From Sipunculus nudus (Eukaryota; Annelida; Sipuncula; Golfingiida; Sipunculidae), in NCBI GenBank assembly GCA_026874595.1, contig CM049308.1:955001-1019000 (forward strand): a DNA stretch of 64,000 nt, in the 5' to 3' direction. The notes beneath the pieces were generated by a model, which worked only from the letters and a program-made list of their open reading frames with translations, was not told the DNA's origin and did not search any database. Positions 1 through 64,000 of the stretch are shown piece by piece. Numbering within the stretch: the stretch's first letter is position 1; each line of letters begins with the position of its first letter. A program made the position numbers and the translations under genes.

Positions 1-1908
1 ACACCCTCTCTGTTTTCACATGTTCTAATACCAACAACCATGCACACTCTCTGTTTTCACATGTTCTAATACAAACAACCATGCACACCCTCTCTGTTTT
101 CACATGTTATAATACAAACAATCATGCACACCCTCTCTGTTTTCACATGTCCTAATACAAACAACCATGCACACCCTCTCTGTTTTCACATGTTCTAATA
201 CCAACAACCATGCACACTCTCTCTGTTTTCACATGTTCTAATACAAACAACCATGCACACCCTCTCTGTTTTCACATGTTATAATACAAGCAATCATGCA
301 CACTCTCTCTCTCTTTTCACATGTTATAATACAAACAACTATGCACACTCTCTCTGTTTTCACACGTTCTAATACAAACAACCATGCACACCCTCTCTGT
401 TTTCACATGTTATAATACCAACAACCATGCACACCCTCTCTGTTTTCACATGTTCTAATACAAACAACCATGCACACCCTCTCTGTTTTCACATGTTATA
501 ATACCAACAACCATGCACACCCTCTCTGTTTTCACATGTTATAATACAAACAACCATGCACACCCTCTCTGTTTTCACATGTTATAATACCAACAACCAT
601 GCACACTCTCTCTGTTTTCACATGTTATAATACAAACAACCATGCACACCCTCTCTGTTTTCACATGTTCTAATACAAACAACCATGCACACCCTCTCTG
701 TTTTCACATGTTATAATACAAACAACCATGCACACCCTCTCTGTTTTCACATGTTCTAATACAAACAACCATGCACACCCTCTCTGTTTTCACATGTTAT
801 AATACCAACAACCATGCACACCCTCTCTGTTTTCACATGTTATAATACAAACAACCATGCACACCCTCTCTGTTTTCACATGTTTTAATACCAACAACCA
901 TGCACACCCTCTCTGTTTTCACATGTTCTAATACAAACAACCATGCACACCCTCTCTGTTTTCACATGTCCTAATACAAACAACCATGCACACCCTCTCT
1001 GTTTTCACATGTTCTAATACCAACAACCATGCACACTCTCTCTGTTTTCACATGTTCTAATACAAACAACCATGCACACCCTCTCTGTTTTCACATGTTA
1101 TAATACCAACAACCCTGCACACCCTCTCTGTTTTCACATGTTCTAATACAAACAACCATGCACACCCTCTCTGTTTTCACATGTTATAATACCAACAACC
1201 ATGCACACCCTCTCTGTTTTCACATGTTATAATACAAACAACCATGCACACCCTCTCTGTTTTCACATGTTATAATACCAACAACCATGCACACCCTCTC
1301 TGTTTTCACATGTTCTAATACAAACAACCATGCACACCCTCTCTGTTTTCACATGTTCTAATACAAACAACCAGGCACACCCTCTCTGTTTTCACATGTT
1401 ATAATACCAACAACAATGCACACACTCTCTGTTTTCACATGTTATAATACAAACAATCATGCACACTCTCTCTGTTTTCACATGTTATAATACCAACAAC
1501 AATGCACACCCTCTCTGTTTTCACATGTTCTAATACAAACAACCATGCACACCCTCTCTGTTTTCACATTTTATAATACAAACAACCATGCACACCCTCT
1601 CTGTTTTCACATGTTCTAATACAAACAACCATGCACACCCTCTCTGTTTTCACATGTTATAATACCAACAACCATGCACACCCTCTCTGTTTTCACATGT
1701 TATAATACAAACAACCATGCACACCCTCTCTGTTTTCACATGTTATAATACCAACAACCATGCACACTCTCTCTATTTTCACATGTTTTAATACAAACAA
1801 CAATGCACACTCTCTCTATTTTCACATGTTATAATACAAATAACCATGCACACCCTCTCTTTTCACGTTATAATACAAACAACCATGCACACTCTCTCTA
1901 TTTTCACA
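1..1908. repeat. Minisatellite, 43-bp unit, about 44 copies
   Basis: Head-to-tail copies of a 43-bp unit built on GCACACCCTCTCTG, TTTTCACATGTT and TAATAC blocks. The copies differ mainly at two spots: TTCTAATA or TTATAATA, and ACCAACAAC or ACAAACAAC. The array is open at the window start, so its full length is unknown, and it decays near 1850-1908. It lies downstream of the last visible transporter exon, so it is probably in the next intron. No stable reading frame is maintained, since 43 is not a multiple of three. Confidence 0.97.
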
Positions 1909-2176
1909 AAGTATTCAAGGCACTTCAACAGTGCACATGAGCTGGCACCACACAAACAGGGTCCAACTTTGTAGTCAACATGAATCATGATGCTTGTTAA
2001 TTTCATTCAGGGGCTTTGCATGGCTAAGTAAACTGAGTGCCAGGCTGACATGAGCCCCCTGTATCGATTCAGTGTCTGGGCATATTCACCTGGCAGTGAT
2101 ATGAACATTAAAAGAAGCAGGGGCTCTGTATCTGGCTTAAAAAATGAGTGGCCTGTTAATACACTGATATACTTAC

Positions 2177-2323
2177 CAATGCTGGGAGAGCCAGATACCC
2201 AAACAAGGCCATGACAAGGACTACTTCTGCAGTTAAAAAGTAAGCAAACCCTGAGTTTATGGGATCAGAACTGAAGGCAATCACTGCAATGTTCGCAACT
2301 GCTGCCAATGATCCACCCATCCC
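2177..2323 (-). CDS. ENT exon e: TM5 end and TM6
   Basis: A 147-bp exon of 49 complete codons (phase 0 at both ends). It has an acceptor TTTTTTTACAG and a donor G|GTAAGT. The product begins GMGGSLAAVANIAVIAF and ends FGYLALPAL. It corresponds to human ENT1 from QGLAGFFASV through GYFITA to CYLGLPRL. The first part completes TM5, a short polar stretch (SSDPINSG) forms the loop, and FAYFLTAEVVLVMALFGYL is TM6. The family's Gly-rich TM5 turn (GxGxGG here) is kept. The next exon should begin the large cytoplasmic loop after TM6, and it is not in the 2.1 kb that remains. It is joined to exon d across the largest intron (24.3 kb), which holds the 44-bp minisatellite. Confidence 0.94.
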
Positions 2324-2840
2324 CTGTAAAAAAATGGATGAAAAAAATTGTCTTAACATAAGCATTGTCATAATATCAACTTCAGTCCATAATAACAACA
2401 TCACATCATCATTATTTCAAAATCATGTCATAACATCATCAATATTTTATAATATTGTTATGGAGTAGGAAAGTGCATATTTGTGACTTAACACATATTT
2501 CAAGGAATATTTCACATTTCATACTTCACAAATTTAAGCTCAGTTTCAGGCATGTCAGACTGAACAATGAATGACTTCTCATAATTGATGACACCCGACA
2601 ACCAGTCATCCGGTCACACACATATAGGCTTCTCTCCCAGTTTAATCAGAGAACAGTACACCAAACCATTAAGGTCTATTTTAAGTCTGTACAAACAGAA
2701 ATAGTGTCACAGAATGACTTATGTGTTTAGTCTTTATGAGGGAATGGTAGAACACAATTAAAACATGTTATTTTATGAGACTCCGCATGTGTATATAAGC
2801 ACTGTCCTCCAAATAGGACTTGTAGGTCAGTCTATAACTG
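2324..2840. other. Intron, no recognisable element
   Basis: Intronic sequence just upstream of exon e. It is AT-rich, with a CATCAT-rich patch at 2350-2440. A similar CATCAT-rich stretch lies at 3235-3290, on the far side of a possible LTR remnant. I see no reading frame or known repeat end in it. Confidence 0.6.
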
Positions 2841-2842
2841 GA

Positions 2843-3235
2843 TGTATGTCAGGTCAGACTTGGGATTTTCCATAATACTTTCATCCAGTAAAATCTGGCA
2901 AAACTTATTTAGTCAACTTATAACTCTGATGTAATTGTGACCTACTTTGAGTCATCCAATAAGGTTTAGCTTTTATGACGAAATGCAGAATATGGATATG
3001 TACGTCTCATATGTCACGTGAAAGCTCTGTAACAAAACTATCTGTAGTGCGCACTGAGAGTCAGAGTGAGTCAGGGAGGCTGGGCGGCTCTCTCAGAGAG
3101 AGAGACTGTCCCAGATCGCTTGCTATTGAATAAAGACTTCTATCATCAAACTGATCTTGGAACATTGTCTGCCACGCGCATCAGCACCTGTATATGATAC
3201 AGGTGGGGACATTCCCCGAACCCCACCATTGTATC
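2843..3235 (+). mobile_element. Possible solo or decayed LTR
   Basis: A tract with LTR-like layout: a TG-starting AT-rich part, a GA/CT-rich part near 3055-3110, a polyadenylation signal AATAAA at 3129-3134 followed by a CTTCTATCATC-type R region, and an end near 3200. After that comes a GC-rich inverted repeat, GGTGGGG against CCCCACC. Seven-base inverted arms CCTGTAT and ATACAGG also lie near 3186-3203. No internal gag-pol sequence or target duplication was identified, and the exact ends are a guess. It could equally be a piece of an unrelated transcribed repeat. Confidence 0.3.
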
Positions 3236-3589
3236 AATATTAACATCAGTTCATAATGTCAACATCAGATCATTATTCAACATCATGTCTTAGACAGGAT
3301 GTATTAAGGTATACCCACAATCCATCCGTTAAGTTATAAATCTGCTGCAATAACTCAGCAGGACCACGATGGCTTTACTTGTTTCTCAATATAAATACTT
3401 ACCATTAAATTATCTCATCCAAGTTTAATTGTAGGCAAAATCATTGCACATTTAATGAGGTAAAAGGTCACCAGACTTCTGATGAAACTCAACAGAAATA
3501 CTAAATGGCTTTGTTTTTAGTACCTGCATGTAAAAACCGATATATGTCTCCCCCATAGGCAATCACAAAATATGAGGTGAAAAATATGT

Positions 3590-4470
3590 ACAATCTCCAA
3601 AGTTACGGTGTTTCGGAAAAAACATACAAATCTACTGATGTGATCTTTAGGTCTGTGAAGGTCACCAGCTTTCATACTTCTCTGAAAATGTGATCAAAAG
3701 AACTTGTGTCAAGATATGCCAGTACAATACTTTGATGTTATGATGGCCACAATGATTCTGTGCTTCAGCAGCAATGACTTTGAAGATGCGAGACAAGGTT
3801 ACCAGTTTTTGAGCTCATCAGAGAACATGGAGGATACAACAGGTGTCAAATTTGAGAAATAAATCTTCCATACTTGGAAAGTTATGTGGGTCACAATGAT
3901 CCTAGAATCAGGCAGAAATGACCTTGAAGATAAAGGTCAAGGTCACCAGTACTTGAACTCTTCTCAGAACTCAGTAAACAACCTGTGTTTCAAATTTGAG
4001 GGGAAAATATGCACTACTTCATAAGTTATGGGATTCACAAAAAATTTTACATTTCGGCAGATTTGACCTCGAAGATCTAGGCTTTAACACATCCAAGATA
4101 TTGGTTAAAACAATTTGTGTGCCAATTTTGAGGACAAAAAGTGCAATACTTCAAAAGTTATGGAGGTAACAATAATACTAGAATTGTGCAAATTTTGATC
4201 AAGGTCACTGCAAGAACTCAATGAAAACAACTTAAATGTGATGAATTTGATGGGAAAGACATGCAATACTTCATAAGTCATTGTGTTCACAAGCCATCTT
4301 AGAGACAATGAACTAAAATTTGGCTTGTTTGACCTTGACTGTTCAACCTTGAAGATCCTGCTCAAGGACCAGTTTTTTTAATTTTACTGCGATTTTGGTG
4401 GGAACAATGTGTTACAAATTTGAGGAGAATATATGTGGCCCTTCCAAAGTTACTGGGTTCACAAGATATC
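3590..4470. repeat. Degenerate tandem repeat, about 142-bp period
   Basis: About six diverged units, each with a GAAGAT..AAGGTCACCAG block followed by an AAATTTGAGG block and a TACTTC..AAGTTATG block. The AAGGTCACCAG-like motif recurs near 3657, 3797, 3940, 4201 and 4363. The design (tandem core of diverged units in intronic DNA) is like the core of the H2 elements elsewhere in this window, but the sequence family is different. No ends were found. An apparent minus-strand reading frame across 4105-4365 is not conserved between units and is not called. Confidence 0.6.
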
Positions 4471-4480
4471 CTACAGACGA

Positions 4481-5152
4481 CTACTGATAATGACAGACAA
4501 TGGCACTGATAACAGCAGGTCTCCCCTTTGGGGAAGTGGGGGGTTGGGGGGTTGGGAGAGACATAATTATTCAATACAATATCTCACCAAAGTTTGAATT
4601 CTGGCAACACCCATGGATTTCAACCATGATAATAATTCATACATTGGGTCTAGACCTGAATTTCATGTTCAAAAATTCATATAAAACCTCTTTCATAATG
4701 ATTTAGTGTGTATAATAATTTCTACTAGGGAAATTTAGGCTGCCATTGATGAAAATTCTATTTTTCCCATTTCTCAAGAACAACTGGTAACCATGATAAT
4801 TAATTGGTCAAACATTTTGTCATGATTTTCACAAGTTTTCATGATAAAAGATTCTTATTATATAATATTTACAGTTAAGTGTGCATTTTGATTTTTATAT
4901 TCAAATTAGAGCCACCACTGATAAATATTCTACTTTTTTCAATATCTAAAGAATTAACTATGTTAATCGGTCAAACAGTCCTAGATTTTTCTGGTCAAAG
5001 ATTCATTTAATACCACATTTACAACAGTTTAATGTGTAATTTAATTTTTATATGCATATTATGGCCTCCATTCACGGAAATTCTTCTTCCTTATCATATA
5101 TAAATGTTGAGGTTTTATTTTTTTAATATAAAAATGGGGTTGCAAGTGATAA
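4481..5152. other. AT-rich intron with a G-quadruplex motif
   Basis: Mostly AT-rich sequence, with a short degenerate duplication of a GAAAATTCTA..TTTTTC type around 4750 and 4925. At 4530-4557 the plus strand carries four runs of three to six G separated by two to three bases, a standard quadruplex pattern. Nothing coding is seen. Confidence 0.5.
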
Positions 5153-5206
5153 CAAGGGACCCATGGGTCACTGTGCTCAGCAGAAGTTGACCTTGAAGGT
5201 AAAAAT

Positions 5207-5452
5207 TTAAAATAATATCAAACAGAGATATAGTGTAAGAGGAAGAAGTAATATAGGCCATGGTTGGTTTACATGATTGGTTTGTATTGATGAGCAAGAA
5301 ATTGTTCCAAATAATATTTTGTGACCTGACCATGTGTTTCCTAATGTTGAAACTGAAGCATGTGAGCAGTTTGTGGACAAATGATCTGTACTATTACCAT
5401 GATCATTAGTTGGCTTTTTGATTAACTGCTGACATTTCAGTAGTTTACACAT
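5207..5452 (-). pseudogene. AP-endonuclease remnant inside H1 copy 1
   Basis: Minus-strand translation reads LLKCQQLIKKPTNDHGNST, and then VSTLGNTWSGHKILFGTI. This matches the second half of the APE-type endonuclease found in LINEs, where PTxxxxxxIDLVFTN and a WSDHxx motif are typical. The catalytic Asp of SDH is Gly here, and the IDLVFTN part is degraded to TDHLSTN, so it is dead. It sits only about 50 bp from the element terminus, with its C-terminal end facing that terminus. The same fragment recurs in the copies at 23778 and 42545. Confidence 0.7.
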
Positions 5453-5500
5453 TTGTTCAATTGAATCTATTTTTTTGTATAATTTATATTATTAAATATA

Positions 5501-6319
5501 CAGTAGAGCGCCGTTTTTCCGAAAGCGTCGGGGGACAAGCTTTTTGTTCGTAAAAACGAACATTCGGAAATGCGGACAAGGGTCCAGCGGCAAGTTAGTA
5601 CGACAGTTAATGATTAACTTAATGCCATTTTACCTGAGGAACACGGTGTTTCTTTTCGATATTCGTAATTGACGACCCGGACATATAAAAGATATTTGAT
5701 AATTGCTGAGCATAATTGGCAAGGATTAGTCTAACCTGCTTTAAGGATACGTGCGTGCTCTTTTTTTTCATCAAGTTCGCTGGAGGGAAAGGTAAAAAGA
5801 CATAGCCAAGGAACACGGTGTTTCTTATCGATCTACGTTATTGAAGACCGGGACATATAAAAGCTGCTCGAGCACAAGCGATTAATGAATTATACCTAAT
5901 CAGTTGTGGTGCGAGTTAACTGTATAGTTATTTGGTATGACATCTTGTCCCAAGCCGATGAACTATGCTTGCTTGAGTACAAACGAGATGTGGTTGATAA
6001 CACACAAGTGCTCTTGAATAAACTGCTCAGTCGCTTGCTAGGGGTACAGGGGGCTGACCGTCGGGGGGCTAGCTGTAGTTTTCAAACCTTTGCCCCAGCG
6101 ACAACATCGGCCCAGAACTAATTAATTAGGGTCACCACTGGGCTTACCACATAGCTGCAGGCCTTGTGACTCAATACTCACAAATAACAATACTCATTAT
6201 AGGTTTTTGCATACTTGAAATATATTTCGGAAATACGCATAAATTTTTGGTTCCCGATTTAAATTTTCGGAAAAACGAATTTTCAGAAATTTGGCATTCG
6301 GAAATACGGTGCTGTACTG
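5501..6319. mobile_element. Pogo-like MITE (819 bp) with TA target duplication
   Basis: Terminal inverted repeats start CAGTAGAGCGCCGTTTTTCC on the left and CAGTACAGCACCGTATTTCC on the right (read inward), flanked by TA on each side. CAGTA-starting ends with an internal TTCCGAA are typical of pogo/Tigger-type Tc1-mariner elements. The two other copies of the host repeat in this window lack the insert and show a single TATA join, confirming the boundaries. An internal tandem duplication (5637-5690 and 5809-5865, both with AACACGGTGTTTCTT and ACATATAAAAG) is present. The reading frames inside show no transposase similarity, so it is non-autonomous. Confidence 0.88.
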
Positions 6320-7663
6320 TATATGTATTTTTTTATTAAATGTATACAGTTGAAATATAACTTATTAACAACATAAAACAGGGCAAACAAAGCCTGATCT
6401 CAAATTCTGCTGAGGCAGGAAAATAATGAACAAATGTTTGTATTAAATCCTCATTTTTTTATCACATCAATTTTTTTTAAATTTAATTTTATATTTCTAT
6501 ACATTTCCAATATAACATATATATCTGAATATAAAAGTTAATTCATAATTCTCAATTGCATCATCATAAATCTCAATCTTGTCAGATAACACCACATCAT
6601 GCATAGAAATGTTTATTTTTACCACAAAAATATATCTTTTAAATCTGCAAAACAATAAATATCTAAAAATAATACTTGATTTAGATTTCACAATTTTTAA
6701 TTTTGTCTTTATTTATCCATAATGTGCTTCATATTTTATTAATTTAAGCATACTGATGGGTTCAATTATATTTGTTAAAATCATTTAAAAGAAAATTGAT
6801 TTCTTTAAACATACTACATTACACAACATTGCATCTTCTGGATTACACCTTGAATTACTTTTTCAAGGAAAGTTTTTGCATATCCGAGTGGAAACAGCAT
6901 CTCCCCCAGTGACTGTAACAAATCAGAAACCCTGGCATAGCTGACCTCCAGTGACCTGGAGTGGGACCCTGCATCTGTAATCTGTCATCAAAGCAAATGA
7001 CTACAAAAGAGCCTCAAGAAAAAAATCAATAACTAGCTTAATTTTTAAGCTTTTATTTTCAAATTTCAGATTTAAACAAATTAAATATTTATGTTTACAT
7101 GCTGTGGAAATTAAATCAATGGTACTTACAGGAAAAAAACGTGCCATGGTCAAAGTTGGGCAAAATTTAGGGTACTGATTTTATTTTTATGCTAATAACT
7201 TAAAAATTTACAAAATTCAGATCTAATATTGGGTAAACAATTGAATCTTAATTGAACATAGTTATATACTTGGGAAAATAGACTCTAGTTTCAAAATTGT
7301 TCATGTTAAGTGAGTAAATATTTTTCTTGATTTTTTACAAAGTCCATTATGTTCGGGCCCATTACTTAAAAAATTTATATAATACAGACTCAATTTCTGG
7401 CATGTACATAGGAACTATATAGAGGAATATTAATGGTAAATATGAGGAAAAACAGATGAGTGGTTTTGATATTAGGCAGTCCTGAAGTGTGAAAATAGGA
7501 TTTAATAAAAAATTGAGGTTTTTCCTTTATTTATCAAAGGAACGAAGTCGCAAAGACCCAGTTTTCCGTTTGATAGGAGATCTTGGGGACATCTAACATT
7601 ATGCTGAATTTTGGATTCCTAGGTCTTAAGGTTTCAAAACGTGCCACATCTATGGACGGACAT

Positions 7664-8381
7664 TTAATGGCAAAAAAAATTTGCTCATGGTCATCCGAGG
7701 ACAACAAACTTAAATCATATCAGTGGATCCCTATTGTTAAAGAGAAGATTTCAACTTGTTTCCATTCAAACACGAACTTATTTGGCACGCATGACGCAAT
7801 GTATTTGAGGCAGACCAAGTTGATGATATCGTTTTTATTCCAAGTAGAACATAAAGCGATGTGTACTGGGCTGCGTGTTAGGCCTGCCTAACCCAATGGT
7901 CCAGCAATACCCTTTCTCTTTCCCAGGCAAAGTGACATCACAAACATTTCATCACAATAATCTTTTCTGATTGGTTGCAAATATGATAATATAATGTTTT
8001 CCTTTAGGCTCGGCTTCACCCATGACCTGCCCTGTTGTAACATTTGTTCTACAGCCTAATATGCTGTGAGCTGTCCTGTATGTCTATCAAAATATTTCAG
8101 GTTTTCCCCATAACTGATGTCATTTAATTATTTCTAGCGACCATCCTAAATATATTCACGTTTGTTACAGAGACCCATTGATCCAGTAACTGGTTATTAT
8201 ATTTTCCTTCCTACACTTGTGTCCTGAACTCACTGTCAGTTCATATACACTATGAATTCTCAAAATCAGTTCTATGGGATTCTTACCTATGCTTGCATAA
8301 ACGCACTTCCATATTTTATAACAATATGGACAGATGTAATGTCCACAAATTCTGTCAGATCTAAACTAATACCGGATACAA
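7664..8381. other. Intron, no recognisable element
   Basis: Follows the truncated end of H1 copy 1. It includes a stretch open on the plus strand (to about 7891) that I cannot relate to any family. The early part of that frame lies in H1 sequence, so it is not called as a gene. Confidence 0.5.
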
Positions 8382-8650
8382 AGCAGTTACTGAGCAGCTC
8401 AGCACAAGTGCTGCTAACAAGTTCCCAGCAGTTACTGAGCAGCTCAGCACAAGTGCTGCTAACAAGTTCCCAGCAGTTACTGAGTAGCTCAGCACAAATG
8501 CTGCTAACAAGTTCCCAGCAGTTACTGAGCAGCTCAGCACAAGTGCTGCTAACAAGTTCCCAGCAGTTACTGAGCAGCTCAGCACAAGTGCTGCTAACAA
8601 ATTCCCAGCAGTTACTGAGCAGCTCAGCACAAGTGCTGCTAACAAGTTCC
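8382..8650. repeat. Minisatellite, 45-bp unit, six copies
   Basis: Six nearly identical copies of a 45-bp unit containing CAGCAGTTACTGAGCAGCTC and AGCACAAGTGCTGCTAACAAG. Because 45 is a multiple of three, reading frames stay open on both strands (for example repeated LLSSSAQVLLTSSQQ on plus), but these are repeat artefacts. The unit contains the short inverted repeat AGCAC/GTGCT. Confidence 0.97.
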
Positions 8651-8863
8651 ATCTGATTTCTAAAAATCTCTCTGAACAATACCTGAAAAGAGTCACACAA
8701 CTATTCAATAACCATGAATGTATTTTTCTCTTCTCTCTGTTCTGCTGTAGTTTATTCTGTCATGAAGATGTTTTAAAAATTCTCTTAACAATAATAAATA
8801 TACAATAAATATATAAATCTTTTGCACAGCATTACATTATCATCATTTGGTTACAATGCACTA

Positions 8864-11800
8864 TATGGCTTGTTGCACCATCTACAAATACTTTTATCCC
8901 TTGGGACATGGCTTGTTGCACCAACTGCAATTATTCTTTTCCCTCTGAACATGGCTTGTGGCACCAACTACAAATACATTTTATCTCTCTGAACATGGCT
9001 TGTGGCACCATCTACAAATACTTTTTATCCCTCTGAACATGGCTTGTGGCACCATCTACAAATACTTTTTATCTCTCTGAACAGGGCTTGTGGCACAATC
9101 TACAAATACTTTTTATCCCTCTGAACATGGCTTGTGGCACAAACTACAAATACTTTTAATCTCTCTGAACATGGCTTGTGGCACAAACTACAAATACTTT
9201 TTATCTCTCTGAACAGGGCTTGTGGCACAATCTACAAATACTTTTTATCCCTCTGAACATGGCTTGTGGCACAAACTACAAATACTTTTAATCTCTCTGA
9301 ACATGGCTTGTGGCACAAACTACAAATACTTTTTATCTCTCTGAACATGGCTTATGGCACCATCTACAAATACTTTTTATCTCTCTGAACATGGCTTATG
9401 GCACAAACTACAAATACTTTTTATCTCTCTGAACATGGCTTATGGCACAAACTACAAATACTTTTTATCTCTCTGAACATGGCTTGTGGCACCATCTACA
9501 AATACTTTTTATCTCTCTGAACATGGCTTGTGGCACAAACTACAAATACATTTTATCTCTCTGAACATGGCTTGTGGCACAAACTACAAATACTTTTTAT
9601 CTCTCTGAACATGGCTTATGGCACCATCTACAAATACTTTTTATCTCTCTGAACATGGCTTATGGCACCATCTACAAATACTTTTTATCTCTCTGAACAT
9701 GGCTTATGGCACCATCTACAAATACTTTTTATCTCTCTGAACATGGCTTATGGCACCATCTACAAATACTTTTTATCTCTCTGAACATGGCTTATGGCAC
9801 CATCTACAAATACTTTTTATCTCTCTGAACATGGCTTATGGCACAAACTACAAATACTTTTTATCTCTCTGAACATGGCTTGTGGCACCATCTACAAATA
9901 CTTTTTATCTCTCTGAACATGGCTTGTGGCACAAACTACAAATACATTTTATCTCTCTGAACATGGCTTGTGGCACCAACTACAAATACTTTTAATCCCT
10001 CTGAACATGGCTTGTGGCACCATCTACAAATACTTTTTATCCCTCTGAACATGGCTTGTGGCACAAACTACAAATACTTTTTATCTCTCTGAACATGGCT
10101 TATGGCACCATCTACAAATACTTTTTATCTCTCTGAACATGGCTTATGGCACAAACTACAAATACTTTTTATCCCTCTGAACATGGCTTATGGCACCATC
10201 TACAAATACTTTTTATCTCTCTGAACATGGCTTATGGCACAAACTACAAATACTTTTAATCCCTCTGAACATGGCTTGTGGCACCATCTACAAATACTTT
10301 TTATCCCTCTGAACATGGCTTGTGGCACAAACTACAAATACTTTTTATCTCTCTGAACATGGCTTATGGCACAAACTACAAATACTTTTTATCTCTCTGA
10401 ACATGGCTTATGGCACAAACTACAAATACATTTTATCTCTCTGAACATGGCTTGTGGCACAAACTACAAATACTTTTTATCTCTCTGAACATGGCTTATG
10501 GCACCATCTACAAATACTTTTTATCTCTCTGAACATGGCTTATGGCACCATCTACAAATACTTTTTATCTCTCTGAACATGGCTTATGGCACCATCTACA
10601 AATACTTTTTATCTCTCTGAACATGGCTTATGGCACCATCTACAAATACTTTTTATCTCTCTGAACATGGCTTATGGCACAAACTACAAATACTTTTTAT
10701 CTCTCTGAACATGGCTTGTGGCACCATCTACAAATACTTTTTATCTCTCTGAACATGGCTTGTGGCACAAACTACAAATACATTTTATCTCTCTGAACAT
10801 GGCTTGTGGCACCAACTACAAATACTTTTAATCCCTCTGAACATGGCTTGTGGCACCATCTACAAATACTTTTTATCCCTCTGAACATGGCTTGTGGCAC
10901 AAACTACAAATACTTTTTATCTCTCTGAACATGGCTTATGGCACCATCTACAAATACTTTTTATCTCTCTGAACATGGCTTATGGCACAAACTACAAATA
11001 CTTTTTATCCCTCTGAACATGGCTTATGGCACCATCTACAAATACTTTTTATCCCTCTGAACATGGCTTGTGGCACAAACTACAAATACTTTTTATCTCT
11101 CTGAACATGGCTTATGGCACCATCTACAAATACTTTTTATCCCTCTGAACATGGCTTGTGGCACAAACTACAAATACTTTTTATCTCTCTGAACAGGGCT
11201 TGTGGCACCATCTACGAATACTTTTTATCCCTCTGAACATGGCTTGTGGCACCATCTACAAATACTTTTTATCCCACTGAACATGGCTTGAGGCACCATC
11301 TACAAATACTTTTTATCCCTCTGAACATGGCTTATGGCACCATCTACAAATACTTTTTATCTCTCTGAACATGGCTTGTGGCACCATCTACAATTACAAT
11401 GTACTTTTTATCCCTCTGAACATGGCTTGAGGCACAATCTACGAATACTTTTTATCCCTCTGAACATGGCTTGAGGCACCATCTACAAATACTTTTTATC
11501 CCTCTGAACATGGCTTGTGGCACAAACTACAAATACTTTTTATCCCACTGAACATGGCTTGTGGCACCATCTACAAATACTTTTTATCCCACTGAACATG
11601 GCTTGAGGCACCATCTACAAATACTTTTTATCCCTCTGAACATGGCTTATGGCACCATCTACAAATACTTTTTATCTCTCTGAACATGGCTTGTGGCACC
11701 ATCTACAATTACAATGTACTTTTTATCCCTCTGAACATGGCTTGAGGCACAATCTACGAATACTTTTTATCCCTCTGAACATGGCTTGAGGCACCATCTA

Positions 11801-14041
11801 CAAATACTTTTTATCCCTCTGAACATGGCTTGTGGCACAAACTACAAATACTTTTTATCTCTCTGAACAGGGCTTGTGGCACCATCTACGAATACTTTTT
11901 ATCCCTCTGAACATGGCTTGTGGCACCATCTACAAATACTTTTTATCTCTCTGAACATGGCTTGAGGCACAATCTACAAATACATTTCATCTCTCTGAAC
12001 ATGGCTTATGGCACCATCTACAAATACATTTCATCTCTCTGAACATGGCTTATGGCACCATCTACAAATACTTTTTATCCCTCTGAACATGGCTTGTGGC
12101 ACAAACTACAAATACTTTTTATCTCTCTAAGTATGGCTTTTGGCACCATCTACAAATACTTTTTATCCCTCTGAACTTGGTTTGTGGCGCAATCTACAAA
12201 TACTTTTTATCCCTCTGAAGATGGCTTGTTGCACAAACTACAAATACTTTTTATCTCTCTGAACAGGGCTTGTGGCACCATCTACAAATACTTTTTATCT
12301 CTCTGAACATGGCTTGAGGCACAATCTACAAATACATTTCATCTCTCTGAACATGGCTTATGGCACCATCTACAAATACTTTTTATCCCTCTGAACATGG
12401 CTTGTGGCACAAACTACAAATACTTTTTATCTCTCTAAGTATGGCTTTTGGCACCATCTACAAATACTTTTTATCCCTCTGAACTTGGTTTGTGGCGCAA
12501 TCTACAAATACTTTTTATCCCTCTGAAGATGGCTTGTTGCACAAACTACAAATACTTTTTATCTCTCTAAGTATGGCTTTTGGCACCATCTACAAAACTT
12601 TTTATCCCTCTGAACATGGCTTGTGGCGCCATCTACAAATACTTTTTATCCCATTTAACATGGCTTGTACTTCATCTACAAATGCCTTTTATTATTTCAA
12701 CATGGCTTGCAGCACAAACAACAAATTCTTTTTATCCCTCGAAACATGGCTTGTGGCACCATCTACAATTACAATGTACTTTTTATCCCTCTGAACAGGG
12801 CTTGTGGCACCATCTACGAATACCTTTTATCCCTCTGAACATGGCTTGTGGCGCCATCTACAATTATTTTATCCCATTTAACATGGCTTGTACTTCATCT
12901 ACAAATGCCTTTTATTATTTAAACATGGCTTGTAGCACAAACAACAAATTCTTTTTATCCCTCGAAACATGGCTTGTGGCACCATCTACAATTACAATGT
13001 ACTTTTTATCCCTCTGAACATGGCTTGAGGCACAAACTACAAATACTTTTTATCCCTCTGAACATGGCTTGTGGCACCATCTACAAATACTTTTTATCCC
13101 TCTGAACATGGCTTGTGGCACCATCTACAAATACTTTTTATCTCTCTGAACATGGCTTGAGGCACAATCTACAAATACATATCATCTCTCTGAACATGGC
13201 TTGTGGCACCATCTACAAATACTTTTTATCCTTCTGAACATGGCTTGTGGCACAATCTACAATTACTTTTTATCCGTCTGAACATGGCTTGTGGCACAAT
13301 CTACAAATACTTTTCATCTTTCTGCACATGGCTTGTGGCACCATCTACAAATACGTTTTATCCCACTGAACATGGCTTTTGACACCATCTACAAATACTT
13401 TTTATCTCTCTGAACATGGCTTGAGGCACAAACTACAAATACATTTCATCTCTCTGAACAGGGCTTGTGGCACCATCTACAAATACTTTTTATCCCACTG
13501 AACATGGCTTGTGACATCATCTACAAATACTTTTTATCTCTCTGAACATGGCTTGAGCCACAAACTACAAATACATTTCATCTCTCTGAACAGGGCTTGT
13601 GGCACCACCTACAAACACTTTTTATCCCACTGAACATGGCTTGTGGCACCACCTACAAATACTTTTTATCCCACTGAACATGGCTTGTGGCACCACCTAC
13701 AAATACTTTTTATCCCACTGAACATGGCTTGTGGCACCACCTACAAATACTTTTTATCCCACTGAACATGGCTTGTGGCACCACCTACAAATACTTTTTA
13801 TCCCACTGATCATGGCTTGTGGCACCATCTACAAATACTTTTTATCCATCTGAACATGGCTTGTGGCACCATCTACAAATACTTTTTATCCCACTGAACA
13901 TGGCTTGTGGCACCACCTTCAAATACTTTTTATCCCACTGAACATGGCTTGTGGCACAATCTACAAATACTTTTTATCCCACTGAACATGGCTTGTGGCA
14001 CCACCTACAAATACTTTTTATCCCTCTGAACATGGCTTCTG
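8864..14041. repeat. Giant minisatellite, 44-bp unit, about 117 copies
   Basis: Units of the form ACATGGCTTGTGGCACCATC then TACAAATACTTTTTATCTCTCTGA. Variants (TTGTGG or TTATGG; CACCATC, CACAAAC or CACCAAC; ATCTCTCT or ATCCCTCT) occur in ordered strings, which shows higher-order structure. The string beginning at 9961 is repeated in the same order at 10797, exactly 836 bp (19 units) later. Units at 11300-11470 recur at 11620-11790, and a set with ACTTGGTTTGTGGCGC recurs at 12170 and 12480. The 3' part is more diverged, with GTACTTCATC and CACTGAACATGG forms. No coding role is apparent. Confidence 0.98.
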
Positions 14042-14239
14042 GGGCAAACAATGAAACTCAATAGAGGGTCACAAGCCCATGTCTAAGTCAATGTCTGGGG
14101 ATCATTTGCCATCTTTAATGTCAGAAATGCCAAGGGATCTAACATTAACAGAGACTTTTCAGTAGGGGACGTTTATCCACAAAGTTACACATGGTTACAC
14201 TGTTCAGAAAGGGGACTTGTATCCACAAAGTTACATATG

Positions 14240-14650
14240 GTAACATATCAGCAGGGTGGTTACAACTTTCAGTAATAAAAATCATACACCAATACCTTGG
14301 TATCAGCAGGGTGGTTACACCATTCAGTAATAACAATTTTACACCAATACTGTGGTATCAGCAGCGTAGGTACACGGTTCAGTAATAACAATCATACACC
14401 ACTACTGTGGTATCAGCAGGGTAGGTACACCGTTCCGTATTAACAATCATACACCTTCACTGTGGTATCAGCAGGGTAGTTACACTGCTCCGTAGATGGA
14501 ATACTGTGGTATCAGCAGGGTGGTTACACAGTTCAGTAATAACAATCATACACCACTACTGTGGTATCAACAGGGTGTTTACACCCTTCAGTAATAACAA
14601 TCATACACCAAGACTGTGGTATCAGCAGGGTTGTTACACCATTCGGTAAT
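14240..14650. repeat. Minisatellite, 55-bp unit, about seven copies
   Basis: Copies of a 55-bp unit with GTGGTATCAGCAGGGTGGTT, ACACCATTCAGTAATAACAA and TCATACACCA blocks. A shorter related pair containing GGGGAC..TATCCACAAAGTTACA lies just upstream (14164-14250). The copies vary by single substitutions and one shortened unit near 14480-14510. The array abuts an intact short H1 element at 14669. Confidence 0.9.
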
Positions 14651-14668
14651 TCTGCTATATTATAAAAT

Positions 14669-15259
14669 CAAGTGACCAAGGGGTCATGAGGCTCAGCTGT
14701 CTAGGCAGACATTCACAAAAGGAATTTTATCATCTGAATGCCAAATTTTGTAGGTGGTATCCCAATTCAACTGAAGCATAGCTCAAAGGATATGAGTAAC
14801 AGAGACCTATGTTCAGGTTTCCAAGGAGATTTTTCATGTACCATCCTCGATTTCAAGTACAATGACTACAGCTCCTACGGTAACAATTTGTGCCCTGTTA
14901 ATGGATGACCACATCTTTAAAGGGCTCCAAAATAGAATAAAAATCCGAAAAAATCCAGGTGGCACAACCAGTCTGCAGGAACTGATAAAACACTCCATAA
15001 TGAATATGCATGCAAAGAATCATGGTGATCAATTGATTAGTTGTTCATACACTGGAGCTTTTGTATCAAATTTTTAATTATTCGGGGGGGGGGGGGGGCA
15101 CTTCTGAGCCCCATATCTTGTAGGATATGGGTAACACAGACCTAATTTCAGGTTTCCTAGGAGATTTTTCATGGTCCAGCAGTTGAGATATGTGCCTGGT
15201 TACAAACAGACGGACGGACGACGGACAAAGATTGATCACTATAGTTCAGCAGAGCTAAT
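14669..15259 (-). mobile_element. Short H1-like element (about 0.59 kb)
   Basis: The left terminus is a variant of the H1 end (CAAGTGACCAAGGGGTCATG, then GGCTCAGCTG). The right terminus has GACGGACGGACGACGGACAA and a degraded terminal hairpin ending AGAGCTAA. The interior is unlike the 1.9-kb copies but resembles 31990-32528, sharing a GGTTTCCAAGGAGATTTTT block and a GATCAAT..TTAGTTGTTCA block. It has a 15-base G run at 15084-15098. This is a second internal lineage using the same ends. Confidence 0.6.
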
Positions 15260-16625
15260 GAACAAGGAACCATCAAGACAATAAAAGTTACAGTTTAAAC
15301 TCTTTGAAGTGATGTGTTTTAAACCCACATATCCTGAAAAGCACAATCAAAATTTGACCAATGACAGTGTTACTTTGCCTTGTCTACCTGCATCAAAGTG
15401 ATAACAACAAACTAAACATGACAACAACCAGCAAGGTTATAAAAGTCACAGAAACAACGTGAGTGATAACACTGAATGCTGGTACATCACTGACCATGGT
15501 TCATTCAGCAAATACAAGAATCATTTGTTGACATCAATTACAAACAGTTTCACTTCCTTCTTGAACAGGAGATCCTATATCTTTTCAAGGTCCATCCAAA
15601 TTTGTGGTTATTGACGTCATTAGTTTATCAATACTAAATGTGTTTGTCGTTGACAATTGTCAGAAATCATGTCAGTGAATAATGAAGTGACATATCAGCA
15701 TTGCTCACCAAATGTTACTGTTCACACAGCTAGGTCTTATCATACTCTGACTGTCTCTGTTCCACCAACCCGTGTCCTCCTGTTTTTCAGAAAAATTTTT
15801 CTTAAAAGTATATATATTTCAATTATTTCCTTGAAAGCTGCATATGCATATCAGATGGCCTAATACGCTAATCAATGACTCTAAAAATAATCTCCAGTTT
15901 ATGTTCCACAACATTTTGAACAAATTCCAGTGATTTGATGAACCAGATGTGTCCCCACAATTCAACATCTTTGTTTTGACTTGGTCATATATTTTGGAGT
16001 GTAATTACATGACATCATCCAATCAGCAGCTGTCAACTGAGGCTGTTTTTGCAAGTGATCAATGACCCTGACCACCATAAGTGGCTGTGATATGTTGTAA
16101 AACATACACTGATTTCTCATATTTTAAATAATTCTGTTCCTTAAATAATGTAAGGTACGTGTTTGTTTCATAGTTGAAAATTAGGCCCATTATTCTTCTT
16201 GCCAATGTACCATTTTCACTCTTTAAATGTAAGGTCTAATAAAACAAGGCCTACAGGACTAATGTGAACCTGTGCAATGGGATAAACATAAGGTATAATG
16301 CTTCCATGCTGGACCATTACTCTCAAGTACATGTGTGACATGTATTTGTACAATACAAGCAGTCAACATTTTGAACCTGAGTATAAGCACCAATTACACA
16401 AATGTCACTCCCGAAATACTGGCACGGATACCCACAACACAAAATGATTGTAGCTGGTGCCACCAGTCTTGTGTACTAGAAAGCCATCTTTACAAGAAAG
16501 TCATTGAAGATGTATGGACATGCAAAATTTCAGGCAGATATTTCAAACCCACATGGGCTATGTGCACAGATGCATGAAACCAAAAACAATTGTAAGTGGC
16601 GCCACAAGTCTTGTATACAACAAAA
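15260..16625. other. Intron, no clear element
   Basis: Moderately AT-rich sequence without minisatellite or recognised element ends. Short reading frames on plus (15657-15863 and 16335-16577) show no family resemblance. The stretch 16440-16600 shares the AAGAAAG(C/T)CAT..GCAAAATTTCAGGC block with the repeats at 21905-22560, so part of it is an old repeat. Confidence 0.5.
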
Positions 16626-17330
16626 CAAGGGACCCATGGGTCACAGCGCTCAGCTGTTATATATGATCACAACATATGATTTGGAAAACAGGGTAGACAA
16701 ATGCTACTTTGTGTGGTAATATAAGCTGTATGTCTGAGATGATGGTTTTCAACTCAAGTTATGCAAGATTTGGATAAAATCATGGGATATCTGGAAAAAA
16801 GGATTGATGTCATTTATATTATTTACATTTGGAAAAGGAGTGCTTTTGTCACACAAGTTTTGACTTGACCTGATGTTGCAAGTATACACCATTTTGCCAT
16901 TTTTATCATGTAATTTACCTCAGGAGTATATATTCAGTTTCAATCAAACAAAATTGTTTAGAATCTAGATATACAATATCAAAAAATTTAAGTACAGATC
17001 ATAAGTACCTTGTTTTAAGGCTTTAATTTATATTTAAAAAATAAATTATAAGGCTAAAACAAATTAATTATATGTTATCAGGCACTTTTTTTTAAATGAT
17101 GCAGGCTGTCGGCATTTTATTTTTATAAATAGGGTAAAATATCTTTATTTGTCAAGCCCTGGCACAGAAATGACAACCAATGGTTAGAATATAAGATAAT
17201 AAAGATGCATATGTCAAATTAGTCAAACGTTTGAAAGGATCCTTGAAATATGTGACATTTTTAAGTCTTTTACATGTAAATTTATCTTACAAAGAAAATT
17301 ATATCTATAAAACCACAGGTGTCAATAACT
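16626..17330 (-). mobile_element. H1-type left end with a distinct interior (lineage b)
   Basis: Begins with the H1 terminus CAAGGGACCCATGGGTCACA, then GCGCTCAGCTG, and continues into an interior beginning TTATATATGAT. The same interior follows the ends at 50824, 51549 and 60032, and includes TTGTGTGGTAATATAAGCTG. The other end was not located, so the limit at 17330 is approximate. No coding sequence is seen. Confidence 0.55.
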
Positions 17331-17574
17331 CACGATAATCCTGGAACAAGTGGGCCTCGCAGACAGTCATGAAATGGTGGAATCCCCATTGAAATGCATG
17401 ATGGTAACATGTAGTTAAAATAAGATCCGAGATCGTTTAATAAAGAAAAACATAAGAAGTTTCTTTCAATCTTATATAATCTTTGTTGATTTTTCATATT
17501 TAAATTTAAATTGCAAAATAAGTATATTGGATGTTTGCTTAATGGGCCCAAACACCCATATGGCATGTCGAATT

Positions 17575-18440
17575 AACACGAAAATTTGCCTCTCCTCTTT
17601 AAAATAAATCTGTGCCTGCCAAAATATACGCTCTTTACACAGCGCTTTACCTACAGAGCTACTACCTATATCGTAAGGCGCTGTTTGTTATGACCTAGTA
17701 TCCTGAATTGCTACACCAGAGGGGAGCACTGTATTTTTGTCCAATCAGATGAGACCTTGTGCTGGAAGACAAAGCCAAGCGAGTAATACACAGAGCCAAT
17801 CATGTTTATTTCATTTTGAGTGACAGCTCATTGCCCCGCGTAACCATCTGAACAGGCCACAGGCTAAGAGAGATTGCCCCTGACATGGTGTGCTTAGGGC
17901 CTTGGGTGTAATTCAAACGAAACGTAACAACAAAGGCTGCGTGCACACCTCCTTTGCTTGTTTCAGTTCTGCAGACAACAGATACATGGCTACGATAACA
18001 CAGTCATAATGTCATAATCGAATCGGTCGATGATGCGAGAATGCAGAGGGAGCAATTAAATTCGACCTGAAACTCATCAAGCGGCGCTTGAAGCGCAGGA
18101 ATGGGCGGAGCCAGGATGCCTGTCGAGTGTTTGTTTATCGGCATCTGATTGGCTGCTTGTCACATCATACGCACGTTTATTTCAGTGGACAACGAACCGC
18201 CATCTGGTGTCTGAATATATCATAAACGGTAAAAGCTGGCAGCGTGAAAATCAGTTGCTTCTTTAGAAGCGCAAGATTTCCGCTGCCTCAGGAGCGTAGC
18301 CAAAATATTGCTTTGAAACCATTTGCTTACTCCGGTAAACCAGTTTTAAAAACAGTGGACTGGGCGCGATCTCAAGTGTAAACATAAACATAGCGCAACA
18401 TAACACGTGTCAATCAGGAGATGCCCTGACTGGCTTAGCC
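17575..18440. other. CpG-richer island in the giant intron, possible promoter-like region
   Basis: This stretch is visibly richer in C, G and CpG than the rest of the intron. It carries a GC box (GGGCGG near 18102), CCAAT-type motifs (TCCAATCAG near 17739, GCCAATC near 17794, inverted GATTGGCTG near 18147) and several AAGCGC blocks. At 17639-17684 there is a 12-bp stem (arms ACAGCGCTTTAC and GTAAGGCGCTGT, one G-T pair) with a 22-nt loop. On the minus strand the loop region reads TAGCTCTGTAGGTAAAGCGC, resembling a tRNA A box, but no B box follows. No exon was recognised beside it. It may be an alternative promoter, an enhancer, or an unrecognised GC-rich repeat. Confidence 0.35.
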
Positions 18441-18690
18441 CAAAATATGAAATACAATGTTCTTGCTGGATTAAAAACGGACTTGTGATAAGGCAGCCTT
18501 ATTATGGTAAACATACACACATTGACTGTGAATACCAACATGCAGAGCCATAACAAGGTGTTAAACAGCCGTAGCGAGGTACTGAGACTGTGTGCTGGGA
18601 TGGTTTTGCTAGGGAAACTTTGTATAAAGCAAAACTGATCTGATAGTGTGAAAGAATAGGCATAATATTGCTCCTGATTGTCCATTTAAA

Positions 18691-19572
18691 CAAGGGACCC
18701 ATGGGTCACGGCGCTCAGCTGAATGAGACAGATATAATTGTGTCACTATTGTTGTATGTAGGTCTGTAAGATTTCATTTTGACAGATGAAATTTTTTGTA
18801 TTAATTATGTAATTGAGCAGAATAGTTATATAGAAGTATCAGTATTTTAAATATGAACAAGAATGTGTGTCTAAAATATTGCAATGGGAATGACCAGATG
18901 TAGTAAATTGCGGAGGAAGGAAGTGGAGATTTGCAAGTATAAAAATACACATTTAATAAATCAAAATATTTATGGAAAAGTAAAAAACTTATATGTTTTG
19001 GGAAGCAGTTATTGCTGAATTAGAGAGGAAACAGAATGTCTCAAAAAGTATCTATAGAGAAGAAATTGTAGATTAAGCTGTGAGAAGTTGCAATGTTTGA
19101 TCTGAATTGAAGAATGGGGGATTGTTGCTAATATTATCTTGTGATCTGACCATGTGTTTTCTAATGTTGAAACTAGGCATTTAAACAGTTGGTAAAGACA
19201 AGATCTATGGTATTTCCATGGTCATTGGTTGGTTCTCTGACTAGTTGTTGACATTTAAAGAGTTGACATAATTGTGTCAATTTGGTGTTATATATTATAT
19301 TAGAAATGTAAATAAGGAAATCGCCCATGATCACTATAGGCAGGTTGAGGTCAACTTGAGAGACTAAAACTTGGGAGTTCAGAGAAGAAGTTACTGATGG
19401 GACATGCAGGTGACCTATAGAGGAAAACAATCTGAAGTGACTGAGTCTGAGTGTGAATATAGAGGAGAGATGACTCAAAATCTGGTGTTGTGTGGTGGTG
19501 AAGGGTTACATGGGGACTCAACTGTTTGACCTGATTGGGGGGGGGGGGGGGAGGAGGAGAGTTTAAAAACAC
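18691..19572 (-). mobile_element. H1-type element end with endonuclease remnant
   Basis: Begins with a well-kept H1 terminus (CAAGGGACCCATGGGTCACG, then GCGCTCAGCTGA) and continues through AT-rich sequence to a minus-strand endonuclease remnant at 19084-19572. The order (terminus, then the endonuclease C-terminus) is the same as in the copies at 5153, 23778 and 42545, but the spacer is longer (about 390 bp). No hairpin end was located for this copy. Confidence 0.55.
19084..19572 (-). pseudogene. LINE/Helentron-type AP endonuclease remnant
   Basis: This is the best-preserved endonuclease fragment in the window. On the minus strand, in two or three frames, one reads QIVFLYRSPACPISNFFSEL, then LNLPIVIMGDF, then CQQLVREPTNDHGNTIDLVF followed by TN, then VSTLENTWSDHKIILATI. 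The MGDF, IDLVFTN and WSDHK blocks are standard APE-domain motifs. The Asn usually after GDF is Leu, there is a frame change near 19370, and a stop with a one-base shift lies before VSTLEN, so it is inactive. The domain belongs to LINE ORF2 proteins, and also occurs at the C-terminus of Helentron Rep-helicase proteins. Its place beside an H1 terminus makes the second origin worth considering. Confidence 0.8.
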
Positions 19573-20700
19573 CTTTGTAACTCTGTATATTTATTTCTTT
19601 ATTTACCAGTTATAAATTTTATGCAGTTGCCAGAAGAATATTGTCCTAAACAAATACTCAGTGACAGGGAGTGAGGAAAGTTACAATACCTTTGCATAAA
19701 CATACAGGCTACAAAATTTTATCTTACAGGTAAAAAAAGTTTTATTCATAATTATTGAATATTTAAAAACAGACAGAGATAGAAAAACAAAGCAATTCAC
19801 TTTAATTCCCATTCTACTGAGGCAGAAAAATACTGAACGAATGTTTGCATTAGGTCCTCATTTTTTTATTACATCAATTTTTTGTTAGACAACATTTATA
19901 AATTTTAGTATTCATTTACAATATATATAAATTATATTTGAAAATTTAAGTTGATTAACAATTCTAAATTGCATCAACATTTATAGTTAATCTGCTCAGT
20001 CAACATCACATTATATACACAGATGTATTTATTTTTTCTTAAAATATATTCTTTTAAATTTGCAAAATAATAAATATCTGAAAATAACACTTGATTCAGG
20101 AAAGTTGTATACATTGGATCTGAAACAGCAATGCAATTAAAGTATGTAACTAATGGGGGGGGGGGGGGGGTCAGGGTTGCCATGTGATTCTACATTTGTG
20201 ACAGCAGTGTTGAATCACTAATAAGTTTACCCAGGCAAGGCTGTAGGGACCAGACATGGCTGGTCTGGAGGTTCAAAATGAAAATACATTAGAGCCTCAG
20301 AAAACTTCAATAACTAGAACATTTTTTAAGCTTTTACTTTGAAATTTCAGAATTTAAAAGATTAAATCTATACATATCGACTGTGAAAAGTAAATCAAAA
20401 TTACAAGAAAGAAACATGCCATGGTCAAATTAGGGCAAAATTTAAGTTATATAGAGGAATATTTATGGTAAATATGAAGAAAACCAGATGAGTGGTTTCA
20501 ATATTCCACAGTCCTGAAGTATGAAAATAGATATTTAATAGAAACACAGATGTATTTAATTTTTACTAAAAATATATTTTTAAATTATAACTTTTTTAAA
20601 TGATATAATACTGACTAAATTACTGGCACATACGTAGGAACTATATAGAGGAAACAGTAAAAGTTTTCAGATACTGTGATGCATATGAAAAATTTCCAGA
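19573..20700. repeat. AT-rich relics of H1 interiors
   Basis: Diverged sequence related to H1 interiors: the TTCTGCTGAGGCAG..AAATA block near 19815, the long T-rich TTTTTTATTACATCAATTTTT block, and the AGAAACATGCCATGGTCAAA block near 20408. A 16-base G run lies at 20155-20170. Order and divergence suggest an old, rearranged copy. Confidence 0.5.
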
Positions 20701-21990
20701 TGGACAGGCAAGTGGACAGAATGGACTAATACATCTATTTCACTTTCAAGGGAATAATGCATTTAAGTTTATATATAAGCCTATTTTTTTCAGCATATCC
20801 ACTTTTTCCATTAATAGTTTTAAATCTGATTCATTTTTTTTTATTTACAAGTTTTATAAATTTGTAATAAAACAACTGAAAATATAAATTAAACTATTAG
20901 AATTCTAAGTTGCAATCATTATATATCCAGAATGTAGCTCATATTGGGTCATATTATGCATACACATATATTTTATTATTTTTAAATCACAAATGTTTAA
21001 ACTGAATTTAAAAGAAAATAATGCCACAACATGTCATCTACAAGATTATTCCTTGAATCACTATTAAAAAGTTTTGCACATTGGAGTTTTCAGTACATGC
21101 TTAATTTTATTCACCAAAATAAAATAAAAGATTCAGTAAATTTGATAAAATAAAAACATCTTTTCAAATAAAGTATACACACTTTTGGTTGAATGAGGGA
21201 CAAACAATATCATTATGCTATTTACAATCTCAGCTAGAATTTATTACTGGAATTAATAGTCAATTTCACACCTGGTGAAGTTATTACTCTTCTGAAGTAA
21301 GGAATTACTGATCTGATGAACATTCACACTTTCATAGCTATACACCACTTTGTGGACATTATTAAATGTGCACTTTAATCATTGTAACCCTGGTGGTACA
21401 ATACAAAATCTAAAATGTAGCATAGCCTAGAATAAGAATGAATCAAATACAGAAAATTATAACATTCATCTAGTTAATGCACCATCTGGGGGGGGGGGGG
21501 GGGAGTGCAGGGCAGAGGGGAAGCCTGCTAGTAGTGGCCAAGCTGAGCCTGAGGCAAGCTGCCTGGGGTGGGTTACATAATGCAAGTGATGGCTGTTCTA
21601 CTAGGTGGGCTAGATGTAAACAACACTTGACATGGTGTATGAAAACTTGAATAAAAGCTACTCTTTTCAATCAATTCCTTTGAAATTTCAGATTTTAAAA
21701 GATTAAATCCTTATGTATATATGCTGTGAAAATTAAATCAACAGTGCTTACAGAGAAAAACGTGCCATTCCCAAAGTTGGACAAAATTTAAGGTATTAAT
21801 TTTTTATTTATGCTAATTACTTGAAAAATTTGCAAAATTCAGATCTAATTTTGGGTAAATAATTGAATTTGATTAAATAAAGTTATATTCATGGGTAAAA
21901 GAAAGTGTACAAGAAAGCCATCAAAGATGCATAAACAGACCAAAATTTCAGGCCTATACATCAAACTTCACCGAGTCTGGTGCACTTGTC
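20700..21990. repeat. Dispersed 1.2-kb repeat, copy 1
   Basis: Collinear with 60838-61995 over about 1.2 kb in the same orientation. Both copies include GATGGACAGGCAAGTGGACA at the start, a 16-base G run followed by a GTGCAGGGCA block, and the AAACGTGCCATTCCCAAAGT block near the end. It is an interior segment of the H1 superfamily. The two copies lie 40 kb apart. Short minus-strand proline-rich frames over the G run (21470-21670) are not genes. Confidence 0.8.
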
Positions 21991-22560
21991 TGACCAAATT
22001 TAGTTGACGCAGGCAGCTGCCCAAGTCAAGCAAAGCCAATTGCAAGTTGCAGCTACTGCACTGAGTGAACTCTTGACCTGTACCTGGCTGCACTAAATGA
22101 ACTCTTGAACTGTTGCAAAATCTGATACAGCTGGCAGTCTGCCAAACTTGTATACGATGTAGCTATCCAATATGTATAGATATGCACAATTTCAGGCTGA
22201 TATATCAAACCCCTCCTGAGAAATAAGCAAGTACATAGACTGTGCAAAGTTCACTGTATGTGGAGACGCTAGTCTTGTGTACAAGAAAGCCATCAAAGAT
22301 GCATAAACAGGCCAAAATTTCAGGCTGATACATCAAACTTCTCTTAAGTCTGGTGCACTGGGCTTACCAAGTTAAGCTGACTTAGGCAGTTGCCCAAAGG
22401 CAAGCAAAGGCAATTGCCAGTTCAGCCACTGCACTGAGAGAACTCTGGACCTTTTGCAAAATCACATACAGCTGGCAGTCTGCCAAAGCTATCAAAAGAT
22501 CTAGACTGAGGCCTGGCCTGTTGCCAAATCTATAATAGTTGGCAGTTTGCCAAGCTATTT
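21905..22560. repeat. Local tandem duplication, about 0.36 kb
   Basis: Two diverged copies, at 21905-22265 and 22275-22560. Each begins with GTGTACAAGAAAGCCATCAA and AGATGCATAAACAG, followed by CCAAAATTTCAGGC and ACATCAAACTTC. A third, more distant copy lies near 16470-16600. There is no coding capacity. Confidence 0.6.
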
Positions 22561-23777
22561 ATAGATACAGACAAAATTTTGGCATGTTGCTAAGTCTGTT
22601 TATACATACTGAAAGACTTTGGCTACAATGCTTTTTTTCACGCTGCATACTCATAAGGTTTTTTATCAATCTGTTTAGAATAATAACAGATTCATATTGG
22701 AAGCAAAATCAGAATACAGATATATATGTTTTATTCACTCATTTTTTGTTGGTTATATGAAATCTTTTTCAAGTTTTTAAATTTGATAAATTTACAAGTA
22801 TAACATATATTTCTGAATATACAAGTTGATTCACAATTCGGGGATGGTGGGAGTTACAACACCTCTGCATATACATACAGGATATGATACATTGCTTAAT
22901 AGGGGATAAAATGATTCATGATTATTAAATATTTAAAAATAAACTGAATGATGACAAACAAAGCTGATCATTTTTTCCCCATTCTGCTGAGGCAGAAAAA
23001 TAATGAACAATTCTTTGCATCAGATCCTTATTATTTTCTTGTTATATAAATTTTTTTAGAATTTTTAAAATTTATAAATTTGTAATATAACATATTTATC
23101 TGAATATATAAGTTGATTCACTATTCTGAATTGCACCATCATTGATCCTTTTTCTTGCTCATACAGCATCACATTATGCTTACAGATGTATTTTTTCACA
23201 AAAATATATATATTTCATAAATTTACAAAATAATAAATATTTTAAAATATAGCTTGATTCAGAATTCACAATTATAAACTGCACCATTATTTATCCATAT
23301 TTGGCTCATATATTATTACATTATGCATACTGATCAGTTTAAATAGTTATATTTTAATTTGTTAAAATTATTTAAAAGTAAATTAATTTCTTTAAACATG
23401 CTAAATTTTTGTATATTGGAGTGGAAACAGCTTTACAGTTAAGAAAATACAGTTCAAACAATTTATAACTATTATTGCATTATACTTGGTGAATATTGCT
23501 TTGTGTGTAAGGGGGGGATATGAGAAGTACTCTACACCTGTGACAGCAGGGGTGCTCAACCAGTGTTGCATTACTTATAAGGTTACCAAGGCAGGGCTTA
23601 AGTGACCAGACCTGGGCTGCTTGACAATGTAAATGAATACAATATGGCCTCCAAATAAATATTCAATTTCTAGCCCAATTTTTTAGCTTTCAATTTCAAA
23701 TTTCAGTTTATTTTTTAAAAAGATTACATCCTTGTTTATACATACTGTGAATCAAATCAATAGTGCTTATAGAAAAA
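22561..23777. other. AT-rich relic that hosts H1 copy 2
   Basis: Old H1-type interior sequence (TTCTGCTGAGGCAGAAAAAT near 22984; CCAGTGTTGCATTACTTATA near 23558). It runs up to AGTGCTTATAGAAAAA at 23762-23777, where H1 copy 2 is inserted. The interrupted repeat resumes at 25694 with ACATGCCAAGGTCAAAGTTG. Confidence 0.5.
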
Positions 23778-25693
23778 CAAGGGACCTATGGGTCACTGTG
23801 CTCAGCTGAAGTTGACCTTGAAGGTAAAAATCTAAAATAATATCAAATGGAGATCAAGTGTAAGAGGAAGAGGTAATAAAAGCCATGGTTGGTTTATATG
23901 ATTGGTTTGTATTGATGAGCAAGAAATTGTTGCAAATTATATTTTGTGACCTGACCATGTGTTTCCTAATGTTGAAGCTGAAGCATGTGAGCAGTTTGTG
24001 AACAAATGATCTGTACTATTACCATGATCATTAGTTGGCTTTTGATTAACTGTTGTCATTTCAGTAGTTTACAAATTTGTTTAACTGAATCTATTTTTTT
24101 GTATAATATATATAATTAAATATATATGTATTTTTTTATTAAATGTATACAGATGAAATATAACTAATTAACAACATAAAACAGGGCAAACAAAGCCTGA
24201 TCTCAAATTCTGCTGTGGCAGGAAAATAATGAACAAATGTTTGTATTAAATCCTAATTTTTTTATCACATCAATTTTTTTTAAATTTAAGTTTATATTTC
24301 TATACATTTCCAATAAAACAGATACATCTGAATATAAAAGTTGATTAATAATTCTCAATTGCATCATCATAAATCTCAATCTTGTCATATAAAACCACAC
24401 CATGCATACAAATGTTTATTTATTTTTTACCACAAAAATATATCTTTTAAATCTGCAAAACAATAAATATCTAAAAATAATACTTGATTTAGATTTCACA
24501 ATTTTCAATTGTGTCTTTATTTATCCATAATCTGCTTCATATTTTATAAATTTAAGCATACTGATGGGTTCAATTATATCTGTTAAAATCATTTAAAAGA
24601 AAATTAATTTCTTTAAAAATGCTACATTAACACAACATGGCATCTTCTGGATTACACTTGAATTACTTTTTAAAGGAAAGTTTTTGTATATTGGAGTGGA
24701 AACAGCATTACAATTAAGGAAATACAGTGAAAACAATAACAATTACTGCATTACACTTAGTGGGTTGGGTTTGCGGGGGGGGGGGGGGGGGGGGGGGGGG
24801 ATTTGGGTGGTGATATTAGAATAACTGTACACCTGTCACAGCAGGGGGTCTCCCCCAGTGACTGTAACAAATCAGAAACCTTGGCATAGCCCCACTTCCA
24901 GTGACCTGGAGTGGGACCCTGCATCTGTAATCTGTTATCAAAGCAAATGACTACAGTAGAGCCTCAAGAAAAAAAATCAATAACTAGCTTAATTTTCAAG
25001 CTTTTATTTTCAAATTTCAGATTTAAACAAATTAAATATTTATGTTTACATGCTGTGAAAATTAAATCAATGGTACATACAGGAGAAAAACGTGCCATGG
25101 TCAAAGTTGGGCTAAATTTAAGGTACTGATTTTATTTTTATGCTAATAACTTAAAAAATTTACAAAATTCAGATCTAATTTTGGGGTAAACAATTAAATC
25201 TTAATTAAACATAGTTATATACTTAGGAAAATAGACTCTAGTTTCAAAATTTTTCATGTTAAGTGAGTAAATATTTTTCCTGATTTTTTACAAAGTCTAT
25301 TATGTTCGGGCCCATAACTTAAAGAATTTATACTTTACAGACTTAATTTCTGGCATGTACATAGGAACTATATAGAAGAATATTTCTGGTAAATATGAGG
25401 AAAAACAGATGAGTGGTTTTGATATTAGGCAGTCCTGAAGAGTGAAAATAGGTTTTTAATAAAAATTTGAGGTTTTTCCTTAATTTCTCAAAGGAACAAA
25501 GTCGCAAAGACCCAGTTTTCGGCTTGGTAGGAGATCTTGGGGACATCTAACATTATGCTGAATTTTGGATTCCTAAGTCTTACGGTTTCAAAACGTGCCA
25601 CATCTACGGACGGACGGACGGACGGACAGACGGACGGACGACGGACAATGGACCACGACTATAGCTCAGATGACTTATAGTCAGCTGAGCTAA
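23778..25693 (-). mobile_element. H1 Helitron-like element, full copy 2 (1.9 kb)
   Basis: A complete copy. The plus-side terminus is CAAGGGACCTATGGGTCAC, and the other terminus has ACGG repeats (25609-25645) and then a 29-nt hairpin at 25663-25691 (12 of 13 stem pairs), followed by an A run. On the inferred sense (minus) strand this gives a 5'-terminal hairpin, and a 3' end with a GACCCATGGGTC-type palindrome followed by CCTTG. The insertion interrupts a block (GTGCTTACAG..AAAAACGTGCCATGG) found uninterrupted elsewhere, including within this same element at 25070-25100, and no target duplication is visible. It carries the same endonuclease fragment as copy 1 and a 26-base G run at 24775-24800. 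Confidence 0.82.
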
Positions 25694-26331
25694 AAAACAT
25701 GCCAAGGTCAAAGTTGGGCCAAATTTAAGGTACTGACTTTACAATTATGTTTATAACTTAAAAGAAATACAAAATGCTTATATGATTCCTGGTATATAAT
25801 TAAATCTTGACAAAATAAAGTTATATCCTTGGGAAAATAGTCTCTAGCTTCAACAATTATCTTGTTAGGTGAGTAAATATATTTCCCGATTTTTGACAAA
25901 TTGAACTATGTTTGGGCCCATAACTTTAGAAATTTATGCAATATTGACCTACTTTCTGGCATGTACATAGGAAATATATGTAAGAATGGTTATATTAAAT
26001 GTTAACAGATTAACACCTGTGGTTATTATGGTGATCAGTTTTGAAGTAAACAATAGGTTTTAACTGGAAAATGGAGGTTTTTCCTTAATTTTTTAAAAGA
26101 ACGAAGTTGCAGTGACCAACTTTTTGGTTTGGTAGGAGAATTTTAGGACACCTAACTTTATGTCAAATTTTTGATTTGTCAGTCTAATAGTTTCAAAACA
26201 TGCCCAGTAAAGGGACATCTGGAGAGCCAGATGGCTGGAATACGGACGATGGACGACAGTCCATAACTATAGTCAGATGACTTATGACAGTCCATGACTA
26301 TAGTCACATGACTTATTGTCATCTGAGCTAA
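25694..26331 (-). mobile_element. Distal part of the host H1 relic
   Basis: Continuation of the repeat split by H1 copy 2. It proceeds through GGCCCATAACTT and AGGAGAATTTTAGGACACCT blocks in the same order as other copies. It ends with a shortened tetranucleotide region (ACGGACGATGGACGACAG) and a duplicated, imperfect hairpin region ending TCATCTGAGCTAA at 26331. Confidence 0.6.
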
Positions 26332-26662
26332 CATTCCTACTCACAACATTTTTTTCAATAAAAAGCTCTGTAACCTTGAAAAATAGATCAATGTGACCCA
26401 TCTTTGAACTTCACCAAGATATTGCTGATATCCATTTGCACTGAGGATAAAGTACCTATGTTATATTCTATTTTGGATAACCTGCTCTCATGGTAAAGTT
26501 AACAGCTGGATGCTGGAAAGATGGATGACACGGGTGATGTCATCAGCCCATCACCTATATAGGCTTATAGCTGAAAACTGAAATGACCCTGAAATAACAG
26601 TGTCAGGAAACTGAAGAACAAGTCAACAATTTCACTGGACATTCACATTCACAAGAACTCAC
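26332..26662. other. Intron next to ENT exon d, nothing recognised
   Basis: Short unique stretch between the H1 relic and the donor of exon d. No repeat end, reading frame or motif was identified. Confidence 0.5.
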
Positions 26663-26748
26663 CATGCCAGCCATGACTGCCTGAGAATATCTTCCAGGGA
26701 ACAGCCCAGCCAGCCCAAACATGCCACCCTGCAATACTGCACTGCTGG
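26663..26748 (-). CDS. ENT exon d: TM4 end and start of TM5
   Basis: An 86-bp exon: two bases completing a split Ala codon, then 28 codons. The acceptor is TTGTTGTTGCAG and the donor G|GTGAGT. The product, SSAVLQGGMFGLAGLFPGRY then SQAVMAGM, matches human ENT1 SFGAILQGSLFGLAGLLPAS and the TM5 start IMSGQ. The FGLAG(L)FP signature of the family is clear. The Gln equivalent to human Gln158, a nucleoside-contacting residue in TM4, is kept. The residue equivalent to human Gly154 is Ser, as in human ENT2, and the residue after the TM5 MAG is Met instead of the usual Gln. Frame and phase agree with exons c and e. Confidence 0.95.
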
Positions 26749-27468
26749 CTGCAACAACAAAGGGAGTACACTCACAGTCAAATGTGATCACCTTGGTGCA
26801 AGGAAACAATATGGCAACAAAGTTAATCTTATCCATGGAACTGCAAAGAAATACATAGGACTGGTTAATTATTTACTTTCTGACAACAAAGACAGAAAAC
26901 TATTTGTATAAAACTTAAAAATAAACACTCAGTAGTTGTTCAGTCAGCCATGGTTAACTAGTCAATATGAAACATAAATGATTGGAGTTACAACATATCT
27001 GTATTATTATAGTCACGTACATAGGATTTTCATTTAATTCAACAATGCTTACAGGATAAAAAGGTTCATTCACAATTACTTAATATTTAGAAAAGGACAG
27101 ACAGACTGGTAGACAATATATGAAGTTTCAATTATTTCTTATTTAATTTATTATATCAATTTTGTTAAAGTTTATCATCTGCAATAATACACAACTGAAT
27201 ATATAAGTTGCTTTCAAACTTCGGACTTTAATAGCTTAAATCCATACACATACAGCATACTAAAGTTATTTCAACCATGCTTATAGAAAAAAAATTCATA
27301 ATTAATATATATTTAATGATAACGGAGAGATGATGGACAGACAGAGCTGATCACTTTATGTTCCATTCTCCTCAGGCAAGAATATGTTTGAATAAGATCT
27401 TAATTTTTTCTAATCCTATTATTTTTTTAATTAAATAAATTTTACACATTTGCAATATCAAGCGACCC
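26749..27468. other. Intron with AT-rich relics
   Basis: Between exon d and the next H1-type end. It contains diverged fragments of the TTCTCCTCAGGCA and TTTAACACATTTGCAATAT type that are seen in H1 interiors. No coding sequence or intact element was found. Confidence 0.45.
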
Positions 27469-27535
27469 GTGGGTCATGACACTCAATCCGACTGACATGT
27501 TGACAATATGTTCTTGCACAGACAACTAATTAAGA
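27469..27535 (-). mobile_element. Fragment of an H1-type end
   Basis: A variant terminus (CAAGCGACCCGTGGGTCATG) followed directly by sequence interrupted by the H2 element at 27536. It is probably the remnant of an H1-type copy into which H2 inserted. Confidence 0.4.
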
Positions 27536-30114
27536 CTAGACATTTCTTGGCATCGCCAGTACCAGAGTACCCCCAGACATAGTAGGCCCGCCCCATTTAA
27601 GAATAGGCCCCCGTTTTCAGCAGTATATACTTACACTTGGCAAGCAGTTATTGTTTCTTTCATCTATCAATCCACAATCTTTTTGAAGATGTTGGTCCTT
27701 TGACCTTGACCTTTGACCTCATGACCCCAAAATCAATTGGGGTCTTGCTTTTTCAATGGGACATATATAAGTCAAGTTTGAAATCTATACATCAATAAAA
27801 GCAGGAATTATCATCCAGAAACTAATTTTTTGACAGATAGCTCCTGTGGCCTTGACCTTTGACCTTGTGACCCCAAAATTTATATGGATTACCCACTATT
27901 GGCAAGTGAGCTATATATTCAAGATAAAAGATCTGGGATGAAAGTATGGCTTAAAATGCATCCACAACCTTTTTAAAGAGGTTAACTGTGACCTTGACCT
28001 TTGACCTCATGACCCCAAAATCAATTCGGGTCTTGCTTTTCCAATAAGACATATGCAAGTATAGTTCGAAATCCATACATCAATAAAAGCAGGAATTAAC
28101 ATCCAGATACTAATTCTTGGACAGTTGGCTCCTGTGGCCTTGGCCTTTGACCTTGTGACCCCAAAATTTATATGGATTATCCACTATTGGCAAGTGAGCT
28201 ATATATTCAGGATGGAAGACCTGGGATGAAAGTTTGGCTTAAAATGCATCCAAATCTTTTTAAAGATGTGTCCTGTGACCTTGACCTTTGACCTCATGAC
28301 CCCAAAATCAATATGGGTCTTGCTTTTCCAATGGGACATACACAAGTCAAGTTTGAAATCCATACATCAATAAAAGCAGGAATTATCATCCAGAAACTAA
28401 TTTTTGGACAGATAGCTCCTGTGACCTTGACCTTTGCCCTTTTGACCCGAAAATTGATATGGATCATTCACTATTGGCAAGTGAGCTATATATTCAAGAT
28501 GGAAGACCTGGGATGAAAGTTTGGCTTAAAATGCATCCACAGTATCTTTTAAAATGCCAGTCCAGTGACCTTGACCTTTGACCTCATGACCCTAGAACCT
28601 ATAGGGTTCTTACTTTAGTGGTGGGCCATACATAAGTCATGTTTGAAATCCATATGGCTATCAACACTGGAGATATCATAAGAGGTGTGTGATTTTCACC
28701 ATATATGGCAATATTCAAGGTCAAGGCCACTATCATAGGAAAGGTCATGACCCCAATTTAAATAAACATCATCCCATAACCCATAGCTATGTATATGCAT
28801 AATATAAAAGAAATTTGTCCATTAGTTTTTGACTTATAATGCTCACAGTACTGTAAGGTGGCAATTTTGGGGGTATTAAACGTCATGAAAACAAGTAAAG
28901 AATAATAGGTGGCGCCACCAGTACAAGTCAAGTTTGAAATCCATACATCAATAAAAGCAGGAATTATCATCCAGAAACTAATTTTTGGACAGATGGCCCC
29001 TGTGACCTTCACCTTTGACCTTGTGACCTCAAAACTGATAGGGGTCTTCTTCTATTGGCAGATGACTTACATGTGCAAGATGAAAGGTCTGAGATGAAAT
29101 GTTTGGCTGAAAATGCATCCACAATCTTTTTAAAGATGTGTCCTGTGACCTTGACCTTTGACCTCATGACCCCAAAATCAATTGGTGTCTTGCTTTTTCA
29201 ATGGGACATATATAAGTCAAGTTTGAAATCAATACATCAATAAAAGCAGGAATTATCATCCAGAAACTAATTTTTGGACAGATAGCTCCTGTGGCCTTGA
29301 CCTTTGACCTTGTGACCCCAAAATTGATATGGATCATCCACTACTGGCAAGTGAGCTATATATTCAAGATGGAAGACCTTAGATGAAAGTTTGGCTTAAA
29401 ATGCATCCACAGTATCTTTTAAAATGCCAGTCCAGTGACCTTGACCTTTGACCTCATGACCCTAGAACCTATAGGGTTCTTACTTTAGTGGTGGGCCATA
29501 CATAAGTCATGTTTGAAATCCATATGGCTATCAACACTGGAGATATCATAAGAGGTGTGTGATTTTCACCATATATGGCAATATTCAAGGTCAAGGCCAC
29601 TATCATAGGAAAGGTCATGACCCCAATTTAAATAAACATCATCCCATAACCCATAGCTATGTATATGCATAATATAAAAGAAATCTGTCCATTAGTTTTT
29701 GACTTATAATGCTCACAGTACTGTAAGGTGGCAATTTTGGGGGTATTAAACGGCACGAAAACAAGTAAAGAATAATAGGTGGCGCCACCAGTTTCTGGAA
29801 CATGACAACCCTATCCATGATCTTCCATCAACTTGATTTTGGGATAAATCCATGCAAGATTTCTTGAGATATTAAAGAATTTGTGTGATTTTCCCCAAAA
29901 TTGGACCTATTCAAGGTCAAGGACACTCTCCTAGTAAAGGTCATGACCTCATTTTAAATAGGCGTCCGCCTCTCACCCATATCTATACATATACCAAGTT
30001 TGGTAAAGTTCCGTGAAATATTTTTTGGGTTATCGCGCCAACAAGATTTATATGCGGCGGCGGCGGGACCGGTATGAAAACATAGTATCCCCCGACTTTG
30101 TCTGGGGATACAAT
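27536..30114 (-). mobile_element. H2 Helitron, copy 1 (2.6 kb) with tandem core
   Basis: Non-autonomous Helitron-like element. On the minus strand it starts ATTGTATCCCCAGACAAAGT, forming a terminal hairpin (30085-30111), and ends with AAGAAATGTCTAG followed by T, the Helitron CTAG^T signature. Its 3' hairpin is partly decayed compared with copy 2. The core consists of tandem units of about 289 bp, each with GACCTTGACCTTTGACCTCA and AAATCCATACATCAATAAAA blocks. An 870-bp offset duplication is visible: 28561-28920 recurs at 29431-29790, both ending with GGTGGCGCCACC. No Rep/helicase sequence is present. Short plus-strand frames (for example 28909-29097) repeat with the core and are not genes. 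Confidence 0.85.
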
Positions 30115-31300
30115 TAAATAGTGTTTTGAAAGATACATGTTTCACATTAATATATTTCTCTCTGACAAATGTTATAAGAGTGTCTTGATTTGACACTGAA
30201 AAGTGAACTGTAAAACAGCTCATTAAAATGAATAGGTATTAATTATATATAATGTACTAAAAGATCCATGTGTTACAAGGCATGTACATGCACCCTGGGT
30301 AGATGCCAGCTGCAGCTGTACTATGTCATTGTAAAGCACTGTCATCAGGCCATCTTGACCTTGCAAGGCCAGCCCCCAGCCTCTCAGGTTACAGGAAGCA
30401 GTGTATCAAGACGCTTACAGTGCATAAATGCAGGGTCAGTTCAAATGGAGTGGTTAACGGTCAGGAGGAATGAAGAGAACACAACTCATGTAAGCATATC
30501 CACCTATTTTATTTGAGTTCAAAATATGTGAACAGAATAGGCAAAATATCTTGTTAATATACTTGTTTGAGGATGAGCACTAATGGGTACTTTTTATATG
30601 TGTATGGACTTAGATGACATATAACACTGGGTATTTCCTCAAGTATGTTTTAAGAATCATCATGCCTCATCCTTACTTATTATAAAATACATTTTTTAAC
30701 CATAAAAGTATTGTTATTGAAAATTTGATGATGCAAAGAGTCCTTCAACAGACTGGTATTCTGAAATATCCTTAAATAGCTTAAATATGGTAAACATCTT
30801 TCTATTTAGAACCAAAAAATGCTTTTTATTTCTGAATAGGATACATCTTTCTATTTAGATCAGCAATATGCTTTTTCTTGCCATATATGACACCTCTGTC
30901 ATGTATTTAATTGGGGCATTTGTTGTTATGGCCTAAAAAGAATATTTCTAAATTGTTTACAAACCACATGCATCCATATTTATTCATTATTTATGATATT
31001 TTGGAGTTTTATGTGTGCAGGAATTTTTACAGTGTTATTTAATGTTGCCTAAAGAGTTGGAATTACCGTAAATCTCAGAGAAAGATACATATAAAACATA
31101 ATGCACTGTTTGTCATGCAATAGAAAAATTTTCAGTGTTTCTGATTAAACACTAAATTGACTTTCTTGCAATTTTTAAGTTGTGGTACTTAAAGATCTTA
31201 CAGAAAAATTCCATGTCTGAAAAAGATACTTATTTTACTATGAAACGGGTTTTAAAAAATTACACAGTATGATGTTTCTTGCAGTATCACTAATTATTTT
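30115..31300. other. Mostly unannotated intron
   Basis: AT-rich sequence with no repeat I can name. The plus-strand frame at 30268-30516 has no recognised similarity. It ends near a GTAAGC donor-like site (about 30490) that could pair with the acceptor-like site at 31313 described next. Confidence 0.4.
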
Positions 31301-31313
31301 TTTTTCTTTCCAG

Positions 31314-31445
31314 ATAAAATCACCAGGATATTTGATAGGTCCACCAAAGCAAATATGAGACACAAGTTGAGTGACTGATTGAAGCCATTGTGAAGAAAAC
31401 AAAACTAACCGATATTTATTATATATTTTTTTTCAATAAATAATC
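31314..31445 (+). other. Possible plus-strand 3'-terminal exon
   Basis: A long pyrimidine tract ending TTTCTTTCCAG is followed by about 120 bp without repeats and an AATAAA signal at 31435-31440. In one frame it reads IKSPGYLIGPPKQI and then a stop, which would be in phase with a frame ending before the GTAAGC at about 30490. This would be an antisense or nested transcript in the transporter intron, but no family is recognised and the signals could be chance in AT-rich DNA. Confidence 0.2.
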
Positions 31446-31654
31446 AGTTTACTTCATTTAGTGTTTTCTATTTATTACACCTATAAGCAGATGCAGCTCT
31501 GGCGATACTCTAATATTTAAGAAGAAAAGGAAGGCAACGTTCTCAAAATATACTGATTGTTATGTTTATTCAGAACATTATAATTTTTACAATTTCAGAA
31601 AAATATAGCCACAGAAATTCATTTACCAAACGAAACCTTCATGAAAGAGTGGGG

Positions 31655-31885
31655 AAGCTGCAGAAAGACATCTGTGGAAACTGTAGAAGAAATCTTCGGA
31701 AAAGTGCAGAAGAAATCCTCGGAAAAGTGCGGAAACTGTGGCAGAAATCCGCAGATAAGTGCAGAAACTGCAGCAGAAATCAGTGGAAAAGTGCGGAAAC
31801 TGCGGCAGAAATCCACGGAAAAGTGCGGAATCTACGGCAGAAATCCGAGGAAAAGTGCGGAATCTACAGCAGAAATCAGAAGATT
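31655..31885. repeat. Degenerate tandem repeat, about 32-bp unit
   Basis: About seven units containing AAGTGCGGAA(A/T)CT(G/A)CGGCAGAAATCC, with decreasing similarity outward. They produce overlapping open frames on plus (KCGNCGRNP-like) and minus, none with coding support. The unit appears to have grown from a short segment of the surrounding element, since CGGAAAATC..CGGAAATC recurs near 31950-31990. Confidence 0.75.
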
Positions 31886-31989
31886 TAGGATTTTGTGCTT
31901 TTTCTGAAGAATTTTATAAATCTTCTGAAAAATGCCGCAGTCCCAATACTCGAAAATCCGCGGAAATCCGTGGATATTTTGCGGTTTCT

Positions 31990-32528
31990 TCGGAAAATCT
32001 ACAGCCAGGAATTTCAGGTTTCCATGGAGACTTTTCATGTACCTCTGTGGATGTAAAGTGAGAAGATTCTAGGTCTAGTTGTAACGATTTGAGCCCTGTT
32101 AACAGATGACCGCATCTTTGAAGGTCTCAAAAATAGAAAAACAAAATAGTAAAAATTCGAAAAATATATAGGTGGCACCACCAGTTTGCAAAAACTGTTG
32201 AAAAACTCCATGATGAATATCCATGCAAAGAATCATGGTGATCAATGCATTAGTTGTTCAGATACTTGAGCTTTTGTATAAAATTTTTCATTATTCTTGG
32301 GGGAACTTTGAAGCCCCATAGCTTGAAGAATATGGGTACCAGAGACTTAATTCCAGGTTTCCAAGGAGATTTTTTTATGGAACTCTTTGGATGTAAAGTA
32401 AGAAGATTCCAGATCCAGCGGATACGATTTTTGCCTTGTTAAAGGACAGATGGCCGGATGGCCGGATGGACGATGGACAAAGAGTGATCTCTATAGCTCA
32501 GACGACTTACAGTCAGCTGAGCTAAAAA
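31990..32528 (-). mobile_element. H1-type element, right part
   Basis: Collinear with the short element at 14669-15259 (GGTTTCCATGGAGACTTTTC, CCATGCAAAGAATCATGGTG, GCCCCATAGCTTGAAGAATA blocks). It ends with a tetranucleotide region in which GGCCGGATG replaces ACGG, followed by the H1 hairpin (AGCTCAGACGACTTA..CAGCTGAGCT) and an A run. The start of this copy was not found. Confidence 0.65.
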
Positions 32529-33290
32529 TTCATGTCCCAGTGCACAGGTGCAAAGGAATCAATGGCAGCAGAGGTTGGAGGGGAGGGGGATGGTGGGATT
32601 AACAACTCTTCTTCATATACATACATGGCAAACAAGAACTGATTTCCAATTTTGCTGAGGCAGGAAAATAATGAACAAATGTTTGTATTAGATCCTCATT
32701 TTTATATCACATCAATTTTTTTATTATAAGTTTATATTTCTATACATTTCCAATATAACATATATATTTGATTATAAAAGTGGATTCATAATTCTAAATT
32801 GCATTATCATAATTCTCAATATTGTCAGATAACACAGCAACATGCAAACAAATTTATATTTATTTTTTACCACAATAAATATCTTTTTAATTCGCAAAAC
32901 AATATATATATATATATATATAGATAATACTTGATTAGGATTTTACAATTTTAAATTGTGCCTTTATTTATCCATAAATTGCTTCATATTTTATAAATGT
33001 ATGCATTCTGATGGGTTTAATTATATTTTAATTTGTTAAAATAATTTTTAAAAAAATGTTAAATGTTTTCTTTTAAAATGCTACATTAACACAACATGGC
33101 ATCTTCTAGATTACATCTTGAATTACTTTTTCAAGGAAAGTTTTGTATACTGGAGAGGAAACAGCATTACAATAAAGAAGATACAGTGAAAACAATAACA
33201 ACTTGAAATTTCTGGCTTTGGAGATGATGTAGCATCCTCAGACATATTAAGCATTCCCCCTTCTAAAATAAGCACCCTTCTTCTGAAGTA
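32529..33290. repeat. H1 interior relic with a TA microsatellite
   Basis: Matches H1 interiors (TTGCTGAGGCAGGAAAATAA at 32652 and the long T-rich block), with a (TA)n tract at about 32905-32922. It is rearranged relative to full copies. Confidence 0.55.
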
Positions 33291-34290
33291 TAAATTGACA
33301 CATGACAGGGCCAAGGTCACAAATGTTTGAACTTGTCTGACAGCTTGGTATAGATTGTTGTGTCAAATTTGAAGGTAACAGATGCAGTACTTATGGGGTT
33401 GACCATAATTCTGTTTCCAAAGATTTGAAAACAGATGGCTCATGTCACATTGACCTTTGACCTTGTGACCCAACAATTGGTAGGAATCTTCACCCATTGG
33501 CAGGTGAACTATATTTGCAAGAGAGAAGGCTTGGGATGAAAAGAATTGCTTAAAATGCATCCATAATCTTTTATAGATGTGGCTCTTGCGACCTTTACCT
33601 TTGACCTCATGACCCCAAAATTAATAAGATTCTTGCTTTATTAATGGGCCATATATAGGTCAAGTTTTAAAACCCGTATATCAATCCAAGCTTGAGTTTT
33701 CATCAGAAAATGAATATCTGGACAGATGGCTCCTGTGACCTTCACCTTTAACCCTTAACCCCATATTCATATGGATCTGCCTCTATTTGTAGGTGAGCTA
33801 TATCTGCGAGGAGAAAGGTCTGTGATAAATGTTTGGCTTAATATGCATCCACAATCTTTTATAGATGTGGGTCCTGTGACCATGACCTTGACCTCATGAC
33901 CTCAAAATTAAGTGGTCTTGCTTTATTGATGGGCCATATGTAATTCAAGTTTGAAATCCATATATTAATCAAAGCTGGAATTATCATCTCGGAACCTAAT
34001 TTTTGACAAATGGCTCCTGTGACCTTCATCTTGGACCTTGTGACCTCAAAATTGATAGGGGTCTTTCTCTATTGGAAGGTGAACTATATGTGCAAGATGA
34101 AAGGTCCAAGAAAAGTGTCGCTGAATATGCATCCACAATCTATTAAAGATGTGTCCTGTGACCTTGACCTTTGACCTCATTACCCCAAAATCATTTCGGG
34201 TCTTGCTTTTTCAATGGGATATATATCAGTCAAGTTTGAAATCCATACATCAATAAAAGCTGGAATTATCATCCAGAAACTAATTTTTTT
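33290..34290 (-). mobile_element. Old H2-type core array
   Basis: Three to four diverged units of the H2 core (GACCTTTGACCTTGTGACC, CTCCTGTGACCTTC, TGAACTATATTTGCAAG and AATGCATCCA blocks). Neither terminal hairpin was found. It is more diverged than the H2 copies at 27536 and 55387, so it is an older insertion. It joins an H1-type relic at about 34290. Confidence 0.65.
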
Positions 34291-34823
34291 TAAAGGTATG
34301 GGGGTATTCAACTGAATATATCTTAAAAATTTCATAATTCAGGTATAATTTTGAGTATACAATTGAATCTTATTAAACAAAAATATATACTTGGGAAAAA
34401 AGTCTCCAGTTTCAAAATTTTTCATGTTAAGTGAGTAAATATTTTTCCAGTCCATTATGTTCAGGTCCATAACTCAAAGAAATTACACTTACTGGACTTA
34501 ATTTCTGGCATGTATATAGGAAATATATAGGAGAATAATTCTGGCAAATATTAAGAAAAACAGATAAGTGGTTTTGATAAAAGCTTGTCATGAAGTGTGA
34601 CAACAGGTATCTAATGGAAATTTGAGGTTTTTCCTTGAAGGAACGCAGTCATATTGACCCAATTTTCAGTAAGGTAGGAGATTTTGGGGACATCTAACTG
34701 TATGCCAAATTTTAGATTAGTAGGCCCAACGTCTTCAAAACGTGCCAGTTTAACAGATGGACGGACAGCTGATGAACAAAAGACCATAGCTATAGCTCAG
34801 ATGACTTATAGTCAGCTGAGCTG
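34291..34823 (-). mobile_element. H1-type right end
   Basis: Contains the ordered distal H1 blocks (TTTTTCATGTTAAGTGAGTA, TTCAGGTCCATAAC, AGGAGATTTTGGGGACATCT, AAAACGTGCCA) and the terminal hairpin ending GTCAGCTGAGCT at 34822. The tetranucleotide region is very short (GATGGACGGACAG). It lies 89 bp from ENT exon c. Confidence 0.65.
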
Positions 34824-34911
34824 AATGACATCAGTTTTTATTGTACTCATAAATAAAAAACATGAATATGCTTTGCTAAATTAAGGGCTGACTGTATATT
34901 ATTATACTCAC

Positions 34912-34962
34912 CATTCATTATAACCACTGTTACAAGGGTAACGGCAAAAAACTGAGTCTGCC
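34912..34962 (-). CDS. ENT exon c: TM4 (51-bp small exon)
   Basis: A 51-bp exon: two bases completing a split Trp codon, 16 codons, and one base of a split Ala codon. The acceptor is ATTTTTCAG and the donor G|GTGAGT. The product, QTQFFAVTLVTVVIMN, matches the start of TM4 in human ENT1 (LPFFVITMIKIVLIN). The closing Asn equals human Asn151. It is too short to be found by length alone. The call rests on two matched phases and the family alignment on both sides. It lies between a transposon end and the 31-bp minisatellite. Confidence 0.93.
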
Positions 34963-35141
34963 CTGAAAAATAATAAAGGAAATATTGAAATTTTCCTTGT
35001 AGTTGATGAATGGCTCAGAAACAAAAATATTTAAAAATGGTTTACAAAAGGAAGGTATACTAGGTTGTATTTCTAGGTAACATTTCTATGGTTCACAGTT
35101 ACTTGTATGAGCTATGGCGTTTAACTGCCAAACAAACATTG

Positions 35142-38100
35142 CATAGTCTATACCTGAGCTAAAATAATATATCATAGTCTATACCAGGGCTATAACAATA
35201 TATCAAAGTCTATACCAGGGCTATAACATAAGGATATATCATAGTCTATACCAGGGCTATAAGGATATATCATAGTCTATACCAGGGCTATGATGATATA
35301 TCATAGTCTATAACAGGGCTATAAGGATACATCATATAGTCTATAACAGGGCTATAAGGATATATCATAGTCTATACCAGGGCTATAACATAAGGATATA
35401 TCATAGTCTATACCAGGGCTATAAGGATACATCATAGTCTATAACAGGGCTATAAGGATATATCGTAGTCTATACCAGGGCTATAAGGATACATCATAGT
35501 CTATACCAGGGCTTTAAGGATATATCGTAGTCTATACCAGGGCTATAACATAAGGATATATCATAGTCTATACCAGGGCTATAAGGATATATCGTAGTCT
35601 ATACCAGGGCTATAAGGATATATCATATACTATACCAGGGCTATAAGGATATATCATAGTCTATAACAGGGCTATAACATAAGGATATATCATAGTCTAT
35701 ACCAGGGCTATAAGATATAATCGTAGTCTATACCAGGGCTATAAGGATACATCATAGTCTATACCAGGGCTTTGAGGATATATCATAGTCTATACCAGGC
35801 CTATAACATAAGGATATATCATAGTTTATAACAGGGCTATAACATAAGGATATATCATAGTCCATACCAGGGCTATAAGGATATATCAAAGTCTATACCA
35901 GGGCTATAACATAAGGATATATCATAGTTTATAACAGGGCTATAACATAAGGATATATCATAGTCTTTACCAGGGCTATAAGATATAATCGTAGTCTATA
36001 CCAGGGCTATAAGGATACATCATAGTCTATACCAGGGCTATAAGGATACATCATAGTCTATACCAGGGCTATAAGGATACATCATAGTCTATACCAGGGC
36101 TATAAGGATACATCATAGTCTATACCAGGGCTATAAGGATATATCATAGTCTATACCAGGGCTATAAGGATATATCATAGTCTATACCAGGGCTATAAGG
36201 ATATATCATAGTCTATACCAGGGCTATAAGGATATATCATAGTCTATACCAGGGCTATAAGGATATATCATAGTCTATACCAGGGCTATAAGGATATATC
36301 ATAGTCTATACCAGGGCTATAAGGATATATCATAGTCTATACCAGGGCTATAAGGATATATCGTAGTCTATACCAGGGCTATAAGGATATATCGTAGTCT
36401 ATACCAGGGCTATATCATAAGGATATATCATAGTCTATACCAGGGCTATAAGGATACATCATAGTCTATACCAGGGCTATAAGAATACATCAGAGTCTAT
36501 ACCAGAGCTATCAGGATATATCGTAGTCTATACCAGGGCTATAAGGATACATCATAATCTATACCAGGGCTATAAGGATATACCATAGTCTATACCAGAG
36601 CTATAAGGATACATCATAGTCTATACCAGGGCTATAAGGATATACCATAGTCTATACCAGGGATATAAGGATATATCATAGTATATACCAGGGCTATAGG
36701 GATACATCATAGTCTATACTAGGGCAATAAGGATATATCATAGTCTATACCAGGGCTATAAGGATACATCATAGTCTATAACAGGGCTATAAGGATACAT
36801 CATAGTCTATACCAGGGCTATAAGGATATATCATAGTCTATACCAGAGCTATAAGGATACATCATAGTCTATACCAGGGCTATAAGGATATATCATAGTC
36901 TATACCAGGGATATAAGGATATATCATAGTCTATACCAGGGCTATATGGATACATCATAGCCTATACCAGGGCTATAAGGATATATCATAGTCTATACCA
37001 GGGCTATAAGGATACATCATAGTCTATACCAGGGTTATAAGGATATATCATAGTCTATACCAGAGCTATAAGGATATATCATAGTCTATACCAGGGCTAT
37101 AAGGATACATCATAGTCTATAACAGGGCTATAAGGATACATCAGAGTCTATACCAGGGCTATAAGGATATATCATAGTCTATACCAGAGCTATAAGGATA
37201 TATCGTAGTCTATACCAGGGCTATAAGAATACATCATAGTCTATACCAGGGCTATAAGGATACATCATAGTCTTTACCAGGGCTATAAGGATACATCATA
37301 GTCTATACCAGGGCTATAAGGATATATCATAGTCTATACCAGGGATATAAGGATATATCATAGTCTATACCAGGGCTATAAGGATACATCATAGTCTATA
37401 CCAGGGCTATAAGGATACATCATAGTCTTTACCAGGGCTATAAGGATATATCATAGTCTATACCAGGGCTATATGGATACATCATAGCCTATACCAGGGC
37501 TATAAGGATATATCATAGTCTATACCAGGGCTATAAGGAAACATCATAGTCTATACCAGGGTTATAAGGATATATCATAGTCTATACCAGAGCTATAAGG
37601 ATATATCATAGTCTATACCAGGGCTATAAGGATACATCATAGTCTATAACAGGGCTATAAGGATACATCAGAGTCTATACCAGGGCTATAAGGATATATC
37701 ATAGTCTATACTAGGGCTTTAAGGATATATCATAGTCTATAACAAGCTACAAGAATATATCATAGTCTATAACAAGCTACAAGAATATATCATAGTCTAT
37801 ACCAGGGCTATAAGGATACATCAGAGTCTATACCAGGGCTATAAGGATATATCGTAGTCTATACCAGGGCTATAAGGATATATCATAATCTATACCAGGG
37901 CTATAAGGATATACCATAGTCTATACCAGGGATATAAGGATATATCATAGTCTATACCAGGGCTATAAGGATATATCATAGTCTATACCAGGGCTATAAG
38001 GATACATCATAGTCTATACCAGGGCTATAAGGATACATCATAGTCTATACCAGGGCTATAAGGATATATCATAGTCTATACCAGGGCTATGATGATATAT

Positions 38101-40472
38101 CATAGTCTATACCAGGGCTATAAGGATATATCATAGTCTATACTAGGGCTATAAGGATACATCATAGTCTATACCAGGGCTATAAGGATATATCATAGTC
38201 TATACCAGGGCTATAAGGATACATCATAGTCTATACCAGGGCTATAAGGATATATCATAGTCTATACCAGGGCTATAAGGATACATCATAGTCTATACCA
38301 GGGCTATAAGGATACATCATAGTCTATACCAGGGCTATAAGGATATATCATAGTCTATACCAGGGCTATAAGGATTTATCATAGTCTATACCAGGGCTAT
38401 AAGGATACATCATAGTCTATACCAGGGCTATAAGGATATATCATAGTCTATACCAGGGCTATAAGGATATATCATAGTCTATACCAGGGCTATAAGGATA
38501 CATCATAGTCTATACCAGGGCTATAAGGATACATCATAGTCTATACTAGGGCTATAAGGATACATCATAGTCTATACCAGGGCTATAAGGATACATCATA
38601 GTCTATACCAGGGCTATAAGGATATATCATAGTCTATACCAGGGCTATGATGATATATCATAGTCTATACCAGGGCTATAAGGATATATCATAGTCTATA
38701 CTAGGGATATAAGGATACATCATAGTCTATACCAGGGCTATAAGGATATATCATAGTCTATACCAGGGCTATAAGGATACATCATAGTCTATACCAGGGC
38801 TATAAGGATATATCATAGTCTATACCAGGGCTATGATGATATATCATAGTCTATACCAGGGCTATAAGGATATATCATAGTCTATACTAGGGCTATAAGG
38901 ATACATCATAGTCTATACCAGGGCTATAAGGATATATCATAGTCTATACCAGGGCTATAAGGATATATTGTAGTCTATACCAGGGCTATAAGAATACATC
39001 ATAGTCTATACCAGGGCTATAAGGATACATCATAGTCTATACCAGGGCTATAAGGATACATCATAGTCTATACCAGGGCTATAAGGATATATCATAGTCT
39101 ATACCAGGGCTATGATGATATATCATAGTCTATAACAGGGCTATAAGGATACATCATAGTCTATACCAGGGCTATAATGATATATTATACTAGGGCTATA
39201 ACATAGTGTACATGTATCAGGGCTATAAGGATATATCATAGTCTATACTAGGGCTTTAAGGATATATCATAGTCTATAACAAGCTACAAGAATATATCAT
39301 AGTCTATAACAAGCTACAAGAATATATCATAGTCTATAACAAGCTACAAGAATATATCATAGTCTATAACAAGCTACAAGAATATATCATAGTCTATACC
39401 AGGGCTATAGTGTATATTATAGTCTATACTTGGGCTATAGTGTATATTATAGTCTATACTTGGGCTATAGTGTATATTATAGTCTATACCAGGGCTATAA
39501 TGATATATTATAGTCTATACTTGGGCTATAAGGATATATCATAGTCTATAACAGGGCTATAAGGATACATCAGAGTCTATACCAGGGCTATAAGGATATA
39601 TCATAGTCTATACCAGGGCTATAAGGATATATCATAGTCTATACCAGAGCTATAAGGATATATTGTAGTCTATACCAGGGCTATAAGAATACATCATAGT
39701 CTATACCAGGGCTATAAGGATACATCATAGTCTATACCAGGGCTATAAGGATATATCATAGTCTATACCAGGGCTATGATGATATATCATAGTCTATAAC
39801 AGGGCTATAAGGATACATCATAGTCTATACCAGGGCTATAATGATATATTATACTAGGGCTATAACATAGTGTACATGTATCAGGGCTATAAGGATATAT
39901 CATAGTCTATACTAGGGCTTTAAGGATATATCATAGTCTATAACAAGCTACAAGAATATATCATAGTCTATAACAAGCTACAAGAATATATCATAGTCTA
40001 TAACAAGCTACAAGAATATATCATAGTCTATAACAAGCTACAAGAATATATCATAGTCTATACCAGGGCTATAGTGTATATTATAGTCTATACTTGGGCT
40101 ATAGTGTATATTATAGTCTATACTTGGGCTATAGTGTATATTATAGTCTATACTTGGGCTATAGTGTATATTATAGTCTATACTTGGGCTATAGTGTATA
40201 TTATAGTCTATACTTGGGCTATAGTGTATATTATAGTCTATACTTGGGCTATAGTGTATATTATAATCTATACTTGGGCTATAGTGTATATTATAGTCTA
40301 TACTAGGGCTATAGTGTATATTATAGTCTATACTAGGGCTTTAAGGATATATCATAGTCTATAACAAGCTACAAGAATATATCATAGTCTATAACAAGCT
40401 ACAAGAATATATCATAGTCTATACCAGGGCTATAGTGTATATTATAGTCTATACTTGGGCTATAACGATACA
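35142..40472. repeat. Giant minisatellite, 31/30-bp unit, about 170 copies
   Basis: Units such as ATAAGGATATATCATAGTCT plus ATACCAGGGCT. Variants include ACATCAT or ATATCAT, longer units with ATAACATAAGG, a 31-bp AACAAGCTACAAGAATATAT form, and a 30-bp TTGGGCTATAGTGTATATTA form amplified at 40063-40330. A block containing ACATAGTGTACATGTATCAG followed by the AACAAGCTACAAG units occurs at 39177 and again at 39841, 664 bp apart. The 30-bp form keeps reading frames open (YTWAIVYIIV repeated), which is an artefact. The array begins 180 bp upstream of ENT exon c in gene order. Confidence 0.98.
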
Positions 40473-41950
40473 TATCATGATACTTGTGATTTGTATCAAA
40501 GATATTAATAATAAACACAGGTCTCTTTTTTATATATCCATTACCCAGGGGTCGATACCATACATTATGTTTATATACCCCAGACAAAGAATATGGATAA
40601 ATACCTTGTAAACATATATAGTTTATATATGCACATACATATAAACATACATATGAAGATCCAAAGCAGACATCATTAAATAAACATCCTAACACCTATA
40701 GTTTGTAAAATAACCTTGGAATTGTAGTACTTTTAAGGACAATTTATTCCATTTTGAGAGCACTTTTTCCAACTTGCCTCTTGGACTGACATGTGTTGAA
40801 GTTGAAGATCACTAGTCGCAAAATGCCCTTTGCAAAAATCTGGTTCATTTGATTTCCCAATTGTCTTTGTTGTATGTGTTTGGATTATTCTGGTACCCCC
40901 TCCACATGTTATAAACATGTAGTTATAAACAGTACTTATGAACTGTGCGCAGTGGGATCATAGGTTGCTGGATTATTTTTATAAAAGATTTATAAAGGGA
41001 TTGTCTTTAGTTAACAGATGCCAGGTATTGCAATAGGCCCTTGTAAATATTTACGTTTGCCAGATCCATAATGACTTAAAGTATTCACACATCTAATGAC
41101 TGACAGGAACAGGTGTAGATCAAGTATACACCTTTAAGTCCTGTTCTACAGCATTACAGACCTGTCAATCAAACATAACTCTAATCCCTGATAGGTAGGC
41201 TTCTGGGTCATGCAGTGCATATTTACTTCCGTTTCTAGGTTACATTACGTAAAAAAGGTCATAAAACCACAGCCTTTCAATGAGGAAATAAAAGACCTGT
41301 CATAAATACCATGTCAGTACAGATGTTTACACTACTACAATATTTACCTTAAATAAAGTTCATAGTCACATGCTGGTATGGAATATTCTATAAGCTCTTG
41401 GATGTAGATGCCAAACAGGAACACTATATTAAAGGTGTTTACAGCCAAACAGGAACACTATATTAAAGGTGGAAGTAACTTTTGTGAATTTTAAATGAAA
41501 ATCCAGTATGTGTCAAATATCTGCACATTCTTTTTTTTTTTTAAAGAATTGTAATGCTCACAATTTTATGGTACTGTTGTCTTGTGCATAACATATTTAA
41601 GTTTTGTTCAGACCCCAAGCTTCTTTACACCAATGCTTGAATAAATACTGGACAACTACCAACTTCCAGCAGACGTGCTGGCTCAAAATGATAAGCATCA
41701 TGTTTATATTTAAAAGAATTTGTTTTTTGGTGGATTCAACCACCTCTATTTTCATTCTTATTTCAAATCTCAAGTCTCAACCCAGGTATGTACATCTGCC
41801 GGGTTCCTTATTTGATTTGGGACAACATGACAGAGCGGCGGCACTCGTTTCCTGTCAATTAATTATATATCCTGGGTTTCCCCAAAGCCTAGTGATAAGG
41901 TAAATACTAAATATATGATTGCAAAATGCTGTGACAAGACTGCCATGAAA
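40473..41950. other. Intron with no major repeat
   Basis: Largely unique-looking sequence. The only structure noted is a 25-bp direct duplication (AAACAGGAACACTATATTAA with AGGTG, at about 41412 and 41446). The frames at 40733-40918 (minus) and 41604-41903 (plus) show no recognisable protein. The sequence is relatively repeat-poor for this window. Confidence 0.5.
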
Positions 41951-42544
41951 CAAGGGACCTGTGGGTCACAGTGCTCAGCTGATATTGATTCTGAGAATAT
42001 TTGTATAAAATCATAGTGGTTGTGTTAACCATGCACTTTTATGGACTACATGAAAGTTGCAGGAGCCTCTCATGATCACAAATATGTATTTGTATAAGTT
42101 TCAGTATTTCAACAAGGTGACTGTAATATGCATGTTAATATATCCACTGGGAACATACAAACCCTGCAATAATGGACATGAGCAGAAGCATAATAATACA
42201 CATGTGTGTAGACACATCGTCTATAGACATATCGTCCAGACACCAGACAGACCCAGGTCAGTTGCCATGGTGATGTCTGGACCTCATCTGGTTGAACCAA
42301 GTGACCTCTTGACTTGGCATGTTGTAACTTGGCATGTTGTCAAATCTGTTTTCAAACACTGAAAGCATTTTTTAATTGGCTACACTGCTTTTTTAAAGCT
42401 GCATTTACCCAATCTATTCTAATAAAACTGGCAGAACCCTACCACAGAATAATTCTTGTAAAGTTTAAACCAATCAGCTTTACAGTTTCATCATAAAACA
42501 GTGTATAAGCTAGAAGGGTCTAAAATTGCATTTTTGCTTGTAAA
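41951..42544 (-). mobile_element. H1-type left end, short remnant
   Basis: Begins CAAGGGACCTGTGGGTCAC, then AGTGCTCAGCTGAT. The following sequence is unlike lineages a and b and is interrupted by H1 copy 3 at 42545. No matching right end was assigned. Confidence 0.45.
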
Positions 42545-44481
42545 CAAAGGACCCATGGGTCACTGTGCTCAGCTGAAGTTGACCTTGAAGGTAAAAATCT
42601 AAAATAATATCAAATGGAGATAATGTATAAGAGGAAGAGGTAATAAAGGCCATGGTTGGTTTCTATGATTGGTTTGTATTGATGAGCAAGAAATTGTTGC
42701 AAATAATATTTTGTGACCTGACCATGTGTTTCCTAATGTTGAAATAAAGCATGTGAGCAGTTCGTGAACAAATGACCTGTACTATTGCCATGATCATTAG
42801 TTGGCTTTCTGATTAAAAAGTTGACATTTCAGTAGTTTACACATTTGTTCAATTGAATCTATTTTTTTGTATAATATATATTATTAAATATATATGTATT
42901 TTGTTTATGAAATGTATACAGTTGAAACATAATTAATTAACAACATAAAACAGGGCAAACAAAGCCTGATCTCAAATTCTGCTGAGGCAGGAAAATAATG
43001 AACAAATGTTTGTATTAAATCATTTTTTTATCACATCCATTTTTTTTTATTTAAATTTATATTTCTATAATTTCTAATATAACATATATATCTGAATATA
43101 AAAGTTGATTCATATTTCTCAATTGCATCTTCATAAATCTCAATCTTGTCAGATAACACCACATCATGCATAAAAATGTTTATTTATTTTTTACCACAAA
43201 AATATATCTTTTAAATCTGCAAAACAATAAATATCTAAAAATAATACTTGATTTAGATTTCACAATTTTTAATTTTGTCTTTATTTATCCATAATGGGCT
43301 TCATATTTTATAATAATTTAAGCATACTGATGGGTTCAATTATATTTGTTTAAATAATTTAAAAGAAAATTGATTTCTTTAAACATACTACATTACACAA
43401 CACTGCATCTTCTGGATTACACCCTGAATTACTTTTTTAAGTTTTTGCAATAGAGTGGAAACAGCATTACAATTAAGGAGATACAGTAAAAACAATAACA
43501 ATTACTACATAACACTTGGTGGGTTGGGTTTGCGGGGTTGGGGGGGGGGGGTGATTGGGGTGGTGATATGAGAATAACTGTACACCTGTCACAGCAGGGG
43601 ATCTACCCCAGTGACTGTAACAAATCAGAAACCCTGGCATAGCTGACTTCCAGTGACCTGGAGTGGGACCCTGCATCTGTAATCTGTAATCAAAGCAAAT
43701 GACTACAATGGAGCCTCAAGAAAAAAATCAATAACTAGCTTCATTTTCAAGCTTTTATTTTCAAATTTCAGATTTAAACAAATTAAATATTTATGTTTAC
43801 ATGCTGTGAAAATTAAATCAATGGTACTTACAGGAGAAAAACGTGCCATAGTCAAAGTTGGGCAAAATTTAAGGTACTAATTTTATTTTTATGCTAATAA
43901 CTTAAATAATTTACAAAATTCAGATCTAATTTTGGGTATACAATTGAATCTTAATTAAATATAGTTATATATTTGGGAAAAAAGACTCTAGTTTCAAAAT
44001 TTTTCATGTTAAGTGAGTAAATATTTTTCCTGATTTTTTACAAAGTCCATTATGTTCGGGCCCATAACTTAAAGAATTTATACTTAACAGACTATATTCT
44101 GGCATGTACATAGGAACTATATAGAGGAATATTTATGGTAAAAATGAAGAAAACCAGATGAGTGGTTTTGATATTAGGCAGTCCTATGTGAAAATGGATT
44201 TCTAATAAAAAAAAGAGGTTTTTCCTTAATATCTCAAAGGAATGAAGTCCTATTGACCCAATTTTTGGCATGGTAGGAGATTATGGGGACATCTAACTGT
44301 ATGCCGAAATTCAGATTCGTAGGTCCAACGGTGTTGAAACGTGCCAGTCTTACGGACGGACATCCAGACGGACAGACAGACAGACGGACGGACAGACAGA
44401 CAGACGGACAGACAGACGGACGGACGACGGACAATGGACCATGACTATAGCTCAGATGACATATAGTCAGCTGAGCTAAAA
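42545..44481 (-). mobile_element. H1 Helitron-like element, full copy 3 (1.9 kb)
   Basis: Collinear with copy 2 throughout, from CAAAGGACCCATGGGTCACT to the terminal hairpin ending GTCAGCTGAGCTAAAA. The tetranucleotide region (44354-44430) mixes ACGG and ACAG units and is longer than in copy 2. The endonuclease fragment lies at about 42690-42860, and G runs at 43521-43560 form a quadruplex pattern. Like the other copies, it has no intact reading frame. Confidence 0.8.
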
Positions 44482-44977
44482 AAGTAGAAGTTTTGGGAAA
44501 ATGTGTTGCATATGAAGAAGAGAAGCCTAGCTTAGCTGAGCCAAGGAAGATGCCTGGAGTTAAACTAGTTAAATAACATAGGTGAGGGCTGCATCACTCA
44601 CTGCTGAATACTTCACTGGATTGGTGTGATGTAAAAACACCTGACTTGTTGTCTAAGAACTTGAATAAGTGCTACTCTTTTTTACAAATTCCTTTCAAAT
44701 TTCAGATTATAAAATTTAATCTTTATGTGTATATGCTATGTAAATAAAATCAACATTGATTGCATGTGAAAATGTGCCATGGTCAATGCTTGCAAAATTG
44801 ATGGTATTGATTTTACATTTATGCTATTAAATTGAAAAATTAACAAAATTCTAATCTGATTTCTGGCATAGAATTAAATCTTGATTGAGTTTTATCCTTG
44901 AACAAAAGTCTTTAGCTTTAACAGTTACCATGTTAAAAGAAGAAATATATTTCCTGATGTTTTAACAAACTGCATTA
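44482..44977. repeat. H1 interior relic up to the 27-bp array
   Basis: Related to 49800-50280 (GTGAGGGCTGCATCACTCAC, AACTTGAATAA, GTGCCATGGTCAA blocks). It proceeds as far as TTTAACAAACTGCATTATGT, where in other copies GGGCCCATAACTT follows. Here the 27-bp minisatellite begins at that point. Confidence 0.6.
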
Positions 44978-46150
44978 TGTTCAAAGAACAATACAAAGAT
45001 GTTGTGGTCAAAGAACTGTACAAAGATGCTGTGGTCAAAGAACTGTACAAAGATGTTGTGGTCAGAGAACTGTACAAAGATGTTGTGGTCAGAGAACTGT
45101 ACAAAGATGTTGTGGTCTGAGAACTGTACAAAGATGTTGTGGTCAGAGAACTGTACAAAGATGTTGTGGTCAGAGAACTGTACAAAGATGTTGTGGTCAG
45201 AGAACTGTACAAAGATGTTGTGGTCAGAGAACTGTACAAAGATGTTGTGGTCAGAGAACTGTACAAAGATGTTGTGGTCAGAGAACTGTACAAAGATGTT
45301 GTGGTCAGAGAACTGTACAAAGATGTTGTGGTCAGAGAACTGTACAAAGATGTTGTGGTCAAAAAACAGAACAAAGATGTTGTGGTCAGTGAAATATACA
45401 AAGATGTTGTGGTCAGAGAACTGTATAAAGATGTTGTGGTCAAAGAACTGTACAAAAATGTTGTGGTCAGAGAAATGTTCAAAGATGTTGTGGTCAGAGA
45501 ACTGTACAAAGATGTTGTGGTCAGAGAAATATACAAAGATGTTGTGGTCAGAGAACTGTACAAAGATGTTGTGGTCAGAGAACTGTACAAAGATGTTGTG
45601 GTCAGAGAACTGTACAAAGATGTTGTGGTCAAAGAACTGTACAAAGATGTTGTGGTCAGAGAAATATACAAAGATGTTGTGGTCAGAGAACTGTACAAAG
45701 ATGTTGTGGTCAGTGAAAAATACAAAGATGTTGTGGTCAGAGAACTGTACAAAGATGTTTTGGTCAGAGAACTGTATAAAGATGATGTGGTCAGAGAACT
45801 GTATAAAGATGTTGTAGTCAAAGAACTGTACAAAGATGTTGTGGTCAGAGAAATGTACAAAGATGTTGTGGTCAGAGAACTGTGCAAAGATGTAGTGGTC
45901 AGAGAAATGTATAAAGATGTTGTGGTCAAAGAACTGTACAAAGATGTTGTGGTCAGACAACTGTACAAAGATGTTGTGGTCAGAGAACTGTACAAAGATG
46001 TTGTGGTCAGAGAACTGTACAAAGATGTTGTGGTCAAAGAACAGAACAAAGATGTTGTGGTCAGTGAAATATACAAAGATATTGTGGTTATATTACTGTT
46101 CAAAGATGTTGTTGTCAGAGAAATATACAAAGATTATGTACAAAGAGAAC
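44978..46150. repeat. Minisatellite, 27-bp unit, about 43 copies
   Basis: Units of GATGTTGTGGTCAGAGAACT then GTACAAA. The 27-bp period is a multiple of three and the unit lacks stops in most frames. It gives open frames of 401 and 332 residues on minus and 339 and 272 on plus (repeats such as VVRELYKDV or SLYSSLTTT). They start inside the repeat, lack any non-repeat domain and overlap on both strands, so I do not call genes. The array ends four bases from the splice donor of ENT exon b. Confidence 0.97.
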
Positions 46151-46154
46151 TTAC

Positions 46155-46249
46155 ATGAGTCTGTGCTTATCTTGGACAGCGTGACAGTGATAGCAAACAA
46201 AATGATCATCACCAGAGATGACAGGATCATACGGGCTTGTAACGGGATC
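46155..46249 (-). CDS. ENT exon b: TM3
   Basis: A 95-bp exon: one base completing Leu, 31 codons, and one base of a split Trp codon. The acceptor is ACAATTTCAG and the donor T|GTAAGT. The product begins IPLQARMILSSLVMIILFAI and ends TVTLSKISTDS. It matches human ENT1 IPQSVRILGSLVAILLVFLI from the end of the TM2-TM3 loop through TM3. The IP start and the Arg at the third position after Gln are shared with the human protein. The exon is flanked by minisatellites on both sides, with only 4 and 31 bp between. The correct frame is hidden, because another minus-strand frame is longer across this segment. Confidence 0.94.
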
Positions 46250-46280
46250 CTGAAATTGTACAAAATTACATTCAGAACAG

Positions 46281-47600
46281 TGACAAATTGTATCAGAACA
46301 CGGGTGTGCTTGTAACACAGTGGTTTCTGACAAATTGGATCAGCTCACAGGTGTGTTTGTAACACAGTGGATACTGACAAATTGTATCAGCTCACAGGTG
46401 TGTTTTTAACACCATGGATTCTGACAAATTCTATCAGCTCACAGGTGTGTTTGTAATACCATGGATTCTGACAAATTGTATCAGCTCACAGAAGTGTTTG
46501 TAATACTGTGGATTCTGACAAACTGTATCAGCTCACAGGTGTGTTTGTAATACCATGGATTCTGACAAATTCTATCAGCTCACAGGTGTGTTTTTAACAT
46601 CATGGATTCTGACAAATTGTATCAGCTCACAGGTGTGTTTGTAATACTGTGGATTCTGCAAACTGTATCAGCTCACAGGTGTGTTTGTAATACTGTGGAT
46701 TCTGACAAACTGTATCAGCTCACAGGTGTGTTTGTAATACTGTGGATTCTGACAAACTGTATCAGCACACAGGTGTGTTTGTAATACCGTGGATTCTGAC
46801 AAATTGTATCAGATCACAGGTGTGCTTGCAATACCTCAGATTCTAAAAAATTGTATCAGCTCACAGGTGTGTTTGTAATACCATGGATTCTGAGAAATTG
46901 TATATAAGCTCACAGGTGTGCTTGTAAAACCATGGTTTCTGACAAACTGTATCAGCTCACAAGTGTGCTTGCAATACTATGGATTCTGACAAATTGTATC
47001 AGCTCACAGGTGTGCTTGTAACACAGTGGATTCTGACAAATTGGATCAGCTCACAGATGTGTTTTTAACGTCGTGGATTCTGACAAATTGTATCAGCTCC
47101 CTGGTGAGCTTGTAACACTGTTGAATCTGACAAATTGTATCAGCTCACGGGTGTGTTTTTAACACCATGGATTCTGACAAATTGTATCAGCTCACAGGTG
47201 TGTTTGTAATACCATGGATTCTGAAAAATTGTATATTAGCTCACAGGTGTGCTTGTAAAACCATGGTTTCTGACAAACTATATCAGCTCACAGGTGTGCT
47301 TGCAATACCATGGATTCTGACAAATTGTATCAGCTCACAGGTGTGCTTGTAACAGTGGATTCTGACAAATTGGATCAGCTCACCAGTGTGTTTTTAACAT
47401 CGTGGATTCTGACAAATTGTATCAGCTCCCTGGTGTGCTTGTAACACCGTGGAATCTGACAAATTGTATCAGCTCACGGGTATGTTTTTAAAACCATGGA
47501 TTCTGACAAATTGTATCAGCTCACAGATGTGCTTGTAAAACCGTGGATTCTGACAATTTGTATCAGCTCATGGGTGTGCTTGTAACACTGTGATTCTGAA
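46281..47600. repeat. Minisatellite, 47-bp unit, about 28 copies
   Basis: Units of ATTCTGACAAATTGTATCAG, CTCACAGGTGTGTTTGTAAT and ACCATGG, with variants TTTTTAACACC and GCTTGCAATACC. A longer block (46850-47150) is repeated in similar order at 47200-47470. It fills most of the 1.7-kb intron between exons a and b. Confidence 0.96.
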
Positions 47601-47955
47601 TTGATTCTGGGCGTTTAATTTTATCATACTCCTGGTAAATTATAGCTGTGAAAAAATCAAACAAGACTGGTGACCTCTGACCTCATAAAATTTTCACGGT
47701 TTTTACCTAGAATCAAACTCTGGTGAGATAATTTATCGGTAAGTGGTTGTAGTGAGCTTCATGGAAATCCATCATGGCCCTGGTAAGTTATCACTAAAAG
47801 TTGACAGACGGAGGGACAGACATATGTATGTAGGTATGTAAATACGTATGTACAGAAGGACTGTAGGTATACCATAATACATATCATCTAAGACTGGCGT
47901 ATAATAATAATAATATAAAAACAAATAATATTAAAACAAAAATTATGTGACTTAC
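47601..47955. other. Intron flank with a microsatellite-like patch
   Basis: Contains ACAGACGGAGGGACAGACAT, then ATGTATGTAGGTATG, a weak tetranucleotide tract, and an (ATA)n patch at 47900-47915. The acceptor-side minisatellite ends before it, and the donor of exon a follows. Confidence 0.5.
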
Positions 47956-48113
47956 AGCTTGGTGGCAACAGTATTGAGGAACATAAAGAGGACATTTGGG
48001 AGCATTGCAGCGATTGCTAAATATCCCTCAAACGTGACCTGTAGCTCCGTTTGGTTGGTCTGCTGGTCCGGGGTGTAGGGTAATGTGACATTACGAAACT
48101 TGTACATAAAATA
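47956..48113 (-). CDS. ENT exon a: TM1-TM2 loop and TM2
   Basis: A 158-bp exon: 52 codons and two bases of a split Leu codon. The acceptor is CTTTTTCAG and the donor CT|GTAAGT. It starts YFMYKFRNVTLPYTP, matching human ENT1 YFTNRLDMSQNVS at the same phase-0 position after TM1. It continues to a TM2 helix YLAIAAMLPNVLFMFLNTVA (human VMTLCAMLPLLLFTYLNSFL). Two N-glycosylation sequons (NVT at residues 8-10, NQT at 20-22) lie in the extracellular loop, where human ENT1 is glycosylated. The loop is about 20 residues shorter than human. The AMLP motif is kept, and the residue equivalent to human Leu92 is Asn. The upstream exon with TM1 was not found in the remaining 16 kb. Confidence 0.94.
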
Positions 48114-48255
48114 CTGAAAAAGAAAAGAGAAATATTGCTTGAATATTGTTATATCCACACCTGTTTATTTGTCTGTTTCCTTGAATGATATATGCATCAC
48201 CGGATAGACAAGTTAACAGGACCATAGTATTTTATAAATATATGATAAACATATA

Positions 48256-50514
48256 CAAAAGTGACCAATGGGTCATAGTGCTCAGCTGTCTATGAAAATT
48301 CAATAATTCTAGCATATAAAAAAAGATTAAAAGTTTGATTTTTAATACAGCTTTTTGACACTTGAGGGGAGGTGATACTGATGTCTGGATATAGTTTTTC
48401 TTGCATATGAATTGTATCCTTTCCCTTCTAAAGTATTTGTAATAACTGTTTACAAGACAGTTTCTCAAAATTTACACATTTTTTGGATGAAAGATGGAGA
48501 ACCTGTTAATATCTCTATTGGTAGTTCTACAACATAGTGAATTCATAAAACAGAATTTTTTTGTGAAGCCCAGAACCACAACAAATTTATAAGTTACATG
48601 TGTATACTATTTCTAATACGGGTTAATAGTTTAAGAATATATATGAATTAACCTTTGAAAACTATTAAATCCCTTTTATATAATGTGCTTTCAACTAGGT
48701 GAGGGGATTTGGTGAATTGGGCAGAGGGGGTTACTGTCATCTAGCTCCCTTGCTGTGGCCAGGCCCTTTTGACCCAGCAGGGGGCTTGCTAGTGAAAGCT
48801 AGCTACTATGATAATGCATTCTTCATTTCCAGTCACCGGCAGGTGATTTGTCAACAATTTAGTTAATTATAGTATGGCCTTCTTTTAAAACTTGTCCAGT
48901 TTTCGAGCTATTACTTTCATATTTAGAACCAAGGAGCCTGACTCCTTATACCTGTCCATGTGATATGAAATTTAAACAAGAACAGCTTATTAGACAGCTT
49001 TATGACCTGTTCTAAATTGGAAGTATTTTTTGTTGATGCTTTTTATTTAAAACTATTAATTTCTATAATTTACAAAATTCTAACCTGATTTCTAGTGTAA
49101 ACTTAGATATAAACTATGACCAGTTTAATACTCAAAATGTACTGAATAACTTTAACAGTTAATTTTAATCATACGTACAGCTTCACTGCCTGTTCAGTTA
49201 ACTTTACATAGTCATCTCAAAACTTAAATAAAAGCCACTCTTTTCAATCAATTGCTTTGAAATTTTAGAATTTAAAAGTTTAGCTCCACATAAAATCATA
49301 AATTCAACAGTGCTTACTGGGAAAAAATTAGCCATGGTTAAAGTGGTGCAAAAGTTAAATAAGTGATTTCACATTTAGGCTAATAACTGACAGCTAAGTC
49401 TGGATTTAATTTCTGGTATTAACCTCTATCTAAATCAAATATAGTTAGGTGCCTAAAAAATAATCATCATTTCACATATTAAGTAAGTAAAACCTTTATT
49501 TCTAATTTTAAATTTACATCATATTCTGGTCATGAAGGGTAAAAATGGGGTTTTTTTTCTTATTTTTTTTAACTGATGATAACAAATTTTCCCAGTTTCA
49601 GGTATGGTAATAGTTTTTGCCCCTAACTAAACAGTATAATGAAAGCCATAAACTGAGTTTAATGCTGTAGCATGGTGAAAACCTGTAAGATTGGGTGTAA
49701 TTTTGTTATGAGATGAAAGGCACCAAGACTGAGTAAAATGATGTAATGAGGTAAAAGGCAAAACGACTGAGTATAGACAGACGGGAAACCTGGATAAGCT
49801 GAGCCACAGAAGCTGCCTGGAGTGGATCTGTATACATAACATAAGTGAGGGCTGCATCACTCACTGCACACCACTGTAGTGGGCTGGCTTGATGTTAACA
49901 ATACTTGACTTGGTGTCTGCAAACTTGAATAAGCTACTATTTTTTATCAATACTTTTAAAATTTCAGATATTAAAAGATTAAATCCTCATGTGAATGTGC
50001 TGTGAATATTACATCAACAGTGTATACAGGGATAAAATATGCTGTGGTCAAAGTTGGGCAAAATTTGAGGTACTAATTTTACATTTATGCTAATAACTTT
50101 ATATAATATATTATAAATTACAGAATATAAATATATCATATGTAATAAATTACAAATTTTTATTTAATTTCTGGCATACAGTGATCATTAAATAAATTTA
50201 CATGCTTGGAAAAAGACTTTCTAGCTTCAACATTTACCATGTAATGAGGGTAAATATCTTTCCTAATATTTTGACAATATACAATATGCTCAGGCCCTGA
50301 TATCATAAAAATACAGGATATAGTCCTAAGTTCTGGCATGCCTATAGAAAACCCAGTTATAGGTTTGGTAGAAAAACTTAGGAACATCTAACTACATGCT
50401 GAATTTCCAATTCATAGGTTGATCAGTTTCAAACTGTGCCTTTTGGATGGATGGCCGCCCAGCAATGGTCAAAGTACCATTACAGCTCAGATGATTTACA
50501 CTCAGCTGCACTAA
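48256..50514 (-). mobile_element. Diverged H1-type element (2.3 kb)
   Basis: A variant left end (CAAAAGTGACCAATGGGTCA, then TAGTGCTCAGCTG) and a variant right end (ACAGCTCAGATGATTTACAC, then TCAGCTGCACTAA) lie 2.26 kb apart. The interior contains H1 blocks (AAGTTGGGCAAAATTTGAGG near 50052). The tetranucleotide region has decayed to GGATGGATGGCCG. Whether the two ends belong to a single insertion is uncertain. Confidence 0.45.
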
Positions 50515-50823
50515 TGATGTAATGAGGTGAAAGTCACCAAGACTCTGAATAAGGCTGTAGTGTGATTGACCTCTCAAGGAAGCAGTAACAGTGATCACCT
50601 TGATTGAACTAGGAAGATATGAAGAACTGTCAAGTGTCCCAATCCACGGTCTTGTATCACAGTCACAAGCCAGGGTTCAAGCTAAAGATTGTTTGCACTT
50701 ACAATCAAATCATTGATTCTTATCTTGAATATCTTAATGTAAGCATATAAAACAAACACAACAATACAGAGAATTCAGGTCAACACTTACATGTGATCAA
50801 AAGAAAGTTTTAAGAATTATATA
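50515..50823. other. Intergenic or upstream intron, nothing recognised
   Basis: Short stretch between two element ends. No motif or frame of note. Confidence 0.4.
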
Positions 50824-51548
50824 CAAGGGACCCATGGGTCATGGCGCTCAACTGTTATTTATGATCATAAAATATGATTTGGAAGAAGGGGTAGACAAAT
50901 GTTGGTTTTGTGTGGTGATATAAGCTGAATTATGAGGATGATGGCATTTAACTCAAGTTGTGTAAAGATATTGATAAAAACCTTGGAGAGGGAAGAGGGC
51001 TAATGTCATTTATATTTTTTACATTTGGAAAAGGAGTGCTATTGTCACACAGGTTTTGACTTGGCCTAATAACTTTATCTACATTGATGCAGAAGTATTT
51101 GTAAAAAAATGTCCACTATAAGTCATGTCAATTATCATGATTTTTACAAAGGAGTTAACTGTTATTCAATAATTACTGGTTACCTATACCCAAGAGTAGC
51201 ACTAGCACAAATGATATGAGAGTTTAACTTTTTAATAAAAAAACATTTTCAATTATTTGTCCAAATATAATTTTAATTAAAAAATAACAATAGTATCATC
51301 TGAAAAGATTTTAAAAACAATATACTTGAAATAAATGATTATTAAAATAATATTATAAATGTATTCATGAATGCATTCATGAATACATTTTGAAAGTATT
51401 TGCACTTGCATTCAAATACTTTCTTTTTACCTGTATTAGTATTTGTTTTCATTTTCATGATGGAACTACTGAATATTTGTATTCATATTCAAATACAATT
51501 ATAAAGTTTTCACTCAATGTCTCATATTTATACAGTTTCAGTAAAAAA
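50824..51548 (-). mobile_element. H1-type left end, lineage b, copy 2
   Basis: CAAGGGACCCATGGGTCATG, then GCGCTCAACTG, followed by the lineage-b interior (TTATTTATGATCATAAAATA; TTTTGTGTGGTGATATAAGC). It contains a perfect 26-bp palindrome at 51361-51386 centred on ATGCAT. It is interrupted or followed by another left end at 51549. Confidence 0.55.
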
Positions 51549-54168
51549 CAAGGGACCTATGGGTCACGACGCTCAGCTGTTATATATGATAAAAAATATT
51601 ATTTAGAAATGAGGCACATGCTGGTTTTGTGTGGTAATAAATATAAGCTGTATTATGAGTTGTTGTTGTTTAGCTTATGTATGATTTTGATAGTACCTTT
51701 GGAGACAGGGAAGAGGATTGATTTCATTTATTTTATTAACAAATGGAGTACTATTGTCACACAGATTTTGACTTGGCCATATAACTTATAAGCAGAACAT
51801 ATAATATAAGAGTTTAACTATTTATTAAAAAAAATTACAAATATTGTCCCAAATATAATTTTTATAAAAAATAATAAGTGAATCATATGAATTTTTAAAA
51901 TGAAATATAACTGATATGATTATTAAAATAATATTAAAGAATATATTCATGAATGCATTCATGAATACATTTTGAAAGTATTTGCACGAGTATTCATATA
52001 CTTTCATTTTTACCTGAATTCCTATTCTTTATGCAAGAAATTTTATAATGGAGTACATAATCATATTCGTATTTAAATACAATTACAAAGTATTCGCACC
52101 ATGTCTGGTATTTATTCAGTTTCACCAACCAATGATGTTGAGAATCCAGAATATACAAAATTCACACATTTAAATAATGATCATAAGTACCTGGTTTTAT
52201 GGCTTTTATTTATATTAAAAAATAACTGTAAAAAATTCATTTTGGACTAATTTCACATCAATGTACACACTAGACACAGTAGGAATCTAGATTAATATTA
52301 TCAACTGCATCTTTGTCTATCATTAACTTCCTTCATATGATCCCTAATGATTAGTAATGAATAATATGATTTACTTCTTTATCATTAAAATTGAACTGAA
52401 AAATGCCATAGGTGACTGCATGATGTTATTTGGAATATGTGACATTCTACCCATCGATACAAGATTCTTATATCATCAGTAACTGCAAGTTAATTTCCTG
52501 TTATTATAAACTAACAAATTCCTTTTCTATTTTTCTTTAATTTGTTATTAAAAACCAATAAAAATTTATTAATTTATTGTTTATTGTTATGTTGTTGGTT
52601 AAAACTACTAGATGAGTTGGGTTGGACACCTGGATCAACTGTGGCTGGCCATAAGCTGCCTGGATTCCTGTATGCCTCGCCTCAAGCGTGCATAATTTGA
52701 TGAAAGGTCAACAAGGTCAACATACAGGTGACTCAAGAGGGGCTGGAGAGAGCCAAAGTCTGACAGGGTCTCATAAAAAACATTAATAAAAGCTACAATT
52801 TTTGGCCAATTTCTTTCAGCTTTCTAAACTAAAAAGCTGAAATCCTAATGTGTGCATGATATGAAAATTATATCAACAGTGCTCACAGGACACAAACGTG
52901 CCATGGTCACAGTTCGGCAAAATTTAAGGTACTAATTTTATATTTATACTAATAACTTATAAAATTTGAAAAATTCAGAACTAATTTTGGGTATTCACTT
53001 GAATCTTGATTAAATAATGTTACATCCCTGACAAAAAAATCTCTAGCTTCAGCAATGCCCTTGTTAAGGGAGTAAATATATTTCTTGATTTTTTACAAAG
53101 TGCATTATGTTTGGGCCCATAACTTAAAACAATTACGCAATACTGACATCATTCTGGCATGTGCATAGAGAATGAAAAATATGTATATTATTTATGATTA
53201 AAGTCAGATCAGTGGTTTTGATATTAGGCAGTCTTGAAGTGTAACAATGGGTTTTTAATGGAAAAATGAAGTTTTTCATTAATATCTCGAAGGTATTAAG
53301 TCCTAGTGACCAAATTCTTGGCATGGTAGGGGATTTTGGAGACATCTTACTGTATGCCGAATTTAAGGAACTAAGAGCTGAAGCTGGGGAGCTGAGCTCT
53401 TGCAAACTGCATAACACTAGCTTGATGTAAACAATTTGTTACATGGTGCTTGAAAACTTATTAAAATCTACAGTTTTTGATCAACTGGTTTCAAATTTTT
53501 GGTGTTAACAGTTGAAATGCTAACAAAAACATGCTGTGAAAATTAAATCCACAGTACTTACAGGAAAAAAACGTGCCATGGTCAAAGTTGGGCAAAATTT
53601 AAGGTACCAATTTTTTATTTTTATTAATATTTTAGAAAATTTAAAAGATTTTCATCTAATTTTGGGTATACAATTTAATTTTGATTAATTAAAGTTATAT
53701 TACTGGAAAAAAGGTCGATAGCTTTAACATTTTTTGTGTTAAGTGATCAAATATCTTTCCTGATTTTTTACAAAATGCATTATGTTTGGGCCCATAACTT
53801 TTTTAAATTAAATAATACAGACATAATTTCTTGAATGTACATAGGAACTATATAGAGGAATATTTATGGTAAATATGAGCAAAAACAGATGAGTGGTTTT
53901 GATATTAGGCAGTCCTGAAGTGTGAAAATATGTTTTTAATAAAAAATTGAGGTTTTTCCTTAATTTCTCAAAGGAACGAAGTTGCAAAGACCCAGTTTTC
54001 GGCTTGGTAGGAGATCTTGGGGACATCTAACATTATGCCGAATTTTGGATTCCTAGGTCTTACGGTTTCAAAACGTGCCACATCTACGGACGGACGGACA
54101 GACGGACGGACGACGGACAATGGACCACGACTATAGCTCAGATGACTTATAGTCAGCTGAGCTAAAAA
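51549..54168 (-). mobile_element. H1-type composite, lineage b start and H1 hairpin end
   Basis: Starts CAAGGGACCTATGGGTCACG, then ACGCTCAGCTG, and ends with ACGG repeats (54088-54117) and the intact terminal hairpin at about 54136-54164. The middle holds at least two stacked interior relics: the AACGTGCCATGGTCA block occurs near 52895 and again near 53570, and the GGCCCATAACTT block near 53115 and 53790. A second copy of the ATGCAT-centred palindrome is at 51943-51968. This is best read as nested or recombined elements. Confidence 0.55.
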
Positions 54169-54242
54169 TGTTGCAAATCCAGGATATACAAATTTCACAA
54201 ATTTAAATAACAATCAAAGATAACTGGTTTTATGGCTTTATT

Positions 54243-55386
54243 TTATAAAAAAATATATATATATATCTTTATTCTTACAAGGAAGTACAGTACATTATAC
54301 GCAATGAATAGAAATATGAAATAAATGAAAGATATACAGAAAGAAGGCAAGAAAATGAAAGTTAAGTCCATGTCCATACCTATTACAAAATTGGTTGATA
54401 ATAAATCAATTAGCATTTTAACCTCATTGGCGGTCAATTGTGAGGTACATATTCTATCTTTGCATTCTATCAATTCTGACAGTAAATCTAAATTAATGGA
54501 TGTTGTTACCATCATCAACCGTCTCTTAAGTATCTTTATATTTCTAATGTCGCATTGTATCCCATGGTTGTGTAACTGACTTTCCAGATATCGTAAGTTG
54601 CCTCCAAGTACACCAATTGAGGTATAATGAGCTCTCTTTGTCAGAAAATTTACAAAGTCATTTGCAACATCCTGCATGTTCAGAAATAAATTTATAAAGC
54701 ATGAGCTGATTATATTTAACAGAGCTGGAGAGCCCGCCAATCCATGTACAATATTCTTGTGCAAGTTATATGGTAAGTGCCATAGGGTACGCAGAGCCTT
54801 ATTATATGATGTACTTAATCAATTAATTGACTTATGCTTTAATAACCAGGTTTGACAGCCGTAAAAGGAAGAACAATAAGAGGGAAATAGCCCGTTCTTA
54901 ACCTTGCTTGAAAGACATCCCAATTTCCATTTAAGGTGTTAAAGCTTGCAATAAATTTGACTCTTTTACCAAAGATGTCATTGTTATCTGACAAGTTCCA
55001 AGTTAATGTATTCCCCAAGTACTGTACAGAATCCTGCCATTCTAGGGAAACACCATTTAAAATGATCTTATCTGACCTAGCTAGATACATCCTGTTAAAA
55101 AGAACACATTTTGTTTTCTTTGCATTATATAACATATCAAATTCTTCAGAAAAGGTTTCACACTCGATAAACATCTGTTGAAGCCTGATCCAAGTCGGGC
55201 ATAAGAGTGTAAGATCTCCGCACAGCCAACAGCACCAGCAAAATAATTTCCAATATAACATCCTATTCCCTTATTTGTCAGACATTTTAAAAGCTCATCC
55301 GTATAAATATTAAACAGAAGGGGGGTGGCGTACACCATTATTAGCACCAAACTGTTCAGATTCAACATCCTTCCATTTTGTTTTAA
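54243..55386 (-). pseudogene. LINE reverse transcriptase, C-terminal part (broken)
   Basis: Minus-strand remnant of a non-LTR retrotransposon ORF2. In order it shows PLLFNIYTDELLKCLTNKGI, a damaged catalytic box, TLLCP, EEFDMLYNAKKTKCVLF, VQYLGNTLTWNLSDNNDI, then HKNIVHGLAGSPALLNIISS and a C-terminal tail. The YADD box is broken: its Tyr codon reads Cys and one base is missing, which shifts frame near 55220. The sequence ends with an (AT)n tract at 54246-54264 instead of a poly(A) tail. It continues into 58281-58640 across an H2 insertion. The clade is not assigned. Confidence 0.85.
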
Positions 55387-58280
55387 CTAGACATTTCTTG
55401 GCACCGCAGGTGCCAGAGTATCCCCAGATTTAGTAGGCCCCCACCCCCTTTATAAATAGACCCCCATTTTTAGCAGCATATACTGACACTTGGCATATTT
55501 ATTGTTTCTTCCATCTAACAATCCACAATCTTCTTGAAGATGTTGGTCCTGTGACCTTGATCTTTTTAAAGAGGTTTCCTGTGACCTTGACCTTTGACCT
55601 CATGGCCCCAAAATTAATTCTGGTCTTGCTTTTCCAATGGGACATATGGAAGTTAAGTTTGAAATCTAAACATCAATAAAGCAGGAATTATCACCCAGAA
55701 ACTAATTTTTGGACAGATGGCTCCTGTGACCTTCACCTTTGGCCTTGTGACCTCAAAATTGATAGTGTTCTTCCTCTCTTGGCAGGAGAACTATATGTGC
55801 AAGATGAAAGATATGAGATGAAATGTTTGGCTGAAAATGCATCCACATCTTTTTAAAGATGTGTCCTGTGACCTTGACCTTTGACCTCATGACCCCAAAA
55901 TCTATTTGGGTCTTGCTTTTCCAATGGGACATATACAAGTCAAGTTTGAAATCCATACATCAATAAAAGCAGGAATTATCATCCAGAAACTAATTTTTGG
56001 ACAGATGGCTCCTGTGACCTTCACCTTTGACCTTGTGACCTCAAAATTGATAGTGTTCTTCCTCTCTTGGCAGGAGAACTATATGTGCAAGATGAAAGAT
56101 CTGAGATGAATTGTTTGGCTGAAAATGCATCCACATCTTTTTAAAGATGCGTCCTGTGACCTTGAACTTTCACCTCATGACCCCAAAATTAATTTGGGTC
56201 TTGCTTTTCCAATGGGACATATACAAGTCGAGTTTGAAATCCATACATCAATAAAAGCAGGAGTTATCATCCAGAAACTAATTTTTGGACAGATGGCTCC
56301 TGTGACCTTCACCTTTGACCTTGTGACCTCAAAATTGATAGGGGTCTTCCACTCTTGGCAGGTGAACTATATGTGCAAGATGAAAGATCTGAGATGAAAT
56401 GTTTGGCTGAAAATGCATCCACAATCTTTTTAAAGAGGTTTCCTGTGACCTTGACCTTTGACCTCATGACCCCAAAATCAATTCAGGTCTTGCTTTCCCT
56501 ATGGGACATATACAAGTCAAGTTTGAAATCCATACATCAATAAAAGCAGGAATTATCATCCAGAAACTAAATTTTGGACTGATGGCTCCTGTGACCTTCA
56601 CCTTTGACCTTGTGACCTCAAAATTGATAGGGGTCTTCCACTCTTGGCAGGTGAACTATATGTGCAACATGAAAGATCTGAGATGAATTGTTTGGCTGAA
56701 AATGCATCCACAATCTTTTTAAAGAGGTTTCCTGTGACCTTGACCTTTGACCTCATGACCCCAAAATCAATTCAGGTCTTGCTTTTCCAATGGGTCAAAT
56801 ACAAGTCGAGTTTGAAATCCATACATCAATAAAAGAAGGAATTATCATCTAGAAACTAATTTTTGGACAGATGGCTCCTGTGACCTTCACCTTTGACCTT
56901 GTGACCTCAAAATTGATAGGGTTCTTCCTCTCTTGGCAGGTGAACTATATGTGCAAGATGAAAGATCTGAGATGAAATGTTTTGCTGAAAATGCATCCAC
57001 ATCTTTTTAAAGGTGTGTCCTGTGACCTTGACCTTTGACCTCATAACCTCAAAATCAATTTGGGTCTTGCTTTCCCAATGGGACATATATAAGTCAAGTT
57101 TGAAATCCATACATCAATAAAAGCAGGAATTATCATCCAGAAACTAATTTTTGGACAGATGGCTCCTGTGACCTTCACCTTTGACCTTGTGACCTCAAAA
57201 CTGATAGGGGTCTTCCTCTATTGGCAGATGACTTACATGTGCAAGATGAAAGGTCTGAGATGAAATGTTTGGCTTAAAATGCATCCACAGTATCTTTTAA
57301 AATGCCCGTCCTGTGACCTTGACCTTTGACCTCATGACCCCAAAATCAATTGGAGTCTTGCTTTTTTAATGGGACATATATAAGTCAAGTTTGAAATCAA
57401 TACATCAATAAAAGCAGGAATTATCATCCAGAAACTAATTTTTGGACAGATAGCTCCTGTGGCCTTGACCTTTGACCTTGTGACCCCAAAATTGATATGG
57501 ATCATCCACTACTGGCAAGTGAGCTATATATTCAAGATGGAAGACCTAAGATGAAAGTTTGGCTTAAAATGCATCCACAGTATCTTTTAAAATGCCAGTC
57601 CAGTGACCTTGACCTTTGACCTCATGACCCTAGAACCTATAGGGTTCTTACTTTAGTGGTGGGCCATACATAAGTCATGTTTGAAATCCATATGGCTATC
57701 AACACTGGAGATATCATAAGAGGTGTGTGATTTTCACCATATATGGCAATATTCAAGGTCAAGGCCACTATCATAGGAAAGGTCATGACCCCAATTTAAA
57801 TAAACATCATCCCATAACCCATACCTATGTATATGCATAATATAAAAGAAATCTGTCCATTAGTTTTTGACTTACAATGCTCACAGTACTGTAAGGTAGC
57901 AATTTTGGGGGTATTAAACGGCACGAAAACAAGTAAAGAATAATAGGTGGCGCCACCAGTTTCTGGAACATGACAACCCTATCCATGATCTTCCATCAAC
58001 TTGATTTTGGGATAAATCCATGCAAGATTTCTTGAGATATTAAAGAATTTGTGTGATTTTCCCCAAAATTGGACCTATTCAAGGTCAAGGACACTCTTAG
58101 TAAAGGTCATGACCTCATTTTAAATAGGCGTCGTCCTCTCACCCATATCTATACATATACCAAATTTGGTAAAGTTCCGTGAAATATTTTTTGGGTTATC
58201 GCGCCAACAAGATTTATATGCGGCGGCGGCGGGACCGGTATGAAAACATAGTATCCCCCGACTTTGTCTGGGGATACAAT
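55387..58280 (-). mobile_element. H2 Helitron, copy 2 (2.9 kb), inserted in a LINE
   Basis: On the minus strand it starts ATTGTATCCCCAGACAAAGT, with a terminal hairpin at 58251-58277. It ends with a six-base-arm hairpin (GGCACC TGC GGTGCC), nine bases, and CTAG followed by T, the canonical Helitron 3' structure. The core has about six tandem units of 289 bp (GACCTTGACCTTTGACCTCA at about 55874, 56440, 56735, 57024 and 57313). The interrupted reverse transcriptase frame is rejoined in phase if exactly this segment is removed, with no target-site duplication. The 5' 1.0 kb is almost identical to that of copy 1 at 27536. No transposase is encoded. Confidence 0.92.
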
Positions 58281-58640
58281 AACAGGTCTGGTAGATATCT
58301 GCTAATTTTCTAATGACAGTAGGTGGAACATTGACTTTCAGAAGTAAATGGAACAACTTGGGAATATTGATTCTGTTAAAAGCCCATGAAGCATCAACAA
58401 AACAACTGTATACTGATGAACCATTCCATGTGTAATGTCAATAACCTCCTTCAGAACTACTGTGCACATATGCATGTTAGTAGAATGCCCCTTCTTCAAA
58501 GCATATTGCAGTGGAGAAAGGCCATGTTTATCTACATTTTTCTGAATGATAACACTATCAAGTAGTTTGCTGAAACAACTTGTCAATGAAATATCCCTGT
58601 ATTTTCCATAAGTCTCTGTCACGACTATTATATGTCATGT
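58281..58640 (-). pseudogene. LINE reverse transcriptase, N-terminal part of the same copy
   Basis: Minus-strand reading gives YGKYRDISLTSCFSKLLDSV, SPLQYALKKGHSTN, LKEVID, then HLLLKVNVPPTVIRKLADIY followed by QTC. These are the first reverse transcriptase blocks (xYRxISLxSxxxKLLExxI and FxxxxSTxxxxxxL). At QTC the frame is cut by the H2 insertion. Frameshifts are present near 58440 and 58360. The copy is 5'-truncated near 58640, as is usual for LINEs. It pairs with 54243-55386. Confidence 0.85.
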
Positions 58641-60031
58641 CTGCCATACGTTGCTAATGTAGGTTATTCTCTTGTCTTTGGCAGCTATTATATTCACCTT
58701 TAAATACTGTCACATCCCTGTCTACACACTAAACATAGCAATGTGACAATTATTAACATTATAGACATTATAATGAGAACTTGTCTAAGATCTGATTTTT
58801 TTTTTCATATTTGAATATTTTTATTCTTTTGTAAACACGTATCAGAAAAAAAAAGAAAAGTTATCTCAGCTATGAAACTAATACATGTGTTAAAAATAAC
58901 CCAAGGATCAAAACATCTAATATATTATACAAGAAGCAATCACTGGAGTAGGGCATGTTTAATTTTATTAACTGAAATAAAGGAATCAATACTATAAATT
59001 TTGATTATTTACCTAGTATCATGTAACAGCTGATACAGCCATGAGTCTAAATGTCATTAGTCAAACATATTGACATCTTTCATGAGCACTTGTCTGAGTA
59101 ATATTTTAAAATTTTTGACAGTTCATTTTTTGGGTTAATTTTGTAATAAATATAAACCAACAAATGAAACACCTGGAAAAGACCTGGAAATTTAGATTAA
59201 TTTAATATAATCAACTGCATCCTTGTCTATCCTTAATTTGCTTCATATAATCCCTAATAATAAATTTTATTTAATTATTTATTTTTCATTTTGATTGAAA
59301 TGAAAAATACCAAATGGTGACTGCATTGTGTCATTTGGAATACATTTTCTGCCATCCATGGAAGACCCATAAAACATCAGTTATTGCAAGATAATTTCCT
59401 GTTACTCATTTACTATAAAACTCCTTTTCCATTTATTTTTCTTAAAATTGTTAAATTTAATAAACCAAAAATCTTTCTAAAAATTATTATTTATTGTTAT
59501 GTTTTTGGCTTAAACAACTACTATAAGAGGGGGGTTGGACAGTTAGATCCAGCTGAAGCCACCCAAGAGCTAGCTGGCTGCAGAATATGCCTCATCTCAA
59601 GCATGCATAGTTAGCCTGAAAGGTCATCAAGAGGACATAGAGAGGGCTTTCAGTATAGCCTAGGTGTGACATGGTATCATAAAAACTTTAATAAAAGCTA
59701 CAATTTTTGGTCAATTCCCTTCCAATTCTAGAATTAAGAAGCTGAAATCCTTATGTGGGCATGATATGAAAATTAAATCAATAGTGCCTAAAGGGAAAAA
59801 ACGTGACTTGGCCAAAGTTAGGCAAAATTTAAGGTACTGATTTTATATTTATGCGCATAACTTATAAAATTTGTAATATTTAGATCTAATTTTTGGTATA
59901 CAATTGAATCTTGATTAAATGATGTTATATCCCTGAAAAAAGTCTCTAGCTTCAGCGATTCTTATGTTAAGTGAGTAAATATATTTCCTGATTTTATACA
60001 AGGTGCTTTACGTTCGGGCCCATAACTTTAA
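58641..60031 (-). mobile_element. H1-type relic hosting a later insertion
   Basis: Old H1-type interior, alignable with 52260-53120 (TTATTGTTATGTT, GGTTGGACA..TGGATC, CTCAAGC(A/G)TGCATA, AAAAAACGTGA(C/T) blocks). It runs up to GTTCGGGCCCATAACTTTAA at 60012-60031. Here a further element is inserted, and the relic resumes at 62486. Confidence 0.6.
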
Positions 60032-62485
60032 CAAGGGACCCATGGGTCACGGCGCTCAGCTGTTATATATGATAAAAAATATGATTTTGGAAAGAGGCAT
60101 ATGCTGGTTTTGTGTGGTAATAAATATAAGCTTTATTATGAGCTGTTGGTGTTTAGCTTATGTATGATTTTGATAGTATCTTTGGAGACAGGGAAGAGGA
60201 TTGATTTCATTTATTTTATTAACAAATGGAGTGCTATTGTCACACAGATTGTCACACAGACTTGGCCATATAACTTATAAGCAGCACATATAATGAAAGA
60301 GTTTAACTATTTATTAAAATTTAATAACAAATATTGTGCCAATATAATTTTTATTAAAAATAAAATAAGAGAATCATATGATTTTTTTAATAAAATATAA
60401 CTGAAATAATTATTAAAATAATATTATAGAATATATGCATTCATGAATACATTTTGAAAGTATTTACACTGGTATTCAAATACTTTCATTTTTACCTGAA
60501 TTCCCATTCTTATGCAAGAAATTTTATAATGGAGTACATATTCATATTTATATTCATATACATTTGCAAAGTATTTGCACCATGTCTGGTATTTATTCAG
60601 TTTTAGCCAAACAATGATGTTGAGAATCCAGAATATAAACAAAGGACCCATGGGTCACGACAAAAGTTTGAAATTTTTGCAAATGCAAAATATGAAAAAT
60701 ATTCTATTGTAATGTTTTATATTTATATAAGCATATGAGAAGCTAAGAGGAAAGGGCCCTCCTACTTGGTTATAGTAAAGTTCTCAATATATGATTGCAA
60801 ACTAATACTCTGACAAGACTTTCATGAAGAAAATTTACAGATGGACAGGCAAGTGGACAGAATGGACTAATACCTTCATTTCACTTTCAAGGTTATAATG
60901 CATTTAAGTTTATATATAAGCCTATTTTTTTAGCATATCCACTTTTTTCATTAATAGTTTTTATCTGAAACATTTTTTTTTATTTACAAGTGTTATAAAT
61001 TTGTAATATAAAAGTGAAAATATAAGTTAAAATATTAGAATTCTAAGTTGCAATCATTATATATCCAGATTGTAGCTCACATTGGGTCATATTATGCATA
61101 CACATATATTTTATTATTTTTAAATCAAAGTTTTAAACTGAATGTAAAAGAAAATAATGCCACAACATGGCATTTACAAAATTATTCCTTGAATTCCTAT
61201 TAAAAGTTTTGCACATTGGAGTTTTCAGGACATGCTTAATTTTATTCACCAAAATAAAATAAAAGATTCAGTAAATTTGATAAAATAAAAACATCTTTTC
61301 AAATAAAGTATACACACTGTTGGTTGAATGAGGGACAAACAATATCATTATGCTAATTACAATCTCAGCTATAATTAATAACTGGAATTAATAGTCGATT
61401 TCACACCTGGTGAAGTTTTACTCTTCTGAAGTAAAGCATTACTTATCTGATGAACATCCACACTTTCATAGCAATACATCACTTTGTGGACACAATTAAA
61501 TGTGCACTTTAATCAATGTAACCCTGGTGGTACAATACAAAATCTAAAATGTAGCATGTCCAAGAATAAAATAAAATACAGAAAATTATAACATTCATCT
61601 AGTTTATGCAGCAGCTGGGGGGGGGGGGGGGGTTGAGTGCAGGGCATAGGGGAAGCCTGCTAGTAGTGGCCAAGCTGACCCAAGGCAAGCTGCCTGGTGT
61701 GGGGTACATAATGAAAGTGAAGGCTGTACTACTAGGTGGGCTAGATGTAAACAACACTTGACATGGTGTATGAAAACATGAATAAAAGCTATTCTTTTCA
61801 AACAATTTGTTTGAAATTTCAGATTTTAAAAGATTAAATCCTTATGTATATATGCTGTGAAAAATAAATCAACAGTGCTTACAGAGAAAAAACGTGCCAT
61901 TCCCAAAGTGGGACAAAATTTAAGGTATTGATTTTTTATTTATGCTAATAACTTGAAAAATTTGCAAAATTCAGATCTATTTTTGGGCAAACGATTGAAT
62001 CTTGATTAAATAAAGTATATTCCTGAAAAAAAGTCTTCAGCTTCAGCAATTCTCATGTTAAGTGAGCAAATATATTTCCTGATTTTTAAAAAATTGCATT
62101 ATATTTGGACCTATAACTTTAAAATAATACCCAATACTGACCTAATTTTTGGTATGTGCACAGAAAATGTATGGAAGAATATGAATACTAAATATGATCA
62201 AAAACAGATCAGTGGTTTTGATATTAGGCAGACTTGAAGTGTAACAATTGCTTTTTTATGGAAAACGGAGGTTTTTCCTTAATATCTCGAAGGAAGGAAG
62301 TTCTAATGACCCAATTTTCGGTATGGTAGGAGATTTTGGGGACATCTAATGGTATGCAGAATTTTGGATTCGTAGGTCCAACGGTTTTAAAACGTGCCCT
62401 GTTAACGGCCGGCCGGCCGGCCGGACGGACGACGGACAAAGGACCACGACTATAGCTCAGATGACTTATAGTCAGCTGAGCTAAA
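60032..62485 (-). mobile_element. H1-type element, complete nested insertion (2.45 kb)
   Basis: The left end is CAAGGGACCCATGGGTCACG followed by GCGCTCAGCTG and the lineage-b interior. The right end has a tetranucleotide region with five GGCC-type units (62407-62424) and then the terminal hairpin and A run. It separates CCCATAACTTTAA (before) from AAATTAAGCAATACTGACCT (after). Other copies show this join uninterrupted, so the borders are firm. It includes dispersed repeat copy 2 (60838-61995) and, at 60640, a further left end (CAAAGGACCCATGGGTCACG). Confidence 0.75.
60838..61995. repeat. Dispersed 1.2-kb repeat, copy 2
   Basis: Same order and orientation as 20700-21990, including GATGGACAGGCAAGTGGACA, the G run at 61617-61632 and the AACGTGCCATTCCCAAAGT block. 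Differences are small substitutions and short indels. It gives only short proline-rich minus-strand frames over the G run, which are not genes. Confidence 0.8.
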
Positions 62486-62835
62486 AAATTAAGCAATACT
62501 GACCTAATTTTTTGTATGTACAGAGTAAATGTATGGAAGAATATGCATACTAAATATGATCAAAAACAGATCAGTTGTTTTGATATTAGGCAGTCTTGAA
62601 ATGTAACAATGGGTGTTTAATTGAAACCGGAGGTTTTTCCTTAATATCTTGAAAGAATGAATTCTTAGTGACCCAATTTTAAGTATTGCAGGAGATTTGG
62701 GGGACATCTAACGATATGCACAATTTTGGATTCGTAGGACCAACAGTTGCAAAACGTGCCCTGTTAACGGACGGCTGGACGGACAGATGACTTGCAAAGG
62801 ACCATGACTATAGCTCAGATGACTTATAGTCTATC
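62486..62835 (-). mobile_element. Distal end of the host H1 relic
   Basis: Resumes the element interrupted at 60031. It contains AGGAGATTTGGGGGACATCT and AAAACGTGCCCTGTTAACGG blocks, a short ACGGACGGCTGGACGGACAG region, and the first arm of the terminal hairpin (AGCTCAGATGACTTATAGT). The second arm is lost. The pogo-like element begins 14 bp further on. Confidence 0.65.
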
Positions 62836-62848
62836 TGGTCACTACATA

Positions 62849-64000
62849 CAGTGAAACCTGTCTAAAGCGGACAGTCAAGGGACTCAATCGTTTTGTCCTT
62901 AATAGTGAGGTGTCCTTATCAGGCAGGTTGACCTTGGTTGATAACTGAGGGATTTTAAATAAAGACAACGAGCAGCTGCAAGAACGTGTTTATTGTATTA
63001 TATCAGGTTGTTTCATGTACATGTAAAACTGATCATGCACACATCATGCATTCAATAGTCATATACAAAATGTGATTATTTTTACTTATCTCAAGTAGTA
63101 AACAATATGAGAAGGGTCTATGAAATCATCCGTAAAAATAATGTTCATAACTTTTCTGCAAGAGCGCGTACGCTCTTTTTCGCAGATTCACTCAGGCAAA
63201 TAAGCTCAACTTTTTCAGATAGTGTAAGCGCCCATCTGAAGTATGCGTGGTGCCACCTGGCGGCATTGTCTAAATTTATTTGCTTTGATGTTGATGGCAC
63301 CTGAGATAAAACGAAACCTGAGGAGCTTGTGCACGGTGGCACGATACACGTAACTACGGAGCGAGCACATGGTTGACAATGAGCAGATCAGTTTGAGATA
63401 TATTGAGCAAAACTAATTAATTAATATCAAACAGCCTGCTACAACAAAGTGGCTAGTTTACAGTAAGATATTGCGTGGTGAAATCGGTAGCCGTTTAATC
63501 ATTTTAATGACCCCGCGGTCGAGCAAATAATATGCAGCTTCGCAACGTGTGAATGATCAACCGTAAAATAAAGTGACAGGATGTTTACCGCTTCACCCTT
63601 GCTGTGTTTATTCTATGAGCACATCACACCCTGACTCAAACACCAACACGCATAAAAGTAACAACTGGGGATTGCTCAATCCTTTGTGTTCCAGTCCTGG
63701 GAACAACAGTAACGGTGGCCTTTGATGTTGTCCCGGGCGAGTGATCAGTGTCCGTCGCAGATGACGTATCATGTCCGTATTTGTCAGGTTCATTTACTCT
63801 TAGAATGTTAGTTTGAGTTCAAATCTGCTGTCCGTTTTCTGTAGTAGTGTGGTGTCCGCCTTATTGAGGTTCCGCTTATACCGTTTTTATTCCAATTTGG
63901 CGATCCCTCTTATTTCTCGACCCCAAAAAATATTTTGAAAGCATAATTTCTAAAATGACTCTAATTTCTCGACTGCCGACGATGTTTTCTGTCGACGATG
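62849..64000 (-). mobile_element. Pogo/Tigger-like DNA transposon, one end visible
   Basis: The terminus CAGTGAAACCTGTCTAAAGC, followed by GGACAGTCAAGGG and preceded by TA, is of the pogo/Tigger type. The body is clearly less AT-rich than its surroundings, with AGCGCGTACGC and CTCGACC stretches. A remnant transposase N-terminal domain lies on the minus strand at 63145-63342. GTGTCC..TTATTGAGGTTCCG near 63852 resembles the subterminal GTGTCCTTATCAGGCAGG. The far end is outside the window or has decayed. Confidence 0.65.
63145..63342 (-). pseudogene. Pogo-type transposase HTH remnant
   Basis: The minus-strand reading ends RWALTLSEKVELICLSESA and then KKSVRALAEKL before a stop. This resembles the first helix-turn-helix (CENP-B N-terminal/Psq type) of pogo-like transposases, where LTLxEKxxxI and SxRxLAxxFxxxxxxI are usual. 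The second half of the domain is missing, because the frame stops at the point where an Phe-Gly-Ile/Val stretch should follow. No DDE domain is found, so the copy cannot encode an active enzyme. The overlapping plus-strand frame is a shadow. Confidence 0.6.

Follow-up and report, generated by a model that had tools for sequence, protein, structure and literature searches.

Why does a short coding exon lie between two different minisatellites that run almost up to its splice sites, and what relation do the repeats bear to those sites? The exon in question, exon b of a putative equilibrative nucleoside transporter (ENT) gene, is located in a 64-kb stretch of the Sipunculus nudus genome (hereafter the window, in whose coordinates all positions are given). 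Our analysis confirmed the anatomy of the region and added to it, with moderate confidence based on sequence comparison, that each repeat unit appears to resemble the exon junction that it faces.

Exon b and the arrays on both sides

The ENT gene model used here consists of five assembled exons on the reverse strand: exon a (47956-48113, 158 nt), exon b (46155-46249, 95 nt), micro-exon c1 (34912-34962, 51 nt, sequence WQTQFFAVTLVTVVIMN), which is the next after exon b, exon c (26663-26748, 86 nt), and exon d (2177-2323, 147 nt). Joined through GT-AG introns, these exons yield an uninterrupted frame of 179 residues. Residues 95-177 of the resulting peptide, which come after the portion encoded by exon b, matched the Pfam family Nucleoside_tran (PF01733) with 62.4 bits (cut-off 29.8, E = 6.3e-17); when only exons a and b were translated, no Pfam family was hit even with E values up to 1 allowed. 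The match to the human ENT1 chain 6ob6_A (E = 3.7e-30) covers residues 21-179 of 179 and spans exon b, and the peptide of exons a and b by itself also matched human ENT1 (E = 6.9e-05). The splice sites of exon b are ...TTTCAG/G at the acceptor and T/GTAAGTTC at the donor, and skipping of the exon would shift the frame and lead to a stop within the part encoded by exon d. The initial annotation had assumed that exon b is a real coding exon, which is supported by the open frame of the five exons and by the human ENT1 match: judged by these sequence features, it belongs, as an ordinary coding exon, to an equilibrative nucleoside transporter (SLC29) gene, with transport as the predicted function.

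Tandem Repeats Finder (TRF) delineated two arrays on the reverse strand: a 27-bp minisatellite (44981-46134, 42.7 copies, 91% matches) in the intron after exon b and a 47-bp minisatellite (46281-47599, 28.1 copies) in the intron before it. In both arrays, the units are arranged head to tail and fall in the size range of about 10-100 bp that defines minisatellites. A gap of 146 bp separates the two, and exon b lies inside it, so that the initial description of an exon between two different minisatellites is confirmed; of the 2,619 bases of positions 44981-47599, the TRF arrays leave 146 uncovered. The 47-bp array begins at 46281, exactly the 31 bp ahead of the acceptor that had been noted. The statement that the 27-bp array ends 4 bp past the donor stands only if degenerate border copies are counted: by TRF, the array ends at 46134, leaving 20 intron bases (46135-46154) up to exon b. 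Wrap-around alignment, however, takes the array as far as the donor GT if one missing base is allowed. The donor and border copy GTAAGTTCTCTTTGTACATAAT (46133-46154, reverse strand), the last two bases of which lie within the TRF array, fits the register of the 27-bp unit with this one missing base, and therefore the remark that the start of the intron is already repeat-like was right.

Read along the transcribed strand, the unit of the 27-bp array is CTTTGTACAGTTCTCTGACCACAACAT. The 1154-bp array of these units contains no GTAAG and no GTGAG; GTACAG occurs in it 26 times and TTCTCT 28 times, UUCUCU being a PTB-like motif. The transcribed strand of the 47-bp array contains 22 copies of TTTGTCAG and 22 of GTGAG. 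This array is also repetitive on a larger scale, with 16 overlapping blocks of 300 nt that show 61-88% similarity to the reference copy and may come from exchange of multi-unit blocks. One search pattern for each of the two units gave no exact matches in viral contigs.

Similarity between the repeat units and the junctions

At the acceptor, a segment of 13 intron and 31 exon bases (46219-46262, reverse strand) can be aligned, with gaps, to the 47-bp unit. Among 4000 random segments of the window, 15, 14, and 40 matched the 47-bp consensus as well as this junction did under scoring schemes A, B, and C, respectively, and when a longer junction segment was compared with the unit, 48 (A), 34 (B), and 30 (E) of 12148 segments did so. 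Against the real array, 46, 182, and 59 of 7748 segments did as well (A, B, and E). The ungapped score of the acceptor was ordinary (786/4000), either half of the junction taken alone gave p values of 0.03 to 0.18, and the pairing of the acceptor with the 27-bp unit, expected to be null, also scored (123/4000 in A). Furthermore, the spacing of the acceptor copy breaks the register of the array: the next copy is 73 bp away, where 47 or 94 would be expected. A manually designed edge variant of the 47-bp unit was equaled by 0, 11, 1, and 11 of 12148 segments in schemes A, B, E, and F (the counts in F being identical to those in B), and, having been composed after the far-edge copies had been seen, it was excluded as evidence.

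At the donor, GTAAGTTCTCT aligns in register with GTACAGTTCTCT of the 27-bp unit. With the phase anchored to the array, none of 1500 random window segments scored as well as the donor core in any of three schemes, and of 1500 segments forced to begin with GTAAGT, 1, 1, and 0 did; border and donor together were matched by 2, 5, and 1 of 1000 random segments. The anchor was derived from the wrap-around alignment and chosen after the alignments had been inspected, and these anchored counts are optimistic because the phase came from the alignment itself. In free phase, the donor region was equaled by 11, 148, and 58 of 4000 segments in schemes A, B, and C when compared with the 27-bp consensus and, in another comparison with the unit under scheme B, by 580 of 12162. 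Trimmed clear of the TRF array and compared with the real array, it was equaled by 80, 812, and 184 of 7800 segments (A, B, and E). The donor segment overlapped the TRF array by three bases in the 4000-segment test, by two in the grid described below, and by none in the 7800-segment test. The strongest local match in free phase is not the donor itself but the border piece TCTTTGTACA just downstream of it.

These similarities have to be weighed against the possibility that the arrays grew from unrelated intron sequence, that chance, or selection halting the arrays at the splice sites, placed them next to the exon, and that the likeness to the junctions is fortuitous. The window is indeed dense in tandem repeats, ten TRF arrays making up about 20.4 of the 64 kb. 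Three different minisatellites, of 45 bp (8382-8650), 44 bp (8865-14042), and 55 bp (14246-14650), follow one another at intervals of about 200 bp, and in the gaps between them (8651-8864 and 14043-14245) no exon was recognized. Taken singly, the similarity tests gave p values of about 0.003 to 0.10, depending on the scheme. When the layout of the arrays was slid past the five exons, an exon fell wholly within the 146-bp gap at 0.33% of positions, a simple estimate that applies to the one gap around exon b.

As a control, each of seven minisatellite units was compared, in both orientations, with all ten exon junctions of the gene model, giving a grid of 140 cells in which the limits used for exons c and d deviated by one or two bases from the final ones. 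The cell pairing the 47-bp unit with the exon b acceptor ranked first of the 140 in schemes A, E, and B (0.0027, 0.0013, and 0.0005), and in the same three schemes the cell pairing the 27-bp unit with the exon b donor came second (0.0056), third (0.0146), and sixth (0.0494), respectively. That two cells joining neighbors stand at or near the top of the grid argues against chance, as does the register of the donor core, subject to the late choice of its anchor. Five of the seven minisatellites compared have no known exon alongside. Of the 13 array edges, both exon-facing ones showed similarity to the unit beyond the TRF boundary (p below 0.02), whereas among the remaining 11 only one did, on the left side of the 55-bp array. 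The far edges of the arrays likewise resemble the junctions, which also speaks against chance: their match was equaled by 117, 165, and 34 of 28408 overlapping segments for the acceptor and by 82, 181, and 156 of 28578 for the donor (A, B, and E). With this evidence on both sides, we regard an unrelated origin of the arrays as a real but lesser possibility.

Two further observations concern tandem repeats elsewhere in the window. A 5.3-kb array of 31-bp units (35142-40470) comes within about 180 bp of the acceptor of micro-exon c1, and in the grid, the 31-bp unit showed no marked likeness to the c1 junctions. Units of 285 to 288 bp that include CCTTTGACCT form three further arrays, at 27670-29524, 33431-34288, and 55560-57692, the first and third of which are very similar in unit sequence.

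Mobile elements and splicing potential

On its side away from exon b, the 27-bp array is bordered by a member (44640-44983) of a dispersed repeat family, other members of which start at about 7057, 21628, 25008, 25694, 43759, 49906, 52776, 53531, 59667, and 61759; identity in the matches is 71-77%, and ten aligned stretches yielded a 656-base consensus. Nine of the 14 other match rows in the window end at 44981-44983, the very start of the array, as would be expected if mobile elements inserted on both sides of exon b had brought the arrays with them. Against such an origin, the nine other aligned copies continue past this point, mostly with a common continuation and without such an array, and the consensus is unlike the 27-bp unit: comparison of the element with the unit gave scores of 14 and 15 against a shuffle mean of 15.7, and the element was rejected as its source. 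On the other side of the exon, the far flank of the 47-bp array matches only two stretches of 129 bp and 61 bp near 3.3-3.5 kb. Delivery of the arrays by mobile elements is, in our estimate, very improbable. Two open stretches on the reverse strand (54246-55386 and 58123-58634) resemble, in their translations, parts of a broken reverse transcriptase of a non-LTR retrotransposon.

The motif content of the arrays raises the question of whether they are active regulators, such that decoy splice sites or clusters of protein-binding motifs would let copy number set how often exon b is included. Besides the numerous TTTGTCAG, GTGAG, and TTCTCT copies, several features are compatible with this notion. 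Acceptor tracts were scored for exons a, b, and c1, and that of exon b is the weakest of the three: 9 of its 16 positions are pyrimidines, a number close to that of the decoys, whereas exon a has 15 and c1 has 14; loss of the exon would, moreover, disrupt the frame. With a hand-entered donor matrix, the common donor-like form of the 47-bp array, CCT/GTGAGC, scores 6.49 and the best site, CTG/GTGAGC, 10.13, compared with 6.04 for the donor of exon a and 8.54 for that of exon b. Use of any of the 22 decoy acceptors would lead to a stop, after 11 codons in 20 of the 22. On the other hand, the decoy acceptors, with 6-8 pyrimidines of 16, are poorer than the real one, the 27-bp array contains neither GTAAG nor GTGAG, and the predicted RNA folds of the two units and the exon b region are ordinary, being no stronger than those of shuffled sequences (z = 0.47, -0.38, and -0.23). 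We therefore consider active regulation by the arrays very unlikely; the decoys and the weak tract of exon b would provide grounds for testing splicing and are not evidence of an effect.

Looping out of exon b by complementary arrays, as in the formation of circular RNA, was considered as well and tentatively set aside: no strong complementarity was seen, the 27-bp array scoring 18 against the reverse complement of the 47-bp array and 21 against its same strand, in a comparison of the arrays alone that lacks a null distribution.

Proposed origin of the arrays

On balance, we think it probable that each array was born by tandem duplication of the junction sequence that it touches, with the outermost copy being the working splice site. 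Under this scenario, sequence spanning each junction, 27 bp at the donor and 47 bp at the acceptor, would have been duplicated in tandem into the adjoining intron, and slippage and unequal exchange would then have expanded and homogenized the duplicates. The copy at the outer end, attached to exon b, would remain functional because selection on the transporter exon holds it in place. The inner copies, free of this constraint, would have decayed to weak decoys, GTAAG giving rise to GTACAG at the donor and the acceptor to TTTGTCAG with an exon-like stub. The sequence itself shows the arrays, the exon, and the similarities together with their rarity in the window; we infer homology rather than chance behind these similarities, the order of these events, the role of slippage, and that the decoys are normally ignored. 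The earlier claim that the arrays extend right up to the splice signals is thereby supported and sharpened, in that each splice junction has the appearance of a terminal copy of its array.

The junction-unit similarities are short, gapped, and dependent on scoring, and the idea of junction seeding arose after the alignments had been inspected. Its support is moderate overall, varies with the scoring scheme, and in free-phase tests is greater at the acceptor. Our confidence in it is lowered because in scheme B the donor cell ranks no higher than sixth in the grid and because the free-phase match at the donor lies mainly in the border piece.

The closest known system that we found is the minisatellite with multiple splice donors in human IFI6 (G1P3, 6-16) (Turri, Cuin and Porter 1995, Nucleic Acids Res 23:1854, cited in PMC2572611, PMC2915984, and PMC3618361). 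As in IFI6, a minisatellite is located at a splice donor, the 27-bp array adjoining the donor of exon b, the use of which is predicted from the coding frame. In IFI6, going by the title of that report, the repeats supply the donors; the units of the 27-bp array, in contrast, carry no consensus donors, and the 22 GTGAG copies sit in the 47-bp array on the acceptor side. Exon b differs further in having a second, different array at its acceptor. In intron gain, tandem genomic duplication reportedly copies splice signals. Such intron gain also involves tandem duplication within a gene (PMC4974935). At exon b, by contrast, no new intron is seen, and the proposed duplicates would make up long arrays within introns that were already there. 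Short duplications are proposed to grow into long minisatellites by slipped-strand mispairing, and what would set exon b apart within this general model is the seed, a working splice junction. We found no report of junction-derived minisatellite arrays in the open-licence literature, a scope that does not show them to be unreported.

A broader reading is that splice junctions in general seed minisatellites, that both junctions of exon b built arrays, and that the array on the acceptor side is a cluster of pseudo-micro-exons variable in copy number. Use of a decoy acceptor would shorten the transporter message, and therefore the length of the array would tune transporter output. We consider this full reading unlikely.

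If junctions do seed arrays, fast-mutating repeats would arise precisely where a change in length can disturb splicing, and the arrays would keep a record of old splice-site sequence. The prediction for repeat-rich genomes is that arrays touching exons should carry decayed copies of the junctions more often than other arrays resemble their flanks.
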